A stretch of 64,000 nt of DNA, taken from assembly GCF_001517625.2 (NCBI RefSeq), contig NZ_LN999828.1, forward strand, positions 62,001 through 126,000, given 5' to 3'. The stretch comes from Clostridium sp. AT4. Its GTDB lineage: Bacteria; Bacillota; Clostridia; Lachnospirales; Lachnospiraceae. This document shows, one piece after another, positions 1-64,000 of the stretch (the first letter of the stretch is position 1; every line of letters begins with the position of its first letter). The translations under genes were made by a program, and so were the position numbers. The notes beneath the pieces are model-generated. The model was not told the DNA's origin. It saw nothing but the letters and a program-made list of their open reading frames with translations, and searched no databases.

Positions 1-16
1 CCCTATAGAGGGAGAA

Positions 17-1633
17 TTGTGTCCGAGTGACAGAATGATGGAGGAAAACATTTCTCTAACTGCCTATGAAATGGAACTGTATGAGGAGCCGATTCGTGAC
101 AGTTTGAAACAGGCAGAACTTCTTGGAGAAAACAATCGGAAGCTGTGGCAATATTTCAGTGGTGAAATACAGATGCCCAATATCCGATCGTTGTCTCTGG
201 AAGTAGAATCCTATGGAGGTCGGATTTGGAGTGTGCTGCAGGCAGAATCGTTTGAGAAACTAACCCATGAAGAGGTGCAGCGTCTGTCAGAGACATGGGA
301 GAAACTTACCGTTGGAGGTTTTATAAAGGAACTGAGGGGGAATCAAGTTCCAGTCTCGGAAGGAACACTTACGGCTCTTCTGGGGAATGAAGGGCTGGAT
401 TATTTTGTCCTTCCGGAAAAAGTATTAAAAGGGACCGCCCATTTGCTGACTCCGGCATTGGAAGTCGAAATTTTTTCTAAGAGGCAAATTTCAGAAGTTG
501 GCTATTCTGGAGCAAATATAACTTTGCCGACAGAAGATTCCTTTTTAAGAGATACAATGCGTAGGGCTTATGTGGATGAAAATGAAGCATATAGGATTGA
601 ATTTTGTGGCAGATGGCCTGATTTTCTGGTAGATGCACTGAATCAGACAGGAAGCATTACATTGGAAGAAGCAAATGTGTTGGCGTATTTGGTCAGCTAT
701 ATGGACACACTTCAGATGGAAACCTATGAAGCAGCCATTCAGATGCGGCAGGAAGAAAAGATTGATGTTCCACCTACAATAAAAGAACTGATCAACCTTT
801 GCTATAACCTGGATTGTTATGAGTTCCGGCCGGGGATCAGGAATGATCGGGAACTGGGGGAAGTCTGCCTGGATGGAGGAATTTCTGATTGGATTGACAG
901 GCTTTCAGATGATGTGGTGGAGCTTTTGGATCCAGAGAAGGTAGGGATGGAGCAGCGACGGGAAGAACAAGGGGTTTTTACATCAAAAGGCTATGCATTT
1001 CCAAATGCACGCTCCAGGCAGGACATGTATGATGGAAAACACTTGCCGGATATCAGCGGTATTTCTGAGGGGATTTTTTCGCTTCGGATAGTCAGTACCC
1101 AGCATCCGGAGGAGACAGGAGTCTGGCTGGAACTTCCTGCTACAGAACGCGAGTTTCAATGGACGCTTAATGCATTACAGGAAAGAAACTTTAAAGATTG
1201 TATCATAGCAGAAGGCCGTAGTCCCATCAGCTGGTGTGATCTGGAGGCAGATGAAGATATTGAAAAGCTGAATGAACTGGCGAAACGGATTCAGAATTTT
1301 CCAGATAACAGAATGCATTGTAAATATGCGGCAGCATTGGAACTGGAAAGTTGTGATGGACTGGATTTGGCATTGGATATTGCAGAAAATCTGGATTGTT
1401 ATGATTTCGATCCTCATATCTATTCTCCTAAAACGTATGGAAATTATATTCTGCAGGAAGCGGGGGTTGATCTGCAGGATCCTGCATTTTTAAATTTTCA
1501 TTTTTATGGGTATGGATTACGACAATTGGGCAAGGCAGGACATGTATGTACCACATATGGTGTGATCCGGAGAAATGAGATTCCGTTTCAGCATGAGTAT
1601 ACGGCGCTGCAGCCTGGAATGAAGATGGAATAA
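17..1633 (+). CDS. ArdA-like antirestriction domain protein, possibly 5'-partial
   Basis: A long acidic protein (up to 538 aa). The C-terminal half (roughly residues 350-470) has the look of an ArdA-type antirestriction domain: acidic, with a segment around NFKDCIIAEGRSP and repeated LNELAKRI-like helices. ArdA proteins mimic DNA and inhibit type I restriction enzymes, protecting incoming conjugative DNA. The function of the N-terminal half is not recognised. The frame is open to the left window edge. The TTG at 17 is poorly spaced from the GGGAG just before it, and ATG codons at 35 and 38 are alternatives, so the true start may lie outside the window. The following adenine methylase fits an early establishment module. 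The family call is from overall resemblance and is moderate. Confidence 0.6.
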   Translation: MCPSDRMMEENISLTAYEMELYEEPIRDSLKQAELLGENNRKLWQYFSGEIQMPNIRSLSLEVESYGGRIWSVLQAESFEKLTHEEVQRLSETWEKLTVGGFIKELRGNQVPVSEGTLTALLGNEGLDYFVLPEKVLKGTAHLLTPALEVEIFSKRQISEVGYSGANITLPTEDSFLRDTMRRAYVDENEAYRIEFCGRWPDFLVDALNQTGSITLEEANVLAYLVSYMDTLQMETYEAAIQMRQEEKIDVPPTIKELINLCYNLDCYEFRPGIRNDRELGEVCLDGGISDWIDRLSDDVVELLDPEKVGMEQRREEQGVFTSKGYAFPNARSRQDMYDGKHLPDISGISEGIFSLRIVSTQHPEETGVWLELPATEREFQWTLNALQERNFKDCIIAEGRSPISWCDLEADEDIEKLNELAKRIQNFPDNRMHCKYAAALELESCDGLDLALDIAENLDCYDFDPHIYSPKTYGNYILQEAGVDLQDPAFLNFHFYGYGLRQLGKAGHVCTTYGVIRRNEIPFQHEYTALQPGMKME

Positions 1634-1725
1634 GCAGAATAAACGAGAGAAGAAGGTGATGAAGAATCAACAGTTTTATTTCATGGGTTGGCGGAAAGAA
1701 AGCACTCCGTAGCCTGATCTATACC

Positions 1726-2646
1726 ATGTTCCCTGCAAATTTTGACCGCTACATTGAAGTGTTTGGCGGCGGAGGCTGGGTCCTTTTTGGGAAGCCACCG
1801 GATGAACGGTGCATGGAGATCTACAATGACTATAATTCAAACCTTGCAAACCTGTTTTATTGCGTGAAGAACCGTACAGGGGCTTTCTTAAAGGAACTGG
1901 GATTTTTGCCTTTAAACAGCAGGGATGAATTTACTATCATTCGTAATTTTATCGACAAGCAGGAACCGGATACCCGCTTTTTAGGAGAGGAGTTAAAACT
2001 GGCAGAGAAGTATCTGATGCCGCCGGATTATAAGGAGCTGAAAGCAATCCTGCTTCAAAATGCAGAGGTAACGGATGTAAAACGGGCGGCTGCATTTTTT
2101 AAGCTGATCCGTTACAGTTATGGAAGCGGCTGCACGTCCTTTGGCTGCCGTCCCTTTGATGTGAGAAATTGCTTTGACACCATCTGGCAGGCATCCCGCA
2201 GGCTGGCAGATACCGTAATAGAAAATAAAGACTTTGAGGCATTGATTCGGCAGTATGACCGGGACAGTGCCTTTTTTTATTGCGATCCGCCTTACTACGA
2301 AACGGAAGGACACTATGCGGTGGTGTTTCGGAAGGAAGATCACAAACGGCTCCGGGATACCCTTGCAGAATGTAAGGGCAAGTGGATGGTCAGCTACAAT
2401 GACTGTGCGTTTATCCGGGATCTGTATGATGGATATTTTATTACAGCTGTTACCCGTATCAATAACCTGGCCCAGCGGTATGAGGGGGGCTGCGAGTTCC
2501 CGGAAGTCATCATTACTAACTATGATCCAGGCGAGCGGGAACGGTTACGACCAAGACAGCTGGATCTGTTTGGCATATGGGGAGACGGGGAAACCGACCA
2601 TTATGAGATTCGGGCAGAAGTCAGCCCGGAAAGAGAGGTGCTATGA
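1726..2646 (+). CDS. DNA adenine (N6) methyltransferase, D12 class, 5' end damaged
   Basis: Dam-type N6-adenine methyltransferase that would protect the element's DNA or alter host expression. FGGGGWVLFGKPP near the start is the SAM-binding region and YCDPPYYET (about residues 185-193) is the catalytic DPPY motif. The first ATG of this frame is at 1726. However, the frame is open back to 1663 and encodes WVGGKKALR at 1684-1710, the conserved first motif of the family, without any ATG, GTG or TTG. A well-placed ATG at 1659 after GAGAGAAGAAGG lies in another frame that ends at a TAG at 1711. A small deletion between 1665 and 1672 would explain this. The gene may be inactive, or the sequence may hold an error. 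Its end overlaps the next start (ATGA). Confidence 0.85.
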   Translation: MFPANFDRYIEVFGGGGWVLFGKPPDERCMEIYNDYNSNLANLFYCVKNRTGAFLKELGFLPLNSRDEFTIIRNFIDKQEPDTRFLGEELKLAEKYLMPPDYKELKAILLQNAEVTDVKRAAAFFKLIRYSYGSGCTSFGCRPFDVRNCFDTIWQASRRLADTVIENKDFEALIRQYDRDSAFFYCDPPYYETEGHYAVVFRKEDHKRLRDTLAECKGKWMVSYNDCAFIRDLYDGYFITAVTRINNLAQRYEGGCEFPEVIITNYDPGERERLRPRQLDLFGIWGDGETDHYEIRAEVSPEREVL

Positions 2647-2906
2647 AAACAGAAGAAAAAAAGGGGGCAAACACCGTGGATCCGGGGGAAGGCGGCGTAC
2701 TTTCCATTCCGAGGGTGCTTTTATCGGCGGCGGGGATCCCAACGGACGGCAACCTGGTGATTGAGACGGTTCCCGGTGTCATTCTGATTGGAACGAAAAC
2801 CCCGGTGCAGATGGTTTGCAGGCCCCTGATGGAGGTATTTGACCAGCTGGGGATTGCAGAGAATGAAGTGGAGGCATTGATGGGAAGAAAAGGAGGGATT
2901 GGATGA
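2643..2906 (+). CDS. small AbrB-like protein
   Basis: An 87 aa protein whose centre (GVLSIPRVLLSAAGIPTDGN followed by a beta-rich IETVPGVILIG) resembles an AbrB/SpoVT swapped-hairpin DNA-binding fold, though less clearly than its downstream neighbour. The start overlaps the methylase stop by four bases (ATGA) and its stop overlaps the next start in the same way, so translation of the three genes is probably coupled. It may pair with the next AbrB protein as a heterodimeric regulator or act as an antitoxin-like element. Function is inferred only. Confidence 0.6.
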   Translation: MKTEEKKGANTVDPGEGGVLSIPRVLLSAAGIPTDGNLVIETVPGVILIGTKTPVQMVCRPLMEVFDQLGIAENEVEALMGRKGGIG

Positions 2907-3181
2907 GCAAACCGGTTTATCGGCTGATGGATGGAAAAGGGCGTGTGCTGATCCCCAAGGCAATGCGGGATGCAGCAAAGATGGATTACGGGGATATTGT
3001 CTGTCTGGGAATGACAGACGGTAAGATAACCGTCCGGAAGGTACATGTCATTGAAGTAGGCGACCAGTCACCGGAAGCAGTGGAATCCTACGTCCGTGCA
3101 GCGTTTCAGTCCATGCCGGACAGCTTGCGGCTGGAATTGATAGGGGAACTGAGCAGCCTGCTTCAGAAAAAGGAGGATTAG
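2903..3181 (+). CDS. AbrB/SpoVT-type DNA-binding regulator
   Basis: A 92 aa protein with a clear SpoVT-AbrB swapped-hairpin domain at the N-terminus (MDGKGRVLIPKAMRDAAKM, then a beta strand region GDIVCLGMTDGKITVRK). Such proteins bind DNA as dimers and act as transition-state or antitoxin regulators. The C-terminal helix (residues 55-90) is probably an oligomerisation region. It is translationally coupled to the preceding AbrB-like gene (ATGA overlap) and ends nine bases after an AGGAGG that serves the next gene. A role in controlling element genes is inferred from position. Confidence 0.85.
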   Translation: MSKPVYRLMDGKGRVLIPKAMRDAAKMDYGDIVCLGMTDGKITVRKVHVIEVGDQSPEAVESYVRAAFQSMPDSLRLELIGELSSLLQKKED

Positions 3182-3184
3182 ATC

Positions 3185-3745
3185 ATGCAGGAGTTTACGA
3201 AAAAGGATTGTGTAGGGATAGGGGAGGAGGTTTCTCTTAAAAGCCGGGTGGTTGTCCTGGCTCCCAGGGCACTGCCGGGGAACCATCCGGGACAGCTCTT
3301 TTTCTGCACGGGTGTCCAGGGGACGGAAAATCCAAGGCATTCCATTGCCCAGCTGGTATCTCTGTCTACTGGAGAAGTATGGAAGTGCTGGCATCGGGAT
3401 GTGATCGGCATCCTGAAACCGGAGTTGCTGGGAGAAACGGCCAGACTTCAGCTGTCCCAGATCCGTCCTTTTGGTGCAAAGGATCTTCGGGAACATTCAC
3501 CGGAATATTCCGGTTACAGTTTTCTGCCGGATGGCCGGTATGCGGCAGGCGTGTGGCTGGCAGATCCGGAGGAGGCATGGGAGTATGTAATGATGCAGAA
3601 GGACTATCAGCACCGGATCATGATCTGTGACAGGGATGACTTTGCCGTCTTAGAGATGCAGGAAGGACAGATGCTCTTTCCGGATGTACAGACCCTGGAG
3701 GAGTTTCGACAGACGCAAGGGCATGGGGGGATTCGGATGGCTTAG
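3185..3745 (+). CDS. hypothetical protein of conjugative element
   Basis: A 186 aa soluble protein that I do not recognise. It begins with a beta-rich segment (EEVSLKSRVVVLAPRALP) and contains a central GEVWKCWHRDVIGIL stretch; there is no signal peptide or membrane segment. The start at 3185 is well supported by GGAGG ending nine bases upstream inside the previous gene. It sits in the same operon as the AbrB and YodL genes. A role in element maintenance is likely, but no activity can be assigned. Confidence 0.7.
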   Translation: MQEFTKKDCVGIGEEVSLKSRVVVLAPRALPGNHPGQLFFCTGVQGTENPRHSIAQLVSLSTGEVWKCWHRDVIGILKPELLGETARLQLSQIRPFGAKDLREHSPEYSGYSFLPDGRYAAGVWLADPEEAWEYVMMQKDYQHRIMICDRDDFAVLEMQEGQMLFPDVQTLEEFRQTQGHGGIRMA

Positions 3746-3761
3746 AAAAGAGGGATGAGAC

Positions 3762-4322
3762 ATGAAGCAGATTCGGATTGAGAATGGGATCATCCTGTAT
3801 TACGGAAACCGGGCCGGGCGGGTAACGAAAGGCTGTGCCGTAGTGGATCCGATGTTTCAGGGATCAGAGCTGGAGGGCTTTTTAAGAAAGCAAACGAGTA
3901 TTCAGGAAATCCAGTGGAAGGACAGGATTTTCGACCGGCTGACAGCTGGGGCTGTGGCTCCGGAAATATCCCAGGGATTAAAAGATGTGCGGGTCTGGCA
4001 GCTGAAAGGGGATGTGGATGTCCAAAGGAAGTTCATTGACTTTGCCCTGCTGGTTCATCAGTACGGCCCGCCCCAGCCGGAGCATTATATGAAAGTCTAT
4101 GAAGGGGCATCTGACACCAATGACCTGGAAGAACTGTATGATAAATTCCGCTATCACCCGCCATCCGGATATACCGGGCATGGGCTGTCCATCAGTGATG
4201 TATTGGAACTCTATGATGAAACCGGGAGTTCCTTTTTTTATGTGGACCGCTATGATTTCCAGGAAATAGAGTTTTCTGGGAAGAGCCAGAATCAGGGACA
4301 GACCCCGACTATGCAGTATTAA
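3762..4322 (+). CDS. YodL-domain protein
   Basis: A 186 aa soluble protein. The C-terminal third (YHPPSGYTGHGLSISDVLEL, then FFYVDRYDFQEIEF) matches the pattern I know as the YodL domain, common in Firmicute conjugative elements and of unknown biochemical role. The N-terminal part has a short beta-rich region. It is preceded by AGAGGGATGAGAC and follows the previous gene by 16 bases, so it belongs to the same operon. No catalytic residues can be identified. Confidence 0.7.
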   Translation: MKQIRIENGIILYYGNRAGRVTKGCAVVDPMFQGSELEGFLRKQTSIQEIQWKDRIFDRLTAGAVAPEISQGLKDVRVWQLKGDVDVQRKFIDFALLVHQYGPPQPEHYMKVYEGASDTNDLEELYDKFRYHPPSGYTGHGLSISDVLELYDETGSSFFYVDRYDFQEIEFSGKSQNQGQTPTMQY

Positions 4323-4409
4323 CAGGCAGCCATGGAAGCCTGTTTTGCTGAAATAGATATAGAAAGGACCATGTTATGAACAGAAAGAGAAAAAGGAGGA
4401 AACATCCGT

Positions 4410-4748
4410 ATGCCAAACTTAGATGTTCGGATCACATCCATGTACCCGCCAGGGGCACAGGGAGGAACCAGAGCCATTGCATCCGCCACGATCGCCGGTT
4501 GTTTTGCCGTCCGGGGAATCAAAATCGTAGAGGGCGGTAAGGATGGGCTGTTTGTATCCATGCCCAGCCGCAAGACACAGGATGGGTATAAAGATATCTG
4601 TTTTCCTGTGACAGCAGAATTTCGCAAGGAACTGCATCAGGCAGTGCTTGGAGCTTATGAGCAGGCACTGACCATGGCACAGACTGCAGCTCCACAGACG
4701 GCAGCCCCGCAGGAGGAACAGGCAGGCCCGCAGATGGCGGGTCTATGA
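4410..4748 (+). CDS. SpoVG family protein
   Basis: A 112 aa protein resembling SpoVG, a small DNA/RNA-binding regulator best known in sporulation and septation. The typical pattern DVRITSMYPP, then AIASATIAGCFAVRGIKIVEG, then FVSMPSRKTQDGYKDICFPV is complete. The C-terminal tail is rich in Ala, Gln and Pro (AAPQTAAPQEEQ), which is longer and more repetitive than usual. AAGGAGG lies just upstream of the ATG. Copies of SpoVG on conjugative elements are common, and this one probably regulates element genes. Confidence 0.85.
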   Translation: MPNLDVRITSMYPPGAQGGTRAIASATIAGCFAVRGIKIVEGGKDGLFVSMPSRKTQDGYKDICFPVTAEFRKELHQAVLGAYEQALTMAQTAAPQTAAPQEEQAGPQMAGL

Positions 4749-4794
4749 AGGAAACCAGAAAAAGAACAGAAAGAGAATCAAGGAGGAAACAGGA

Positions 4795-5034
4795 ATGAAG
4801 AATATCAAGAAACAGTTGGTAAATTATCGGAACGCAATGGTTATGCACGCCTGGAAGGTAAAAAACAAGCTTAAGGAAACATCCGGTGAGGGATATGTGG
4901 ACACTGCCATCAAGATCCTGATTGCGGTGGTGTTAGGAGCCTTGCTTTTGGCAGGACTTTATGCCCTGTTTAATGATACCGTCCTGCCGACCCTGGTAAG
5001 ACGTGTGCAGGAAATGTTTGATTACAGTGGCTGA
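4795..5034 (+). CDS. pilin-like small membrane protein (DUF6133-like), candidate Tad pilin
   Basis: A 79 aa protein with a basic N-terminus (about 29 residues), then SGEGYVDTAIKILIAVVLGA, a hydrophobic helix, and a short polar tail. This leader/helix layout is that of a type IV or Flp prepilin. The GEGYVD block recurs in the pseudopilin-like product at 11866-12273, suggesting a common processing site. A prepilin peptidase gene follows at once, overlapping or abutting this stop. I infer it is the major pilin of the Tad-like system; direct evidence would need the mature N-terminus. Confidence 0.7.
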   Translation: MKNIKKQLVNYRNAMVMHAWKVKNKLKETSGEGYVDTAIKILIAVVLGALLLAGLYALFNDTVLPTLVRRVQEMFDYSG

Positions 5035-5035
5035 T

Positions 5036-5497
5036 ATGGCTGCAGGCAGGGTGCCGGTTCCTTTGGTATTACAGGTGGTGCTGTTTGTTTCGCTGTTGGC
5101 TGTAGTGTCTGTCTGGGATTTGCGGTACCGGATCATTCCGGACCGGCTTCAGGCAGGCATTGCCCTGCTTTCTCTTTTGCAGTTTTCCCCCAAAAACCTG
5201 CTTGGGATCTTGGGGGCAGCTCCCTATCTGCTGGTCGCACTTTTGTGTGAGAAGGAAAAGGGGATCGGTGGGGGAGATGTAAAGCTTGCAGGGGCGATGG
5301 GGCTAGTGCTTGGGCTTCCGGCCAGTCTGACAGCTTCCTGTTTGGGGTTGGCCGGATTTGTTTTGTATGGTGCAGCCGTCCACTTATGGGAACGGCATCA
5401 TGGAAAGGAAGGGAATCTCCCCTTTCCTGTGGGACCGTTTCTGGCAGTAGGGGCTGTGGCTGCTTATGGTATGAAGATGGGAGGACGGATTCAATGA
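5036..5497 (+). CDS. A24 prepilin peptidase (TadV/CpaA-like)
   Basis: Membrane aspartyl protease that would cleave and perhaps methylate the prepilins. The catalytic aspartates are visible: one in SVWDLRYRIIPDRL and one in GIGGGDVKLAGAMG, the GxGD motif. About four to five hydrophobic segments span its 153 aa, the short cytoplasmic-domain-less form used with Tad pili. The start is uncertain: GTG at 5003, GTG at 5027 and ATG at 5036 share the frame and none has a strong ribosome site. The ATG just after the pilin-like gene is used here. The operon position directly after a pilin candidate supports the role. Confidence 0.85.
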   Translation: MAAGRVPVPLVLQVVLFVSLLAVVSVWDLRYRIIPDRLQAGIALLSLLQFSPKNLLGILGAAPYLLVALLCEKEKGIGGGDVKLAGAMGLVLGLPASLTASCLGLAGFVLYGAAVHLWERHHGKEGNLPFPVGPFLAVGAVAAYGMKMGGRIQ

Positions 5498-5589
5498 AGA
5501 AAAAAAGATGGATTGCCGTTTGTGCGGCTGTACCCCTTATGGTGTTAACTGCTGTAATTTTCTGCCGCAAAAGAAGCGGGTGCTGGTAA
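5494..5589 (+). CDS. 31-aa membrane peptide
   Basis: A very short frame starting at an ATG that overlaps the prepilin peptidase stop (ATGA) and preceded by GGGAGGACGG, a good ribosome binding site. It encodes two lysine/arginine-rich ends around one hydrophobic helix (IAVCAAVPLMVLTAVIF). It could be a small Tad assembly or regulatory peptide, or a chance frame; the strong ribosome site and overlap favour a real gene. Function unknown. Confidence 0.5.
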   Translation: MKKKRWIAVCAAVPLMVLTAVIFCRKRSGCW

Positions 5590-5598
5590 GAAAAAGGG

Positions 5599-5623
5599 CG
5601 GGCGGATGTTTACTGTCCGCCCG
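5599..5623 (+). other. GC-rich hairpin between pilus genes
   Basis: Perfect 8-bp inverted repeat, CGGGCGGA at 5599-5606 and TCCGCCCG at 5616-5623, with a nine-base loop. On the plus strand it is followed by an A-rich tract, not T, so it is not a classical terminator in the operon direction. It may be an mRNA stability or processing element that sets different levels of pilin/peptidase and the downstream cpaB-tadC genes. Confidence 0.5.
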
Positions 5624-5664
5624 GTAAAAAGAAAAATGAAAAAATCAAAGCAGGAGGAACGACT

Positions 5665-6504
5665 ATGCGAGTGTTGAAGAACCGGACGGTCATCGGTGTG
5701 ATCTGTATTGTGCTGTCCCTGATCATCTGTTTTGTGGTCACGCCATTGTTTCAAAAGACCATGAGTGAGAAGAAGGAGATCGTCCGTGTGGTCAAGCCCA
5801 TTCGGAGTGGGGAAGAGATTACAGCCGATATGGTAAAAACCGTGGAGGTTGGCAGTTATAACCTGCCGGAGGATGTAGTAAAACAGCTGGATACGGTGAT
5901 TGGAACCTTTGCGTCGGCAGACCTGGCACCAGGGGATTACATTCTTGCCTCCAAGATTGCAGAGGAACCAGCGGCGGAAAATGCCTATCTGTATCACCTG
6001 ACTGGAGAAAAGCAGGCGATTTCCGTAACGGTCAAGGCGTTTGCCAATGGTCTGTCGGGCAAACTTAAGAGCGGCGATATCGTCTCTGTCATCGCACCGG
6101 ATTATAAAAAGCAGGGCATGACGGTAATCCCGGCAGAACTGCAGTATGTGGAGGTCATCGCAGTAACTGCAAACAGCGGCTATGATGCCAATACAGGGGA
6201 AGAACTGGAAGAGGGGGCGGACAGGGAACTTCCGGGAACAGTAACGCTTTTAGTGACACCGGAACAGTCCAAGGTGCTTGCAGAGCTGGAGGCAGATGGA
6301 AAGCTGCACCTGTCCTTAGTGTACCGGGGGGATGCGGCAAGTGCGGGACAGTTTATCGAGGCACAGAAACAGGTGTTGGAAGAACTGTATGCTCCAGAGA
6401 AGGAAGAAGGAGAGATCACACAAGAAACAGAGCAGACAGAATCTTCAAAAGAAGAAACAAATGAGGCCGCTTTGGAAGAAACCGAGGAAAGTGGGGTGGA
6501 ATAA
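5665..6504 (+). CDS. CpaB-like SAF-domain pilus assembly protein
   Basis: A 279 aa protein with one N-terminal membrane helix (VIGVICIVLSLIICFVV) and an extracytoplasmic SAF domain around residues 40-75 (VKPIRSGEEITADMVKTVEV), as in CpaB/RcpC of Tad systems. A second region with VTVKAFANGLSGKLKSGDIV matches the conserved RcpC portion. The C-terminal 40 residues are a Glu/Thr-rich tail, perhaps reaching into the wall. In Tad systems CpaB helps assemble the fibre outside the membrane. AGGAGG precedes the ATG. The next gene starts four bases after the stop. Confidence 0.8.
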   Translation: MRVLKNRTVIGVICIVLSLIICFVVTPLFQKTMSEKKEIVRVVKPIRSGEEITADMVKTVEVGSYNLPEDVVKQLDTVIGTFASADLAPGDYILASKIAEEPAAENAYLYHLTGEKQAISVTVKAFANGLSGKLKSGDIVSVIAPDYKKQGMTVIPAELQYVEVIAVTANSGYDANTGEELEEGADRELPGTVTLLVTPEQSKVLAELEADGKLHLSLVYRGDAASAGQFIEAQKQVLEELYAPEKEEGEITQETEQTESSKEETNEAALEETEESGVE

Positions 6505-6507
6505 GCC

Positions 6508-7320
6508 TTGAATTTTCTGAAAAACAGTATTTTCAGCCGGGGGAACCGTGACAACTCTTCGGACTGGGAGCCGGAGAATGAAAACCAAATGCTGGCAGTC
6601 TGGGGAAGCCCCGGTTCCGGAAAGACCACAGTGGCGGTAAAACTGGCGGCAAGGCTTGCCATGCAGAAGCGGGATGTGGCTCTTCTTTTGTGTGATATGA
6701 ATACACCAATGCTTCCCTGTATCTGCCCGCCCGGAGATCTGGAAGAAGAACATTCCCTGGGAAGCATTCTGGCGGCAGCCCATGTGGGGGAATCCCTGGT
6801 ACGCCATCACTGCATTACCCATAAGCGGCATTCCCATTTGACGATCCTTGGCATGAGAAAAGGGGAAAATGAGTATACCTACCCGTCTTATGAGCGGACA
6901 CAGGCGGAGGAACTGTTACAGTGTTTGAGAAACATTGCTCCGTATATCATCATTGACTGCGGCAGTTATATCGCCAATGACATCCTTTCTGCGATTGCCC
7001 TGATGGAGGCGGATGCAGTCCTGCGTCTGGTCAACTGTGACCTGAAGTCCATCAGTTACCTCTCCAGCCAGCTTCCGCTCCTTCGGGAAAACAAATGGGA
7101 TGCGGAAAAGCAGTATAAGGTAGCCAGCAATGTCTATCCCAATGAGGCCAGCGAGTATATTGAACGGGTGTTAGGCAGCGTGGCATTCCAGATCCCCCAT
7201 TCGGAGGAGGTAAAGGCACAGGTTCTGGAAGGGGATCTGCTAAAAGAACTGGGCTTAAAAGACAGCAGAGGATTCCGAAAATCCATAGAAGCCATTTCAA
7301 AGGAGGTGTTCGGATGTTAG
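6508..7320 (+). CDS. CpaE/TadZ-like P-loop NTPase
   Basis: A 270 aa MinD/ParA-fold NTPase. The Walker A motif is GSPGSGKTT (residues 33-41), followed by LLLCDMNTPML and the Walker B-like IIIDCGSYI. CpaE/TadZ proteins place the pilus machine in the cell. The usual N-terminal receiver-like domain is missing, and the Walker A lacks the first lysine of the classic deviant motif. It starts at TTG 6508 with GGGGTGGA eight bases upstream; its end overlaps the CpaF gene by seven bases, so the two are coupled. Confidence 0.8.
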   Translation: MNFLKNSIFSRGNRDNSSDWEPENENQMLAVWGSPGSGKTTVAVKLAARLAMQKRDVALLLCDMNTPMLPCICPPGDLEEEHSLGSILAAAHVGESLVRHHCITHKRHSHLTILGMRKGENEYTYPSYERTQAEELLQCLRNIAPYIIIDCGSYIANDILSAIALMEADAVLRLVNCDLKSISYLSSQLPLLRENKWDAEKQYKVASNVYPNEASEYIERVLGSVAFQIPHSEEVKAQVLEGDLLKELGLKDSRGFRKSIEAISKEVFGC

Positions 7321-8945
7321 GGGAAAGACGAAGCAAAGCCGCATTTTCAGCGGGTTTTGCAGAGCGTGTTCAGGAACAGCCCCATGAGAATTCCGGACAC
7401 CTGCAGGCAGAGATCTGGAAAGAAGAGGATCCCGACTTTGAGGAGATTATGGAGGATGGAAATGAGACAGAAGAAAATCGTCCAAGAGACTTCTTTGGAG
7501 GGGAGGATGGGGCAGTAGAAAAAACAGAAGAACCAGAGGAAGAAGAATCGGAACCCTCCCATGTTCAAAAGACGGGAGGGCGGTCCTTACGCACCCATGA
7601 TCTGTTCTTTGCAGCGGAGGATACAAGCCGGGATTTTACTTCGGTGCTGCGGGAGGTACAGGCCTATCTTTCCAAAGAGTACAGCAGTCTGGTAACTGCG
7701 GATGGAAATGAGGAAGTTAAGGCTCAGATCCGCCGGTTTGCCGGGAAGTACATCCAGGATCACCGGATCCAGGTGACAGGAAAGACCACCGATGAGCTGA
7801 TCGATGCTATTTATTCTGAGATGGCAGAGTTTGGTTTTCTTACAAAGTACATTTACGGGGAAGGCATAGAGGAAATCGATGTGAATGCCTGGGATGATGT
7901 GGAGGTACAGTTTTCGGGAGGTGTGACAAAGAAGCTTACAGAACACTTTGACAGTCCGGAACACGCCATCAATGTGGTGCGGCGGATGCTGCATGTATCC
8001 GGTATGGTGTTAGATGATGCCAGCCCCAGTGTACTGGGACATTTAAGCAAAAATATCCGGATTGCAGTATTAAAGACCCCGATTGTGGATGAAGATGTAG
8101 GGGTGGCGGCTTCCATCCGAATTGTCAATCCCCAGAGTATGCAGAAACAGGACTTTGTGAAAGGTGGAACGGCAACCGGGCAGATGCTGGACTTTTTATC
8201 GGAGTGCATCCGGTATGGCATTTCCGTGTGTGTGGCAGGAGCAACCAGCTCCGGAAAAACCACACTCCTTGGCTGGCTTTTGACTACGATTCCTGACAGC
8301 AAGCGGATCTACAGCATTGAGAACGGTTCCAGAGAGCTGGCCCTGGTACGGAGAAAAGAGGGAAAGGTCGTCAATTCCGTCATCCATACCCTGACCCGTG
8401 ACAGCGAGAATGAACGGCAGCGAGTGGATCAGATTGCACTCCTTGACATGGCCCTGCGGTTTAATCCGGATATTATTGTAGTGGGTGAGATGCGGGGACC
8501 GGAGGCGAATGCAGCACAGGAAGCAGCCAGAACCGGCGTGGCGGTTGTGACAACCATCCATTCCATGAGCTGTGATGCAACGTACCGCCGTATGGTATCC
8601 CTGTGCAAGCGGGCAGTGGATATGAGCGACGACACCCTGATGGGGTTCGTAACGGAGGCATACCCGATTGTGGCTTTCTGCAAGCAGCTGGAAAATAAGG
8701 AACGCCGCCTGATGGAGATCATGGAGTGTGAGATTTTGCCGGATGGTACCAGAAAGTTTCGACCCTTGTTCCAGTACCAGATTATGGAGAATCGGATAGA
8801 GGACGGGAAATTTGTGATCATAGGGCAGCACCGGCAGGTCAATCCAATCTCGGAGAGTCTGGCAAGGAGGCTGATGGAGAATGGGATGCCCCAGGAGAAG
8901 CTGTCCCGGCTTTTGGCCGTTACAGAGGAAGGAAAGGAGAAGTAA
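7314..8945 (+). CDS. CpaF/TadA-like secretion ATPase
   Basis: A 543 aa hexameric secretion ATPase that would power pilus assembly. It has Walker A GATSSGKTT (residues 309-317), the Asp-box/Walker B region PDIIVVGEMRGPEA, and the His box TIHSMS. The first about 95 residues are Glu-rich and poorly conserved. The family usually also drives retraction in Tad systems. The gene starts inside the end of the CpaE-like gene (ATGTTAG), in a continuous operon from the prepilin peptidase to tadC. Confidence 0.9.
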   Translation: MLGERRSKAAFSAGFAERVQEQPHENSGHLQAEIWKEEDPDFEEIMEDGNETEENRPRDFFGGEDGAVEKTEEPEEEESEPSHVQKTGGRSLRTHDLFFAAEDTSRDFTSVLREVQAYLSKEYSSLVTADGNEEVKAQIRRFAGKYIQDHRIQVTGKTTDELIDAIYSEMAEFGFLTKYIYGEGIEEIDVNAWDDVEVQFSGGVTKKLTEHFDSPEHAINVVRRMLHVSGMVLDDASPSVLGHLSKNIRIAVLKTPIVDEDVGVAASIRIVNPQSMQKQDFVKGGTATGQMLDFLSECIRYGISVCVAGATSSGKTTLLGWLLTTIPDSKRIYSIENGSRELALVRRKEGKVVNSVIHTLTRDSENERQRVDQIALLDMALRFNPDIIVVGEMRGPEANAAQEAARTGVAVVTTIHSMSCDATYRRMVSLCKRAVDMSDDTLMGFVTEAYPIVAFCKQLENKERRLMEIMECEILPDGTRKFRPLFQYQIMENRIEDGKFVIIGQHRQVNPISESLARRLMENGMPQEKLSRLLAVTEEGKEK

Positions 8946-8946
8946 G

Positions 8947-9876
8947 ATGACAGCCATTCAGTTGTTAGCCTGTGCAGGCATGATCGCAGGAGTATTTTTG
9001 ATGCTTGGCATCCGGCCGGTGGAATTTACGGACAGCCTGTTTGGGTTTTTCTTAAATCCCAGACGGAGCCTTCGGGAAGAACTTAAGGCATCATCTGGAA
9101 GAAAAAAAGAAGGAATTCTGCGAAGGGAGATGAAGGAGGCACAGGCAGTGCTTCAGATGACCGGAAGAGGAAGTCGGTTTTCCATGGTGTGTGCGGCTGC
9201 CCTGGCACTGTTTTGCATGGGAGGATCGATTGCGATCCTGATTGGAAATTTTTTCCTGGCTCCGGTAATGGCAGTAGGGTTTTTGTTTCTGCCATTTTGG
9301 TATGTGAAGCTGACGGCAAACCACTATAAGAGAGATGTGTCGGCAGAACTGGAAACTGCGTTATCCGTGATTACCACAGCATACCTGCGGACAGAAGATA
9401 TTGTGACAGCGGTGGAGGAAAATACGGCCTATTTAAATCCTCCGGTATCCAGGGTGTTTCAGGACTTTCTCATCCAGATCAAGATGGTAAATCCGGATGT
9501 GCAGGAAGCCCTGCGGATCATGAGAGGAAGGATTGACAATGAAGTGTTTCGGGAATGGTGTGACGCAGTCAGCGACTGCCAGCATGACCGGAGCTTAAAG
9601 ACCACGCTGACACCCATTGTGGCAAAGCTGTCCGATATGCGGAATGTGAATGCAGAGCTGGAATACATGATCGCGGAACCCAGAAAGGAATTTATGATCA
9701 TGGTGGTGTTTGTCATTGGAAATATCCCGCTTATGTATCTGCTAAATCAGGACTGGTATGATGTGCTGATGCACACCGCACTGGGGCAGTGTATTCTGGC
9801 CGTGACAGCGGCTGCTATTTTTATATCTGCAGGGTTTGTGGTAAAACTCACCCGCCCCATTGAATACAGGAGGTAG
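8947..9876 (+). CDS. TadB-like inner-membrane platform protein
   Basis: A 309 aa type II secretion F (GspF/TadB) family protein, the membrane platform that couples the CpaF ATPase to pilin assembly. It has hydrophobic segments at both ends (AALALFCMGGSIAILIGNFF and MVVFVIGNIPLMYLL) and a helical central domain with ELETALSVITTAYLRTEDI, the family's typical region. The ATG at 8947 is directly after the CpaF stop; AAGGAGAAG lies in front. A longer in-frame start at 8881 is less likely. Confidence 0.85.
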   Translation: MTAIQLLACAGMIAGVFLMLGIRPVEFTDSLFGFFLNPRRSLREELKASSGRKKEGILRREMKEAQAVLQMTGRGSRFSMVCAAALALFCMGGSIAILIGNFFLAPVMAVGFLFLPFWYVKLTANHYKRDVSAELETALSVITTAYLRTEDIVTAVEENTAYLNPPVSRVFQDFLIQIKMVNPDVQEALRIMRGRIDNEVFREWCDAVSDCQHDRSLKTTLTPIVAKLSDMRNVNAELEYMIAEPRKEFMIMVVFVIGNIPLMYLLNQDWYDVLMHTALGQCILAVTAAAIFISAGFVVKLTRPIEYRR

Positions 9877-9878
9877 GC

Positions 9879-10751
9879 ATGGAAGGATTACTGTTTTTAT
9901 TTGGATTGTTTCTGGCTTTGGGACTTTTCTTTCTGGCGGCTTCCCTCCTGCACCTGCCGACCATCGGTGCGGCAAAGGCCATGCTTGGGACGGCCAAACA
10001 GGAGCGGAAAGGTGCAAAGACATTGGAAACCTGTTTTATGATTCTGGCAGTCAGGCTGTCTCACTATATCCGAATGGATGAATATAAAAAGAGCCGGATG
10101 GGAAATGTCCTTAAGGCCAGCGGCATGAATCTGACCCCGGAGGTATATCAGGCATATGCACTGGTAAAAGCAGGAACGGTTCTTTTGGCGGTCATTCCCT
10201 GTGCCATCCTGATGCCGCTTCTGGTTCCCGTGGTCGTGGTGTTAGCCTTGCTCCTTTATTTTAAGGAAGGGCAGAAAGCAGATGAGAAGTTAAAGGCAAA
10301 ACGGGAGGAGATTGAAGGGGAACTGCCAAGGATGGTAGCAACCATTGAACAGGAGTTAAAGGCTAGCCGCAATGTGATCGGGATGCTGGAGCGTTTTAAG
10401 GGAAATGCAGGACCGGCTCTGACTGGGGAGCTGGATATTCTGTTAGCCGATATGCGGTCCTCCAACTATGAGGCAGCCCTTACCCGGTTTGAGGCAAGAC
10501 TCAATTCTCCTATGCTGTCAGATGTGGTAAGGGGGCTCATTGGTGTACTGCGGGGAGATGACAGTTCGGTATATTTTCAGATGCTAGCTCATGATTTCAA
10601 GCAGATCGAACTGCAGCGATTAAAGGCACAGGCCCAGAAGATCCCGCCTAAGATCCGGGTGTTTTCTTTTGTCATGCTGGCGTGCTTTTTGCTGACTTAC
10701 CTGGCGATCATCTGCTATGTAGCATTAGAGAGCCTTGGGGGAATGTTTTAA
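9879..10751 (+). CDS. TadC-like inner-membrane platform protein
   Basis: A 290 aa second GspF/TadC family protein, normally the partner of TadB. It starts two bases after the TadB stop, with AGGAGG in front. An N-terminal membrane helix, a paired helix region near residues 95-130, the typical EGELPRMVATIEQELKASRN segment and a C-terminal helix (FVMLACFLLTYLAIICYVAL) fit the family. With the CpaF ATPase and TadB it completes the assembly platform. Confidence 0.85.
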   Translation: MEGLLFLFGLFLALGLFFLAASLLHLPTIGAAKAMLGTAKQERKGAKTLETCFMILAVRLSHYIRMDEYKKSRMGNVLKASGMNLTPEVYQAYALVKAGTVLLAVIPCAILMPLLVPVVVVLALLLYFKEGQKADEKLKAKREEIEGELPRMVATIEQELKASRNVIGMLERFKGNAGPALTGELDILLADMRSSNYEAALTRFEARLNSPMLSDVVRGLIGVLRGDDSSVYFQMLAHDFKQIELQRLKAQAQKIPPKIRVFSFVMLACFLLTYLAIICYVALESLGGMF

Positions 10752-10769
10752 AGGAGGTAGTGAGGCACT

Positions 10770-11825
10770 GTGGAGGAAAAGAATATCCAGAAAGGAAGGG
10801 AACACTGGCAGTCCGTGGTATTTGAAGGGAAAGAATATCCCTCCATCCGTTCCCTTGCCCGAGAGTACGAGTTTTCCTACTCCAGACTAAGCCATTATTA
10901 TGCCAGGAATCATGACATCCATTTGTCCATGCAGCGGTGTTTAGAAGAACAGGGGATTGAAGTTTCCCTGTGGGGCAAACCGTATCATGGGATAGCAGAT
11001 GTTGCTATACAGTTCGGTCTAAAATATACATCGCTAAGAACAAAGGCAAAGAGCATGGGAACTCTGGAAAAAGCGGTAGATGTTCTTCTTAGGACAGAAC
11101 CAATCCGGTATGAAGGAAGGGATTATGAATCTTTGTCGGAGCTTTGTTCAGACAATGGAGTCCTTCAGGATAACATTTATGAGCGGCTGACCTATGGCCT
11201 GTCCTTAAAAGAAGCACTGACTCGCCCCATTAAGTCAAACGGAAACCGGAAAGCAGTAGAGTTTCATGGGATAGAATATCCAAGCCACCGGGAGGCCTGT
11301 CGTGCCTATGGCATATCAGAACGTTGCATCAGGGAATTGACTAAAAGTAATCCTATTGATTTTATAGAGTCCCTGCAGATTTTAGTGACATTAAAAGAAT
11401 GGGCGAATATTCCGCAGGAAGAACCTCTGAATTATATTCCGGCTTGCCGGGTCAGAGGAACGAATTATAAGACGATGGCCGGTTTTCTGGTATCATATGG
11501 AATTACAGGTACCACCTTTTATGTCTATAAGAGCCAACACGGATATCGGAATGTATTTGATGCATTAAAGGAAATGCAGAAAGAAACCAGGAAAGCGTAT
11601 GTCCTTCATGAAAGGCCTGTATTTTATAGTGAACTGTCAAAATGCTATAGTTCCTATCAGTTAAAAAAAATGAATCTTCCCAGTGTTTTGGTTCCACGCT
11701 ATCCCACCCTGCAAGGCGTTGATTTTGATACGGAATGTTATGACCTTTTGGAGATGTATGAAAATCTGAAGGAAGAGATTACAGCCCCAAAAGAGAAAAT
11801 AGAATGGGGAATGCACTTAGAGTGA
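10770..11825 (+). CDS. protein of five HTH-like repeats inside the Tad operon
   Basis: A 351 aa soluble protein of unknown function. It holds about five copies of a 42-48 residue unit at residues 16-58, 65-107, 112-153, 163-206 and 226-269. The pattern is aromatic-x-G-x-x-Y, then a helix with S/A, then a short helix-turn-helix-like stretch (for example EFHGIEYPSHREACRAYGIS). Similar units occur in phage and mobile-element proteins and look like small DNA-binding modules, but I cannot name the family. It starts at GTG 10770 behind AAGGAGGTAGTGAGG. Its place between tadC and the pseudopilin genes is odd for a pilus locus; it could regulate the operon. Confidence 0.65.
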   Translation: MEEKNIQKGREHWQSVVFEGKEYPSIRSLAREYEFSYSRLSHYYARNHDIHLSMQRCLEEQGIEVSLWGKPYHGIADVAIQFGLKYTSLRTKAKSMGTLEKAVDVLLRTEPIRYEGRDYESLSELCSDNGVLQDNIYERLTYGLSLKEALTRPIKSNGNRKAVEFHGIEYPSHREACRAYGISERCIRELTKSNPIDFIESLQILVTLKEWANIPQEEPLNYIPACRVRGTNYKTMAGFLVSYGITGTTFYVYKSQHGYRNVFDALKEMQKETRKAYVLHERPVFYSELSKCYSSYQLKKMNLPSVLVPRYPTLQGVDFDTECYDLLEMYENLKEEITAPKEKIEWGMHLE

Positions 11826-11865
11826 GTGTATTCTGTGGATTTATTCGGAATACAGGAGGTGAAAT

Positions 11866-12273
11866 GTGGAAAAACGCGTAAAAAAGATAGCAGAAAGCCA
11901 GAATGGGGAGGGGTATGTGGATGTGATGATCCTGGTTCTCAGTGCGGTTATGGTGCTGGCTCTTTCTATGCGGGTGTTTCCAGTGTTTATTCAAAAACAG
12001 CAGCTGGATACTTTTGCCACAGAATTAGTGAGAGAGGCAGAAGTAAGCGGGCGTGTTGGAGCGGAGACAAGCCGCCGTGCTGCTGTGCTGTCAGAAAAAA
12101 CAGGGATTCATCCGAACATTTCATGGTCAGCCAATGGAAGGATCCAGTTAAATGAAGAGGTTACCGTTACCCTGACACTGGATACCAATATCGGCCTGTT
12201 TGGGGAGTTTGCATCCTTTCCCATTACGCTTCGGGCAAAGGCTTCCGGAAAGTCGGAAGTATACTGGAAGTGA
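11866..12273 (+). CDS. TadE-like pseudopilin (DUF4320-like)
   Basis: A 135 aa protein with a short basic leader, the motif NGEGYVDVMILVLSAVMVLA, one hydrophobic helix and a beta-rich outer domain. This is the layout of TadE/TadF minor pilins, and I think it corresponds to DUF4320. The GEGYVD block is shared with the pilin-like protein at 4795-5034, pointing to the same prepilin peptidase. Start GTG 11866 has ACAGGAGGTGAAAT upstream. The second minor pilin follows closely. Confidence 0.75.
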   Translation: MEKRVKKIAESQNGEGYVDVMILVLSAVMVLALSMRVFPVFIQKQQLDTFATELVREAEVSGRVGAETSRRAAVLSEKTGIHPNISWSANGRIQLNEEVTVTLTLDTNIGLFGEFASFPITLRAKASGKSEVYWK

Positions 12274-12283
12274 GGTGGTTAAG

Positions 12284-12841
12284 GTGGGCAGACGAATTCA
12301 GAAGATTTTCAGGGAGAAACGGGCGTCATCGTTTCCAATGACCATAGGCATTGTGCTGGCACTGATTCTTCTTCTGTGTGGGATCAGTGAATATTTCCGC
12401 CTGCAGGTGATCGCGGCAGGTGTGAGGGAAGCGGTGGAGGATGCCATGATTTCCACAGTCAATGACAATTATGCAGGGGTGTACCATGGAGCCAGGGAGG
12501 GATATTCCGGAAGCTATGTGCCATTTGGAGAAGGAAACTGGGAGGAGGAACTAAGCGAAGGCGATATTTATGCAGTTCTGGATGATACACTGGGAACACG
12601 GCTATCCGGCGGCCGTCATGTAAAGTATGCCGATGGCGGGACTGCAATGGAATTTGCTATTGATAGCCTGCAGGTGACGCTTCGGAATGCACCTCTGGCT
12701 CCCTCTGATCCGGCAAATGCCCAGAGGTTTGAGGCAGATGCAGTTGTGCGGTTAGAAGTGCCAGTCCGCTTTGGAGGCAGGCTTCTTCCATCCATGTGGA
12801 TCACATTAAAAGTGCAGGCAGGTTATACGGAGGTGTTTTAA
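12284..12841 (+). CDS. TadF-like pseudopilin
   Basis: A 185 aa protein with a basic N-terminus (GRRIQKIFREKR), one hydrophobic helix (MTIGIVLALILLLCGISEYF) and an extracellular beta-rich domain. It lacks the GEGYVD motif. The helix followed by FRLQVIAAGVREAVEDAMIS resembles TadE/TadF minor pilins, where the residues after the helix build the coiled part of the pilus. GTG at 12284 or 12275 are the possible starts; TGAGGTGG just after the previous stop favours 12284. Confidence 0.65.
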   Translation: MGRRIQKIFREKRASSFPMTIGIVLALILLLCGISEYFRLQVIAAGVREAVEDAMISTVNDNYAGVYHGAREGYSGSYVPFGEGNWEEELSEGDIYAVLDDTLGTRLSGGRHVKYADGGTAMEFAIDSLQVTLRNAPLAPSDPANAQRFEADAVVRLEVPVRFGGRLLPSMWITLKVQAGYTEVF

Positions 12842-12924
12842 GAAATGCCTGGACATTCTAAGAAAGGTAGGGTATGTTTGGCGTAACAGGAAATAGGATA
12901 CAGTGGTAAAGGAGGCATAAGAAG

Positions 12925-13539
12925 ATGAAACTGACAGAAAAGACGAAAAAATATCTGGTGATTACTGGCGGTATGATCCTTGGGATTGGTCTGCTCGCAG
13001 CGATCGGGATGCAGTTTGGACAGCCGCCCAGTGAAGATGTTCTGCCAGAGACAACACAGACCGTGACCGAAGTGGTCGTTGATCCAGGGACGGGTTTGGA
13101 AACCCAAAAGGCTCCAAAAGAAAGCGTGGAAGAATCCGGTGGGAAAACGGATCTGGTGATTCAGCCGGGGACAGAAGAAACAAACGAGACTACCGGACAG
13201 GCGGCAGACAGCCGGCCGGCACAGACGGACCAGACACAGCAGAGTATCCAGCCGGAACCGACAAAACCAGAGCCGCCCAGGGAAGAAATGCTGACGGATC
13301 CAACGAAGAAGCCGGATGGTACAAAGCTGGAAGAACCGCCCATGCCAGTGGATCATGAGTCAGTAGAGAAGCCAGCAGAACCAGAACCGGATCCTGGACA
13401 GCCGCAGGCTGGCGATACATCCGGAAACCAGATCTATGTTCCTGGATTTGGATGGGTTGAGAACCATGGGGGAGGCGGATCCGGCACCGTGGCGGAGGAT
13501 ATGTATGAGAATGGAAATAAGATCGGCATCATGGATTAA
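12925..13539 (+). CDS. membrane-anchored Pro/Glu-rich surface protein (DUF6550-like)
   Basis: A 204 aa protein: one N-terminal membrane helix (YLVITGGMILGIGLLAAIGM), then about 140 residues rich in Pro, Glu, Thr and Gln (low-complexity stalk), and a conserved-looking C-terminal end (IYVPGFGWVENHGGGG). It resembles a family I recall as DUF6550 in Lachnospiraceae elements. It may span the wall and present its C-terminus. AAAGGAGGC precedes the ATG. It lies between the minor pilins and the large secreted protein. Confidence 0.65.
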   Translation: MKLTEKTKKYLVITGGMILGIGLLAAIGMQFGQPPSEDVLPETTQTVTEVVVDPGTGLETQKAPKESVEESGGKTDLVIQPGTEETNETTGQAADSRPAQTDQTQQSIQPEPTKPEPPREEMLTDPTKKPDGTKLEEPPMPVDHESVEKPAEPEPDPGQPQAGDTSGNQIYVPGFGWVENHGGGGSGTVAEDMYENGNKIGIMD

Positions 13540-13638
13540 TACCCAATGAGGAGGCATCGCAGCCATGCGGTGCTTTTTGTTTGCTTAAAACCAGGGAAGA
13601 TGGAAACGTCTGCTTCCTGTGGTTGGAAAGGAGGATAT

Positions 13639-15342
13639 TTGAAGCAGAAGAGAGGTGTGTTTCTTGCGGTTTTACTCTCACTGTCGTTCCTGTTTTCTGT
13701 ACCTGTTTATGCAGTCGGAGATGGAAATATTGACGGAGGCGGAGGAAATATGGGGCAGGGAACCAGTCAAAACTCCTGGTCTCCGGGAAATGAGGGAGTC
13801 CGTGTGACCGTGATCCGGGCAGAAGGGCATGAGCCAGTAACAAGGCCCATTGACCTGACAAACAAGCAGCCGAAGATTGTCTATTCCTTTGGAAAGGTCA
13901 GCAAGATGTCTTATACCAAGGGGAGTGCATTAACGGTTGATACCAACCCTTACGAATATGTGAATCCGGCCCAGTCCCTTCCGAGGATCATCAGCTCCAA
14001 AAGTCTGGGACAGGCCAACATTGAGGAGATCAAAAGTTATTTTACAGATGAGCAGGTGGTCCGCAGTATTGCAGGGCTGACAGGAATGGACATTGATACG
14101 CTGGTAGGAGGAGAGTACCGGCTTTTACTGGAACCGATCAGTTTCTTAAAATTTCAGGGAACCCTGATCGCAGCGACGGCTACAGAGGCAGCTTTGTATG
14201 ATGAGATGTTAAGCGGGGGGATGCGGGCGGTACTTCCGACTGTGGCGTTTCAGAACCTCCCGCTTTCCATGTTTTTGGAAACACCAGATCTGGGATATCC
14301 GGCATGGGGCGGACCTACATCTGGAGTCCGTTCCAACAGTGAGATCAAAAGTTCCCTGGGTCTTGGTGTGGTACGGTTTCACGAAGCCCCGCCAGAGGAA
14401 CCGGAAATCAGTACCTATGATTATGAGTACCGGACCAACACAGAAGTCATCACAGCGGTAGAGGTGAGCGGAGGCCAGAGTGATCCAGATGATCCGGTGT
14501 CTGTCACATTTTCTGTGGGAGGGAAAAGCTACCGCGTGGACCATGTGTATTATCCATCCGGTGACAGTCAGCTGGCCTGGATTCGCTGGACCACCCCGAA
14601 GGAACCTCAGACCATGATGATGACAGTACGAGTTCATGGAGGGGGAAGAACGGAAAAGGGAACGCTGAATATCAAGATCGTAGATCTGGATGAAAATCCT
14701 CCGCTGGATCCCAACGCAGATGACCGGAATGATGGCTTTACAAGACCATCCGTACCGTCAAAGGCAGAAGTTACCTCTGCCGCCTGGGGTGTGTGGAGAC
14801 CATGGTGGCAGGAACATTGGGTATGGCACAGCGGAGATGAGGAGGATGACGGGTATTGGTGTGACCATGGCTGGTGGGAGTTTGACCTGGACCGATACTC
14901 TGCAAGTCTGGCTGCAGATATGAGAATTACAACCGATGAGAAGTCCCCTACCGCTACGGAAAGGACGATGAAATCCGGTTATGGATTCCAGGAAAAAGTA
15001 ATAACCCATGTCAGCACCAATCAGAGTTTTGCAGTCACACCGGCTCAGAATGCCGTGACCTATTTTCCTGAGTTTCAATATGAGAAATTCTGGAGACTTC
15101 TGGAGCGGATGAACGGCGGTTATGATATGACCCATGAATTTAAGGAGAACGGCTACAGCACTTATCGCCAGAGAACCCACTTCACCCCAATCTGGTATCC
15201 GGATGGAAGCTACACACCGTATACCTGGCTGCTTGACTGCTGGACACCGGCTGGGATGCTCTCCATGAATCTGACTGATTCCATTACCATTGACGGGAAC
15301 TTGTGGAGTGACTGGCATATCGCACCACAGAAACCAGAATAG
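13639..15342 (+). CDS. large secreted protein of the conjugation/pilus region
   Basis: A 567 aa exported protein. TTG 13639 behind AAAGGAGGATA gives a clean signal peptide (KQKRGVFLAVLLSLSFLFSV, cut after VYA); the longer frame from 13546 would bury it. The mature part is beta-rich with a GGG-rich start and a Trp-rich segment around residues 385-425 (WGVWRPWWQEHWVW). No anchor or LPXTG is seen. It may be an adhesin or a pilus/transfer accessory exposed outside the cell. The role is unknown. Confidence 0.7.
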   Translation: MKQKRGVFLAVLLSLSFLFSVPVYAVGDGNIDGGGGNMGQGTSQNSWSPGNEGVRVTVIRAEGHEPVTRPIDLTNKQPKIVYSFGKVSKMSYTKGSALTVDTNPYEYVNPAQSLPRIISSKSLGQANIEEIKSYFTDEQVVRSIAGLTGMDIDTLVGGEYRLLLEPISFLKFQGTLIAATATEAALYDEMLSGGMRAVLPTVAFQNLPLSMFLETPDLGYPAWGGPTSGVRSNSEIKSSLGLGVVRFHEAPPEEPEISTYDYEYRTNTEVITAVEVSGGQSDPDDPVSVTFSVGGKSYRVDHVYYPSGDSQLAWIRWTTPKEPQTMMMTVRVHGGGRTEKGTLNIKIVDLDENPPLDPNADDRNDGFTRPSVPSKAEVTSAAWGVWRPWWQEHWVWHSGDEEDDGYWCDHGWWEFDLDRYSASLAADMRITTDEKSPTATERTMKSGYGFQEKVITHVSTNQSFAVTPAQNAVTYFPEFQYEKFWRLLERMNGGYDMTHEFKENGYSTYRQRTHFTPIWYPDGSYTPYTWLLDCWTPAGMLSMNLTDSITIDGNLWSDWHIAPQKPE

Positions 15343-15350
15343 GAGGAAAT

Positions 15351-15746
15351 ATGTCATATCAACAGATAGAGAAGTTAGAAAAATCACCTAATGACAGAAA
15401 GAGGAAGAAGCAGATGAGAACAAAGAAAATTTCAGCAGTTATGTGCATGGTAGTCGTACTGGCGGTTTTGTGCTGCGTACCGGTTTATGCATCGGGCGAT
15501 GTGGCGGGTGCCATTGAGGGAACCTGGGATACGGCATCGAAGCAGATCAAGGCAGTGGTGGATCATGTGGTGTTTCCGGCCATTGACCTGGTGTTAGCCG
15601 TTTTCTTTTTTGGAAAATTGGGAACGGCGTATTTTGATTATCGTAAGCATGGACAGTTTGAGTGGGCAGCTCCGGCTATCCTGTTTGCCTGTCTGGTGTT
15701 TACGCTGACTGCACCGCTTTATATCTGGCAGATTCTTGGGATTTAA
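15351..15746 (+). CDS. VirB2-like pilin candidate (DUF3852-like membrane protein)
   Basis: A 131 aa protein. After about 21 basic residues it has a signal peptide (ISAVMCMVVVLAVLCCVPVY, cut near ASG) and then two hydrophobic helices separated by a short polar loop (FDYRKHGQFEW). Signal peptide plus two helices in about 85 mature residues is the plan of VirB2-type conjugative pilins. The VirB6-like gene follows one gene later. AGGAGG at 15341-15346 supports ATG 15351; ATG 15414 would also give a signal peptide. The pilin role is inferred. Confidence 0.6.
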   Translation: MSYQQIEKLEKSPNDRKRKKQMRTKKISAVMCMVVVLAVLCCVPVYASGDVAGAIEGTWDTASKQIKAVVDHVVFPAIDLVLAVFFFGKLGTAYFDYRKHGQFEWAAPAILFACLVFTLTAPLYIWQILGI

Positions 15747-15759
15747 GAGAGGGGATCAT

Positions 15760-16188
15760 ATGACATTTTTGGAACAGGAACTGAAAAAGATGGTTGGAAA
15801 GGAACCAGCCTTTACGGAACAACGATATGTAGGAAATGCGTGTTATGGCAGGCTGACAGACAATATCCGGGTAAAAGTCAACTTTCAGACCGGTGGGATT
15901 GCAGACCATTATGACCGGTTAAAGGTAACCTTGTTAAACCGGAATGAGGGTATCATTGACAGCATGGTTTTGACCTTTCAGGATGTGCTGGGAATCAAAA
16001 AGACATCGAATCCCAACTTCCGTGATGGAGTAAATCCGCATATCTGGTCTTATGGCAGGGAAACGAAATGGTATGTGTACCAGCCAGGGGAAGCGGATTA
16101 TAAAAAGATGTCGGAGGCAGTAAACACTTATTTAGAGGTATTTAAGGAGCCGGTGGAAACCATGCAGATGGGACAGAGGATGGAATAA
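15760..16188 (+). CDS. hypothetical cytoplasmic protein of transfer region
   Basis: A 142 aa soluble protein I do not recognise. It contains mixed beta strands (NIRVKVNFQTGG, IIDSMVLTFQDVLGI) and a C-terminal helix. The ATG at 15760 follows AGAGAGGGGATCAT and is favoured over the longer frame from 15736, which would overlap the preceding gene. Its place between the pilin candidate and virB6-like gene suggests a transfer accessory role. Confidence 0.6.
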   Translation: MTFLEQELKKMVGKEPAFTEQRYVGNACYGRLTDNIRVKVNFQTGGIADHYDRLKVTLLNRNEGIIDSMVLTFQDVLGIKKTSNPNFRDGVNPHIWSYGRETKWYVYQPGEADYKKMSEAVNTYLEVFKEPVETMQMGQRME

Positions 16189-16207
16189 GAAAAGAGGTGA
16201 TGAGCGA

Positions 16208-17110
16208 TTGTTTATCTGGGATTTTGTCGCTGATACGGTGTTAGGACAGATCATTGACTGGCTGTATGGACAGATTGTAGGTTTTTTGGGAGACTTTTTC
16301 ATGCAGATGGGAAGTATGGGAGCTGATCTGTTTGAGATGAGCTGGGTGCGGTCCATTGTTCTGTTCTTTTCTTATCTGGCATGGGCACTTTATGTAACTG
16401 GGATTGTGGTGGCAGCTTTTGAGTGCGGAATTGAGTATCAGAACGGCCGCGGCAGTATCCGGGACACTGCCTTAAATGTGATCAAAGGTTTTCTGGCAGT
16501 AAGTCTGTTTAGCGTTGTCCCAGTAGAGCTTTATAAGCTCAGTGTTTCCCTTCAGGGAAGTTTTACTGCAGGGATTACGGGGCTTGGAAAAGATATCGGG
16601 ACAGTAGCATCCGAGATCATCCAATCCTTAAAGGATACGGCTACCTGGCAGGATGCGGCCACATCGGGAATTTTTGGAGGACTGGGAAGTATCACCAGTC
16701 CTATTTTCATGATCTTTCTCCTGATTATGATGGGGTATGCAGTGATCAAGGTGTTTTTTGCCAACCTGAAGAGAGGAGGCATCCTTTTGATCCAGATTGC
16801 GGTGGGTAGTCTTTATTTATTCAGTGTGCCGAGGGGATATATTGATGGGTTTGTTGGCTGGTGCAAACAGGTAATTGGTCTGTGTCTGACCGCATTTTTG
16901 CAGGCAACGGTTTTGATTGCGGGGTTGATGGTTGTTAAGGATCAGGCCCTGCTTGGCTTGGGGCTTATGCTGTCAGCGGGAGAGATTCCACGGATTGCAG
17001 GCCAGTTTGGGCTGGAAACAGGAACAAAGGCCAATGTCATGGGAGCGGTCTATGCAGCACAGGGAGCCGTCAATCTGACAAGAACCGTTGTGCAGGTGGT
17101 TTCCAAATAG
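16208..17110 (+). CDS. VirB6/TrbL-like conjugation channel protein
   Basis: A 300 aa polytopic membrane protein with about six to seven hydrophobic segments, including SIVLFFSYLAWALYVTGIVV, NVIKGFLAVSLFSVVPVELY and SPIFMIFLLIMMGYAVIKVF. The long periplasmic-type loop with SGIFGGLGSI after segment three, and the final GAVYAAQGAVNLTRTV tail, resemble the VirB6/TrbL-like proteins of Firmicute conjugative elements. Such proteins form part of the mating channel. It begins at TTG 16208, with AAAGAGGTGATGAG in front. Confidence 0.75.
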   Translation: MFIWDFVADTVLGQIIDWLYGQIVGFLGDFFMQMGSMGADLFEMSWVRSIVLFFSYLAWALYVTGIVVAAFECGIEYQNGRGSIRDTALNVIKGFLAVSLFSVVPVELYKLSVSLQGSFTAGITGLGKDIGTVASEIIQSLKDTATWQDAATSGIFGGLGSITSPIFMIFLLIMMGYAVIKVFFANLKRGGILLIQIAVGSLYLFSVPRGYIDGFVGWCKQVIGLCLTAFLQATVLIAGLMVVKDQALLGLGLMLSAGEIPRIAGQFGLETGTKANVMGAVYAAQGAVNLTRTVVQVVSK

Positions 17111-17127
17111 AGAGAGGACGGTGAAGA

Positions 17128-17502
17128 ATGGAACACAACAAACTGGTATATATTGCATCTCCCTATTCTGGAGATGTAGAGCGGAATGTAGCATTTGCAA
17201 AGGCAGCCTGTCGTTATGCCATGAAGCAGGGGGTTACGCCCATTGCCTCCCATCTGTTATATCCGCAGATGTTGGATGATAAAGTACCGGAAGAGAGAAA
17301 TCTTGGAACAGGTATGGGACTTCGAATCCTAAAAGTGTGTGATGAGATTTGGGTGTGTGGAAATGAACTGTCCTCGGGGATGGAGCAGGAGATCCGTGCG
17401 GCAAGACGGTTTCGGATTCCGCTTAGGCGGGTCAGTGAGCAGGAGATTGGATGGGGGCTGTGTGAAGCACCGGTACAGAAGGGAATGGAGATGGGCGGAT
17501 GA
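17128..17502 (+). CDS. DUF4406 family (nucleoside deoxyribosyltransferase-like) protein
   Basis: A 124 aa protein with KLVYIASPYSGDVERNVAFA at the start and DEIWVCGNELSSGMEQEIRAA in the middle, the pattern of DUF4406 proteins, which share the nucleoside 2-deoxyribosyltransferase-like fold (SPYSG nucleotide-binding loop, and SSGM-E near the catalytic Glu). It may act on nucleotides or be a sensor. Its ATG follows GAGAGAGGACGG, and its end overlaps the cytosine methylase start by four bases. Confidence 0.8.
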   Translation: MEHNKLVYIASPYSGDVERNVAFAKAACRYAMKQGVTPIASHLLYPQMLDDKVPEERNLGTGMGLRILKVCDEIWVCGNELSSGMEQEIRAARRFRIPLRRVSEQEIGWGLCEAPVQKGMEMGG

Positions 17503-19105
17503 TGACACTGGGCAGCCTGTTTGACGGGATTGGAGGATTCCCCCTGGCGGCAGTCCACTGCGGGATCGTGCCAGTATGGGCCAGTGAGATCGAATCGTTT
17601 CCCATGAGAGTAACGCAGCTCCGGTTTCCCGAAATGATCCATGTAGGGGATATCACAAAACTGGATGGTGCAAAGTTGCTGCCTGTGGATGTGATCTGTG
17701 GAGGCAGTCCCTGTCAGTAGCAGGACTTCGGAAAGGGCTGGCGGGAGAACGTTCCGGACTCTTTATGGATCAGGTGCGTATTGTAAAGGAGATGAGAGCA
17801 GAGAATGAAAGACGAGGGATATCAGATGACCTTGTTCGACCTCGATACCTCGTTTGGGAAAATGTCCCCGGAGCATTCAGCTCCGCAAACGGGGAAGACT
17901 TCCGGGCGGTCATCGAGGAGATCGTCCGCATTAAGGAATGTACCTGTCATGTGCCTCGACCTGACACCGGGAGCTGGGAACCTGCTGGGGCTGCCATTCT
18001 GGGAGATAGGTTCAGCCTGGCTTGGAGAGTCCTGGATGCTCAATACTGGGGAGTCGCCCAGCGTCGCCGTAGGATCTTCCTTGTCGCAGATTTTGGAGGA
18101 CTCACCGCACCCAAAATATTATTTGAGCAGGAACGCCTGCTTGGGGATCTTGCGGAGAGCCAAGGCCAGAGGAAAGGAACTGCCGCCGCAGTTGGAAACA
18201 GCCCTCCAGATTCAGGCTGGTGTGGAGCAGAAAAGGAAAGACAGGTGAATTTTTATATACTTTCCATGGAAACGGCAGAAAAGAAAGAGGTGTGTTTGTG
18301 TCTCAATGACCAAGGCGGCGAGCGGATGGATGTTTCTATCAATGTGACTGCCACACTGCGGGCGGGGATGAGCGGTCATCCTCCTCTGGTGATGGGCAGC
18401 CAGCAGGGAAATGCGGGGATTGGTGTGGATCTGTGTCCGACTCTTACAGAGGCGGCAGGAACCAGCGGGAATAATCAGCCGATCCTGTTTGAGAATCATG
18501 GAATTGATGCCAGATATACGGGACCGCATGAGGTGGCACCAACCATGTCTGCACGGTATGGGACTGGCGGCAATAATGTTCCTTTGGTCTCGGAAATACC
18601 AGAGAGTTACTGTATTGCCGGCAACATCATTGACAGGGAGGTGCAGAACGGCGGAAATGGTCTGGGATGTCAGGCAGACATTTCTTATACCCTGACTAGT
18701 GCAGACCGCCATGCGGTGTTCAGCCGGCAGAGAAGCGATGAATTCTTAGAAAACAAGGTAACAGCAACCCAGAGTACCAGACAGCATAAGGATGCCATGG
18801 ATCTGGTGTGTGAACCCTATCAGGATACAGTAGGGACCATTGGGTATACGGATCATAAGGGGATCAACAACCAGTATGTCAGTGAAGACAAATGCATTGT
18901 GGAGAAGCGGAAGCTGATCCGGCGGCTGACCCCTTTGGAATGTGAACGGCTTCAGGGATTCCCGGATCATTGGACGGACATCCCCGGAGCATCTGACAGT
19001 GCCAGATATAAAGCGTTAGGAAACAGTGTAGCGATTCCATGTGTGGATTTTATTCTCCGTGGCATCGCTTATTTTTTACAGCAGATGAAGGGGGATAATC
19101 CCTAA
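17499..19105 (+). pseudogene. cytosine-5 DNA methyltransferase split by a frameshift after the catalytic PCQ
   Basis: A Dcm-type C5-cytosine methylase in two frames. 17499-17720 has motif I (GSLFDGIGGFPLA) and the catalytic GGSPCQ, then TAG at 17718. From 17711 another frame continues with LSVAGLRKGLAGERSGLF and on through ENVPGAF (motif IV), QRRRRIF (motif VIII), a target-recognition region, RRLTPLECERLQGFPD (motif IX) and KALGNSVA (motif X) to 19105. Restoring GAC and one extra CTGTCAG copy between 17717 and 17718 (10 bases) would join them as PCQDLSVAGL. The protein is probably inactive unless frameshifting occurs. A second gene overlaps it at 17805-18248. Confidence 0.85.
17805..18248 (+). 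CDS. overprinted ORF inside the cytosine methylase gene
   Basis: A 147 aa frame, +1 to the methylase frame, within its motif IV-VIII coding region. The sequence does not look random: MTLFDLDTSFGKMSPEHSAP, a Ser-rich middle, and SLSQILEDSPHPKYYLSRNA followed by CLGILRRAKARGKELPPQLE. From memory, these blocks match hypothetical proteins seen in Firmicute phages and elements, overlapping or next to cytosine methylases. The ATG at 17826 is preceded by CGAGGGATATCAG and begins exactly at the MTLFDLDT block, so it may be the real start; 17805 is the first ATG. Function unknown. Confidence 0.6.
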   Translation: MKDEGYQMTLFDLDTSFGKMSPEHSAPQTGKTSGRSSRRSSALRNVPVMCLDLTPGAGNLLGLPFWEIGSAWLGESWMLNTGESPSVAVGSSLSQILEDSPHPKYYLSRNACLGILRRAKARGKELPPQLETALQIQAGVEQKRKDR

Positions 19106-19215
19106 CATTAGTGGTTCTGCTCCAGTTTTAAGGCAATCTTTGTTGGGTATCGCCCTGGCTATCTCATCTCTTTGTGGATATACTTGGCTTGTAAAAATGA
19201 GGAAAGGAGATCGTA

Positions 19216-19533
19216 ATGGAAGAGCGTAAGAAGAATTTATGTGCCATGATTCCAGAATCTCTGCATAAGAAAGTGCGGGAAGAACAGGAAGAATGGGGAA
19301 TCAAGCTGAACGAGTATATGGAACGGCTTCTAAAAGACCACTTTGAGAAGGGAGAAAGAGAGATGGAAAGCGGAATGAGGACACTGGCATTTCAGGTATC
19401 CGAGGAGTTATTCCAGAGGGTGAAGGTTCATTTAAAGAAGACTGGGCAGAGCCAGAAAGATTTTGTGATCGGACTGATTGAAGAAGCAATCCAGACGGCA
19501 GAGAACGAGGGGCATGAGGAAACAGAAGTGTAA
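19216..19533 (+). CDS. tandem ribbon-helix-helix-like protein
   Basis: A 105 aa protein with two similar halves: residues 4-35 (NLCAMIPESLHKKVREEQEE) and 52-95 (MRTLAFQVSEELFQRVKVHL), each a strand then two amphipathic helices as in Arc/MetJ ribbon-helix-helix proteins. Single-chain tandem forms could bind DNA as a pseudo-dimer. AAAGGAGATCGTA lies before the ATG. It may regulate the downstream virB3/virB4-like genes; this is inferred from position. Confidence 0.6.
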   Translation: MEERKKNLCAMIPESLHKKVREEQEEWGIKLNEYMERLLKDHFEKGEREMESGMRTLAFQVSEELFQRVKVHLKKTGQSQKDFVIGLIEEAIQTAENEGHEETEV

Positions 19534-19599
19534 AAAAGAAAACGACTACCGCCGGCAGATGAAAATGATGCCGGCGGTAATTATTTTGGAGGTGAGCGA

Positions 19600-19860
19600 T
19601 TGTATATTTATCCGGACCATTTGAAATCAAAAGCGACCCTGTGGCTGTGGCAGCTTTGGGATATCGGGATCCTTGGTGTGTGTGGACTGGTTTCGATTTT
19701 AGCAGTCACGCAGGCTGGGTGTTTCCCACCCATTGTTTTGACCGGAGTGTATGGGTTTCTGACGATCCGCCTTGGCGATACCAGTATTCTGGATTTTATC
19801 CGTTATGCCTGTGAATATTTCTTTATCCGACAGCAGTTTTTTGAATGGAGGCAGGAATGA
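19600..19860 (+). CDS. VirB3-like small membrane protein
   Basis: An 86 aa protein with two adjacent hydrophobic helices (IGILGVCGLVSILAVTQ and PPIVLTGVYGFLTIRL) near the N-terminus and a cytoplasmic tail. This is the usual size and topology of VirB3/PrgI-like proteins, which sit directly upstream of a VirB4 ATPase, as here. It starts at TTG 19600 after TTTTGGAGGTGAGCGA and overlaps the next gene by four bases (ATGA). Confidence 0.6.
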   Translation: MYIYPDHLKSKATLWLWQLWDIGILGVCGLVSILAVTQAGCFPPIVLTGVYGFLTIRLGDTSILDFIRYACEYFFIRQQFFEWRQE

Positions 19861-20456
19861 ACAGAGAGAAAAAGAGAGCAAAAAAAGAGGCCGACAGGCG
19901 ACTTTCTACACGCCAGTTTATCGGTGCAAAAGAGGTAACGGACTACAGCCTGGTTACCTATGAACACGGGGAACTGGTGTATTTTATTGTGAAGCCAACC
20001 AATATCTCAGTGCTTTCAGAAACCAGTATCGGTGCCAGGATCTATGCCCTGATGACGGTACTCAAAGGTGTGGCAGAGATTGAAATGCTGTGTTTAAACA
20101 GCAGAGAGAGCTTTGAAGATAATAAACGGTTCCTGCGTACCCGGATGAAGGAGGAAGAAAATCCGGTGGTGCGGAAGCTTTTAGAGAAGGACCAGACTCA
20201 TCTGGACCGGATCCAGGTACAGATGGCGACTGCCCGTGAATTCCTGATCATGATTCGCCTGAAAGATGAAAAAGAGTCGGATATATTTCCATATCTTTCC
20301 AGAATTGAGAAATCCCTGAAGGAACAGAGCTTTTCTGTCAAGCGGGCAGGCAAAGAGGATATCAAACGGATCCTGGCAGTTTACTATGAGCAGAACGTAA
20401 CCACAGAAAAGTTTGAGGATTTTGATGGGGAACGGTGGATCATCCCGGAGATTTGA
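19857..20456 (+). CDS. VirB4 N-terminal-like protein (separate subunit)
   Basis: A 199 aa soluble protein immediately before the VirB4-like ATPase. Its centre (LVYFIVKPTNISVLSETSIG, then VLKGVAEIEMLCLNSRESFE) looks like the N-terminal domain that VirB4/TraC proteins normally carry in one chain. It appears here as a separate gene, ending 17 bases before the ATPase start. ATG 19857 with GGAGGCAGGA is preferred over 19845. It probably anchors the ATPase to the VirB3-like protein. Confidence 0.55.
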   Translation: MNREKKRAKKEADRRLSTRQFIGAKEVTDYSLVTYEHGELVYFIVKPTNISVLSETSIGARIYALMTVLKGVAEIEMLCLNSRESFEDNKRFLRTRMKEEENPVVRKLLEKDQTHLDRIQVQMATAREFLIMIRLKDEKESDIFPYLSRIEKSLKEQSFSVKRAGKEDIKRILAVYYEQNVTTEKFEDFDGERWIIPEI

Positions 20457-20473
20457 GAAAAGGAGGAGCTGAT

Positions 20474-22303
20474 TTGAAGAGAGAAAAGCGTATGTCGGCA
20501 GAGCCGATAGGAGATGTACGGGTTCAGGAATTTCTGGATATGATTGCCCCAGCTGTGATCAAGTTTGAAACAGACCACTTTATCTGCGGCAATACCTATC
20601 GCTGTGTGTGGGCATTAAGGGAATATCCGACTGCCACAGAGGAGCAGGCGATCCTGTCCCATCTGGGAGAGAAGGATGGGGTAACACTTCGCATTTATAC
20701 CCGCCATGTCACTCCGGTGGAGGAACGAAAGATCATCAGCAATGCAGCCAATAAGAATCGGATGGATCGGAGCAATACCAATGACTTACAGCAGACGGTA
20801 CTGGCAGAAAGCAACTTGCAGGACGTGACGACCATTGTGGCTCAGATGCACCGCAACCGGGAACCGCTTCTGCATACAGCAGTATATCTGGAACTGTGTG
20901 CCCATGATTTAGACCAGTTAAAGCTCCTTCAGACCGAGGTACTGACGGAATTGATCCGATCCAAGTTAAATGTGGACCGTCTGATGCTTAGACAACAGCA
21001 GGGATTCCAGTGTGTGATGCCAAGCGGCTATAACCGGTTTCGTAACCAGTTTGAACGGGTGCTTCCGGCCAGCAGTGTGGCAAATTTGTATCCGTTTAAT
21101 TATTCGGGAAAGACGGATCCCCAAGGGTTCTACATTGGACGGGATAAGTTTGGAAGTAATGTTCTGGTAGATTTTAACCGCAGGGCAGATGACAAGACCA
21201 ATGCCAATATCCTGATTTTAGGAAACAGCGGTCAGGGAAAGAGCTATTTATTAAAGCTTCTGTTAACCAATCTGCGGGAATCCGGGATGCATATCTGTGC
21301 GTTGGATCCGGAGATGGAGTATGAGGATCTGACCAACAACCTGGGGGGATGTTTTATTGATCTGATGAGCGGGTATTATATCATCAACCCGCTGGAGCCA
21401 AAGACCTGGGACGATGCAGGAAGCCCGGAGGATCTGGATGCTCCTCAGACTTTTCGCATCCGATCCAGACTGTCCCAGCACATCAGCTTCTTAAAAGATT
21501 TTTTCCGAAGCTATAAAGACTTTACGGACCGGGAGATCGACGTGATCGAGATCATGCTGCAGAAACTGTATGTAAGGTGGGGACTGACGGATCAGAGTGA
21601 TTTTGACCGCCTGGATTCGGGGGATTACCCGATTCTGTCTGACCTGTATGCCTTCATAGAAGAGGAATACCGGGCATTTGATGCGAAGAACTATCCTCTT
21701 TATACTGCAGAGATGCTCCAGAGTATCCTGCTCGGTTTAAACTCTATGTGCGTAGGAGCAGAGAGTAAGTTCTTTAATGGGCATACCAATATCACCGATG
21801 ACAGTTTTATTACCTTTGGAGTAAAAGGTCTTTTGCAGGCCAGCAGGAATTTAAAAGATGCCCTGCTCTTTAATGTGCTTTCTTTTATGAGCGATGAGCT
21901 GTTGACGCAGGGCAATACGGCAGCAAGTCTGGATGAGTTCTATCTGTTCCTCTCCAACTTAACTGCTGTGGAGTATGTCCGGAACTTTATGAAGCGTGTG
22001 CGAAAGAAAGATTCGGCAGTTATCATAGCCAGCCAGAACCTGGAAGATTTTAATCTGGATGGAGTGAAAGAATATACAAAGCCACTGTTTTCCATTCCGA
22101 CCCATCAGTTCCTGTTCAATGCTGGAAGCATTGATGCCAAATTTTATACGGATACCCTGCAGCTGGAAGAAAGCGAATACAACCTGATCCGCTATCCGCA
22201 GCGGGGAGTATGCCTGTATAAATGCGGAAATGAGCGGTACAACCTGATGGTCCATGCACCGGAGCATAAGGCGAAGCTGTTCGGAAAGGCGGGAGGACGC
22301 TAA
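20474..22303 (+). CDS. VirB4/TraE-like conjugation ATPase
   Basis: A 609 aa transfer ATPase. Walker A is GNSGQGKS (about residues 250-257), Walker B LDPEMEY (about 277-283), and the second acidic motif SLDEFYLFL is near residue 485. The N-terminal 240 residues include the VirB4-type domain with NRMDRSNTNDLQQTVLAESN. Such ATPases power substrate transfer or pilus assembly. TTG 20474 behind AAAAGGAGGAGCTGAT is the likely start; the frame from 20435 runs into the previous gene. The upstream gene supplies a VirB4-like N-terminal piece. Confidence 0.9.
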   Translation: MKREKRMSAEPIGDVRVQEFLDMIAPAVIKFETDHFICGNTYRCVWALREYPTATEEQAILSHLGEKDGVTLRIYTRHVTPVEERKIISNAANKNRMDRSNTNDLQQTVLAESNLQDVTTIVAQMHRNREPLLHTAVYLELCAHDLDQLKLLQTEVLTELIRSKLNVDRLMLRQQQGFQCVMPSGYNRFRNQFERVLPASSVANLYPFNYSGKTDPQGFYIGRDKFGSNVLVDFNRRADDKTNANILILGNSGQGKSYLLKLLLTNLRESGMHICALDPEMEYEDLTNNLGGCFIDLMSGYYIINPLEPKTWDDAGSPEDLDAPQTFRIRSRLSQHISFLKDFFRSYKDFTDREIDVIEIMLQKLYVRWGLTDQSDFDRLDSGDYPILSDLYAFIEEEYRAFDAKNYPLYTAEMLQSILLGLNSMCVGAESKFFNGHTNITDDSFITFGVKGLLQASRNLKDALLFNVLSFMSDELLTQGNTAASLDEFYLFLSNLTAVEYVRNFMKRVRKKDSAVIIASQNLEDFNLDGVKEYTKPLFSIPTHQFLFNAGSIDAKFYTDTLQLEESEYNLIRYPQRGVCLYKCGNERYNLMVHAPEHKAKLFGKAGGR

Positions 22304-22318
22304 AAGGGGAGACTGTGA

Positions 22319-23362
22319 ATGGAGTTAAAGGAGCAGAAATTTGGCATTGAGATTGAGATGACCGGCATCACCCGTGCGAAAGCGGCAGAAGTAACAGCAG
22401 GGTATTTTGGAACCAGAGTGAAATATCTGGGAACCTATTATGACACTTATGCAGCCATTGACACAGAAGGGCGTCAGTGGAAGTTTATGAGCGACAGCAG
22501 CATAACCGCACAGCAGAAATTGAATGGAAGAAAGATAAGTGCGGGAAGAGAATACCGGACGGAGATGGTAAGTCCCATCTGTCGTTATGAGGATATTGTG
22601 ACGATTCAGGAGATCATCCGAAAGCTGAAAGAATACGGTGCCCTGACGAACGGAAGCTGCGGGATCCATGTGCATATCAATGTGGAACCGTTTGATGCAA
22701 GAACCCTCCGAAATATCACCAATATTATGGCATCCAAGGAAGATCTGATTTATAAAGCCCTGGGAGTGTCTGTGGAACGGCAGCACCAATGGTGCCAGCC
22801 AGTGGAACAGAGGTTTTTGGATGAGTTAAATCGGAGAAAGCCAAGAAGCATGGAAGCTGTAGAGCGGATCTGGTACAACGGAGAGAGCCGGAGGAATGCA
22901 CATTATGATGATAGCCGTTATCATTGTCTGAACCTTCATTCTGTCTTTCAAAAAGGAACGGTAGAATTCCGCCTGTTCAACGGGACGCTCCATGCAGGTA
23001 AGATTAAGGCGTATATTCAATTTTGTCTGGCGATTGGTGCTCAGGCTCTTAACCAGTCCTGTGCCAGCAGAAGAAAGACACAGACCACGAATGAGAAATA
23101 CACCTTCCGCACCTGGCTGCTGCGGCTGGGACTGAATGGAGAAGAATTCGCTACAGCCCGTCAACATCTGCTGGCGAATCTCCCAGGGTGCATTGCCTGG
23201 AGGGATCCGGCTCAGGCGGAAGCTCAAAAGGAACGGATGCGGCAGAAGAGAGAAAAAGAACTGGAGGAGCGGAGCCAGAGACAGGAACCTATTTCTCCAA
23301 CTGGAGAACCAGAATCGGCCGGGGAGGCAGAAGAACCCCCGGCTTTTATGATGCGAATGTGA
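22319..23362 (+). CDS. amidoligase family enzyme
   Basis: A 347 aa protein with the signature of the COOH-NH2 amidoligase family (glutamine synthetase-like fold): FGIEIEMTGITRAKAAEVTA at the start, EMVSPICRYED, and NGSCGIHVHINVEPFDARTL with its metal-binding His-x-His. These enzymes join carboxyl and amino groups of peptides or small metabolites using ATP. The C-terminal 60 residues are Glu/Arg-rich and low in complexity. It is followed 14 bases later by a gamma-glutamylcyclotransferase gene, a pairing known for this family in mobile elements. The substrate is unknown. Confidence 0.85.
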   Translation: MELKEQKFGIEIEMTGITRAKAAEVTAGYFGTRVKYLGTYYDTYAAIDTEGRQWKFMSDSSITAQQKLNGRKISAGREYRTEMVSPICRYEDIVTIQEIIRKLKEYGALTNGSCGIHVHINVEPFDARTLRNITNIMASKEDLIYKALGVSVERQHQWCQPVEQRFLDELNRRKPRSMEAVERIWYNGESRRNAHYDDSRYHCLNLHSVFQKGTVEFRLFNGTLHAGKIKAYIQFCLAIGAQALNQSCASRRKTQTTNEKYTFRTWLLRLGLNGEEFATARQHLLANLPGCIAWRDPAQAEAQKERMRQKREKELEERSQRQEPISPTGEPESAGEAEEPPAFMMRM

Positions 23363-23376
23363 CAAGGAGGATCCGT

Positions 23377-23898
23377 GTGAATAGAAAACCAAGACTTTAT
23401 GTTGCTTATGGAAGCAATCTGAACTTGACGCAAATGGCATTTCGGTGTCCGACTGCAAAGGTAGTAGGGAAGGGAGAACTGAAGGATTATGAGCTGTTGT
23501 TTCGGGGAGGCCGCAGGGGAGCTGTGGCAACCGTAGAACCAAAAGAGGGGAGTGCTGTGCCGGTACTGATATGGGATATCCAGAAAAGAGATGAGGAATC
23601 GCTGGATCTTTATGAAGGATATCCCAATTTTTATGACAAGCAGATGATAGAAGTCGAGATGGACGGAAAGACAATATCTGCCATGGTGTATGTGATGACA
23701 CCAGGACATTCATTTGGAATCCCATCGGATCACTATGCAAATGTGATCTGGGAGGGCTATGAAACGGCAGGATTTGATACACAGGTTCTGGAGGATGCCA
23801 TTGAACATGCATTTGAGATGGTGCAGAAACAGGAGAACAGCCAGGACTTTCGCCAGCAGAGCCTGTTTGGAATAAGCGGATATGGGGAAATCAAATAA
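23377..23898 (+). CDS. gamma-glutamylcyclotransferase (AIG2/GGCT-like)
   Basis: A 173 aa protein starting LYVAYGSNLNLTQMAFRCPT, the phosphate-binding YGSN loop of the GGCT/AIG2 fold, with the catalytic-type Glu in LDLYEGYPNFYDKQ. Family members cyclise gamma-glutamyl groups to release 5-oxoproline. GTG 23377 follows AAGGAGGATCC at the end of the amidoligase gene. The amidoligase may build, and this enzyme break, a gamma-glutamyl-type linkage. That pairing is known for the families; the actual substrate is inferred. Confidence 0.85.
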   Translation: MNRKPRLYVAYGSNLNLTQMAFRCPTAKVVGKGELKDYELLFRGGRRGAVATVEPKEGSAVPVLIWDIQKRDEESLDLYEGYPNFYDKQMIEVEMDGKTISAMVYVMTPGHSFGIPSDHYANVIWEGYETAGFDTQVLEDAIEHAFEMVQKQENSQDFRQQSLFGISGYGEIK

Positions 23899-23920
23899 AG
23901 CCCTGCAACATAAGCAGGAC

Positions 23921-24256
23921 TTATTTTTGTGAGAGCTGGATGGATTGGATATAGGCACTGAGCAGCTGTTCTACAAGTGGCAGATACTCAGGATTTAAGC
24001 CAGAAAGCATGGCATGGATGGCAGACAGATCGTTCTGGGATTCTGTTCCAAAGAGAATATAATCAGCAGATACTCCAAGAGCATTGCAGAGCTTACTCAT
24101 GGTTTCTGCAGTGAAACTGCCGGTGCCAAGTTCGATTGTGCCGAGAAAAGAACTGGCGAGATCCGCCTTTTCGGCAAGTGCTTCACGGGAATATCCCAGT
24201 GCTTCGCGGGCTTTTCGGATACGACCGCCAACTTCCACATTAAATTGTTTTTTCAA
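23921..24256 (-). CDS. XRE-type helix-turn-helix regulator
   Basis: A 111 aa regulator of the Cro/CI type: GGRIRKAREALGYSREALAE followed by SSFLGTIELGTGSFTAETMS is the HTH. TTG 24256 with AGGTGGTGATGG upstream is the best start; the frame is open to 24301. It is transcribed away from the NlpC/P60 gene. Two copies of CCTTGATAG (24275-24283 and 24341-24349) lie in the divergent intergenic region and may be operator half-sites. It probably controls the lysozyme-like gene and the regions on both sides. Confidence 0.8.
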   Translation of the reverse strand: MKKQFNVEVGGRIRKAREALGYSREALAEKADLASSFLGTIELGTGSFTAETMSKLCNALGVSADYILFGTESQNDLSAIHAMLSGLNPEYLPLVEQLLSAYIQSIQLSQK

Positions 24257-24372
24257 ACCATCACCACCTGACATCCTTGATAGAGATAGTTTACCGCACA
24301 CAATCGAATATAAACATCATGGATACAGGTTGAATAATAACCTTGATAGGATATAATGAAGGGAGGAAACCT

Positions 24373-25398
24373 ATGGCAGTACCAGCTGCGATTCTGGCAG
24401 CGAAAGCCGCAGTGCTTACAGCGTCCAGCGAGAGAGGGCGGATGGTGGTTCTTTCTGTTGTTGCGGCACTTTTAACACCTTTTCTTTTGATTGTTACCAT
24501 GCTCCTGTGTACCCTTTCTGGAACTGCAGACCATAATATTTCTGCTGTCCAGCTGTCCTTTCATGGGGGATATTTATCTTCAAAGGTGCCAGCAGAGTAC
24601 CGGATGTATATCGAAAATATGCAGGATAGCTTCGGAAAACTGGACGGTGTGCTAAGTGAGATCAATGGAATGATAGAAAGCGGGGAGATAGATCCTTACC
24701 GGGTAAAAGCAATCTTTTATGCCCTGTTTTTTGGTGAGGATCAGCCCCGGATGGACGAGGAGGACTGCCGGGCATTCGCAGATTGCTTTGTGACATATGA
24801 GGAGAGGGAGGATGAAGAGGGGGAAACTTATACGGTTGCAGTTCCAATCCAAAGTTTGAATACAGTTTATGAAAATCTGGCTTCAGAATTAAATCGGGAG
24901 ATTTTCCTGGAAGATAAAACCAATGCACAACGGATTTATACGCTGGCGAAATATGGGGTTAGTGTGCCGGGAGGGAACGGACTTCCTCCTGGACAGGCAA
25001 TGGGAGATGGAAGTTTTTCTGTTCTGATGGCAGAAGCAACCCGCTATATTGGATATCCCTATGTGTGGGGAGGAAGCTCTCCAGCTACCAGCTTTGACTG
25101 CAGCGGATACATCTGTTGGGTCTATACGCAGTCTGGGGTGTACCATCTTTCACGGACAACAGCCCAGGGGATTTTTGACCAGTGTGCAGTGGTATCCAGA
25201 GAGGAGGCAAAGCCTGGGGATTTGGTTTTCTTTACAGGAACCTATGCAGCTTCCGGGGCAGTGAGCCATGTAGGGATTTATGTTGGGGACTCAAAAATGC
25301 TGCATTGTGGTTCTCCAATTGGTTATGCCAATCTTAATTCTTCTTACTGGAGCACCCATCTGTATGCATTTGGAAGGCTGGCTGCAATCCCAGAATAA
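24373..25398 (+). CDS. NlpC/P60 cell-wall hydrolase of the transfer machinery
   Basis: A 341 aa protein with one membrane segment (VLSVVAALLTPFLLIVTMLL) and a C-terminal NlpC/P60 cysteine peptidase domain: catalytic Cys in TSFDCSGYICW, catalytic His in AVSHVGIYVGDSK, third residue in HCGSP. It would open peptidoglycan for the mating channel. ATG 24373 with GGGAGG in front is the start. TATAAT at 24352-24357 with TTGAAT at 24330-24335 could be a promoter, but its start point would fall inside the ribosome site, so I doubt it. Confidence 0.85.
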   Translation: MAVPAAILAAKAAVLTASSERGRMVVLSVVAALLTPFLLIVTMLLCTLSGTADHNISAVQLSFHGGYLSSKVPAEYRMYIENMQDSFGKLDGVLSEINGMIESGEIDPYRVKAIFYALFFGEDQPRMDEEDCRAFADCFVTYEEREDEEGETYTVAVPIQSLNTVYENLASELNREIFLEDKTNAQRIYTLAKYGVSVPGGNGLPPGQAMGDGSFSVLMAEATRYIGYPYVWGGSSPATSFDCSGYICWVYTQSGVYHLSRTTAQGIFDQCAVVSREEAKPGDLVFFTGTYAASGAVSHVGIYVGDSKMLHCGSPIGYANLNSSYWSTHLYAFGRLAAIPE

Positions 25399-25512
25399 GG
25401 TATGAAGATAAAAAAGTTGGTGCGGATCTGCCAGGGAGATTTATGGATATTTGGTATCGACTTTCGGAACAGGATCGGGTATTGTGTGTGGCTGAAAGGA
25501 GGGAAGTACCTT

Positions 25513-25791
25513 ATGAATGAGATGATGGATCAGTTGGAGCAGGTGATTGAAGAGCGGGTTATGCAGCTGAAAGGAAAAATGGAAGAGGAAAAAAGTCAGA
25601 CCGATCAAGCCGAAAAGGAGGAGTATATCATGCATGTGGAACGAATCCTGAATAGCCTTTCAGAGGAAGAGAGGGAGTGGCTGGATGATCAGATGATGAA
25701 AAAGCTGGATGTACCAAATCAGGAACGGCTGCGGTATTACAAGGCAGGGCTGGCAGATGCTATCGAAGTGATGCGTTACTTGAGGACTTGA
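25513..25791 (+). CDS. small acidic helical protein
   Basis: A 92 aa protein, mostly charged helices: MEEEKSQTDQAEKEEYIMHV, SLSEEEREWLDDQMMKKLDV, then a final YKAGLADAIEVMRYL. I do not recognise it. AAAGGAGGG ends about nine bases before ATG 25513; the frame is open to 25402 but that longer start has a weak ribosome site. It sits between the wall hydrolase and the DUF6103-like protein in a group of small genes. Confidence 0.6.
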   Translation: MNEMMDQLEQVIEERVMQLKGKMEEEKSQTDQAEKEEYIMHVERILNSLSEEEREWLDDQMMKKLDVPNQERLRYYKAGLADAIEVMRYLRT

Positions 25792-25856
25792 TTTTAGACA
25801 AGGGAGCGGCTGTGAGAGCAGCCGCTTGTTCTGGATCCAGAGAGAGGAGGATGTAA

Positions 25857-26123
25857 ATGAGAACAACCACGTTGACGGTTAGCTTTAATACAGAAAAACT
25901 GGATGCTTTGAAATTTCATATGGAGAAACGGGATGCGGATCTGCAGGCAGAGTTAAATGATACGGTACAGAAACTGTATGAGAAATATGTTTCGCAGGCC
26001 ACCCGTGAGTACATTGATGATAAGGTGGCGAGAGAGGTTTTATCTGCCAGAGATCGAACCCGGAGGGCAGAACGGTCTGCAAGACGGGTAGAAAATCTGG
26101 CAGAGACGGCAGGAGAGGCATAA
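25857..26123 (+). CDS. small helical protein (DUF6103-like)
   Basis: An 88 aa protein with a beta start (RTTTLTVSFNTEKLDALKFH) and long charged helices with many Arg and Glu. The first half, TLTVSFNTEKLDAL, resembles a ribbon-helix-helix-like DNA-binding opening. I recall the family as DUF6103 on mobile elements, but that is from memory. AGAGAGGAGGATGTAA precedes the ATG. The function is unknown. Confidence 0.65.
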   Translation: MRTTTLTVSFNTEKLDALKFHMEKRDADLQAELNDTVQKLYEKYVSQATREYIDDKVAREVLSARDRTRRAERSARRVENLAETAGEA

Positions 26124-26537
26124 GAGCGGAGAAAGAGGATGCTGTATGGTGCAGATGGAAGAAGCACATAGCCTTTTGTAAGCCCTTGTGTGCCCCCGTG
26201 TCAGGCTTTAGACAGCCAGGTGGCATTCGTGTACCCTGGTGGGGAATGAAGGCGGTGTTGGGCAAATGTGAAAGAAGGTTCTGAAAACAGTGGAATAGGC
26301 AGAGAAAATGCTGAATTCCAGAGGCTTTTGGCAGGGTCGAAATGTGTGCAGGTTAAAGGGGGTATGCTGCTTTTGGCAGCCTACCCCTGGAAAACACCGA
26401 CCGGCAAAGCCGTTCGGGAAATCTGGTTTGAATACTTTTGGAAAAGGCGGTCGAAAGAATGGTGCTGGATTTTTGAAAGTGGCAGGATTTTGGAGGAAAT
26501 GAGAGAGAGTTTGTGAATACCTGGTAAGGAGGGAACG
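26124..26537 (+). other. non-coding region with hairpins, candidate oriT
   Basis: About 410 bases without a convincing gene, upstream of a ribbon-helix-helix gene and, after a cargo insert, the relaxase. Hairpins are visible. GGGGTA 26359-26364 pairs with TACCCC 26382-26387, GCTGC 26366-26370 with GCAGC 26376-26380. CGGCAAAGCCG lies near 26402, and CGACCG near 26398 faces CGGTCG near 26448. Hairpins next to mobilisation genes are typical of transfer origins. The nick site cannot be placed, and this is a candidate only. Confidence 0.35.
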
Positions 26538-26951
26538 ATGGGGAGCGAAAACGCGAAAGTCCGTGTTGGGATTTATATTGAAAAAGCTATATTAGAACAG
26601 GCAGACGGGTTGTTGGAGACTGCCAATGTGCGTTCCAGAAACGAATTTGTAGCAGAAGCACTTAAATTCTATATGGGATATCTTCTTGCAGGAAAAGCAG
26701 AAAATTATTTTTTGCAGTCACTGGCTTCTGTGCTTACGGGAACCGTTCAGGATAGTGAGAACCGTCTGGCCAGGATGGACTTTAAGATAGCAGTGGAATT
26801 GTCCAAGCTCTCACAGGTAATTGCCTACACTCATGATGTGGATGAAGAATCTTTAAACAGGCTGCACGTAAAATGTGTTGATGAAGTGAGACGGATCAAT
26901 GGAACTGTGAAGTTTGAAGATGCGTATCATTATCAAAAGCGGGATGTGTAG
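26538..26951 (+). CDS. ribbon-helix-helix DNA-binding protein, possible relaxosome accessory
   Basis: A 137 aa protein with an RHH-type start: KVRVGIYIEKAILEQADGLL followed by RSRNEFVAEALKFYMGYLL, matching the strand-helix-helix plan of MobC/CopG-like proteins. The C-terminal part is helical. It follows the hairpin region at 26124-26537 and lies before the relaxase, with low-GC cargo in between, so a relaxosome role is likely. AAGGAGGGAACG precedes the ATG. Confidence 0.65.
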   Translation: MGSENAKVRVGIYIEKAILEQADGLLETANVRSRNEFVAEALKFYMGYLLAGKAENYFLQSLASVLTGTVQDSENRLARMDFKIAVELSKLSQVIAYTHDVDEESLNRLHVKCVDEVRRINGTVKFEDAYHYQKRDV

Positions 26952-27107
26952 ATATTGTTGGAAAGGAAACGATGGAAAGAGAATTTATTTGTACTTCCCT
27001 CTAGTTGTGTGATGAATTTTCAGAAGAGATAAAAAATAGATTTGTCCTTTACGATGCAATAACTCATCGATTATAATATACTAAGAAATGAATCGAGGTG
27101 TAGAATT

Positions 27108-27527
27108 TTGAATGAGAGAGAACAAATCATTCAACTATGGTTCAAAATGTGGCTTACACAACAGGATCTTGGTATGGATGACATTTTTGCGGAAGACGTG
27201 ATTTATACTGAAAGCTGGAGTCCAAAATATAATAACCGTCAAGTTGTAAAACATTGGTTTAATGAATGGAATACACGTGGCAAGGTGATGGAGTGGAAGA
27301 TCAAGCAGTTCTTTCATAAAGATAACCAGACGGTTGTAGAGTGGTATTTTAAAAATGAAATGAATAATGGGAATATAGAGGAATTTGACGGAATGTCCTT
27401 GATTGTATGGACAGCAGATAATAAAATAAAATCATTAAAGGAGTTTGGATGTAACTTAAACAATTATAATCCTTATGAGGATAGTGATATGCCTAAATTT
27501 AGAGATGAAAAGACTAGTTGGTTTTAA
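27108..27527 (+). CDS. NTF2/SnoaL-like small protein (cargo)
   Basis: A 139 aa protein of the nuclear transport factor 2-like fold: an N-terminal helix WFKMWLTQQDLGMDDIFAED, then curved beta sheet (VEWYFKNEMNNGNIEEFDGM). Such proteins bind small hydrophobic molecules. The base composition is clearly lower in GC than the transfer genes. TTG 27108 with CGAGGTGTAG upstream is the start. It opens the cargo patch before the relaxase gene. The ligand is unknown. Confidence 0.7.
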   Translation: MNEREQIIQLWFKMWLTQQDLGMDDIFAEDVIYTESWSPKYNNRQVVKHWFNEWNTRGKVMEWKIKQFFHKDNQTVVEWYFKNEMNNGNIEEFDGMSLIVWTADNKIKSLKEFGCNLNNYNPYEDSDMPKFRDEKTSWF

Positions 27528-27593
27528 TTAGAAACAGAAAAATTATATGTGTTAATCTGGCCGAGGAGGCTTGATTATAAAAGTAAAGATAAA

Positions 27594-27700
27594 AACGCAA
27601 CGTATGCAGTGATGCATACCAGAGCCGGTAGGTAGCCCGGCCGTCCTGTATATCAGGGTAAGTAACCTGCCCCTCCGGGTTGTCCATTCTTTGCTCATTT
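27594..27700 (+). ncRNA. yjdF riboswitch
   Basis: A structured leader before the YjdF-family gene, about 20 bases before its ribosome site. Hairpins: GTATGCA (27602-27608) with TGCATAC (27613-27619) capped by a GNRA-type GTGA loop; GCCGG (27624-27628) with CCGGC (27637-27641) with a TAGGTAGC loop. Further GG- and CC-rich pairs follow up to 27690. The position and the hairpin pattern fit the yjdF motif RNA, known to respond to azaaromatic compounds. Recognition is from memory; a covariance search would decide. Confidence 0.75.
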
Positions 27701-27722
27701 CAATCATTAAGGAGGGATTGCC

Positions 27723-28139
27723 ATGAGTATAAGGACAGGCAAGCTGACAGTGTTTTTTGAGGAACCATTTTGGGTAGGTATTTTTGAGAGAGTTGAAAAT
27801 GGGAAACTTTCCGTTTCCAAAGTAACATTTGGAACTGAACCAAAGGACTATGAGATATGGGAATTTGTGCTAAAGGAATATGATCGTTTGCAATTTAGTC
27901 CATCTGTGGAGGTTACTGAAAAGGAACTAACAAAAAACCCAAAGAAGCTCCAGCGTGAAATTCATAAACAAATGTTGGATAGGGGCGCTGGAACAAAATC
28001 TCAGCAAGCACTAAAGCTGCAGCAGGAACAAAGGAAACAGCAGCGTAAGTCTAAAAGCCGGGAAGACAAATTGGCAGAAGAGAAAAAAATGTTTGACTTA
28101 AAACAAAAAAAGAAAAAAGAGAAACATCGAGGGCATTAA
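27723..28139 (+). CDS. yjdF: YjdF-family protein (DUF2992)
   Basis: A 138 aa protein with KLTVFFEEPFWVGIFERVEN near the start, then PKDYEIWEFVLKEYDRLQFS, the pattern of YjdF proteins. The C-terminus is a highly charged Lys/Gln-rich tail. The protein's activity is not established in detail; the gene is usually controlled by the riboswitch of the same name, which is present here. AAGGAGGGA lies eight bases in front of the ATG. It belongs to the low-GC cargo patch. Confidence 0.85.
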   Translation: MSIRTGKLTVFFEEPFWVGIFERVENGKLSVSKVTFGTEPKDYEIWEFVLKEYDRLQFSPSVEVTEKELTKNPKKLQREIHKQMLDRGAGTKSQQALKLQQEQRKQQRKSKSREDKLAEEKKMFDLKQKKKKEKHRGH

Positions 28140-28182
28140 GAATGTAATGTATTCTTACACAAAATTTGGTTTGAGGTAAACG

Positions 28183-28503
28183 ATGGCATCAAGTAAAAAT
28201 TATTTACAATTTGTTTTAGAGCAGCTGTCCGAGTTGGATGAAATTACATATCGGACTATGATGGGAGAATTTATTATCTATTATCGTGGCAAGATCGTAG
28301 GAGGCATTTATGATGACAGACTGCTTGTAAAACCCACAAAGTCAGCAATTGCCTATATGACAGATCCGGTATATGAAGTACCTTATGAGGGAACAAAAGA
28401 GATGCTGCTGGTAGAGGAGGTTGATCAGAAAGAATTTTTGACAGGACTGTTCCACGCGATGTATGATGAACTGCCGCTGCCCAAACCCAAAAAGAAAAAA
28501 TAG
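28183..28503 (+). CDS. TfoX/Sxy N-terminal-like protein
   Basis: A 106 aa protein resembling the TfoX N-terminal domain: YRTMMGEFIIYYRGKIVGGI, DDRLLVKPTKSAIAYM, and a Lys-rich tail (PKPKKKK). TfoX regulates competence in Gram-negatives, but many Firmicute relatives have unknown roles. GAGGTAAACG precedes the ATG. A truncated relative lies in reverse at 38049-38316, in the other accessory patch, with a nearly identical middle and end. Confidence 0.75.
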   Translation: MASSKNYLQFVLEQLSELDEITYRTMMGEFIIYYRGKIVGGIYDDRLLVKPTKSAIAYMTDPVYEVPYEGTKEMLLVEEVDQKEFLTGLFHAMYDELPLPKPKKKK

Positions 28504-28527
28504 GTATTGCGAAGGGAAAACAAATAA

Positions 28528-29127
28528 ATGGACAAGGCAATTTTGTATATACATGGTAAAGGTGGAAATCCGAAAGAGGCAGAGTATTATAAAGCGCTCT
28601 TTGAAGAATATGATGTAATTGGTTTTGACTATTCCTCACAGTTACCTTGGGAAGCGAAAAAAGAGTTCCCCAGATTGTTTGATAACCTATGCGGAACATA
28701 TGAAACAGTAACAGTGATTGCGAACAGCATTGGTGCTTTCTTTGCTATGAGTGCTTTGGCAGACAGCAAAATAGAGAAGGCATACTTTATTTCTCCGGTT
28801 GTAGATATGGAAAGATTGATTCGGAATATGATGCAGTGGGCGAATGTGACCGAAGATGATTTGCAGAAACAGAAAGAAATCCCGACATCCTTTGGGGAAA
28901 CACTTTCCTGGGCTTATCTTTGTTATGTGAGGGAGCATCCTGTTACCTGGACTGTTCCAACGCACATTCTGTATGGAGAAAAGGATAACTTGACATCGTA
29001 TGAAACAATAGCTGAGTTTGCAGATAGAATCGGAGCAACACTTACAGTTATGGAAAACGGGGAGCACTGGTTTCATACGAAAGAGCAGATGGACTTTCTT
29101 TCTGACTGGATCAAGCAATGTACATGA
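28528..29127 (+). CDS. alpha/beta hydrolase-like protein
   Basis: A 199 aa alpha/beta hydrolase with the oxyanion region ILYIHGKGGNPKEAEYYK, the nucleophile elbow VIANSIGAFFAMSA (Ser in A-N-S-I-G, a variant of GxSxG), the acid in HILYGEKDNLTSYE and the His in NGEHWFH near the end. It is short, as in RBBP9-like or YdeN hydrolases. It is part of the low-GC cargo and ends before a terminator. The substrate is unknown. Confidence 0.8.
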   Translation: MDKAILYIHGKGGNPKEAEYYKALFEEYDVIGFDYSSQLPWEAKKEFPRLFDNLCGTYETVTVIANSIGAFFAMSALADSKIEKAYFISPVVDMERLIRNMMQWANVTEDDLQKQKEIPTSFGETLSWAYLCYVREHPVTWTVPTHILYGEKDNLTSYETIAEFADRIGATLTVMENGEHWFHTKEQMDFLSDWIKQCT

Positions 29128-29176
29128 TATGTTCAAATGTTGAAACTATGTAACGGAAGAAGATGTGATAAAATGT

Positions 29177-29217
29177 AAAAGGAGCCATGGTGTGTGATAA
29201 GCCATAGGTTCCTTTTT
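29177..29217 (+). terminator. rho-independent terminator after cargo genes
   Basis: AAAAGGAGCCATGG (29177-29190) pairs imperfectly with CCATAGGTTCCTTTT (29202-29216), with a short loop and a run of T at 29213-29217. It closes the cargo transcription unit and precedes the relaxase gene by about 20 bases. Confidence 0.65.
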
Positions 29218-29237
29218 GCTTTCTAAAAAGGAGTAAC

Positions 29238-32114
29238 ATGGCAAAACTTATTTTTACTTCCCGATATTTAAAAGATGCAAAACCATCTCAGAAAGAAAAT
29301 TATGTCCATTACATTGGAACGCGGAAAGGGGTAGAGAAAATTGATACAAGTAAAAAGCACCTCCCAGCAACGGTGAGTCAAAAGAAGTTAGTGCATCAGC
29401 TCCTGCAGGATTTTCCGGCGACAAAAGAAATGCTGGAGTATGAAGATTATCAAAGAAAACCAACAATCGAAAATGCCTCGGAATTTATTTCCTGTGTATT
29501 GGAACAAAATCTTGATATAGCAGCGACGCGAAAAAATTATGTGGATTATCTGGCGCATCGTCCCCGTGTAGAAAAGATTGGTGAGCATGGTCTGTTTACA
29601 GATGAGGGAGAACCGATGGTTCTTGGACAGGTGCAGAATCAAGTGGCAGATCACAAGGGAATTGTGTGGACCCATGTGATTTCCCTTCGGCGCGAGGATG
29701 CAGCCCGGTTAGGGTATGACAGTGCTGTTCAGTGGATGGCATTGCTGCGTTCCAAACGGGCAATGCTGTGTAAGCATATGAAAATTGACAGCGCCAATCT
29801 GAAATGGTACGCTGCATTTCATAATGAAAGCCATCATCCCCATGTTCATCTATTGGTGTACTCAGTAAAAGATGGAGAAGGGTATCTGACAAAGCAGTCG
29901 ATTGAGGCCATGCGTTCTGAGCTGGCGCATGATATTTTCCGTCAGGATTTTGCAAATATTTATGAGGAACAGGCGCAGTCTCGTATGGATTTAAAGGAAC
30001 GGTCGGAAGTTGTAATGAAGACATGGATAGATGAAATACGGGCGGGGACGCTTAAGAGTTCGGAAATTGAAACCAGTATGATGCAGCTTTCTAAACGGCT
30101 GCAAAATACAGGTGGGAAAAAGGTTTATGGCTACCTGAAGAGAGATGTGAAGGATCTGGTCGATCACATCGTAGACGAGTTGGAGAAAGATGACCGGGTG
30201 TCTGCCCTGTACCGGGAATGGGGGCTATGGGAGGATGAGATTGTGAAGACCTACCGAAAACAGACGGAAGAATTACCGCCTTTATCAAAACAGCCTAAAT
30301 TAAAAAGTATCAAAAATATGGTGATTGCAGAAGCATTGAGGCTTGGCAGTCATCATTTTTTGTTTGAAGAGAATGAAGATGGATACTCAGAACCAAAGGA
30401 CGATTTTTTTATACAAGAACCAGATCCGGTAGCAGAGCTGACAGGGGAACTAGATTCGGACTATGCGGTGGAGGAAGTCAAGCAAGAGCTTTTTCCTAAT
30501 GGCAGAAAAGAAAAATCCAGTTCCAATTGGTGGACAGATGGATATATACAGGCTAGGAATTATTTGTATGGCAGCGATTCTACATTGCAGGATTTTGAAA
30601 AGGCATATCAGAAGTTCCTTCAGGAAGCAGAGCAGGGGAATGGGTTTGCCATGCACGACCTTGGTCGAATGTTTGCGGATGGCTTGGGACGGGATGCGGA
30701 TGTGGGGCTGGCACAGAAATGGTATGAGAAAGCATTGGAAGCATTTCTTGTAAGAGAAGAATCCGTAAAGAAAAAGGAGAAACCATATCTGCAATATCGT
30801 ATTGGGAAAATGTATGCTTCTGGTTTGGGAGCAGAACAAAATTATGAAAAGGCGGCACACTGGTTTTCTCAGGCGGCTGCAATGGATCATAAGTATGCCC
30901 AGTATTCTCTGGCTGGGCTTTACCGGCGGGGCCGGGGGGTGGAGCAAAATGATATACGGGCGTTTTCTCTATATATGAGTTCAGCAGAGCAGGGGAATCC
31001 TTATGCCAGCCTGGAACTGGCGAAGATGTATAGGGATGGTTTTGGTACAGAGCCGGATTTACAGCAGGCAGAGTGGAGATTTCAGAATGCGTATTCCGGT
31101 TTTGTGGTTCTGGAAGAAAAAAGTCATGATGATAAACTCCAGTACCGGATTGGTCAGATGCTTCATACTGGAACGGGAACCAGCAAAGATGATGAGGGGG
31201 CGGCCAGGTATTGGGAAAAGTCTGCAAAGCTGGGGAATATCAATGCTCAGTATGCACTTGGAACACTCTGGCTGGAAACGGGAAGTGGAGACAGCGGCCA
31301 GGCAGTGGAATGGCTTACAAAAGCAGCAAATGCAGAGCACTCAGCCGCCCAGTATGTGTTGGGGAAATTATACCAGGATGGTGTGTATTTTAATAAAGAT
31401 ATGGATCAGGCCATGAAATGGTTCCGCTCTGCAGCAGAACTTGGAAATGAATATGCTGCATATCGGATGGGATGTTTGTTGCTTTTGGGGGAGGAAATAC
31501 CGAAGGATGTGGAAGCGGCTGTGAAGTGGCTCAGCCTGTCAGCGGAAAAAGGAAATCCATATGCGCAGTATCGGCTTGGAATGCTATATCTCAAGGGGGA
31601 AGAGTTTTCTCCTCAAGTGGAAGTGGCAATGAAATGGCTTCAACAGGCAGCGGAGCAGAAAAATGAATGGGCCTTTTATCAGTTAGGGAAGTTATATCTT
31701 TCAGGAGAACATGTAACGAAAAATGTGGAAACAGCAGTACATTACCTGGGACTATGTGCGGAAAAAGGAAACCAGTATGCTCAGTATGTGTTGGGAAAGT
31801 TATATCTCTGTGGCAGAGATGTTTCCCGTGATCGGGAAAAGGCAGTGGAATATCTGACAGCATCGGCAGAACAAGGAAATCTGTATGCCAGTTTTTTACT
31901 GGAACATCTGGATGCATATCAGGATCCGTCCTTGTTTCTGGCAGCAACCAGACTGCTTCATCATCTGGAAAAGCTGTTTTGCGAAGAAGTACAGAGACCA
32001 ATGGAAATGAAGCGGTATCAGATTGATCGAAAACGTCGGTGGAAGCTGGCAGAGAAAAAGCAGGCTCAGGGATACAAACGGGATGATCGGGAGCCGGTAC
32101 AAGGCAGTTACTGA
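29238..32114 (+). CDS. MobP-type relaxase fused to Sel1-like repeats
   Basis: A 958 aa protein. The N-terminal 330 residues are a MobP3-like relaxase that nicks and leads DNA at oriT. The metal-binding histidine motif is HNESHHPHVHLLVYS near residues 195-209; Tyr-containing motif FTSRYL lies near the start. From about residue 430 to 895 follow about twelve Sel1/TPR-like repeats of 36-40 residues (for example GNPYAQYRLGMLYLKGEEFS). Sel1 repeats normally bind proteins. A relaxase with this tail is unusual; the tail may recruit the coupling protein or a chaperone. AAAAGGAG precedes the ATG. Confidence 0.85.
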   Translation: MAKLIFTSRYLKDAKPSQKENYVHYIGTRKGVEKIDTSKKHLPATVSQKKLVHQLLQDFPATKEMLEYEDYQRKPTIENASEFISCVLEQNLDIAATRKNYVDYLAHRPRVEKIGEHGLFTDEGEPMVLGQVQNQVADHKGIVWTHVISLRREDAARLGYDSAVQWMALLRSKRAMLCKHMKIDSANLKWYAAFHNESHHPHVHLLVYSVKDGEGYLTKQSIEAMRSELAHDIFRQDFANIYEEQAQSRMDLKERSEVVMKTWIDEIRAGTLKSSEIETSMMQLSKRLQNTGGKKVYGYLKRDVKDLVDHIVDELEKDDRVSALYREWGLWEDEIVKTYRKQTEELPPLSKQPKLKSIKNMVIAEALRLGSHHFLFEENEDGYSEPKDDFFIQEPDPVAELTGELDSDYAVEEVKQELFPNGRKEKSSSNWWTDGYIQARNYLYGSDSTLQDFEKAYQKFLQEAEQGNGFAMHDLGRMFADGLGRDADVGLAQKWYEKALEAFLVREESVKKKEKPYLQYRIGKMYASGLGAEQNYEKAAHWFSQAAAMDHKYAQYSLAGLYRRGRGVEQNDIRAFSLYMSSAEQGNPYASLELAKMYRDGFGTEPDLQQAEWRFQNAYSGFVVLEEKSHDDKLQYRIGQMLHTGTGTSKDDEGAARYWEKSAKLGNINAQYALGTLWLETGSGDSGQAVEWLTKAANAEHSAAQYVLGKLYQDGVYFNKDMDQAMKWFRSAAELGNEYAAYRMGCLLLLGEEIPKDVEAAVKWLSLSAEKGNPYAQYRLGMLYLKGEEFSPQVEVAMKWLQQAAEQKNEWAFYQLGKLYLSGEHVTKNVETAVHYLGLCAEKGNQYAQYVLGKLYLCGRDVSRDREKAVEYLTASAEQGNLYASFLLEHLDAYQDPSLFLAATRLLHHLEKLFCEEVQRPMEMKRYQIDRKRRWKLAEKKQAQGYKRDDREPVQGSY

Positions 32115-32128
32115 CAAAGGAGGAAGGC

Positions 32129-33067
32129 ATGGGAGGATTTATTTATTTTACAGAAGAACAGAAGCAAAGGGCCAATGCGGTAGATCTGGAAGATTTTCTT
32201 TCCAGACAGGGAGAGAAACTGCTTCGTTCTGGAAGAGAAAAACGGTTGGCCAGTGATCACAGTATTACAGTAAGAGGAAACCAATGGTATGATCATGCAA
32301 CAGAAAAGGGAGGCTGTTCCATTGATTTTGTGCGGATGTTTTACAATCAGAGTTTTCCGGATGCAGTTACTATGCTGTTGGGAGGGGAGCAGGGGGAAGC
32401 ATATAGGGAAAGCATGAAGCAGGAACAGGAACCGAAAAAACCATTTATACTTCCGGAGGCCAATCGGACGATGCACCGGGCTTTTGCATATCTGGTAAAG
32501 ACACGCTGTCTGGATCCTAAAGTCGTGTCTGTATTTGCAAGAAGACATATGATTTATGAAGACGCCAAATACCACAATACAGTTTTTGTGGGGTTTGATG
32601 TGGATGGAATTCCACGCCATGCCCATAAGCGAGGAACCTGTCAGCAGGGGAAACCGTTTAAGGGAAATGTGGAAAGCTGCGATCCAAGATACAGTTTTCA
32701 CTGGATTGGGAAAAGCGATACGGTGTATGTATTTGAAGCACCGATTGATATGCTGTCTTTTATTTCCATGTATCAAAAGGAGTGGATGGAGCATAGCTAT
32801 GTGGCACTCTGTGGGGTGGCGGAACACGCACTGGTACAGCTTCTTGAGGATGTACCACACCTTTCCAAAATCGCTCTGTGTCTGGATCATGATAAAGCAG
32901 GAATCGAGGCAGGAGAGCGGATCAAAAGACGGTTGTCTGAGCGGGGATACGGAAATGTGTTCCCGCTCTTTTCTTATCAGAAGGACTGGAATGAAGATCT
33001 CCAGGCATTACAGAAGCCGCCGCCGGAATCTATAGTAGAACGCCAGACAGTAATGCAGATGATGTGA
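32129..33067 (+). CDS. DUF3991/Toprim-domain protein, primase-like
   Basis: A 312 aa protein with the CHC2-type/DUF3991 start (VRGNQWYDHATEKGGCSIDF) and a Toprim domain with VYVFEAPIDMLSF (catalytic Glu) and IALCLDHDKAGIEAG (DxD-type Asp motif). Such proteins act as primases or topoisomerase-like factors that prime the transferred strand in the recipient. AAAGGAGGAAGGC precedes the ATG, 15 bases after the relaxase stop, so the two belong together. Confidence 0.85.
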   Translation: MGGFIYFTEEQKQRANAVDLEDFLSRQGEKLLRSGREKRLASDHSITVRGNQWYDHATEKGGCSIDFVRMFYNQSFPDAVTMLLGGEQGEAYRESMKQEQEPKKPFILPEANRTMHRAFAYLVKTRCLDPKVVSVFARRHMIYEDAKYHNTVFVGFDVDGIPRHAHKRGTCQQGKPFKGNVESCDPRYSFHWIGKSDTVYVFEAPIDMLSFISMYQKEWMEHSYVALCGVAEHALVQLLEDVPHLSKIALCLDHDKAGIEAGERIKRRLSERGYGNVFPLFSYQKDWNEDLQALQKPPPESIVERQTVMQMM

Positions 33068-33097
33068 GGGGAGGGAATACCAATACAGGGAATTTTT

Positions 33098-34903
33098 ATG
33101 TTTGTGTGTATCGGATTGGGAATGTTTGCAGTGATCGGAGGTCTTGCTATGTTGTCCAGCCACTATACACTCAATGGGATCAAATCAAAAACTGTGGGGG
33201 ATGGGCAGTACGGGACTGCCCGGTTTGCGACGGAAAAGGAAATCAGGGAAACATACGCCCATGTACCCTATGAACCAGAGCAATGGAGAAAAGGAAACCA
33301 TCTTCCGAACGAGCAGGGGCTGGTGGTTGGGTACAAGAAGAAAGGAAATTCCATTACAGCACTGGTAGACAGCGGAGATATTCATTGCCTTATGATTGGA
33401 GCAGCCGGCGTAGGTAAGACTGCCAACTTTTTGTATCCAAATATCGAATACGCCTGTGCGTCCGGGATGAGTTTCCTGACTACAGACACCAAGGGAGATC
33501 TGTTTCGGAATTATGCAGGGATTGCAAAGGAATGTTATGGATACCGGATTTCAATTCTGGACCTGCGGAATCCTACCCGCTCGGATGGAAACAATATCCT
33601 GACACTGGTGAATAAATATATGGATGCGTATCTGGAGAATCCAAAGAATCTGGCAGCTAAGGCCAGGGCAGAGAAGTATGCAAAGATTACGGCAAAGACC
33701 ATCATCAGTTCCGATGGGGCATCGGCCAGTAGCTATGGGCAGAATGCCTTTTTCTATGATGCGGCAGAAGGACTACTGGCATCGGTCATTTTGCTGATTG
33801 CAGAGTATTGCCCGCCAGAGAAACGCCACATTATTTCGGTGTTCAAGCTGATCCAGGATCTTCTGGCTCCATCTCCAGTGAAGAACCGGAGCCTGTTCCA
33901 GCTACTGATGGATAAGCTGCCGCCTACTCATAAAGCGAAGTGGTTTGCAGGGGCAGCCCTAAACTCTGCGGATCAGGCAATGGCCTCCGTATTGTCCACG
34001 ACCATGTCCCGGCTCAATGCGTTTCTTGATTCAGAAATGGAGCAGATCCTGTGCTTTGACAGCACATTGGATACGGAAACGTTCTGCAGGGAAAAGTCAG
34101 CAATTTTTATTGTGCTGCCAGAGGAAGATAACACGAAGTATTTTATGGTATCTCTGTTTTTACAGCAGCTCTATCGGGAAATGCTCATGATCGCTGATGA
34201 GTGTGGGGGAAAACTTCCAAACCGGGTGATGATGTTTGCGGATGAAATTGGAACTATCCCAAAGATCGAGTCCATGGAAATGATGTTCTCCGCAGGACGT
34301 TCCAGACGGATCAGCATGGTTCCCATTATTCAAAGTTTCGCACAGCTGGAGAAGAATTATGGAAAAGAAGGTTCCAGTATTATCATCGATAACTGCCAGG
34401 ACATTCTGTTTGGAGGCTTTGCACCCAACTCAGAAAGTGCGGAGATTTTATCAAAAGCACTGGGAAACAGAACCGTTTTGTCTGGTTCTATTTCCAGAGG
34501 AAAAAATGATCCCAGCCAGAGCCTGCAGATGATGAGCCGGCCGTTAATGGCTCCGGAGGAATTAAAGACGCTTCCCAAAGGTCATTTTGTGCTGGCCAAG
34601 ACAGGAACCTGTCCCATGAGAACCCAGCTTCCTCTGTTCCTAAAATGGGGAATCCAGTTCGGGGAAGCCTATGAGGTGGCAGAACAGGCAGCCAGAACGG
34701 TGGCTTATGCGGACCGGTTTGAACTGGAACAGGAGATTGTACGGAGGCAGACTGCCTGTGAAGATGAGGAAGAGTGGGAGGAGGGGAGATTGGAAGAAGA
34801 GGGAACAGGAGAGAGCCAGTTTGAGAAAGCATATGAAGAGGAGCATCGAAAATGTAAATGGAGGCATGATTCCCCTCCAAGACCGCCGCTTAGGACAGAC
34901 TAG
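33098..34903 (+). CDS. VirD4/TraG-like type IV coupling protein
   Basis: A 601 aa coupling protein linking the relaxase-DNA complex to the transfer channel. An N-terminal membrane helix (MFVCIGLGMFAVIGGLAML), the entry motif GDGQYGTARF, Walker A GAAGVGKT (about residues 101-108), and Walker B MMFADEIGTIPK (about residue 378) are clear, with FAQLEKNYG and NCQDILFGG downstream. The C-terminal 60 residues are Glu/Arg-rich. The start has only a weak ribosome site ending about eight bases before ATG. Confidence 0.9.
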   Translation: MFVCIGLGMFAVIGGLAMLSSHYTLNGIKSKTVGDGQYGTARFATEKEIRETYAHVPYEPEQWRKGNHLPNEQGLVVGYKKKGNSITALVDSGDIHCLMIGAAGVGKTANFLYPNIEYACASGMSFLTTDTKGDLFRNYAGIAKECYGYRISILDLRNPTRSDGNNILTLVNKYMDAYLENPKNLAAKARAEKYAKITAKTIISSDGASASSYGQNAFFYDAAEGLLASVILLIAEYCPPEKRHIISVFKLIQDLLAPSPVKNRSLFQLLMDKLPPTHKAKWFAGAALNSADQAMASVLSTTMSRLNAFLDSEMEQILCFDSTLDTETFCREKSAIFIVLPEEDNTKYFMVSLFLQQLYREMLMIADECGGKLPNRVMMFADEIGTIPKIESMEMMFSAGRSRRISMVPIIQSFAQLEKNYGKEGSSIIIDNCQDILFGGFAPNSESAEILSKALGNRTVLSGSISRGKNDPSQSLQMMSRPLMAPEELKTLPKGHFVLAKTGTCPMRTQLPLFLKWGIQFGEAYEVAEQAARTVAYADRFELEQEIVRRQTACEDEEEWEEGRLEEEGTGESQFEKAYEEEHRKCKWRHDSPPRPPLRTD

Positions 34904-34915
34904 AGGAGGATAGGT

Positions 34916-35179
34916 GTGGGATATTTTTCGAAGATTTATGCATCTGAACTGCCCCATCGGGCCAAAGCTGTCTATATGTACCTGAAAGACCGATGCAATG
35001 CAGAGGGACAGTGTTATCCGGCAATTGGTACCATTGCAAGGGAGCTGAATCTGTCACGAAGGACGGTAGAACGGGCAATCCAGGACTTGGAAAAGGCTGG
35101 TCTACTTCAAAAAGAGCAGCGGTGGAGAGAAAATGGTGGCAGAAGCAGCCTTTTATATACCTTGATTGAGTACAGTTAA
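34916..35179 (+). CDS. small winged-helix regulator
   Basis: An 87 aa protein with a helix-turn-helix near TIARELNLSRRTVERAIQDL followed by a wing (EKAGLLQKEQRWRENGGRSS), as in the HTH_36 / replication-initiator N-terminal type. It starts at GTG 34916 after AGAGGAGGATAG, 12 bases after the coupling protein stop. It may regulate transfer or replication genes. It ends before a terminator that works in the minus direction. Confidence 0.75.
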   Translation: MGYFSKIYASELPHRAKAVYMYLKDRCNAEGQCYPAIGTIARELNLSRRTVERAIQDLEKAGLLQKEQRWRENGGRSSLLYTLIEYS

Positions 35180-35180
35180 A

Positions 35181-35222
35181 AGAAAAGTGCCACCAGGGGG
35201 GACATCTGCCCTTCTGGTGGCA
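35181..35222 (-). terminator. rho-independent terminator for the minus-strand XRE gene
   Basis: A perfect 9-bp stem, TGCCACCAG at 35188-35196 and CTGGTGGCA at 35214-35222. Read on the minus strand, the stem is followed by TTTTCTTTT (from 35187 downward), as expected of a terminator for the XRE gene at 35306-35644. It may also weaken plus-strand read-through from the winged-helix gene. Confidence 0.7.
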
Positions 35223-35305
35223 TAAGGGATATAGCATTGTGGCGTATCCTGCTAAGAGAACACTTGAAAATTATCATAGGCAGAAAAAGAAATACTTTAG
35301 AAAGA

Positions 35306-35644
35306 CTATTTTTCTGTATGGGAATGCCCCAGCATTTCGTGGACTGCAGCCAGGATTACTTTTTTATCTCTGGCAGTTAGCTCCATGAACAGCCGGAGGA
35401 GTTCTTGGTCTTCTTTATCGACAAAAGACAGCTGAGGATGGATCAGGGCGTCACCAGGGATGTTGAGCAGGTGTGCTAAGCGAAGCAGGACTTCCAGGCT
35501 GGGACGTTTTTCGCCTTTTTCAAGCCCCATAAGAAAGCGGGGGGTGATATTGACCTGTTCAGCTACCTGTTCCTGTGTCAAGCCTGCCCGCTTTCTGGCA
35601 GTTTTAAAAATAGCTCCCATATAAGATGTATTGAAAACCTCCAC
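35306..35644 (-). CDS. XRE-type helix-turn-helix regulator
   Basis: A 112 aa Cro/CI-type regulator: IFKTARKRAGLTQEQVAEQV then FLMGLEKGEKRPSLEVLLRL is the HTH. The rest is a helical dimerisation tail. GTG 35644 follows GGAGGTGAACTATCA. It marks the edge between the conjugation genes and the decayed accessory patch, and probably regulates the element or a former neighbour. Confidence 0.85.
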   Translation of the reverse strand: MEVFNTSYMGAIFKTARKRAGLTQEQVAEQVNITPRFLMGLEKGEKRPSLEVLLRLAHLLNIPGDALIHPQLSFVDKEDQELLRLFMELTARDKKVILAAVHEMLGHSHTEK

Positions 35645-35843
35645 TGATAGTTCACCTCCACTGTCATTTTACAGTTCTTGTTGAAAGAAATGAACGCTCT
35701 AATAATTCTTGCTATACATGAACTAATAGTTCAAAAAGATGGTGTGTTAACATTTTATGAATTGCTTTTTCTTTATGAAATCTTCAAAATAGAAGTTTAT
35801 CCTTTTTCTTATAATTAATTATAAAGAGAGGATACGACAGAAT

Positions 35844-36251
35844 ATGAGTAAGATTTTAAAAACAACAGACCTTTGTAAATCTTTCAGCGGGCAAAGTGTC
35901 GTAAACAACTTATCACTGAATATTGAAAAAAATTCCGTTTATGGATTATTGGGGCCGAATGGAGCAGGAAAATCCACAACACTAAAAATGATCACAGGTA
36001 TTTTGAGGTCGACTTCTGGAAGTATTGAATTTGACGGTCATACATGGAAGCGCAGCGATTTAAATCATATCGGAGCATTAATTGAAATGCCGCCTCTTTA
36101 TGAGAACTTAACTGCCTATGAAAATCTGAAAGTTAGGACAATCATTTTGGGATTGCCAGATAAGAGAATTGACGAAGTGCTGCAAGTTGTCCGACTGACT
36201 GGAACAGGCAAGAAGCGAGCCGGACAATTTTCTCTTCAGTTTTACTGGTAA
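35844..36251 (+). pseudogene. truncated ABC-transporter ATPase (BcrA/LanF type)
   Basis: The first about 128 codons of a BcrA/lantibiotic-immunity-type ABC ATPase: Walker A GLLGPNGAGKSTTLKM, Q-loop region IGALIEMPPLYENLTAYENL, and GTGKKRAGQFSL, which normally leads into the signature motif MGMKQRLGIA. The match stops there, near 36230, and the frame ends shortly after at 36251. Walker B and the His switch are gone. The partner strand now holds the truncated sigma gene, joined tail to tail. Such ATPases export peptides or give peptide resistance. Confidence 0.8.
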
Positions 36252-36551
36252 TAGTGAAATTTCTCTTAAAATTTCTTTTTCCTCTAATTCGATTCCTATC
36301 ACATCTACTTCTTCAATGTTGTACTTAGGATGTCTATTTCTATATCTGATTTGATTTTTGCAGATATTGATACAAACACACATTAGCCATGCTTTTTCAT
36401 GTTCTTGATTATTTAACTTAGGTTTTTTTAGTAAATATCTTACATACGTTTCCTGAACCGCATCCTCAGCATCTTGGACATTAGACAGCATAAACACTGC
36501 TATTCGATAAAGATTGTCCATGTACTCGATAAACAATTCCTCTGTTTTCAT
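36108..36551 (-). pseudogene. truncated sigma-70 family (ECF-like) factor
   Basis: The N-terminal part of an ECF-type sigma factor: region 2 is intact (EYMDNLYRIAVFMLSNVQDA, EDAVQETYVRYLL, KAWLMCVCINICKNQIR). Near SLLPVK, about 36230, the match ends and the remaining 40 codons are antisense to the truncated ABC gene, so region 4 is missing. AGAGAGGTAAAAATAA in front of the ATG is a good ribosome site. The partial protein cannot bind -35 promoters through region 4. Confidence 0.75.
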
Positions 36552-37108
36552 TTATTTTTACCTCTCTATATAAAACACACCATATAAGCCGTTATGGTGA
36601 CATATTATTTGAAAAAATTTATTCGGCTTTCATTTGTTTCTTTGATTCATTATTTGAATGCTAAAAAAGGCGGTAGCATATTCGGCTATCGCTGAAGTTT
36701 GATAATCAGCGTTCGATATGAACATTGCAGGATAATAGTTTCGTTATATCAGGAAAACGGTTATAAATGTAGAAAATCCCGGCGAGTGTCGGGACTTTGT
36801 GGACGGTCTGGGTAATACTATGGTATTGCTCATTCTTTTTTCAAATCGTTATGAAATCTTCAAATATGTTATGTAATATTAAATTTTATATCTAATTTTC
36901 GATTATCTGCATAAATACTATACTTTCAAGCATTTTGAAGTATAGTAAAACACTCATTTTACCACGAATTTACCACTATTGAATGAGCCTTGATATGATA
37001 ATGAAACAGCACTAAAAAGACACGATTGACACCTGCGTGGTGTCTTTTGTTAAAAAGCAGTCAATCATAAAGACTAACTGCTCTGTGTGTAAGGATATAA
37101 AATTGTTT
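36552..37108. other. 557-base AT-rich gap with small hairpins
   Basis: No coding frame is convincing. A hairpin lies near 36778-36802 (CCCGG...TCGGG), and GACACC (37028-37033) pairs with GGTGTC (37039-37044) followed by TTTTG, a possible plus-strand terminator. A minus-strand terminator-like segment (37052-37106) ends the gap. The rest looks like decayed sequence. Confidence 0.4.
37052..37106 (-). terminator. minus-strand terminator, repeat copy 1
   Basis: On the minus strand AGCAGTTAGTC pairs with GATTGACTGCT through eleven positions (two G-T pairs), followed by TTTTT, downstream of the GyrI-like gene stop. The same about 55-base segment recurs with about 85% identity at 37979-38033, behind the TfoX remnant. 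It is a terminator and a repeat at once. Confidence 0.6.
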
Positions 37109-37579
37109 CTAATCTTGAATAGGTATCCAAATTTCAATAACTGAATTATCACTATTCCAATGAAAACGATAATCATATTTTTCAAAGTGTAGGATAATAT
37201 CTTTTATAGGAATATACGATGTACTAGGAATAATTTCTTGATAAATCTTGCCATAAGTTTCATATATTTTATCCATAGCACCAATATGCTCCACAACCAA
37301 ATATTTATAAGACGGTATTTTTTTATACAGAAAGCCCTCTGGGGTAATGGCTCTTTTGGGAATAGAACAGAAATAATAAAGTTTTCCATTTCTTCTTTCC
37401 ATAAAAGCATATTTTACCCAATTTCCCGAGTGTGAAAGATACGCTTTTTTCAAACTACTGTTAAACTTTCTCCAAAACTGTGTACTAATCTGAATATTCT
37501 TTTTTTGATAATCAGTAAGTTCTACTTCCTGCCCAATAACTGCAAATGCGTTTAATTCCTTTATAGAAAAATTTATCAT
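37109..37579 (-). CDS. GyrI-like small-molecule-binding protein
   Basis: A 156 aa protein of the GyrI/SOUL effector-binding type: FSIKELNAFAVIGQEVELTD at the start, KAYLSHSGNWVKYAFMERRN and AITPEGFLYKKIPSYKYLVV in the middle, and a final IEIWIPIQD strand. Such domains bind hydrophobic drugs or effectors, often attached to AraC-type DNA-binding domains; here it stands alone. ATG 37579 overlaps the DUF3781 stop (ATGA). A longer frame to 37636 is unlikely. Confidence 0.75.
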   Translation of the reverse strand: MINFSIKELNAFAVIGQEVELTDYQKKNIQISTQFWRKFNSSLKKAYLSHSGNWVKYAFMERRNGKLYYFCSIPKRAITPEGFLYKKIPSYKYLVVEHIGAMDKIYETYGKIYQEIIPSTSYIPIKDIILHFEKYDYRFHWNSDNSVIEIWIPIQD

Positions 37580-37818
37580 TTTACCTTGTGAGCAGTGATA
37601 ACGGTATAACTGTACGCATTTACCGTTATAATACAATTATCAATCGTTATATACCAGTTTTTTCCTTTTCTTATGATTTCCGCATTAGAAAGACTAATTC
37701 TTTCTTTGCACCATTCAATTACATTTTCTATATTCAAAGACAAATTCTTTTTAATTCTAATAACGCCAAGTTCAGTCGTGTGGAGTCTGTCTAAGTTTTC
37801 CAGTAATTCATTTTCCAT
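37576..37818 (-). CDS. DUF3781-family protein
   Basis: An 80 aa protein with LLENLDRLHTTELGVIRIKK and a C-terminal end GKNWYITIDNCIITVNAYSY, the pattern I know as DUF3781, a small protein of unknown function often beside GyrI-like or AraC genes. ATG 37818 with GAGGTATC in front is preferred over 37833. It is translated before the GyrI-like gene, with the ATGA overlap. Confidence 0.75.
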   Translation of the reverse strand: MENELLENLDRLHTTELGVIRIKKNLSLNIENVIEWCKERISLSNAEIIRKGKNWYITIDNCIITVNAYSYTVITAHKVK

Positions 37819-37978
37819 ATTTTGATACCTCATTTTTCAACAAATTTATTTGTATGTTTTATATCCCAATTATACCATCCTCATATCAGTATCACAATAA
37901 AATTTTATGCACCGATAATCTTGTTGAACAGCTCTAACAGTACATTAGTTTGTCATTCCAATTGGAAATTTAGGTAAG

Positions 37979-38033
37979 AAAAAGCAGACAATCAAAAAGA
38001 CCAACTGCTTTGTGTGTATGGATATGAAATTGT
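37979..38033 (-). terminator. minus-strand terminator, repeat copy 2
   Basis: Second copy of the 55-base terminator-like segment of 37052-37106. On the minus strand AGCAGTTGGTC faces GATTGTCTGCT, followed by TTTTTC. It lies just after the stop of the TfoX-like remnant (38049), as copy 1 lies after the GyrI-like gene. Confidence 0.55.
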
Positions 38034-38048
38034 AAAACTAGAGGCTGT

Positions 38049-38316
38049 TCATTTTTTCTTTTTAGGTTTTGGCGTTGGTAGTTCATCATACATCACATCA
38101 AATAAACCTGTCAAAAAATCTTTATTATCCACTTCTTCGATTAATAACATTTCTTTAGTATTTTCGCATGGAATTTCATAGATAACTGTTGGTATATAAG
38201 AGATTGCAGACTTTGTTGGTTTTACAAGTAGCCTATCATCATATATATCGCCAACGATTTTTCCGCGATAATAGATAGTAAATTCTCCTATCATTGCACG
38301 ATATGTTATTTCTTGT
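38049..38316 (-). pseudogene. TfoX-like gene remnant, 5' end missing
   Basis: About 89 codons similar to residues 20-106 of the TfoX-like gene at 28183-28503 (ITYRAMIGEFTIYYRGKIVG, DDRLLVKPTKSAISYI, a Lys-rich end). The first about 20 residues are missing; upstream the frame runs on into the antisense of a nitroreductase fragment, with no homologous start. It is therefore a remnant, joined about 38314-38346 to a different gene. Confidence 0.75.
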
Positions 38317-38346
38317 AAATAAAGAATACAAAAAATGTAATTCCTA

Positions 38347-38544
38347 TATTGCAAAAAAAGATATTCTGTTAGAGCATATGAAGATAAGCCTGTAGAAAAA
38401 GAAAAGCTGGATAAAATATTGGCTTCCGCCCATGTTGCACCAACTGCGGCGAATTTACAGCCAGTCAAATTATTGGTGGTACAGGATAAGGAACGGCTAA
38501 ATAGTATTGCAAAGGCTGGAAATATTTATAATGATTACTTATAG
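38347..38544 (+). pseudogene. nitroreductase-family remnant
   Basis: About 65 codons of the N-terminal part of a nitroreductase. The reading YSVRAYEDKPVEKEKLDKIL, then ASAHVAPTAANLQPVKLLVV, is the conserved FMN-binding start of the family (R-x-Y and P-T-A-A-N-x-Q-P). There is no start codon before it (TAA at 38338), and it stops at TAG 38542, so most of the protein is missing. It lies against the TfoX remnant on the other strand. Confidence 0.8.
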
Positions 38545-38580
38545 AGCATGAAATAGGTATATGTGGAAATAATGCAGCTG

Positions 38581-38624
38581 CCGAATCAATCGCTTGAGTT
38601 TGGAAATTCAAGCGATTGATTCGG
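38581..38624. repeat. perfect 17-bp inverted repeat downstream of the minus operon
   Basis: CCGAATCAATCGCTTGA at 38581-38597 and its exact complement at 38608-38624, with a 10-base loop. It lies 13 bases beyond the last gene of the minus-strand operon. No T-run follows on either strand, so a simple terminator is doubtful; it may protect the mRNA 3' end or be the scar of an insertion. Confidence 0.75.
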
Positions 38625-38636
38625 TATATAGGTTAC

Positions 38637-39179
38637 TTATAAAATTATAATTATGATGAAAACGGGAACCAGCATCCAGATGACTAAAAGCCAGGGGAAT
38701 TTCCGTCCTATAAACCAGCTAATGAGGATATCAATCAGTAATATCGGGATTAGAAGCAGGCAGCCGGGAATCAGCAAAGTTTCCCAGTGATACCAGTGAA
38801 AAAATCTTCCGTAAAATACAGCAGCCAGAAGGAATACGGCAGCTATCAGAAGGAGTGATCCTACAAAGGCTGCACTGCATCGAATGAACGCGTAAATCAG
38901 TGGATTTACGGGTGTAGCATGGGTGATTACAGATGTTCTCTGTTCCGATTTTGAAAAGAAGAATGACAGAAAGAACAGGGTGCCAATCCATAAAAGGGGT
39001 AGGAGCCGAAGAAGATAGTCACAAAAACTTTGCACAGAAAAGGGAGCCGTCTGTTCGATTCCTAAAAGCGTTACCTGATTTAAGATCTGCCATCCGGTAA
39101 ATAGAATAACGGCCAGGATACCAACAAAAAATTGATTCCAAAGAAGCCTTTTTAATTCGTAAAAAAAGATTCTAGTCAA
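38637..39179 (-). CDS. ABC-2-type permease, last gene of the operon
   Basis: A 180 aa membrane protein with five to six hydrophobic segments (ILAVILFTGWQIL, LLPLLWIGTLFFLSFFF, CSAAFVGSLLLIAAVFLLAA). It starts inside the end of the M1-fusion gene (eight-base overlap) and so is translationally coupled. It resembles half of an ABC-2 permease; the final IIIIIL end and the short length suggest possible shortening. It probably works with the ATPase at 41355-42215. Confidence 0.7.
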   Translation of the reverse strand: MTRIFFYELKRLLWNQFFVGILAVILFTGWQILNQVTLLGIEQTAPFSVQSFCDYLLRLLPLLWIGTLFFLSFFFSKSEQRTSVITHATPVNPLIYAFIRCSAAFVGSLLLIAAVFLLAAVFYGRFFHWYHWETLLIPGCLLLIPILLIDILISWFIGRKFPWLLVIWMLVPVFIIIIIL

Positions 39180-41358
39180 GATTTAAATCCTCCTCTGTCA
39201 GCCCGCAGGCATCTAAAAATTCCTGTTCAGTCAAGTAGGGGTACATGGGATCCACTTCCCGGTTAAAAAGCTGGTACAGAATCTGATCCATCGCTTCCTC
39301 GCCGCCAACCAGTTCTTCTGCTTTTAAAATTTTTAGAGGCATTTCATTGTAGTACCGCATGGTAGAGAGTTGGTTGGAAATGTCCAAACGTTTTTCTTCT
39401 GGCAGTGCCTCCAGGTATTGGGGATTGCGGATGTAAAAGTTATTGTAATAGTCATCAACTGCTGTTTGCCACTGGTCAATGTAATGTTCTTTGGCATACG
39501 CGTCTCCGTAAAGATCTTTGATGATCCGGTATGTGGTATAAACGGTTAGTCCTTCCGCAGACCAGGCACTGTCTGGCTGGGAGACATCGAACATGGCTCC
39601 AAGTCCCCACCACTGATGAACCATTTCATGGATCATGACTTCTCCGGGGATTGCACCTTTATCGGAATCATGCAGATTTTGGGCAGTAAAATCCTGTTCA
39701 TCTACCAGACTGACACCGGAACGTGCATATCCGCCATTAGCGATACGACCTTGAATTAGTTTTAAAGAGTCGAAAGAGAAGAACTGGGGCATTCCATAAT
39801 GAGAGGAGCAGTATTCTATAACTGTTTGGATTGCTTCTGCGGCATTGGCTTCTTCCATGATCGGCTGGTGCTTACGACCATAATAGAACTGAATTGTTGT
39901 ACCCACAGCTTCAATATCCTGGCGGACATAGTCTCCTGCATAGAGAATACCACGGTTTTCTGTATCTTCGATTCGCCATGTAATGGTTCCGTTGTCATGC
40001 TCTGCTTCTTTTTTTGCCTCGGCTAGTCCAAACGGGATTACAGTCATGGTGTCTGGAAGAGTAATATCTGTGATGGAAGAAAACGTACCATCTGCAGTTC
40101 CTGCATTCATGATTACAGGAACCAGAGCCTGATTTTCCAGACATAAATACTTTGAGCTGATCTCCGGTTTTCCCTGCATGGTTTCCATGAGATTCCAGTC
40201 CTGTGGGAATCCATGGTAGTCAAAGCAAAGATCGATGGACTCAAGAGCAGGGATCGTGACATTTAAAAGTGCCATATTGGATTCCTGATAATCGTCAATT
40301 TGGAAAGGCACAGGCTGGCCATTGGCCTGGACAGAATTTACCTTATAGCCGGGATTGATTGCAAATGCCACCTCTTGCTCTGTTCCTGTTGTATTTTCAA
40401 TTTGGAAGGATGCAGTGCCGGATACGGTTCCCTTGGAAAGATTGGGATGGACATCTGTGACCCTTTTTTCACAGAACACTCCCTCCAGGTAGGGAATTTC
40501 AAAAAAGGTGGTGGCAGACAGATCCGGATTGCTGTGATCCAGGAATGGCTGAAACTTATATAAAAAGCCGCAAAAAGCAAAAAGGCAGACTGTAATCATG
40601 GGACGCCAGAAGCGGCGGATACTGTACTTCATGGAACCCAAGGGACCTTTGCCATATTGTCGAATACACAGATAGGATAAGAGCCAAACTGCTGCCGCGC
40701 CTGTGATCCAAGTAAAACGCATATAAGCTACCGAACGGAAGATACGGAAATTTGTAAAATCATCTGAGATTGCCCATACGCAGGGGTTGAGCCAGCACAG
40801 CTGCCAGTTGTCTTTCCAGATGGTCAGGCTCAGTCCGGCCAGGGCAGCCAGTATGACGATAGACAGATCCAGACGGCGGGTGAACTGATATGCACAAGAG
40901 GACAACAGGATAGCAATGGGTATGGCCATTCCCATAAATAAAAAGTAGCATAAGAAATAGGTTAGGCTATCAAAAACACTTCCAGAAGCCATCATGGTAA
41001 ATGGCATCCAGACAACTACAGTGATACTCCATGCTAAACCAGCGGTACCTATAAGAGACAACAGACGGATGCAGGAAACAGTCAGTGGAGAGACAATTGA
41101 ATATAGGAGCGCCTCCATCTGCCCGCGTTTTACCCGATTCCATTCCCAGACAGTCAGGAATGCAAACAGAAGGCTGGAAAAGATTCCAGCGGCCAGGGAT
41201 GGATTGGCCAGATAGGTCCCCAAAGTGGTAGCCTCCGTTGGTTGATATAGAAACAGACCCATGACAGGGGAAAGAACGGTAAGTCCCATAATCAGCCAGG
41301 TTAGAGGCGAACGCAGAAGACGCCGGAACTCTAACCAGAATAAGGAAAAGATTCTCAT
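39172..41358 (-). CDS. ABC permease fused to an M1-family metallopeptidase
   Basis: A 728 aa protein. The first about 300 residues are an ABC-2 permease with six or so membrane segments (WLIMGLTVLSPVMGLFLYQ, SITVVVWMPFTMMAS). The remaining 400 form an extracellular M1 (gluzincin) peptidase, with HEMVHQWWG zinc-binding His residues and the third ligand Glu 18 residues on in WSAEGLTVY. Fused permease-M1 proteins are a known type of unclear substrate. ATG 41358 overlaps the ATPase stop (ATGA). It may cut peptides moved by the transporter. Confidence 0.85.
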   Translation of the reverse strand: MRIFSLFWLEFRRLLRSPLTWLIMGLTVLSPVMGLFLYQPTEATTLGTYLANPSLAAGIFSSLLFAFLTVWEWNRVKRGQMEALLYSIVSPLTVSCIRLLSLIGTAGLAWSITVVVWMPFTMMASGSVFDSLTYFLCYFLFMGMAIPIAILLSSCAYQFTRRLDLSIVILAALAGLSLTIWKDNWQLCWLNPCVWAISDDFTNFRIFRSVAYMRFTWITGAAAVWLLSYLCIRQYGKGPLGSMKYSIRRFWRPMITVCLFAFCGFLYKFQPFLDHSNPDLSATTFFEIPYLEGVFCEKRVTDVHPNLSKGTVSGTASFQIENTTGTEQEVAFAINPGYKVNSVQANGQPVPFQIDDYQESNMALLNVTIPALESIDLCFDYHGFPQDWNLMETMQGKPEISSKYLCLENQALVPVIMNAGTADGTFSSITDITLPDTMTVIPFGLAEAKKEAEHDNGTITWRIEDTENRGILYAGDYVRQDIEAVGTTIQFYYGRKHQPIMEEANAAEAIQTVIEYCSSHYGMPQFFSFDSLKLIQGRIANGGYARSGVSLVDEQDFTAQNLHDSDKGAIPGEVMIHEMVHQWWGLGAMFDVSQPDSAWSAEGLTVYTTYRIIKDLYGDAYAKEHYIDQWQTAVDDYYNNFYIRNPQYLEALPEEKRLDISNQLSTMRYYNEMPLKILKAEELVGGEEAMDQILYQLFNREVDPMYPYLTEQEFLDACGLTEEDLNLD

Positions 41359-42215
41359 CGCAGTTCCTCCTTGGAGATCAGATAAAGGTAGGCGTCTTCT
41401 AAGGTGGGTTCTTCGGCGTGAGCGTAAGAGGGAAGTGTTTCCCATACCCCCCTGCAGCGTACCCCAAAAGCAGTATTGACACGGCTTGTAATGTGAAGAC
41501 CCTGCTCATGGGACGTGTCCTGTTCAAAAAAGGTGCCTACGTGTCCAGCGGCGAGCCGGATCAGGTCAGACGGTGCTCCAGTAAAGAGGATGGAGCCGTG
41601 GTGGATAACAATCAGCTGGTCACAGACAGACTGTACATCCTCGATGATATGGGTGCTTAAAAGTACCAGACGTTCCTGGGCAGCCTGGGAAAATAAGTTG
41701 CGGAAGTGGATCCGTTCTTCTGGATCCAATCCTACGGTTGGCTCATCAAAAATCAGGAGTTTTGGATCGCCTAAAAATGCTTGGGCAATTCCAACCCGCT
41801 GACGCTGACCGCCGGACAGGGTTCGGATCCGGGCATTGGATTTTTCCGTAAGGTTGACTTCCTGGATTACTCTAGTCAGAATGGTTTTTGTGTTGGATAA
41901 TCCCTTTAAGGCAGCCATATAGTCCAGGAACTGATAAACAGTCAGCTCTTCATAAAGTCCAAATGTCTGGGGAAGGTATCCCAAGTGGCTTTTTAACAGA
42001 TGTTCCTGTTTCAAAAGTGGCTGTCCATCTACAAGGATACTTCCGTTTGAAGGAATCAAGGCAGCTGTCAGAAGCTTCATCAGTGTGGATTTTCCAGCAC
42101 CGTTTGGTCCCAAAAGTCCGATCATGCTGGGAGCTTTTAGTTCCAGACTCAAATTTGAAAGAGCTTGTTTCCCATTGGGATAGGTCATACTTAAATCCTG
42201 AATGCGAATGTCCAT
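41355..42215 (-). CDS. ABC-transporter ATP-binding protein
   Basis: A 286 aa ATPase with Walker A GLLGPNGAGKSTLMKL, signature TLSGGQRQRVGIAQAF, Walker B LLIFDEPTVGLDPEE and His switch LSTHIIEDVQ. The C-terminal 60 residues extend past the core as in the BcrA/CcmA type. It is directly before the permease-M1 fusion gene, its likely partner, with overlapping stop/start. Confidence 0.9.
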   Translation of the reverse strand: MDIRIQDLSMTYPNGKQALSNLSLELKAPSMIGLLGPNGAGKSTLMKLLTAALIPSNGSILVDGQPLLKQEHLLKSHLGYLPQTFGLYEELTVYQFLDYMAALKGLSNTKTILTRVIQEVNLTEKSNARIRTLSGGQRQRVGIAQAFLGDPKLLIFDEPTVGLDPEERIHFRNLFSQAAQERLVLLSTHIIEDVQSVCDQLIVIHHGSILFTGAPSDLIRLAAGHVGTFFEQDTSHEQGLHITSRVNTAFGVRCRGVWETLPSYAHAEEPTLEDAYLYLISKEELR

Positions 42216-42219
42216 GTTG

Positions 42220-42408
42220 TTATATCCTTTCGTTTTTAGATTCCTGCATTTTTAGGTTGGACAGTTTTTGTTCCACCCTGCATTTCACATCATCACTCAG
42301 TGGGATGGAATCAGCGGCAGCCTTTAACTGTTCTGCAATATAATCATCCAATGGATCCTGACCGGGAATATAGTTGGATGGGATGGTATTTGGGTTTTCT
42401 TTTGTCAT
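42220..42408 (-). CDS. small hypothetical protein of ABC operon
   Basis: A 62 aa acidic protein (EQLKAAADSIPLSDDVKCRV and a charged end) with no membrane helix or recognised domain. ATG 42408 with AGAGAGGCCGC upstream is better than the frame start at 42519. It fills the space between two ATPase genes of the operon and ends five bases before the next start. It may be an adaptor or regulatory peptide; unknown. Confidence 0.55.
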   Translation of the reverse strand: MTKENPNTIPSNYIPGQDPLDDYIAEQLKAAADSIPLSDDVKCRVEQKLSNLKMQESKNERI

Positions 42409-42434
42409 AAGCGGCCTCTCTTTCTGTTGGTATT

Positions 42435-43061
42435 TTATATCAGAGTTCCATGATCCAGTTTCAAAATGTGATCCGCTGCCTGAGCGACTTCCCTGCTGTG
42501 GGTAACAACGATGACACATTTTCCAAGCTCATGGGCTGTTTGTTTTAGGAGTTCAATAATCTCTCCTGTTGTGGTTTCATCCAGGTTTCCAGTTGGTTCA
42601 TCAGCAAGAAGAACCTTTGCTTCACTGGCCAGAGCACGGGCAATCGCCACTCTTTGCTGCTGACCGCCGGATAACTGGAGGACATTCCGGTTCCAGGCAT
42701 ACTGTGGGATATTTACTTTGGTGAGAAGTTCTCTGGGATCTTTGGTTCCGCCCAGCTTTACGTTTTCCTGAGCGGTAAGATAATCAATCAGGTTATAGTT
42801 TTGAAATACCAGAGAAATATGGTGTCTGCGATGGAAATTAAGTCCACATTTTTGAATATCCTCCCCATCGTATTGGATTACTCCTTCGCCAGGAGTGTCC
42901 AGTCCGGCAAGAAGGGAGAGAAAGGTGGTTTTTCCGGATCCGCTGGAGCCTATGATGGAATAAAATCTGCCCGCTTGAAATCCGGCGGATATTTGGTGCA
43001 GCACAGGGATGTTTTTTTGTGTTCGGTAAGTATAACTTATATGGTTTGCTTCCAAAATCAT
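42435..43061 (-). CDS. LolD/MacB-like ABC ATPase
   Basis: A 208 aa ATPase of the LolD/BceA/MacB type: Walker A IGSSGSGKTTFLSLL, signature LSGGQQQRVAIARAL, Walker B VLLADEPTGNLDE and His switch VTHSREVAQAADHIL. It lies next to two FtsX-like permeases, the expected partners in peptide-sensing or lipoprotein-moving exporters. It starts 11 bases after the preceding permease stop, in the same operon. Confidence 0.9.
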   Translation of the reverse strand: MILEANHISYTYRTQKNIPVLHQISAGFQAGRFYSIIGSSGSGKTTFLSLLAGLDTPGEGVIQYDGEDIQKCGLNFHRRHHISLVFQNYNLIDYLTAQENVKLGGTKDPRELLTKVNIPQYAWNRNVLQLSGGQQQRVAIARALASEAKVLLADEPTGNLDETTTGEIIELLKQTAHELGKCVIVVTHSREVAQAADHILKLDHGTLI

Positions 43062-43072
43062 TGCAAGACCTC

Positions 43073-44521
43073 CTAACTCATTTCGCTCAAAATTTCTCTT
43101 GGCTTTTTGCGGAACATCGTAATTCCTGCAAGAGAAACAGATAATAAGGTTAACAGTGTGATGCTGATGCCATCAGCACAGAACATGGATGAGGACAGAG
43201 ATATCTGTACATCCGTTACTGTCAGCTCTGGGGCAACATATTCAGTCTGTATTTGATTTGCCGTTTGATCTTCTTGAAGCTGTGCCTGTTGTTCCTGTTG
43301 AACGACCAGGTATTCAGCCGCAGTTTTGGAAACCATGGGAGCAGCCAGAAAAGAAAGGCTGACGGCAATAATTCCGATGAAAAAGGCCTCCAGAATCATT
43401 TGAAAAAGGATTTCCAGCTTTGAGATTCCTAAGGACATCAGGATCCCTATTTCATGGGTTCGGCTTTTCATCCAGAAAACAAAAATAAGGGATAAAATAA
43501 TGAAACTGGCACCAGCAATAATGAGTAAAAGCATTTGGCTGATATGCTCCAGGTCATTAAAATTGGATGCCATAGTATCCAGATTTCCATTGTTATCAAT
43601 CAAATCATACCGTTCCCAGTTGATGTCAGTCTGTTGGATTCGTTCCTTTACTGCTTCGTATTCACCGACCTGTTCAACTTTGAAATAGGCTTTTTCAAAC
43701 AGTGGGGAATCCTGTTCCGCTTTTGCCGGAAAGTCCAGATTTGTAAAAATAATGTTTTCGGAGCGGTAGGTGTCGCCGGACATATAAGGAGTCATAGGTT
43801 CCCTGACCTGGTAGATACCTACAATCTCTGCATATTGGATTGGACCTTCCTGCTTAACAGGGGAAAAGCCGATCCGGTCACCGACTGTAAGATTATTTAA
43901 AAGGGCAAGTTCTTCTGATATTACGCAGACATCCTGGTCTTGGGGGACAGTCATACGCCCATCTTTTATGGTTACGACTCCATTTAAGACATTAGAATCC
44001 AAATTCATCGTGCGGTTGCCTACCAGGGAAACACCTTTAGAATCATAGGTTTGATCTTTGTCCGGATCTTCAATTCGGGAAAATCCCTCTGGCTTTACAG
44101 GAGTTGGAACCGTTGTAATATTGTAATCAGAGATTCCGGAAGCAGCAGCTATTTTTTCAATGTCTTCCCGGACGAGGGATTCAAAAGAATGATCCGTCCA
44201 CACATATCCGGAGGGCTGTCCATTGCTGATGATCGTTTCTGCATGAACGCCTTGATAACTGCCGCTTTGTCCGACTCCGAACTTTTCTTCGATTGCTTTA
44301 AATGCTTCCTGAAGACGTTTGTTTCGATTTTCCGGGTTTCCTTCTAACAGGAAACCGGCCCCGATTGCCTGCCGGGTGCTGTCTTTTGCTGCAATATTAG
44401 CAGAGCGGCTTGCCATACCAGACAGAAACAGAAGACTGATCGTACCGATTACAAGAAGCAGAAGGATGCTTTTGACTGGTTTTCTGAGGCAGGATCGGAT
44501 GGCTCTTTGAAATAGATTCAC
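43073..44521 (-). CDS. FtsX/MacB-like ABC permease
   Basis: A 482 aa permease with an N-terminal helix (SILLLLVIGTISLLFLSGMA), a large outer domain (residues 40-330) of the MacB periplasmic-core kind, and three C-terminal helices (MLLLIIAGASFIILSLIFVF, IGIIAVSLSFLAAPM, ITLLTLLSVSLAGITMF). It follows another FtsX-like permease by one base. The two presumably form a heterodimer with the ATPase at 42435-43061. Confidence 0.85.
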   Translation of the reverse strand: MNLFQRAIRSCLRKPVKSILLLLVIGTISLLFLSGMASRSANIAAKDSTRQAIGAGFLLEGNPENRNKRLQEAFKAIEEKFGVGQSGSYQGVHAETIISNGQPSGYVWTDHSFESLVREDIEKIAAASGISDYNITTVPTPVKPEGFSRIEDPDKDQTYDSKGVSLVGNRTMNLDSNVLNGVVTIKDGRMTVPQDQDVCVISEELALLNNLTVGDRIGFSPVKQEGPIQYAEIVGIYQVREPMTPYMSGDTYRSENIIFTNLDFPAKAEQDSPLFEKAYFKVEQVGEYEAVKERIQQTDINWERYDLIDNNGNLDTMASNFNDLEHISQMLLLIIAGASFIILSLIFVFWMKSRTHEIGILMSLGISKLEILFQMILEAFFIGIIAVSLSFLAAPMVSKTAAEYLVVQQEQQAQLQEDQTANQIQTEYVAPELTVTDVQISLSSSMFCADGISITLLTLLSVSLAGITMFRKKPREILSEMS

Positions 44522-44522
44522 A

Positions 44523-45740
44523 TTATCCCTCCATTCTGGATAAGATATCTTTTGGGTTGGTAGTTAAAACGGGAACCAGGGACAGCAGCACTGCTGTCAA
44601 AATTACCAGGCTGCCAGTTGCAAACAGAATGACAATTTCTTTCATCTGAAGGCTTGGCGTCATGACAAGTGCGAGTTCCGAGGCTGAAAGGATGGCCTGC
44701 ACTACATTAGCACTGAGAGTTCCAAGACAGCACGCCCCTATGGCAGCCAGGAGAAAGATCATGACAGATTCCAGAAAGGTCTGGAGAAAGATGGCTCCCT
44801 TTGACTCTCCAAGACTGATGAGTACAGCCATTTCCCTCTGACGGCTTCTCATCCACATACACAGAAGCAGAGAAACAATAACGGTTCCGGACAAAAGTGT
44901 GAAGGCCATCATAAGTTTTGTAATCCGAATGATCTGTTCCAGAGGGGCTTTCATCTGCTGGTATAAGAGATCGGAGGATGTAACTTCTGCCTTTTCTCCC
45001 AACAATTCCTGCAGTTTCTCAGCCAGAGTCTCTGTCTGCTCTGGCTGATCGGTATAAACAATCAATCGGTTAAACCGATCGGCACCAAATAGGGCTATAT
45101 AGGATTTGGCATCGATAAAAATCTGATTTTCGATACGGTACAGGGAATCCAGAGTATTGTCCTGTTGGTGTTCATTTCCGGAAAGAAACAGGCCACAGAC
45201 GGTTGCGGAAATGGTTTTTCCATGCTCATTTTCCAGACGAATCCGATCTCCGATGGAAATACCATTGATTGTGGCAAATGTTTCATTTATGACTGCACTG
45301 GAATCAGACTGTGGATTGATCAGTTTTCCACCGGTCAGGCGATAGTTCTGTGTGGCAAAGGGGCCATCTTTTTCTAAATCGTCATAAGCGGTTAAATGAA
45401 TCTGTGAATTTTCCGGTTTCTGAGAATCACTGGCTGTAATGGGTAAGAAATCGGAAAGATAACCTGGGCTTTCTGCATGACGGTTCAGGAATGTGACATG
45501 AGGCAACTGTGCTGCAGCAGAAATATCCTGACTGGAAAGCTGGTATGTATCCTGCGTGATCTCACAGACTGCTTTCGCCTTTGATTTTTCCTGCATAGAC
45601 ACTTTGGTTGTTTGGGCGGCATGAAGAATCATGACAGTGCCGAGGATCATACTGTTTACCAGTAAAAGGATCAGAAATAATAAAACAGTTTTTGACCGTT
45701 TGCGGAACAGGTATAAGCAGGCTCTGTGATAAAATGACAT
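44523..45740 (-). CDS. FtsX/MacB-like ABC permease
   Basis: A 405 aa permease: N-terminal helix (TVLLFLILLLVNSMILGTVM), an outer domain, and C-terminal helices (LMMAFTLLSGTVIVSLLLCM, VMIFLLAAIGACCLGTLSA, IVILFATGSLVILTAVLLSL). Motif MRSRQREMAVLISLGESKGA is the usual cytoplasmic coupling segment. It starts 17 bases after the lipoprotein gene stop. It is the first permease of the operon. Confidence 0.85.
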   Translation of the reverse strand: MSFYHRACLYLFRKRSKTVLLFLILLLVNSMILGTVMILHAAQTTKVSMQEKSKAKAVCEITQDTYQLSSQDISAAAQLPHVTFLNRHAESPGYLSDFLPITASDSQKPENSQIHLTAYDDLEKDGPFATQNYRLTGGKLINPQSDSSAVINETFATINGISIGDRIRLENEHGKTISATVCGLFLSGNEHQQDNTLDSLYRIENQIFIDAKSYIALFGADRFNRLIVYTDQPEQTETLAEKLQELLGEKAEVTSSDLLYQQMKAPLEQIIRITKLMMAFTLLSGTVIVSLLLCMWMRSRQREMAVLISLGESKGAIFLQTFLESVMIFLLAAIGACCLGTLSANVVQAILSASELALVMTPSLQMKEIVILFATGSLVILTAVLLSLVPVLTTNPKDILSRMEG

Positions 45741-45757
45741 GATAGTTTCCTCCCTGC

Positions 45758-46285
45758 TTATTCGTAACGGATCAGGAAAATCTGCTTGGCCAGAATCGCT
45801 CCGGATTCGTCTGCTTCACCATAGACAGCGATAGATGTTTCTTTTTTGATATCTGCGGCACTTGCGGTTTCCAGTGAAAGTGCTCCAGTAGATTGGTTGA
45901 TGCGGGCAAGCTGGAACGTGCAGTTTTCCAGATAGTTGACAGTAAGGAGATTTTCCGCATTTTCTGAATCAACGGCCATGATGGCAGCCCCGGCATCTGT
46001 TGTTGAGAGCGGGTTAAGGGTCAGATCTGTATCAGAAAAAGCAGTCACCTCGCCAGAGACAGTGGCAGAATTCAGTAATTCTTCTGCACTGGCAGGCACA
46101 TTGTTCGGATGTGTTTCCGAGGATTCCTGCTGAGGTTGTTCTGTCTGGGGCTCAGACACAGTATTGGTTTGCTGCATTTCGGTTTCTGTCTCAACGGGTT
46201 GATTTTGAGGTTTACTCTGACACCCGGCCAATGAGAAAATACATAAGAGAGTTGCGAATCCTACTGTTATTTTTGTGTGTTTCAT
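45758..46285 (-). CDS. lipoprotein with Gln/Glu-rich stalk
   Basis: A 175 aa lipoprotein: signal peptide with lipobox LAGC near residues 18-21 (ITVGFATLLCIFSLAGCQS), a low-complexity Gln/Glu/Thr stalk (residues 23-62), and a beta-rich end (TVSGEVTAFSDTDLTLNPL to residue 175). Such lipoproteins may bind peptides or stabilise the permeases. It is between the C39-like peptidase and the FtsX-like permeases, in the same operon. Confidence 0.75.
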   Translation of the reverse strand: MKHTKITVGFATLLCIFSLAGCQSKPQNQPVETETEMQQTNTVSEPQTEQPQQESSETHPNNVPASAEELLNSATVSGEVTAFSDTDLTLNPLSTTDAGAAIMAVDSENAENLLTVNYLENCTFQLARINQSTGALSLETASAADIKKETSIAVYGEADESGAILAKQIFLIRYE

Positions 46286-46309
46286 GTGATATCCACCTTT
46301 CTGTTATTT

Positions 46310-47221
46310 CTATAAGGCTTGAAATGCCCATAGATTACTAATTTGATGTTCCAGTGTTTGATAATCCCAAAGTTGATTGCTTCGCTCTTTACTGTTGGGA
46401 TCCTTTATGATAAATTTTCCATCCTTGAGTCCCGTGATAACAATGAAATGTCCAGTTGTTGTAAAATCACCGGGACGCATACTGCAGATGATTGGCTGTC
46501 CAGATGACAGGGCGTTTTCCATTGCGGATTGAGAGAGGGTCAATTCTTCTCCGATAATGCCGAAATGGGATGCACCATCGCTCATCAGAGACCAGCTGGT
46601 GCCCGAATCTGGGGCATAATACCCTTGCTGCGTGGCATAGCTGGCTATTGTATAGGGGGTAATGGTGTTTTTGCCGGTTAGACCAGCAATTACCATAGAC
46701 AGGCAGGTAGGACCACATCCGTTTACCGCTATTACTTCATCCCCATACAATGCATATCCCCATCGTGGATCGTATTGCAGAAGGAGCGGATAGGTTCCAA
46801 GTTTTACATCACCGATGGTATCAGAGAAAACCTCTCCTTTTTTATTGGGATACTCCAATACAAAGTCCAACATATCCAGATTTTTGGATAACATTTCGAG
46901 GAGTTCGGAGGGGTATTCCTGAAAGTGATCGATAATGTCCTGTATTTTTGGCTCCTGTTTTTTCAATGTCTGTAAGGTTTGCAGCAGATCTGCATCCGTA
47001 GAATTTTCTATCGGAGTATCGGATACATTGCCATTTTGATCTGCTGCCATGATTATATAATCAGAATCTGAATCAGATGGTGGGGAAGAGCGGCTCCTGT
47101 AAAAAAGACGGACAGCACATATGCTGATAACTGAAATAAGTATCAGGCCTAATATCATACGGAAAATGTTTCGACGATTGTGTTTTTTTCGCCGTTTCCG
47201 AGGCCGTTGTTGACATAGCAA
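46310..47221 (-). CDS. membrane-anchored C39-like cysteine peptidase
   Basis: A 303 aa protein. One N-terminal helix (FRMILGLILISVISICAVRL) anchors it; residues 120-300 form a papain-like C39-type domain with Cys in VNGCGPTCLSMVIAG, His in TGHFIVITGLKD and Asp in IKDPNSKE. Unlike bacteriocin exporters it lacks ABC and membrane-exporter domains. It starts at TTG 47221 with GGAGGGATTCAA in front, the first gene of the nine-gene operon. It may cleave peptides reaching the cell surface. Confidence 0.8.
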   Translation of the reverse strand: MLCQQRPRKRRKKHNRRNIFRMILGLILISVISICAVRLFYRSRSSPPSDSDSDYIIMAADQNGNVSDTPIENSTDADLLQTLQTLKKQEPKIQDIIDHFQEYPSELLEMLSKNLDMLDFVLEYPNKKGEVFSDTIGDVKLGTYPLLLQYDPRWGYALYGDEVIAVNGCGPTCLSMVIAGLTGKNTITPYTIASYATQQGYYAPDSGTSWSLMSDGASHFGIIGEELTLSQSAMENALSSGQPIICSMRPGDFTTTGHFIVITGLKDGKFIIKDPNSKERSNQLWDYQTLEHQISNLWAFQAL

Positions 47222-47253
47222 TTGAATCCCTCCTTTGCTGTTTTCTGCATACC

Positions 47254-47346
47254 ATTTTATTCAAAAACTTATCTAAAACTCCTCTAAGAAAAAGAAAGAT
47301 TTTGATGAATTTTTAGAGGACTTTTAGAGATTTTCCCTGGTATATT
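47254..47346. promoter_or_regulatory. divergent promoters with mirrored 16-bp regulator boxes
   Basis: TTAGAGGACTTTTAGA at 47313-47328 (plus) and TTAGAGGAGTTTTAGA on the minus strand (47272-47287) are inverted copies 25 bases apart. In each direction, 12 bases separate the box from a -10-like hexamer: TATATT at 47341-47346 (towards the regulator gene) and TAAAAT on the minus strand at 47254-47259 (towards the C39 operon). No good -35 is seen in either direction, as in activated promoters of OmpR-type regulators, which bind such direct-repeat boxes. Likely bound by the neighbouring response regulator. Confidence 0.65.
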
Positions 47347-47385
47347 TGATATACTGAACCGTGAAAAAGAAAGGGATGATTTATT

Positions 47386-48072
47386 GTGAAGATACTCATA
47401 TTGGAAGATGATATAGAGCTGAGTTTGGCAATGAAGCAGGAACTTTTGAGAAATGATTATATGGTGGACTGCTGCAATGATGGGGAAACAGGGCTTCTCT
47501 ACGCACTGAATGCAGAATTTGGATATGATCTGGCCATTGTTGACCGGATGCTGCCGGTCATTGATGGTCTGACAATTATTAAAGCCATGCGTAAAAAAGG
47601 AATTTCGGTTCCAGTAATTATTATTACAGGAATGTCCTCTATTGATGACCGGATTGATGGTCTGGATGGAGGAGCAGATGACTATCTGGTCAAACCGTTT
47701 TATATCCGTGAACTATTGGCAAGGGTACGGGCTTTGACCAGAAGACCTCATGAAATGAAAGAGCAGGATATTCTTTCTTATCAGGACTTAAAGCTGGAAC
47801 GCTCCAACCGGAAACTTGAGGCCAATGGAAAGGAACTCCTGTTGACAGCCAAGGAATCGGAGCTTCTGTACACCTTACTCAAATCACCGGAAACGCTTCT
47901 GACAAGAGAACAGCTGGTTCTAAAAGTTTGGGGAACTGATTCAGACATTGAACCTGGAAATGTAGATAACTATATTTCCTTTCTCAGAAAAAGGCTAAAG
48001 CAATTAAATAGCATATGTGAGATTAAGACTATTTATGGAAGCGGATATCAGTTGAGGTGCAGCCTATGCTGA
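47386..48072 (+). CDS. OmpR/PhoB-family response regulator
   Basis: A 228 aa response regulator. Receiver domain: acidic pocket ILEDDIELS, phosphorylated Asp in DLAIVDRMLPVIDGL, Thr/Ser in IIITGMSS and Lys in DDYLVKPFYIREL. The C-terminal winged helix (residues 130-228) ends in VDNYISFLRKRLKQL and TIYGSGYQL. GTG 47386 is the start. It lies opposite the C39/ABC operon and overlaps the kinase gene. It probably binds the boxes in the divergent promoter region. Confidence 0.9.
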   Translation: MKILILEDDIELSLAMKQELLRNDYMVDCCNDGETGLLYALNAEFGYDLAIVDRMLPVIDGLTIIKAMRKKGISVPVIIITGMSSIDDRIDGLDGGADDYLVKPFYIRELLARVRALTRRPHEMKEQDILSYQDLKLERSNRKLEANGKELLLTAKESELLYTLLKSPETLLTREQLVLKVWGTDSDIEPGNVDNYISFLRKRLKQLNSICEIKTIYGSGYQLRCSLC

Positions 48073-49358
48073 ACCATTTATTTCAAAAACTGCACCTGTT
48101 TTTTGTTATGACAATCATGGTAATTGTTACGGGCGTGATTGGATTATCCTTTTCCAATCATGTAAATGCAAGCGAGGCGGCAGAAGTAACCTTTTTACAG
48201 AGAATGACAGCGCTGATCGTTAATCAGCTGGAGGAAGAAGGGGCGAATGCAAAAGAAGTTCTTTCTGCCTATGAAAAAGATATGTCTGTATCATCAAAAT
48301 TGACCGATGCATATGGAGAACTTCTCTACGAGAGCAGAACTGGTTTAGAGGATATTGAAGGACAGCTGAACAATGTGGGAATGCAGATTGTTACCTATTC
48401 GGCAGAAGAGGAAGGCAATCAGGCCAAACTTCCAGCCGTGGAAGGAATGGTTGAGATGAAAGGAAACCATTATGAGAGGTATCTGATTAACCTGGCCCAT
48501 TTTACTTCCGAAGATGATACAAACAATTCATTGACTCTGGTTTATGAGCAAACGCCTATATTTCAGATGTTTTTGGAACAGCTGCCGATGTATCTGGCAA
48601 TCTGGATTGTCACACTGCTTTGTGTCAGTCTGGTCAGCCGCTTTTTGCTGAAGAAAGCCTTGGAGCCAACCGAGCGTGTGATGCAGAGCCAGAAAGAGTT
48701 TGTTGCTTCTGCCTCCCATGAATTGAAAGCACCATTGGCTGTGATTGTGGCAAATGTGGAGAATATGCAGCATGAAGCACAAAACGAAGGGCTTCAGGGG
48801 AATTTAAAAGTCATTGATTCGGAGTGTATGCGTATGTCCCGTTTAATTAAGGATATGCTTCTTTTAGCGTCATCGGATGCGGAAAAGTGGACGATCCATA
48901 CTTCTGAGGTCAATGTGGATACGCTGCTTATTTCTTTGTATGAAGCCTATGAACCGCGGTGCATGAAAAAGAAGATAAAATTGACTTTGGATCTGGGAGA
49001 AGAGTTATTTCCAGTTATTATGACAGACAAGGAGCGATTGTTCCAGCTGCTCAGTATCTATCTGGATAATGCACTGCATTATAGTCCAGAGGGAAAAGAA
49101 ATCCAGATCCGGGTGGATATGTCTTCAAAAGAACTGACGTTCTGGATTGCAGATCATGGAATTGGCGTGGAAGAAAAGGACAAACCATTTATCTTTGATC
49201 GGTTCTACTGTGCAGACCAGTCTCACACAGATAAATCGCATTTTGGGCTGGGGTTAAGTATTGCAAAAGAACTGGCCCGGATGTTGCAGGGAAAGATTGG
49301 TATGGAAGATACGCCGGGGGGAGGGGCCTCTTTCTTTTTCACACTGGATTTAAAATGA
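48066..49358 (+). CDS. sensor histidine kinase
   Basis: A 430 aa kinase: two membrane helices (FFVMTIMVIVTGVIGLSF and LPMYLAIWIVTLLCVSLVS) around an outer sensor domain of about 130 residues, then HisKA with ASASHELKAPLAVIVANVEN (the phosphorylated His) and HATPase with YLDNALHYSPEG (N box), IADHGIGVEE (G1) and FGLGLSIAKELARM (G2). ATG 48066 or GTG 48057 overlap the regulator stop. It would sense a peptide or cell envelope signal and control the divergent operon. Confidence 0.9.
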   Translation: MLNHLFQKLHLFFVMTIMVIVTGVIGLSFSNHVNASEAAEVTFLQRMTALIVNQLEEEGANAKEVLSAYEKDMSVSSKLTDAYGELLYESRTGLEDIEGQLNNVGMQIVTYSAEEEGNQAKLPAVEGMVEMKGNHYERYLINLAHFTSEDDTNNSLTLVYEQTPIFQMFLEQLPMYLAIWIVTLLCVSLVSRFLLKKALEPTERVMQSQKEFVASASHELKAPLAVIVANVENMQHEAQNEGLQGNLKVIDSECMRMSRLIKDMLLLASSDAEKWTIHTSEVNVDTLLISLYEAYEPRCMKKKIKLTLDLGEELFPVIMTDKERLFQLLSIYLDNALHYSPEGKEIQIRVDMSSKELTFWIADHGIGVEEKDKPFIFDRFYCADQSHTDKSHFGLGLSIAKELARMLQGKIGMEDTPGGGASFFFTLDLK

Positions 49359-49907
49359 TAGAAAAGGAATGGACGATTCAATGAAGGGAGTTCTTTCATG
49401 AATCAAGCATTAATTGAAAAGATATTTGTGGAATACAATGGGATACTGAAATTATTGAATATTTCATTATTCTGTTGAATAGTAAAAAATTTATAATTGC
49501 GGATCCAGCCTGTTAAAAAAAACGGTATCTTGACGGGCTGTAGAAGCACGCCATAATTTTATCCCTTCAAGCTCCGTTTGGAGTTTGGGGGGATATTTTC
49601 ATGTGCTGGAATTGTATGCTGCGAATTCGTAGCTGCACGATTCAATTTTTGATTTAAAGTTTTCTGTTAAGAAACATAACAGCGAAATAGGTTTTATAGA
49701 GATTTTTGAAAGCTGGTTATGGAAACAGGATGTTTGTGGTCAGAAAAGTGAACTGTTAGAGCATATAAAACATGAAATAAGTGTCTGTATGGATAAAACT
49801 GTCTGTGCAGGCATTTTTTTGCGTTCTGAGAGCGAAAGTTTCAGGTGTCGAAGCCCTCCGCTTGTCCTTCATTTTCGAGAAATTGAGCGAATGAAGGAGG
49901 ACAAGCT
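49359..49907. other. 549-base gap without a clear gene
   Basis: Low-GC sequence between the histidine kinase and the sigma-like gene. Only short frames occur, including a 26-codon ATG frame at 49398-49478 without a recognised domain. CTCCGTTTGGAG near 49570 and GCTGCGAATTCGTAGC near 49618 are short, imperfect palindromes. It may hold the recombination module's regulatory region or decayed genes; I see nothing certain. Confidence 0.4.
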
Positions 49908-50360
49908 ATGGCAAAGCCATATAAAATACCAGATTTTAGAAAAATGTATCCGGAAGCCAGCGAGGAAGTCATCGCTGTTTTAAGAACAACAGAAAGAAAA
50001 ATGCAGTATCAGGAATATGACTTAAAAAGAGCGAGGAATATTGTGGATCCGAAAACAGGAGAAGTAATGACGGTTCCAAGCAGAGAAGATTCTTATGAGA
50101 GGCTGCAGGAGATGGCGGTACAGTTTCCAGAAGAAGACGATGGTGTGGAGGATCAGATCTTACAAAAGTTGGAATTTGAACGGTTACATAAAGCAATTTT
50201 GACACTTTCAAAAGAGGAGCAGTGGCTGATCCATGAACTTTATTTTGAAAATCAGACAGAGCGAGAAGTAGCAAAACAAATGAGTGTCTATCACAATGCA
50301 GTTCATAAACAGAAAAAGAGGATTTTGGAAAAACTAAAAAAAATATTAGAAAAAAATTGA
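49908..50360 (+). CDS. sigma-70 region 4-like protein
   Basis: A 150 aa protein with a C-terminal region 4-like HTH (LSKEEQWLIHELYFENQTER, EVAKQMSVYHNAVHKQKKRI). Region 2 is not recognisable, as in the small sigma-like regulators of Clostridial conjugative elements. AAGGAGG lies nine bases before ATG. It lies at the start of the recombination end and may control excision genes. Confidence 0.75.
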   Translation: MAKPYKIPDFRKMYPEASEEVIAVLRTTERKMQYQEYDLKRARNIVDPKTGEVMTVPSREDSYERLQEMAVQFPEEDDGVEDQILQKLEFERLHKAILTLSKEEQWLIHELYFENQTEREVAKQMSVYHNAVHKQKKRILEKLKKILEKN

Positions 50361-50941
50361 TTTTAGGGTGTGCAAAATCTTCTGCCAGCGTGGAAAAAAG
50401 TGAAGGGGATTGATTTCCCCTTCTGTTCCTTGGCAAATACTGTTTTGACAGTCATATCCGGCAATACAGATACTTTAGCTGTTCAGCCCAAAAGGAGAAG
50501 CACAGAGGAGAATCCGCCATGACCACCTGCAGACGGTCAGAGGGTCTGTCAATAAGATGACATCAAAGGTGCAGAGCGGGAACGATTTGTCCTCAAAGCA
50601 GTCTATGGCAGGCTGCCTGCAACGACCTGAACAGCCTATAATGATACTTCCGTCCAGTCACAGCCCCTTAAGAAGGGATCACGCAATGAGGGCGGCTCGG
50701 AGAGATCCTCGGAGGGGATAAATCCCATGACAGCCATGAGCCATGGCTGGTTTGCATTGCCGCCCAGAGAGAACAACAGGATCACTTATGAGTGTTCCTG
50801 TTGGTATCCGGTTCCGGGAAGTAGTGTCGAATAGGAGCCAGTGAAAATGAAGAACAAGTGATTTTATAACAGAAACTACGGTGACAGTCTTATGCAGAGG
50901 ATTCATACCGAATCAATCACAGAATAAGGCTGTCACTGCCC
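50361..50941 (+). other. structured non-coding region between sigma-like and MazF-like genes
   Basis: About 580 bases with no convincing gene and higher GC than its flanks. GGGCGGC (50690-50696) pairs with GCCGCCC (50759-50765) around an inner hairpin CAGCCATG (50731-50738) / CATGGCTG (50742-50749). Further on, GTGACAGTCTTAT (50881-50893) pairs with ATAAGGCTGTCAC (50924-50936), with inner GATTC (50900-50904) / GAATC (50910-50914). Such a layout would suit a structured RNA or a regulatory DNA region for recombination. I do not recognise a known RNA family. Confidence 0.45.
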
Positions 50942-50971
50942 TTGTGTTATAAAGTCAAAAGGGAAAGCGAG

Positions 50972-51337
50972 GTGAACATCACGATAAAAAAAGGAGACAT
51001 TTATTATGCAGATCTGACTCCCGTTGTTGGTTCTGAACAGGGAGGGATCCGCCCGGTTTTGATTATTCAAAATGATATTGGCAATTATTACAGCCCAACC
51101 GTAATCGCTGCAGCAATTACCAGCCGATTTCAGAAGCATTCCATTCCTACTCATATTCAGCTAGAGCAGGAAGTAAGAGGACTTCGTAGAAATTCGGTCA
51201 TCTTGCTGGAGCAGGTGAGTACCATTGATCGTATGCGACTGAAACGATACATAGGAAGCTTGAATGGGAGCATGATGCAGAAGGTGGATCGGGCTATACT
51301 CATCAGCTTTGGATTAAAAGAACAAAATCGGGCATAG
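50972..51337 (+). CDS. MazF/PemK-like toxin
   Basis: A 121 aa endoribonuclease-type toxin: IKKGDIYYADLTPVVGSEQG, GIRPVLIIQNDIGNYYSPTV, then ITSRFQKHSIPTHIQL and SVILLEQVSTIDRMRL, the order of MazF strands and the conserved catalytic Arg and Ser/Thr region. GTG 50972 is the usual-looking start, but the frame is open to 50942 with TTG. There is no MazE-like antitoxin in front, where it is normally found; the preceding region is non-coding. It may serve in element stability or may be regulated differently. Confidence 0.85.
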   Translation: MNITIKKGDIYYADLTPVVGSEQGGIRPVLIIQNDIGNYYSPTVIAAAITSRFQKHSIPTHIQLEQEVRGLRRNSVILLEQVSTIDRMRLKRYIGSLNGSMMQKVDRAILISFGLKEQNRA

Positions 51338-51369
51338 AATGGTGTTTGGATGTTTGACAGGAGGCAGGA

Positions 51370-51717
51370 ATGGAACAGAGAAGAGGGGCATGGATTTATT
51401 GTGCGATTGATGCACCGGATGATACCCATGACACATTGAAAGAACAATTTAAACAGTTGATTGATTATGCAGACCAGATGGAACTTGGAGTGGTCGGGAG
51501 CTCCAGTGATGTAGGAGCAAAACCACTTTGGGAGAGAAATGGATTCCGGCAGTTTGTAAGCCAGGTTCAGAAAGGTAGTGTGAAGGTGCTTTTGATTATG
51601 AATAGGAACTGCCTGTCTAGGTCTTCCATGCAGCTGGCAAGGGTACAGATTTTGCAGGAGAGCCATGGAGTGCGTGTTTATTCCCCAATGGAGGGAGAGA
51701 TTGGATTCAGCCATTAA
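51370..51717 (+). CDS. degenerate resolvase-domain protein without the catalytic serine
   Basis: A 115 aa protein with the fold pattern of a serine recombinase catalytic domain only: residues 8-18 WIYCAIDAPDD (normally YxRVSTDDQ), then a QFKQLIDYADQ helix, SSSDVGAKPLWERNGFRQFV and NRNCLSRSSMQLAR. The nucleophile Ser is replaced by Asp14-Ala15 and the DNA-binding part is absent. It may regulate the nearby recombinases by pairing with them. AGGAGGCAGGA precedes ATG. Confidence 0.65.
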   Translation: MEQRRGAWIYCAIDAPDDTHDTLKEQFKQLIDYADQMELGVVGSSSDVGAKPLWERNGFRQFVSQVQKGSVKVLLIMNRNCLSRSSMQLARVQILQESHGVRVYSPMEGEIGFSH

Positions 51718-51736
51718 AAATAAGGAGAAGCTGGCA

Positions 51737-52132
51737 ATGAAAGCAGAAGATAAGAGGATGGTGGAACGGATTATGGGTACAGGTACGATGGGGTATGCCT
51801 ATGAGTATCCATATGGTGGAGGAGCCAGAAAAGAGTATATGTTGGCACTGACTCCGGAAAATCTGGCGAACTTTATAGGTGCAAGAGGATGCGAAGCAGA
51901 AAAAATTATTATAACTGACATAGCGGACAGGTTGGTTGTGAACACCATGTTTGGAATGTTAGATGTTTGTCCTAATCAGAAGTTATGTAGGAGAATTGTG
52001 CAGCATCTGTTACCGATTCAGATGGGAGAAAAAGAGGCAGGTAAAGTGTTAGCTGTGGATCGGAATGTGTCAAATCAATACTTTGCTATGGAAGATGAAG
52101 TAGTTACGATGGCAGAATACCAGATGTTATAG
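51737..52132 (+). CDS. hypothetical protein of the recombinase module
   Basis: A 131 aa soluble protein I do not recognise. It has a central glycine-tyrosine segment (MGTGTMGYAYEYPYGGGARK) and the helical LTPENLANFIGARGCEAEKI and MLDVCPNQKLCRRIVQHLLP segments. ATG 51737 with AATAAGGAGAAGCTGGCA upstream is preferred over the longer frame from 51665, which overlaps the preceding gene. Its location suggests an accessory role in excision or regulation. Confidence 0.6.
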   Translation: MKAEDKRMVERIMGTGTMGYAYEYPYGGGARKEYMLALTPENLANFIGARGCEAEKIIITDIADRLVVNTMFGMLDVCPNQKLCRRIVQHLLPIQMGEKEAGKVLAVDRNVSNQYFAMEDEVVTMAEYQML

Positions 52133-52154
52133 GAATTACTGGGTGGATGGGAGA

Positions 52155-52259
52155 ATGATAATGATTGGAATATTGATTATTGTAGTGGTAGGAATCGGTG
52201 GCTTTTTGGTAACTGCTGGTATTGCATTTGAAGTGGCAGGGAGCTACCAGATAGATTAA
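52155..52259 (+). CDS. 34-aa membrane peptide
   Basis: A short frame with one hydrophobic segment (IGILIIVVVGIGGFLVTAGI) and a short polar end. GGATGGGAG lies just before the ATG. It is too small to assign and lies in an operon of small genes in front of the recombinases. It could be a chance frame, but the ribosome site and membrane composition favour a real gene. Confidence 0.45.
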   Translation: MIMIGILIIVVVGIGGFLVTAGIAFEVAGSYQID

Positions 52260-52280
52260 AGAAATGGGGAGGGACTTGGC

Positions 52281-52439
52281 TTGGAGAAGAAAGAGAGCAG
52301 GGAAGTCAATTATAAGTTGGCTGTGAAACTGTTGGATCTGATGTTGAAAAATGGTTTTTTACTGCCAGAGGAATATGAAAAAATTGATGCTTTAAACCGT
52401 CTGACATTTCAACCGGAACTTTCCAAAGTATATGCTTAA
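52281..52439 (+). CDS. 52-aa SHOCT-like small protein
   Basis: A 52 aa peptide (REVNYKLAVKLLDLMLKNGF, LPEEYEKIDALNRLTFQPEL) resembling the short helical SHOCT-like proteins often found before recombinase genes in Clostridia. It starts at TTG 52281 behind GGGGAGGGA. The family resemblance is from memory; an oligomerisation or regulatory role is possible. Confidence 0.55.
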   Translation: MEKKESREVNYKLAVKLLDLMLKNGFLLPEEYEKIDALNRLTFQPELSKVYA

Positions 52440-52547
52440 ATTCCTGGATATCCTGCAGAAATTGTGGTATTGTGTGGTACTAACAGGAGAGATGATTATA
52501 AGAAAAGTATATCTGAATTCTGAAAAATGGAGGAAAGGAGAAGAAAA

Positions 52548-54173
52548 ATGAAAGCAAAAAAGGAAAAGAAAATCACGCGGATTGAGCCAGTTCGTACCAC
52601 ACAATTCCTTGAAAAAACACAGATAAGACGAGTGTGTGCGTATTGCAGGGTCAGTACAGATTCTGAACATCAAAAGAATTCATTTGAAGTTCAGGTTGCA
52701 TATTACAGCCACCTGATTGGAGAACACAATAACTGGATTTTTTCGGGCATCTATGCAGATGAAGCAAGAAGTGGAACCCGGATGGATGGCAGGGACGAAT
52801 TTTTGAAAATGATGCGGGACTGTCGACATGGACAGCATGATTATATTATCACGAAATCCGTTACACGGTTTGCCAGAAATACAGTAGACAGCATTCAGGC
52901 GATTCGTGAATTAAAGGCTCTTGGAATTGGCGTATACTTTGAAAAGGAACGGGTTGATACCCTTTCTGAAAAAAGTGAACAGCTTCTTACCATCTTAAGT
53001 TCCATTGCCCAGGGAGAATCAGAGAATACTTCTACCAATGTCAGATGGTCTGTGGTACGGAGATTTCAAAATGGTACCTTTATCATCAGTGAGCCTGCTT
53101 ATGGATACTGTAAAGATCCAGATGGAAATCTGATCATTGAACCGAAGGAAGCGGCAGTGGTACGAAGAATTTTTGAAGCATACCTGGGAGGGATGGGTTC
53201 CTATGCAATCGCCCGGAGCTTACAAGAGGAGAGAATCCCTACCAGCCGGAAATCGAATGGCTGGCAGGAGGGTTCTGTTAAAGAAATTCTTAAAAATCCG
53301 GTTTACGAAGGGGATCTGCTTTTGCAGAAGACCTGTACTACAGAAGGGGTACCATTTAGAAAAAAACGGAACCATGGAGAACTTCCCCAATATCTGATCC
53401 GCGATAACCATGAACCCATTATCAGCAGAGAAGAAGCGGAAGCAGTTCGTAAGCTCTGTGCATATCGAAAGGAACAGCAGTGTGTCGAGAACACAGAGGT
53501 ATATCAGAACCGTTATGCATTTAGCAGCCGGATTCGGTGTGGGGTGTGCGGCAGCACATTCCGCAGGCAGAAAATATACATAGGAAAACCTTATGAAAAA
53601 GTCCTGTGGTGCTGCCATAAACATATTCAGGACAGAAAGGCCTGTGGTCAAAAGGCAATCCGGGAAGACGATATTCAGTGTTTGTTTACCAGGATGTGGA
53701 ACCGACTGGCTGGAAATTATGAGGAAATCCTGATACCTTTGCTGGCAGGACTCAAAGCGGTTCCAAGAGATCCAAAGCAGGAAAAGGAGATTGGGGAGTT
53801 AAGTCATCAAATAGAGGAATTAAGAAAGCAGAGCCATATGTTGCGGCAAGTCCTGGTGGACGGTAACATTGGCTCTGCTGTTTTTATAGAAAGACGGAAC
53901 CAACTGGATTCAGAACTGGAAACAGCGATCCACAGGAGGCAGCTTTTAGAGGAGGATCAGTTTTTTGAGCAGGAGATCATGCAAACAGAATATCTGCTGA
54001 CCATATTTCGGAGCCGCCCAGCCAGGATGGAGGATTACGATGAAGAAGCATTTTTGATGATTATTGACCATGTGACAGTATATCCAGAAAAGAGAGTTCA
54101 GTTTTGCCTGAAAAATGGTTTGGAGCTGGAAGAGTCACTGGAGGAAGGAGACATGGCGGATGGCAGGAACTAA
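52548..54173 (+). CDS. large serine recombinase (first of three)
   Basis: A 541 aa large serine recombinase: catalytic domain with RVCAYCRVSTDSEHQKNSFE (the nucleophile Ser) and ITKSVTRFARNTVDSI, then a Recombinase domain (PAYGYCKDPDGNLIIEPKEA), the zinc-ribbon (RCGVCGSTFRRQK, then CCHKH) and a coiled-coil C-terminus. ATG 52548 with GGAAAGGAG in front is the best start. Such enzymes integrate and excise elements between att sites. The next gene begins 14 bases before its stop. Confidence 0.9.
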   Translation: MKAKKEKKITRIEPVRTTQFLEKTQIRRVCAYCRVSTDSEHQKNSFEVQVAYYSHLIGEHNNWIFSGIYADEARSGTRMDGRDEFLKMMRDCRHGQHDYIITKSVTRFARNTVDSIQAIRELKALGIGVYFEKERVDTLSEKSEQLLTILSSIAQGESENTSTNVRWSVVRRFQNGTFIISEPAYGYCKDPDGNLIIEPKEAAVVRRIFEAYLGGMGSYAIARSLQEERIPTSRKSNGWQEGSVKEILKNPVYEGDLLLQKTCTTEGVPFRKKRNHGELPQYLIRDNHEPIISREEAEAVRKLCAYRKEQQCVENTEVYQNRYAFSSRIRCGVCGSTFRRQKIYIGKPYEKVLWCCHKHIQDRKACGQKAIREDDIQCLFTRMWNRLAGNYEEILIPLLAGLKAVPRDPKQEKEIGELSHQIEELRKQSHMLRQVLVDGNIGSAVFIERRNQLDSELETAIHRRQLLEEDQFFEQEIMQTEYLLTIFRSRPARMEDYDEEAFLMIIDHVTVYPEKRVQFCLKNGLELEESLEEGDMADGRN

Positions 54174-55149
54174 AAAGCAAAGGCATTTGCCAATCGGATA
54201 TCGAATTCAAAATGGCAGGGCAGAGATAATTCCAGAAGAGGCAGAATTGATACAACGCATTTTTCAGGATTATCAGGAGGGAGCCACCATCTATGGAATT
54301 GCAAAGTGGATGACAGAGCTGGGAGTGCTGAATGCAAACGGACATCCTTCATGGAATCATGGCTCTATCGGAAATTTGTTGAAGAACCCAAGATATTGTG
54401 GGGATGAATATTATCCGCCAATTATTTCAAAGGAACTGTTTCAACAGGTACAGGAGAGACGGGCAAATAAGGCCAGTCAACTGGGACGCAGGTACCATCC
54501 AAACAGCTATGCAAACAAAGGCATTTTGAATGGGAAGATCTTTTGTGGAGAGTGTGGATTAGAATATCGAAAATATGCAAAGAAGCGGCAAAAGTCAGAA
54601 GAAGATAAATGGTGCTGGAAATGCTCCAAATATCAGAATGGAAGGAAGGTGTCCTGCGGAAACAGAATTCTGTCAGAGGAGCAGATTCAAAGTGCGGCTA
54701 TGGAAGCTATAAATATGGTAGCAGAGCACCCGGAACTGGCTCAGATGGTTCAAAAAGAAAGAGTGACATTGGAAACACCTAAATACAGAAAGCTGACCAG
54801 ACAGATTGAAGAACTTCTGCAAATGGAAGAGTTTTCAGCAGAAGAGATCAAAACATTGCTTTACGAGAGAGCAATGGAACAGTATCAATCCATGGAAATA
54901 CAAAGCCAGCCTTATTATGCAGAGCAGATGGCAGAAATCCTGTGCAGAAGTGGAAAACAGGAACAATTTAATGAAGGATGTTTTCAAAAGACGGTGGAGA
55001 AAATCATGGTTTTTAAGAATGGAACCATGGATGTACATATGAGAAACGGAGTCATAATCCAGATTAAAGAGAATGGAGAGGAGGGAAGCAGCGATGCAGG
55101 CAAGTGTAAAAAAGAACATATCTGTCATACCGGCAAAGCCAGCTTATGA
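54160..55149 (+). CDS. serine-recombinase-like protein lacking the catalytic domain (second of three)
   Basis: A 329 aa protein consisting of the Recombinase domain (LPIGYRIQNGRAEIIPEEAE), zinc ribbon (FCGECGLEYRK, then CWKCSKYQNGRKVSC) and a C-terminal helical part; there is no YxRVS catalytic domain. It is thus probably a DNA-binding partner rather than a recombinase on its own. ATG 54160 overlaps the end of the first recombinase and its own end overlaps the third gene by 56 bases, so the three genes form a tight operon. Confidence 0.85.
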   Translation: MAGTKKQRHLPIGYRIQNGRAEIIPEEAELIQRIFQDYQEGATIYGIAKWMTELGVLNANGHPSWNHGSIGNLLKNPRYCGDEYYPPIISKELFQQVQERRANKASQLGRRYHPNSYANKGILNGKIFCGECGLEYRKYAKKRQKSEEDKWCWKCSKYQNGRKVSCGNRILSEEQIQSAAMEAINMVAEHPELAQMVQKERVTLETPKYRKLTRQIEELLQMEEFSAEEIKTLLYERAMEQYQSMEIQSQPYYAEQMAEILCRSGKQEQFNEGCFQKTVEKIMVFKNGTMDVHMRNGVIIQIKENGEEGSSDAGKCKKEHICHTGKASL

Positions 55150-56740
55150 CCGGAGCATCAGGCCGCAGATGCGAACCCTTCGGGTGGCAGCCTACTGCCG
55201 TGTCAGTACCTTGATGGAACAGCAGGAATCCAGTTATGAAGCCCAGGTGCAGTATTACACAGAAAAGATTAAAAGTAATCCCAATTGGAAACTGGCGGGG
55301 ATTTATGCAGATGATGGAAAGAGTGCAACCAGTACCAGAAAGAGATCGGATTTCCAGTCTATGATCGATGACTGCATGGCAGGAAAGATTGACATGGTCA
55401 TTACAAAATCCATCAGCCGGTTTGCCAGAAATACCGTAGACTCCCTGACCAATATCCGGAAGTTGAAAGAAAAGAACATTGCCGTATTTTTTGAAAAAGA
55501 AGGGATTAACACGCTGGAGGGAAGCGGAGAACTGCTGATTACGATCCTGAGCAGCCAGGCACAGGAGGAGAGCCGGAATATCAGCGAAAACTGTCACTGG
55601 GGAATCGTAAGACGATTTGAAGCAGGACAGGTCATTGTCAACCACAGTAAGTTCCTTGGATATACGAAGGACAAGGACGGAAATCTGGTGATTGTACCAG
55701 AAGAAGCGGAACTGGTGCGGCGAATTTACCGGCTGTTTTTGGAAGGAAACAGCAGCTATAGGATTAAAAGGATCCTGGAATCAGAGGGGATTAAGACGGT
55801 AACCGGAAATACCGTGTGGCAGGCAACCGTGATCGATAAGATGCTGACCAATGAGAAATACATGGGAGATGCCCTTCTGCAGAAGACCTATACCGTAGAT
55901 TTTCTGACCAAGAAAAAGGTGGCCAATAAGGGGATTGTTCCCCAGTATTATATCGAGGATGATCATGAAGCCATCATACCAAAAGAATTATTTTATCGGG
56001 TACAGGAAGAGAAAGCTCGAAGAGGAAATATTTATCGGGCAGCTATTAAGAAAAAATGGGGAGAAGAAAAAAGTAAATACAGCGGCAAGTATGCATTGTC
56101 GGATTTGATGGTCTGTGCAGAATGCGGACAGCCCTACCGGAGGCAGGTATGGTCCAAATATGGAAAGAAAAGTGCTGTGTGGAGATGTGATAACCGGTTG
56201 AAACATGGTTCCGAGCGGTGCAGGAATTCCCCGACTCTAAAAGAGGAAATCCTCCACGAAGCGATTATGACGGCTATCAGCAAGGTGGTAGAGGATCAGG
56301 GCGAATTTGTACAGGCGTTCCGTGAAAACGTGATCCGGATTATCGGAAACTATGGAAGTAAAGCAGAACCGACAGAATACGATACGGAGATTCAGAAACA
56401 GGAGAAGCGTCTGATGACACTGATCGAAGAAAGTGCCAAGGGAAACTGCCAAGAGGCAGATTTTGACCGGGAATACCGGGGCGTTACAGAGCAGTTGAAG
56501 GAGCTGAGAAAAAAGAAAGAACAGTTCATGAAGGAACAGCGTCTGGCAGAAGCATATGACCAGAGAGTAGAAGGGATGGATGCTTATATGAAGAAAGCAG
56601 GGGTACTGAGCCGGGAATTCGATAATGACCTGGTGTGGAGGCTGATTCAGACGGTCAAGGTTATCAACCAGAATAAGATCGAGATCCAGTTCCGGTCGGG
56701 GATCGTGATGGTGCAGAGGCTGGATACATGGGAAGACTAG
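55094..56740 (+). CDS. large serine recombinase (third of three)
   Basis: A 548 aa large serine recombinase with its catalytic start RVAAYCRVSTLMEQQESSYE, ITKSISRFARNTVDSLTNIR, Recombinase domain (VNHSKFLGYTKDKDGNLVIV), zinc ribbon (CAECGQPYRRQ) and coiled-coil tail. ATG 55094 with GAGGAGGGAAGC in front is preferred over 55073. It overlaps the second gene. The element's right end and attachment site are probably in or just after the next 100-170 bases, which hold no gene. Confidence 0.9.
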   Translation: MQASVKKNISVIPAKPAYDRSIRPQMRTLRVAAYCRVSTLMEQQESSYEAQVQYYTEKIKSNPNWKLAGIYADDGKSATSTRKRSDFQSMIDDCMAGKIDMVITKSISRFARNTVDSLTNIRKLKEKNIAVFFEKEGINTLEGSGELLITILSSQAQEESRNISENCHWGIVRRFEAGQVIVNHSKFLGYTKDKDGNLVIVPEEAELVRRIYRLFLEGNSSYRIKRILESEGIKTVTGNTVWQATVIDKMLTNEKYMGDALLQKTYTVDFLTKKKVANKGIVPQYYIEDDHEAIIPKELFYRVQEEKARRGNIYRAAIKKKWGEEKSKYSGKYALSDLMVCAECGQPYRRQVWSKYGKKSAVWRCDNRLKHGSERCRNSPTLKEEILHEAIMTAISKVVEDQGEFVQAFRENVIRIIGNYGSKAEPTEYDTEIQKQEKRLMTLIEESAKGNCQEADFDREYRGVTEQLKELRKKKEQFMKEQRLAEAYDQRVEGMDAYMKKAGVLSREFDNDLVWRLIQTVKVINQNKIEIQFRSGIVMVQRLDTWED

Positions 56741-56911
56741 AAATGGATATTAAGGAAGAAATACGGGGACCGCCTAACTAAAAACATAAAATTCAAACAT
56801 AAAATGAGTTGGAATGAACCTTGCAACAAAAGTGTGCCTGTGATAAAATTTAGGTATGATAGGGGAAGTGGATACTTCTGATAAAAACAGGCAGAGAAAG
56901 GAAGAGCAGAT

Positions 56912-57724
56912 ATGAGTAAGGATTGGGAAGAAAAGTTCAGGCCGGAAGATCTGCAGCGACTCCGCGGATTTCGCCTGATGGATGATGACTTTATGTCAAA
57001 ATGTTTTGAGGAAAATATAGAGTGTACGGAGTTGGTACTGCAGATTGTGCTGGGCAGAGATGATTTGAAGGTGGAAAAGGTAGCAATCCAGCATCAGCTT
57101 AAAAATTTGCAGGGTAGATCAATTATTTTTGATATCTATGCTACGGATCATGCTGGAAAAAGATATAATGTGGAGATCCAGCGAGCAGATCGCGGTGCGG
57201 GAGCAAAAAGAGCCAGGTATCACAGCAGTTTGATCGATGCCAATGTGACGGAGCCAGGAGAGAAGCTGGAAAATCTGGTAGAGACTTATGTAATCTTTAT
57301 TACAGAACGAGATGTGCTGGGAAAGGGAAAACCAATTTATCATATTGACCGGGTAATCAAAGAAACCGGCGAGAATTTTGGCGATGAGGCACATATTTTA
57401 TATGTGAACGGTGAATACCGGGATGAGTCGCCTATAGGGATTCTGATGCATGATTTTTCCTGTACCGATGCCAAAGATATGAAGTATAGAGCATTGGCAG
57501 AACGTGTAAGATATTTCAAGGAAGATGAGAAAGGAGTGGCTGCTATGTGTAAGGCGATGGAAGATATGCGGAATGAGGCTGCTTTGGCAGCAGATTTAGC
57601 TGCCAGAAAGAAAATGGCATGCAGTTTACTTGAAGATGGTGAGTTGACTTATGAAAAAATTGCAAAGTATACTGGCTTTACAGTTGAGGAAATCCAGAAA
57701 ATTGCTGTTCAAAAGGGAGCATAA
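56912..57724 (+). CDS. Rpn-type PD-(D/E)XK nuclease / putative transposase
   Basis: A 270 aa protein of the Rpn/transposase_31-like PD-(D/E)XK group: FRLMDDDFMSKCFEENIECT at the start, then the nuclease core VIFDIYATDHAGKRYNVEIQ type (Asp, then Glu-x-Gln), and the conserved YHSSLIDANVTEPGEKLENL. These proteins promote recombination and are often sprayed across Firmicute genomes. A ribosome site AAAGGAAGAG precedes the ATG. It lies beyond the recombinase end of the ICE, in the accessory patch. Confidence 0.85.
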   Translation: MSKDWEEKFRPEDLQRLRGFRLMDDDFMSKCFEENIECTELVLQIVLGRDDLKVEKVAIQHQLKNLQGRSIIFDIYATDHAGKRYNVEIQRADRGAGAKRARYHSSLIDANVTEPGEKLENLVETYVIFITERDVLGKGKPIYHIDRVIKETGENFGDEAHILYVNGEYRDESPIGILMHDFSCTDAKDMKYRALAERVRYFKEDEKGVAAMCKAMEDMRNEAALAADLAARKKMACSLLEDGELTYEKIAKYTGFTVEEIQKIAVQKGA

Positions 57725-57804
57725 ATTTAGCTAGTGGTATGTAAAAGGATATCGGAAAGGGTTGCCCAATAGTAGGTGACCCTTTTCAAATATGAGGCAG
57801 TATA

Positions 57805-59232
57805 ATGATGAAAAGTGATTTATATACAGGTCAGCTTAAATATAAAGATAAGGAGTTTACTTTTATATTTGATGGAGAAGAATTACGATTAATTGCTTCT
57901 GAATTGAATGAGTCAGAGAGAAGGTCTTTGTTTCTGGGTTATCTTGGACGAGGAATATCAATAACAGGGCAGACTGTAAAAATAGAAGAAGGATATTTGG
58001 TTGGAATTTGCAATGAAACCTTGCAGACTATTGTTTTTTTAACTAAAAAGGGCATGGATATAGTATATAGAAATGAGGTTTTGGTAGTTCCAATACTTGC
58101 ATATATTATCCAGAAGTATAGACGGGAAACTGTAGATAGAATTAGCTTTAGTAATGCCGAAATTAATTGCATTCATCCGGTTAGTGAGTCTTTTACTGTA
58201 GAATATGGACCAGATATAGAGACCTATAGTAGAGATGGTGAGTTGAAGTTAATAACGAAAAAGTTTAGTGAAACAACTACAGAGAAACAAGAATTTTTAT
58301 TAGAGGATAGGCGAGTGGTAGTTTATTTTGGTGTTTCAAGAGGAGTTAGCCATAAAGTTGGAGAATCACCACTGTCAATAGATTCTTCTCTTATATTTGA
58401 ATTTGATCCAACAAATGATTTTGAATTTGTATTAGAAATATGGAGAATAGCCAAAAGTTTTTTGCAATTTTTATGCTATCGTAAGGATGTGCATTTACCT
58501 GTTGGAGATATTTACTCACCTTACGAGGAAGAAAAACATGAGAAATTTGCAACAATATATATTTTGGGGGAAGATGGAGCTGTAGATGTAGATTCTTTGA
58601 AAAGAAGGCGGTATATTAAACAGGAATATATTTCTGGTCATGAAGGTGAGATTTTTTCAGATATTATTAATCATAAAATATACCTGCGTCATTTGCCTGA
58701 TACATATAAAGTGGGACATCATATTGATGCAGCAAGATTTGTAATGATAACAGCAGCATTTGAATGGGAATTTCGTAGAAATTATCCAAATGGCATAGAG
58801 AGAGGAGAAAAAACAAAACAAATTGAGCAAGAAGCAACGCAAGCAATACAGAAGTTAATTGATAACAGTACAGGCAAATTAAAAGATAAGTATAAATTTT
58901 TGAAAAAGCTTATTAAGTCTGATTCTCTGCAATCTGAAGTTGAACAAATGGGAAAAGATTATGGAGATATAATAAATCCGTTTGGAGAGTATTTGTATGA
59001 GTTAAATGGTCAAGAGTTATCGTATTCGAAAATGGGATTAAGATTAGGAAATCAAAGAAATCATTTTGCACATGGCGATATAGATGAAGAGTTTATAAAT
59101 GAGTCATTGATTGATGTGGTTTTTCTGGAAACTGTGTTATATGCAATGCAATTACGATGTTATGATATTGAAAAAATAGATGTACAGAAAGCAATCAAGG
59201 ATTTATTTCATTATAGTATCGCTATAAGATAA
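57805..59232 (+). CDS. HEPN-domain protein, ApeA-like defence candidate
   Basis: A 475 aa soluble protein of low GC. The first about 300 residues are beta-rich and resemble the N-terminal domain of ApeA-type proteins. The last about 130 residues are helical and contain RLGNQRNHFAHGDIDEEF with R418-x4-H423, the catalytic R-x4-6-H motif of HEPN ribonucleases. ApeA-type HEPN proteins give abortive infection against phage. The similarity is judged from length, layout and motif, so the call is inferred. ATG 57805 or 57808 are equal options. No partner gene is adjacent. Confidence 0.6.
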   Translation: MMKSDLYTGQLKYKDKEFTFIFDGEELRLIASELNESERRSLFLGYLGRGISITGQTVKIEEGYLVGICNETLQTIVFLTKKGMDIVYRNEVLVVPILAYIIQKYRRETVDRISFSNAEINCIHPVSESFTVEYGPDIETYSRDGELKLITKKFSETTTEKQEFLLEDRRVVVYFGVSRGVSHKVGESPLSIDSSLIFEFDPTNDFEFVLEIWRIAKSFLQFLCYRKDVHLPVGDIYSPYEEEKHEKFATIYILGEDGAVDVDSLKRRRYIKQEYISGHEGEIFSDIINHKIYLRHLPDTYKVGHHIDAARFVMITAAFEWEFRRNYPNGIERGEKTKQIEQEATQAIQKLIDNSTGKLKDKYKFLKKLIKSDSLQSEVEQMGKDYGDIINPFGEYLYELNGQELSYSKMGLRLGNQRNHFAHGDIDEEFINESLIDVVFLETVLYAMQLRCYDIEKIDVQKAIKDLFHYSIAIR

Positions 59233-59663
59233 CTTTGTAACAGATTATTCTTGCTAATTTCTCTCTGATTATTCAGTAAAACTATATGTAGTGGTGGTCG
59301 ATTGAATTATTTTTACGATAAAAGTAAATTTGGTCTGAAAAAACATTAGACTTGACCCTATTACAGAGACTTAAGGTGCTAGCATATCATTATTTCTTTA
59401 GAAGTTTTGTCGTAGGACAAGAAAAAGAGGCTATACAAACTGTCATGGGTATTTGTAATGATATAAAAAAGTTGTGGGATGAGGTAACGAATGTGATTCG
59501 GGAGTTCTCGGAGTTTGTGGCAGAGTAAGGCGAGGGCAGAAGGCTGCCATTGGGGGGCTTGCAGCATTGCTCTTTTTTAATCACTTCGGGCTATGTTGTT
59601 CATATGATTGGTTGTACAATATTTAACAGAAGAAATTAAATACGATATACGAGGGAATATAAA
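59233..59663. other. 430-base AT-rich gap with a coding remnant
   Basis: A plus-strand open frame without start, ending at TAA about 59525, reads as a short end of a protein (IQTVMGICNDIKKLWDEVTN, then VIREFSEFVAE). It may be a truncated gene. A T-run (TTTTTT near 59572-59577) after GCAGCATTGC could be a weak terminator. Otherwise I see nothing. Confidence 0.35.
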
Positions 59664-60479
59664 ATGAAGGGAATATATTCAGACTGTATAAAGTCATTAA
59701 AAGAATCAAATTTGTATGATAGCTTTATATGGATAGCAGAAGCCTCTTGCCAAAAGTATTCTGAATTAAACTGGATTACTGTTCATCCAATGTCAATGAG
59801 TGAAGCAGTACAGATTCTTAAAGAGCATACACCAACAAGTAGTAAAGAATTATTAAAAAGCAACTTACAGTGTTTAGCTCGTAAAGGGCTGCTGAAATAT
59901 TCTGACTATAATGTAGAATATATTGATAATTTTGTTGATGATTTACATTCGGAGAATACAAATAAATATCTTGAAAATTTGTGTGAATTTGAAAATAGTA
60001 TAACAGATGATAGCAAAATTGAACTTAGTCAAAAGGCACAAATATCTGGACTAGAATTGTACAGAGAAATATTAGACGATTTACAAACAGAACAAATTAC
60101 TAGTCAATTGGAAAATTCGTTTCAAGAGGTGATTGATCAAAGTGTTCAAGAGTACAAATCTTATGTTGAGGAAACAAAATCTAGTCTTGAAAAAAGAGTG
60201 AATGATATAGAAAATAGCACTATAAAGAGCATAGAGATTATCTCTGTATTTGCGGCAATAATTGCACTTCTTATTGTGAATATGAGCAGTATAGCCACAT
60301 TTGCGGAAAAAGGGCTAGGTGTCATATTGCTGATTAATACATCAACAATAGTTTGTATCTTTTTCCTTTTGTTATTTACTAAAGTTATTGTTTGTGGAAA
60401 AAATGACTGGAAAGAGATACTAAAGTGGATTTTTCTAATCCTAATTTTTATTGCCGCTATGCTGTTTTTAATTGCTTGA
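59664..60479 (+). CDS. coiled-coil protein with C-terminal membrane helices
   Basis: A 271 aa low-GC protein. The first 90 residues are compact (SLKESNLYDSFIWIAEASCQ, SSKELLKSNLQCLARKGLLK, perhaps winged-helix-like), then comes a long coiled coil (residues 100-190) and about three hydrophobic helices (SVFAAIIALLIVNMSSIA, LGVILLINTSTIVCIFFLLL, WIFLILIFIAAMLFLIA). I do not recognise the family. Its position after the HEPN candidate makes a defence or membrane-effector role possible but unproven. Confidence 0.65.
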   Translation: MKGIYSDCIKSLKESNLYDSFIWIAEASCQKYSELNWITVHPMSMSEAVQILKEHTPTSSKELLKSNLQCLARKGLLKYSDYNVEYIDNFVDDLHSENTNKYLENLCEFENSITDDSKIELSQKAQISGLELYREILDDLQTEQITSQLENSFQEVIDQSVQEYKSYVEETKSSLEKRVNDIENSTIKSIEIISVFAAIIALLIVNMSSIATFAEKGLGVILLINTSTIVCIFFLLLFTKVIVCGKNDWKEILKWIFLILIFIAAMLFLIA

Positions 60480-60854
60480 GTTGTTTAGAGAATTATTAAG
60501 AAGGGTCTATTGAAAAAGTAGATGAATAATTTGCTGATGTAACGATACATCGCGTAATTAGAGATTATTTGAAGGAAAAGTGTGAAAAATAAGTTTCCAC
60601 TCGGGATAAATTCTGCCTTCCGGGAATCTAAATCACACCCTCAACACATGTGGAATGTGTCGTGAAGCTGGAGAGAAAAAGGTAAATAACCATGAATTAT
60701 TCACGACTTTGCCACGAATGTGGCTGAAAGCCACATAGTTACTGTATTTTAACTGAATATTGCTTTTCACCTATCAAGTGAATGAAAAAAGAGCATCCAT
60801 TTGTGGTAAAATTAAGGTGTCTAATCAAAATAAATACCAACAAAGGAGCCCTTT
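60480..60854. other. 375-base gap with one hairpin
   Basis: No coding frame. ATGTGGCT (60718-60725) and AGCCACAT (60729-60736) make a perfect 8-bp hairpin with a GAA loop. Some of the last 50 bases (from about 60800) are likely the left end of the IS1380-like element that follows. Terminal repeats could not be defined because the right part of the element is missing. Confidence 0.4.
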
Positions 60855-61433
60855 ATGAGTATTGTAAACACCTTATCACTAGAAAGCAATAGACAAATTA
60901 AAATAAATTTTGATGGAGGAGATTTATCCTCCGATGCAGGATTGCTTCTCATCAAAGAATTCGTAAGAAAACTTGGTATTGATAATCTTTTAGGCAAAGT
61001 TTTCAAGACCAACGATTCTGCATTATTCAGATATCATACAGATCAGAAAAACCTGCTCCAGATGATATATATGATCATTGCAGGCTACTTCGAAGATGAT
61101 ACTTCCGATGAACTTACAAATGATCCTGTATTCAAGTCTGTACTTGAAAAAGACACCCTTGCATCACAGCCTACGCTATCAAGATTCTTTAACCGTATGG
61201 ATGAAGATACCTTAAATCAGTTACTTATGATTGGCAGAATACTCCGAAAGAGAGTTTATCGTATTCAGATGCCACAGGCTGTTATTCTGGATCTGGATTC
61301 CACTCTTCTTGATGCATACGGCAAACAGGAAGGCAGAGCCTTTCACTTTCATTATCAAAGCAATGGATACCATCCACTTGTCTGTTATGATGGAATGACC
61401 GGAGATCTGGTAAAAATCCAGCTTCGTGATTGA
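60855..61433 (+). pseudogene. IS1380-family transposase, truncated at the C-terminus
   Basis: The first 192 codons of an IS1380-type DDE transposase: INFDGGDLSSDAGLLLIKEF, QPTLSRFFNRMDEDTLNQLL, and the first catalytic Asp in VILDLDSTLLDAYGKQEG. The frame stops at TGA 61431, right after GDLVKIQLRD; the second and third catalytic residues and about 250 codons are missing. The next sequence (61434-61493) is not transposase-like. The element is dead and marks an insertion at the chromosomal border. Confidence 0.85.
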
Positions 61434-61493
61434 TTTATACACCATCAGTCAGAAAGAACTGTTAAACATTCAATAAGGAGTGCATGGATATTT

Positions 61494-61925
61494 TTAAATG
61501 GTATAGGTGAATTCAGAAACCTGACGGTTGATAATATCTTCTAAGGTAATACTGTCGAAATATTTTGTGACAACATCGTACAGGCCTTCATAAATTGGTA
61601 AAGTAATACAGTCTTCACATTTTTTACACAGGTTTGGGGTGTTGTCCATACAGCTTACAGGAACAAGACTTCCCTCAGCGCTTTCTAAGATTTCACGGAC
61701 TGTGATTTCGGAAGGCGCTTTTGCCAGCCTGTAACCGCCCATATGTCCCTTTGTTGCGCTAAGTAAATTACCTCTGTTCAGGAACGGGATAATCTGCTCC
61801 AGATATTTCTTTGAAATATCCTGTCTTTTTGAAATGTCTTTTAATGCGATAAATCCCTGATCATAATGCTGCGCCAGATCTACCATCATGCGCAGGGCAT
61901 AGCGTCCTCTGGTTGATATTTTCAT
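61494..61925 (-). CDS. Rrf2-family regulator (CymR/IscR-like)
   Basis: A 143 aa Rrf2 regulator: MKISTRGRYALRMMVDLAQH, HTH with ISKRQDISKKYLEQIIPFL, GNLLSATKGHMGGYRLAKAP wing, and cysteines in SCMDNTPNLCKKCEDC. In Firmicutes CymR represses cysteine metabolism through contact with CysK, and cysK is the next gene here, transcribed divergently. The four Cys could also bind an Fe-S cluster, as in IscR. GGAGGTGATCC precedes the start. Confidence 0.85.
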   Translation of the reverse strand: MKISTRGRYALRMMVDLAQHYDQGFIALKDISKRQDISKKYLEQIIPFLNRGNLLSATKGHMGGYRLAKAPSEITVREILESAEGSLVPVSCMDNTPNLCKKCEDCITLPIYEGLYDVVTKYFDSITLEDIINRQVSEFTYTI

Positions 61926-61989
61926 AGGATCACCTCCTCGCTGCCTATTATACTACAGAAAAGATAGGCTTTCAACGCTTAAAAATAGA

Positions 61990-62018
61990 TTGACAAATGG
62001 AATCTGTGGCACTATACT
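61990..62018 (+). promoter_or_regulatory. sigma-A promoter of cysK
   Basis: TTGACA at 61990-61995 and TATACT at 62013-62018 with a 17-base spacer match the vegetative consensus closely. Transcription would begin near 62025, about 50 bases before the cysK start, upstream of the palindrome at 62032-62056. Confidence 0.8.
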
Positions 62019-62031
62019 TACATAAACATAT

Positions 62032-62056
62032 ATAACCTATATAAATAATAGGTAAT
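62032..62056. promoter_or_regulatory. candidate Rrf2/CymR operator
   Basis: ATAACCTAT (62032-62040) and ATAGGTAAT (62048-62056) form an 8-of-9 inverted repeat with a seven-base gap, just downstream of the promoter -10. A regulator bound here would block transcription. The divergent Rrf2-type gene next to it is the obvious candidate, as known for CymR-type control of cysteine genes. Confidence 0.6.
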
Positions 62057-62077
62057 AAAAGAATGGAGGAAAAAATC

Positions 62078-63016
62078 ATGGCAGATATCAGGAAAAGCTC
62101 ATTAGAATTAATTGGAGGAACACCGCTTCTGGAGGCGGGAAGATACAGTAAAAAAGCAGGGGTAAATAAGGCGGTTATTTTGGCAAAGCTGGAGTATTTG
62201 AACCCGGCAGGATCTGTCAAAGACAGAATTGCGCTTGCTATGATCGAAGATGCAGAGAAACGCGGCATTTTAAAGCCTGGAGCGACGATTATTGAACCGA
62301 CCAGCGGGAATACTGGAATCGGGCTTGCGGCTGTGGCTGCGGCAAAAGGATATAGGGCTATTCTTACACTGCCAGATACCATGAGCATTGAGCGCCGGAA
62401 TCTCCTGAAGGCTTATGGAGCCGAGCTGGTACTGACGGAAGGTTCCAAGGGGATGAAGGGAGCCATTGCGAAAGCAGAGGAATTAAACAGGGAAATTGAG
62501 GGCTCGGTTATTCTGGGGCAGTTCATTAATCCCTCAAATCCAAAGATACATAAAGAGACGACAGGGCCGGAGATCTGGAAACAGACAGATGGAAAGGTGG
62601 ATATCTTCGTTGCCGGCGTCGGAACAGGAGGAACCATTACTGGTGTGGGAGAATACTTAAAGGAACAGAATCCGGATATCCAGATTGTAGCAGTGGAACC
62701 GGCAGGAAGTCCGGTTCTTTCCAAGGGAACCCCGGGAGCCCATAAGATTCAGGGGATTGGAGCCGGATTTGTGCCGCAGACACTTAATACGGAGATTTAT
62801 GATGAAGTCATTACGATTGAGAATGAAGACGCATTTAAAGAAGGGAGAGCTTTTGCAACATCAGAAGGCATCCTGGTCGGCATTTCTTCCGGAGCAGCAT
62901 TAAAGGCTGCGGTTATCCTTGCAGGCAGACAGGAGAATGCAGGTAAAGTGATCGTTGCATTGCTTCCCGACTCTGGAGACCGGTATTTGTCAACAGCCTT
63001 GTTCAGCACAAATTAA
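62078..63016 (+). CDS. cysK: cysteine synthase A (O-acetylserine sulfhydrylase)
   Basis: A 312 aa PLP enzyme that makes cysteine from O-acetylserine and sulfide. The PLP lysine is in [14 protein letters not shown] (about residue 43), followed by [13 protein letters not shown] (substrate loop), [15 protein letters not shown] (phosphate-binding) and [17 protein letters not shown] lies before ATG 62078; an in-frame ATG at 62063 is less likely. It has its own promoter and operator. Length and motifs are normal. Confidence 0.95.
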
Positions 63017-63032
63017 AACTGCAGGTGATACA

Positions 63033-63929
63033 ATGACATTAACACAGTTACAATATGTAGTGGCAATTGCGGAAACAAAGTCCATGAATAAAGCGGCGGC
63101 CGCTTTATTTGTATCACAGCCGGCATTGTCAGGTACAATTAAGGATTTAGAAGAGGAACTTCAAACGGAACTGTTTATCAGAACCAATAAGGGAATCGTG
63201 ATCACAACAGAAGGCCAGGAATTTTTAAGCTACGCAAGGCAGATGGTTGAGCTTGGAAATCTGGTGGAAGAGCGGTTTGTGAATAAAACAATAGCAAAAA
63301 AGAAGTTTAGTGTGTCCATGCAGCATTATTCTTTTGCAGTGGAGGCATTTATTAAACTGGCAAAAAATTTTTCTATTGGGGAGTATGAACTGGCGGTTCA
63401 TGAAACAAAGACCCACGAAGTGATTGATAATGTAAAGGATTATAGAAGTGAACTTGGTGTGCTCTACTTAAATTCCTTTAATGAAAAAGCAATGACCAGA
63501 ATACTGGAGGATAATGATCTGGAATTCATGCCTTTATATGACTGTGGCATATCTGTTTACCTTAGTAAGAACCACCCCCTCGCAGAGAAGACGAAGATTA
63601 CAATGGACGAGCTGTCCGAGTATCCATGCCTGTCTTTTGAGCAGGGGGAAAGGAATTCCTTTTACTTTGCAGAAGAGGTATTCAGTACCCATGCATACAA
63701 ACAGATCATCAAAGCAGATGACAGAGCGACGATGCTGAATCTTATGACAGGATTAAATGGTTATACCCTGTGCAGCGGGATCATATGTCAGGATCTGAAT
63801 GGGGATTTCTACGTGTCGGTTCCTCTTGATACAACAGATACCATGACAATCGGTTATATCAAGCGGAAAAATATACCCCTCAGCCTTCTGGGAAGAAAGT
63901 ATATTGATATTCTTAAATCCTATAAATGA
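63033..63929 (+). CDS. LysR-family transcriptional regulator
   Basis: A 298 aa LysR regulator: HTH TLTQLQYVVAIAETKSMNKA, then ALFVSQPALSGTIKDLEEEL, and a C-terminal effector-binding domain with LGVLYLNSFNEKAMTRILED and LMTGLNGYTLCSGIICQDL. It follows cysK by 16 bases and is probably transcribed with it, as for CysB/CmbR-type sulfur regulators. ATG 63033 with GCAGGTGA upstream is the start; the frame from 62955 is too long. Its ligand is inferred. Confidence 0.85.
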   Translation: MTLTQLQYVVAIAETKSMNKAAAALFVSQPALSGTIKDLEEELQTELFIRTNKGIVITTEGQEFLSYARQMVELGNLVEERFVNKTIAKKKFSVSMQHYSFAVEAFIKLAKNFSIGEYELAVHETKTHEVIDNVKDYRSELGVLYLNSFNEKAMTRILEDNDLEFMPLYDCGISVYLSKNHPLAEKTKITMDELSEYPCLSFEQGERNSFYFAEEVFSTHAYKQIIKADDRATMLNLMTGLNGYTLCSGIICQDLNGDFYVSVPLDTTDTMTIGYIKRKNIPLSLLGRKYIDILKSYK

Positions 63930-64000
63930 GTTCGGTATTTCAGCGGGTTATTCATTGTTATAATGGAAACTTATAGCCAGTTCTAACTTCTATGTATTTT

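Follow-up and report, generated by a model that had tools for sequence, protein, structure and literature searches.

Within the window, by which we mean the whole 64,000-nucleotide stretch that was analysed, an open reading frame (ORF) is nested in a gene for a C5-cytosine methyltransferase (MTase). It lies at +1 relative to the MTase frame, and the host frame was identified by its match to PF00145. The features of the locus are given in Table 1, in which the C5 MTase motif numbers (IV, VIII, IX and X) are those that we presume to apply at these positions.

Table 1. Features at the overprinted locus, in window coordinates
Feature	Position	Strand	Details
Upstream gene, DUF7768, 3' end overlapping the MTase start	17128..17502	+	124 aa
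MTase N-terminal piece, motif I to PCQ, in a different frame	17499..17720	+	
MTase frame, motifs IV-X, stop to stop, first ATG 17765	17588..19105	+	PF00145
In-frame stop directly 5' of the ORF start	17793..17795	+	sequence
Overprinted ORF	17805..18248	+	147 aa (140 aa from ATG 17826), TGA stop included
GAGGGA, ribosome-binding-site-like, 6 bases 5' of ATG 17826	17814..17819	+	
ORF N-terminal block SFGKMSPEHS, on MTase motif IV DNA	17850..17879	+	
MTase motif IV, ENV, under the ORF	17858-17866	+	
MTase motif VIII, QRRRR, overlapped by the ORF	18059..18073	+	
Conserved ORF core LSQILE..KYYLS..ACLGILRRA..GKELPPQL	18081..18194	+	predicted helices
MTase motif IX region RRLTPLEC, in the MTase frame, outside the ORF	18920..18943	+	
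MTase motif X, GNS	19019-19027	+	

A first-pass annotation of this DNA had described a 147-codon +1 frame inside the methylase, with its own start at 17826 behind CGAGGGA and an overlap with motifs IV-VIII. The frame was found with the amino acid blocks quoted for it, the ATG and the GAGGGA were confirmed, and the overlap ran from ENV to QRRRR and on for about 55 codons past motif VIII. The ORF has two candidate ATG starts, and it is the second (17826) that is preceded by GAGGGA. The in-frame stop immediately upstream argues against read-in from farther upstream in the ORF frame. Absent from the first-pass annotation was a frame break near 17720, close to the PCQ motif, which splits the window MTase. 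Relatives L089, L091, L092, L093 and L099 have a continuous MTase frame, and that of L090 is broken elsewhere, farther downstream. The window MTase is probably damaged and the nested ORF intact.

Other genes of the window encode TrbL, a MobL relaxase and a T4SS coupling protein, with serine recombinase genes 34 kb off; on the strength of these genes, the DNA is probably a conjugative element. The MobL relaxase (window 29238-32114) carries five Sel1-repeat stretches at its C-terminus. An Amidoligase_2 gene (window 22319-23362) lies near the MTase, as an amidoligase gene also does in Terrisporobacter phage TPDSL_ph1 (L006 3936-4664). Between the ORF stop and motif IX (window ~18300-18900) there are repeated units, such as NHGIDARYTGPH..PT.SAR.GTGGNN.PLV, and similar units occur downstream of the ORF core in loci L016 and L290. 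Multi-target phage methylases have repeated units of this kind in the corresponding region.

Distribution of the ORF and its linkage to methylase genes

When the ORF was searched with tblastn (E <= 1e-5), it matched 118 of 50,697 phage records and 526 of 72,556 plasmid records, P1 included. Hosts of the phages with copies include Escherichia (P1), Mycobacterium, Streptococcus and gut bacteria. In each of seven annotated phage loci (P1, Cronobacter, Mycobacterium, Streptococcus, Terrisporobacter, Ruminococcus and Faecalibacterium), the match falls within the MTase gene in a +1 frame that is open for 134-168 codons between stops, and none of these seven records, P1 among them, annotates the ORF as a feature.

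A long MTase frame with QRRxR ran across the ORF in 87 of 88 loci. Profile HMMs placed the ORF at +1 on an MTase match in all seven phage loci, in 79 of the 80 loci of a first viral set (kept out of at least 600 matches), in 15/15 genus-to-order relatives and in 47/47 genome contigs. The same arrangement was seen in 75 of 80 viral loci fetched by their MTase (four had no ORF match and one was relocated) and in 27 of 28 loci of a phylum sample, the remaining one being a canonical MTase (L287) with the match in frame. In a few of the loci with the ORF on an MTase, the MTase frame is split. In 61 related genomes, 15 of 16 ORF matches overlapped a PF00145 match and one lay between two PF00145 pieces; among the 30 best PF00145 loci of these genomes, one (L213) carried the ORF. 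No ORF was found away from an MTase gene among the loci examined.

Genome contigs with the ORF were mostly from Pseudomonadota. Single loci from Ignavibacteriota and Verrucomicrobiota both came from metagenome-assembled genomes. The methylase of the former (L222, a Stygiobacter assembly) is near-identical to the Terasakiella and Phaeospirillum copies, and this locus may represent a recent transfer or a mis-binned contig.

Openness, start signals and selection in the +1 frame

To avoid circularity, loci for the test of openness were chosen by the MTase C-terminus alone: 80 viral loci were fetched with 63 C-terminal residues of the MTase that lie outside the ORF. Stop counts in loci found by the ORF itself are circular and were left out of the evidence. 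Ten of the 80 loci were dropped as they had no recognisable ENV...QRRxR pair, leaving 70 that were usable. As these are relatives of the window's own MTase, the results speak for that group and not for all phage MTases. The null was synonymous re-coding of the MTase frame, with 100,000 simulations for openness and 20 nulls per locus for bit scores.

The +1 frame matched the ORF HMM in 70/70 loci and was fully open in 64, compared to 7.9 expected from re-coding (maximum 22 in 100,000 simulations). The +2 frame was open in only one of the 70. Mean ORF HMM scores were 121.3 bits for the real sequences and 34.6 bits for the re-coded ones, and the real sequence beat the best of its 20 nulls in 69/70 loci. 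Six loci fell short of fully open (L104, L106, L110, L112, L121 and L176), among them a relocated case (L104) and a frame junction (L121). Sequence in common with the HMM training loci was present in eight of the 70, and there were some near-copies; once both were removed, an independent subset of 55 remained, in which 50 were open, scores were 116.9 versus 31.7 bits, and all 55 stood above their own nulls. Cellular MTases, of which 14 of 30 were testable, were open in +1 in 0/14 cases and gave no ORF HMM match.

Start signals were assessed in 68 loci. An ATG with a 5-base Shine-Dalgarno match was present in 23, compared to 2.6 expected (maximum 11 in 100,000). When every start codon with a match of 4 bases was accepted, the count was 52, compared to 18.2 expected. 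The ATG plus 5-base site was lacking in 45/68 loci, and even the loosest start signal tested in 16/68. By these counts, the start signals of the ORF exceed both chance and the level imposed by the MTase, and we infer that the ORF is translated.

A test for reduced synonymous change, which the first-pass annotation had suggested, was performed on 64 non-redundant loci. Given the same MTase amino acid, the excess of identical codons was 1.06 upstream of the ORF, 1.33 in the N-terminal overlap, 1.50 across motifs VII-VIII and 2.23 in the core, and it returned to 1.03 past the ORF stop. Differences at MTase codon positions 1/2/3 were also compared in 225 moderately related pairs, and amounted to.265/.190/.578 upstream,.475/.324/.313 in the core and.477/.389/.673 downstream. 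In the core, ORF position 3 is thus the most variable and ORF position 2 the least, with the reverse in the flanks; the wobble position in the core belongs to the ORF. Amino acid identity in the core was 0.598 in the ORF frame, 0.412 in the MTase frame and 0.371 in the third frame, whereas the MTase frame was ahead in the other four regions compared. Constraint therefore flips to the +1 frame over the C-terminal core and is normal again after the ORF stop. The overprinted ORF explains why the MTase stretch past motif VIII conforms to the codons of another frame.

The first-pass annotation had held that stop codons in close homologues, together with a lack of amino acid conservation, would speak against a second gene, and the comparison turned out the other way, with the frame open and the core better kept in the ORF frame than in the MTase frame. 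Two marks of an alternative-frame gene were thus observed, a frame open beyond the level forced by the MTase and selection on its +1 amino acids. As far as sequence comparison can tell, the ORF is almost certainly a conserved protein gene.

Likeness to a methylase segment, and relocated or joined forms

Some canonical C5 MTases carry a segment after motif VIII, for example 'PLKKVLEKHVPEKYYFSAKAVQGML' in L314. Its pattern is LxxILE..V..KYYLS..., followed by a helix, and it is located between motif VIII and the target-recognition domain, starting about 31-35 residues past motif VIII in the four MTases in which its position was assigned. An HMM of this segment was made from seven MTases, picked by eye among 27 because they carry it. 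At a threshold of >=5 bits it matched 58/70 ORFs, compared to 26/1400 re-coded nulls, 1/1400 shuffles and 0/70 reversed sequences; in the independent subset, the figures were 45/55 ORFs and 23/1100 re-coded nulls. Alignment of the ORF core with the canonical segment by hhalign gave 95.9% over 29 columns. Part of the likeness (LSQILE) sits on motif VIII DNA, which the re-coded null controls for and does not remove. In sequence, the ORF core resembles the segment beyond chance and beyond the letters imposed by the MTase. At the same threshold, the segment was detected in 1/70 of the overprinted MTase chains and in 8/27 canonical MTases, seven of these eight being the training set; the other 19 scored below it.

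The segment of L320 matched two solved cytosine-specific MTases, 3lx6 and 3me5. We take these to be Dcm, and the segment-carrying MTases to be Dcm-type. Such enzymes carry the segment resembling the ORF core in one chain, and differ from the ORF system in that they use a single frame with no overprinting seen. The predicted structure of the ORF product was confident only for about residues 91-130 (pTM 0.40), with helices at 102-115 and 121-130, and a fold search of this short helical core against the PDB gave no significant match. Searches of Pfam, NCBIfam and PDB sequences with the ORF returned no family of its own. Methylase families of Pfam and PADLOC matched two or three of 99 ORF members, in which the ORF frame presumably runs into the MTase frame. 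A hidden HNH homing element was rejected, as no HNH family was among the Pfam matches of the 99 members.

Two copies of the stretch are present in L016 (with L104, L289 and L344 on the same contig) and in L290, a phage contig from human faeces. The first copy holds the MTase motifs up to VIII and then ends. In the second, the ORF core is retained, the other two frames are both interrupted by stops, and the core continues in frame into the MTase C-half. Faint remnants of the lost frame persist in each copy of L016 (17.7 and 14.0 bits). Between L016 and L290, the relocated core differs by 0.26/0.20/0.59 per codon position over 104 codons; relieved of the overlap, it evolves as a normal conserved protein gene. 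The N-terminal block GKMSPEHS is missing from both relocated copies, and for this reason the ORF block SFGKMSPEHS is probably imposed for the most part by the MTase frame. In L290, about 3.4 kb (400-3839) separate two methylase N-half pieces, and this interval matched no Rfam family at the gathering score.

In L275 and L359, the nested ORF reads directly into the C-half and the MTase N-half stops after motif VIII; these could be recent frameshifts. With the ORF core joined to the MTase C-half in L016/L290, L275 and L359, the enzyme is encoded as two polypeptides, and the split falls between motif VIII and the recognition domain. At four other loci (L009, L082, L121 and L178), the methylase N-half passes in frame into the ORF frame, a junction that may stem from drift, sequencing error or frameshifting. 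A hunt for further relocated copies gave, among the matches listed, L290 and otherwise the same contig as L016. Of the 24 loci L345-L368, 22 were ordinary overlaps; the other two were L359 and L363. The L016 protein also had two weak matches (L311 and L312), which were dropped, as neither HMM matched them.

In an MTase tree, L016 and L275 were nested inside the overprinted group on different branches (L290 and L359 were not included), so that the relocated and joined forms look derived. The 55 overprinted and 27 canonical rows of the MTase tree fell on two sides (100/100, with the bootstrap not fully settled), in columns that include the overlap; in a tree on 85 columns before the overlap (54 overprinted and 27 canonical rows, some on very long branches), the label needs two changes, not one. 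A single origin of the overprinted ORF appears likely.

A possible accessory subunit and its alternatives

The first-pass annotation had proposed a conserved accessory product of phage methylases. Conservation was found as described above; an accessory role is suggested indirectly, by linkage to the MTase in the loci examined, fusion to its C-half and likeness to one of its segments. We lean, with modest confidence, towards an overprinted accessory subunit that supplies the post-motif-VIII segment in trans. The +1 ORF would then be a protein gene overprinted on a group of C5-cytosine MTases of phages and mobile elements, with its C-terminal core as the counterpart of the segment found in some MTases between motif VIII and the target-recognition domain. 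The MTase chain, reading the same DNA in the other frame, would have an unrelated spacer in the place of this segment, and the ORF product would dock on the MTase as a separate small subunit and supply the hinge segment. Under such a scheme, the ORF would be translated, the two proteins would bind, the segment would act in trans, and the ORF would be needed for methylation or would tune it. The conservation of the ORF, its start signals, its linkage to the MTase, the likeness to the segment and the fusions to the C-half all favor a two-chain enzyme of this kind. More tentatively, and with confidence somewhat short of even, we propose that a piece of the enzyme was moved into another frame of its own gene, the hinge segment having become an overprinted subunit from P1 to gut phages, and that duplication or joining to the C-half undid the overlap in some lineages, giving natural two-chain methylases.

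The ORF product might instead be an independent protein of the phage or element, for example one that binds DNA or counters restriction, and be overprinted by happenstance. Its arginine- and lysine-rich helical core and its start signals would suit such a protein, and no library family reveals a function. That it was not found away from the MTase gene in the loci examined, that it resembles an MTase segment and that it is joined to the MTase C-half in L016/L290, L275 and L359 all count against happenstance, and we think this reading unlikely. Likeness to the segment and linkage to the MTase apply equally to a decoy or brake, which would mimic the hinge segment, compete for its docking and limit methylation, for example until packaging; a small product made from inside the MTase message would also give a built-in ratio. 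The MTase chain, however, scores below 5 bits for the segment in 69/70 loci, which leaves little to compete with, and a core joined to the C-half (L016, L290, L275, L359) is more in keeping with a structural part than with an inhibitor. We regard a brake as distinctly unlikely.

If ribosomes reached the ORF frame by frameshifting, a fraction of the MTase would contain the canonical segment in cis, and the order would be the canonical one of motif VIII, segment and recognition domain. The MTase-to-ORF junctions of L009, L082, L121 and L178 and the ORF-to-MTase junctions of L275 and L359 are compatible with this. Yet start and ribosome-binding sites exceed the level imposed by the MTase, the window has a near in-frame stop upstream of the ORF, and a full canonical chain would need two shifts, which makes frameshifting improbable. 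Highly improbable is a constraint on the nucleic acid (RNA structure or a binding site), or a by-product of MTase conservation, with no second protein: the codon-position pattern, the protein identity, the start signals and the relocated single-frame copies contradict it, nothing positive speaks in its favor, and a search of window 16800-19200 gave no Rfam match at E up to 0.1.

In M.EcoHK31I, the small chain is reportedly read from an alternative frame within the gene of the large one. If so, the principle is known, and the ORF system would be a different and wider variant of it. M.EcoHK31I is described in a passage of one source as a C5 MTase of two polypeptides, the small chain holding motif IX only (PMC3404938). 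Here, in contrast, the motif IX region belongs to the MTase frame and lies beyond the ORF, and the ORF holds the post-motif-VIII segment, so that it is not a small chain of the M.EcoHK31I type; this distinction is drawn by description, not by sequence comparison. According to the same source, M.AquI is a C5 MTase in two chains, divided within the variable region that follows motif VIII (PMC3404938). L016, L290, L275 and L359 are split in the same region, but the usual loci consist of a continuous MTase plus an added ORF, with one MTase frame running across it, and are not of the M.AquI type. By that account, too, complementation between M.SssI fragments is best with a C-fragment that begins between motif VIII and the recognition domain (PMC3404938). 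This is the place where the derived two-chain forms are split, which supports a subunit.

An out-of-frame protein inside a phage methylase gene is likewise described for the ShiLan type, which, in the part of the source concerned, is an HNH homing endonuclease inserted in a mycobacteriophage methylase, hidden and patchy in its spread (PMC11855218). By that account, the ShiLan type is an insertion, whereas the ORF has no HNH match and overlies conserved motifs. No description of the ORF/MTase overlap was found in open-licence literature. To our knowledge, long overlaps between two genes on the same strand are seldom conserved so widely in bacteria or large phages. If the ORF product is indeed a subunit, an MTase of this group that is re-coded into a single frame for expression would be missing a component, with a bearing on methylase cloning, the interpretation of methylomes and the design of split methylases.

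PHROG 16143, named 'DNA methyltransferase', matched 59 of the 99 members of the ORF alignment. This family seems to consist of, or to include, the overprinted protein, and databases and some phage annotations probably hold the ORF protein under a borrowed methylase name.
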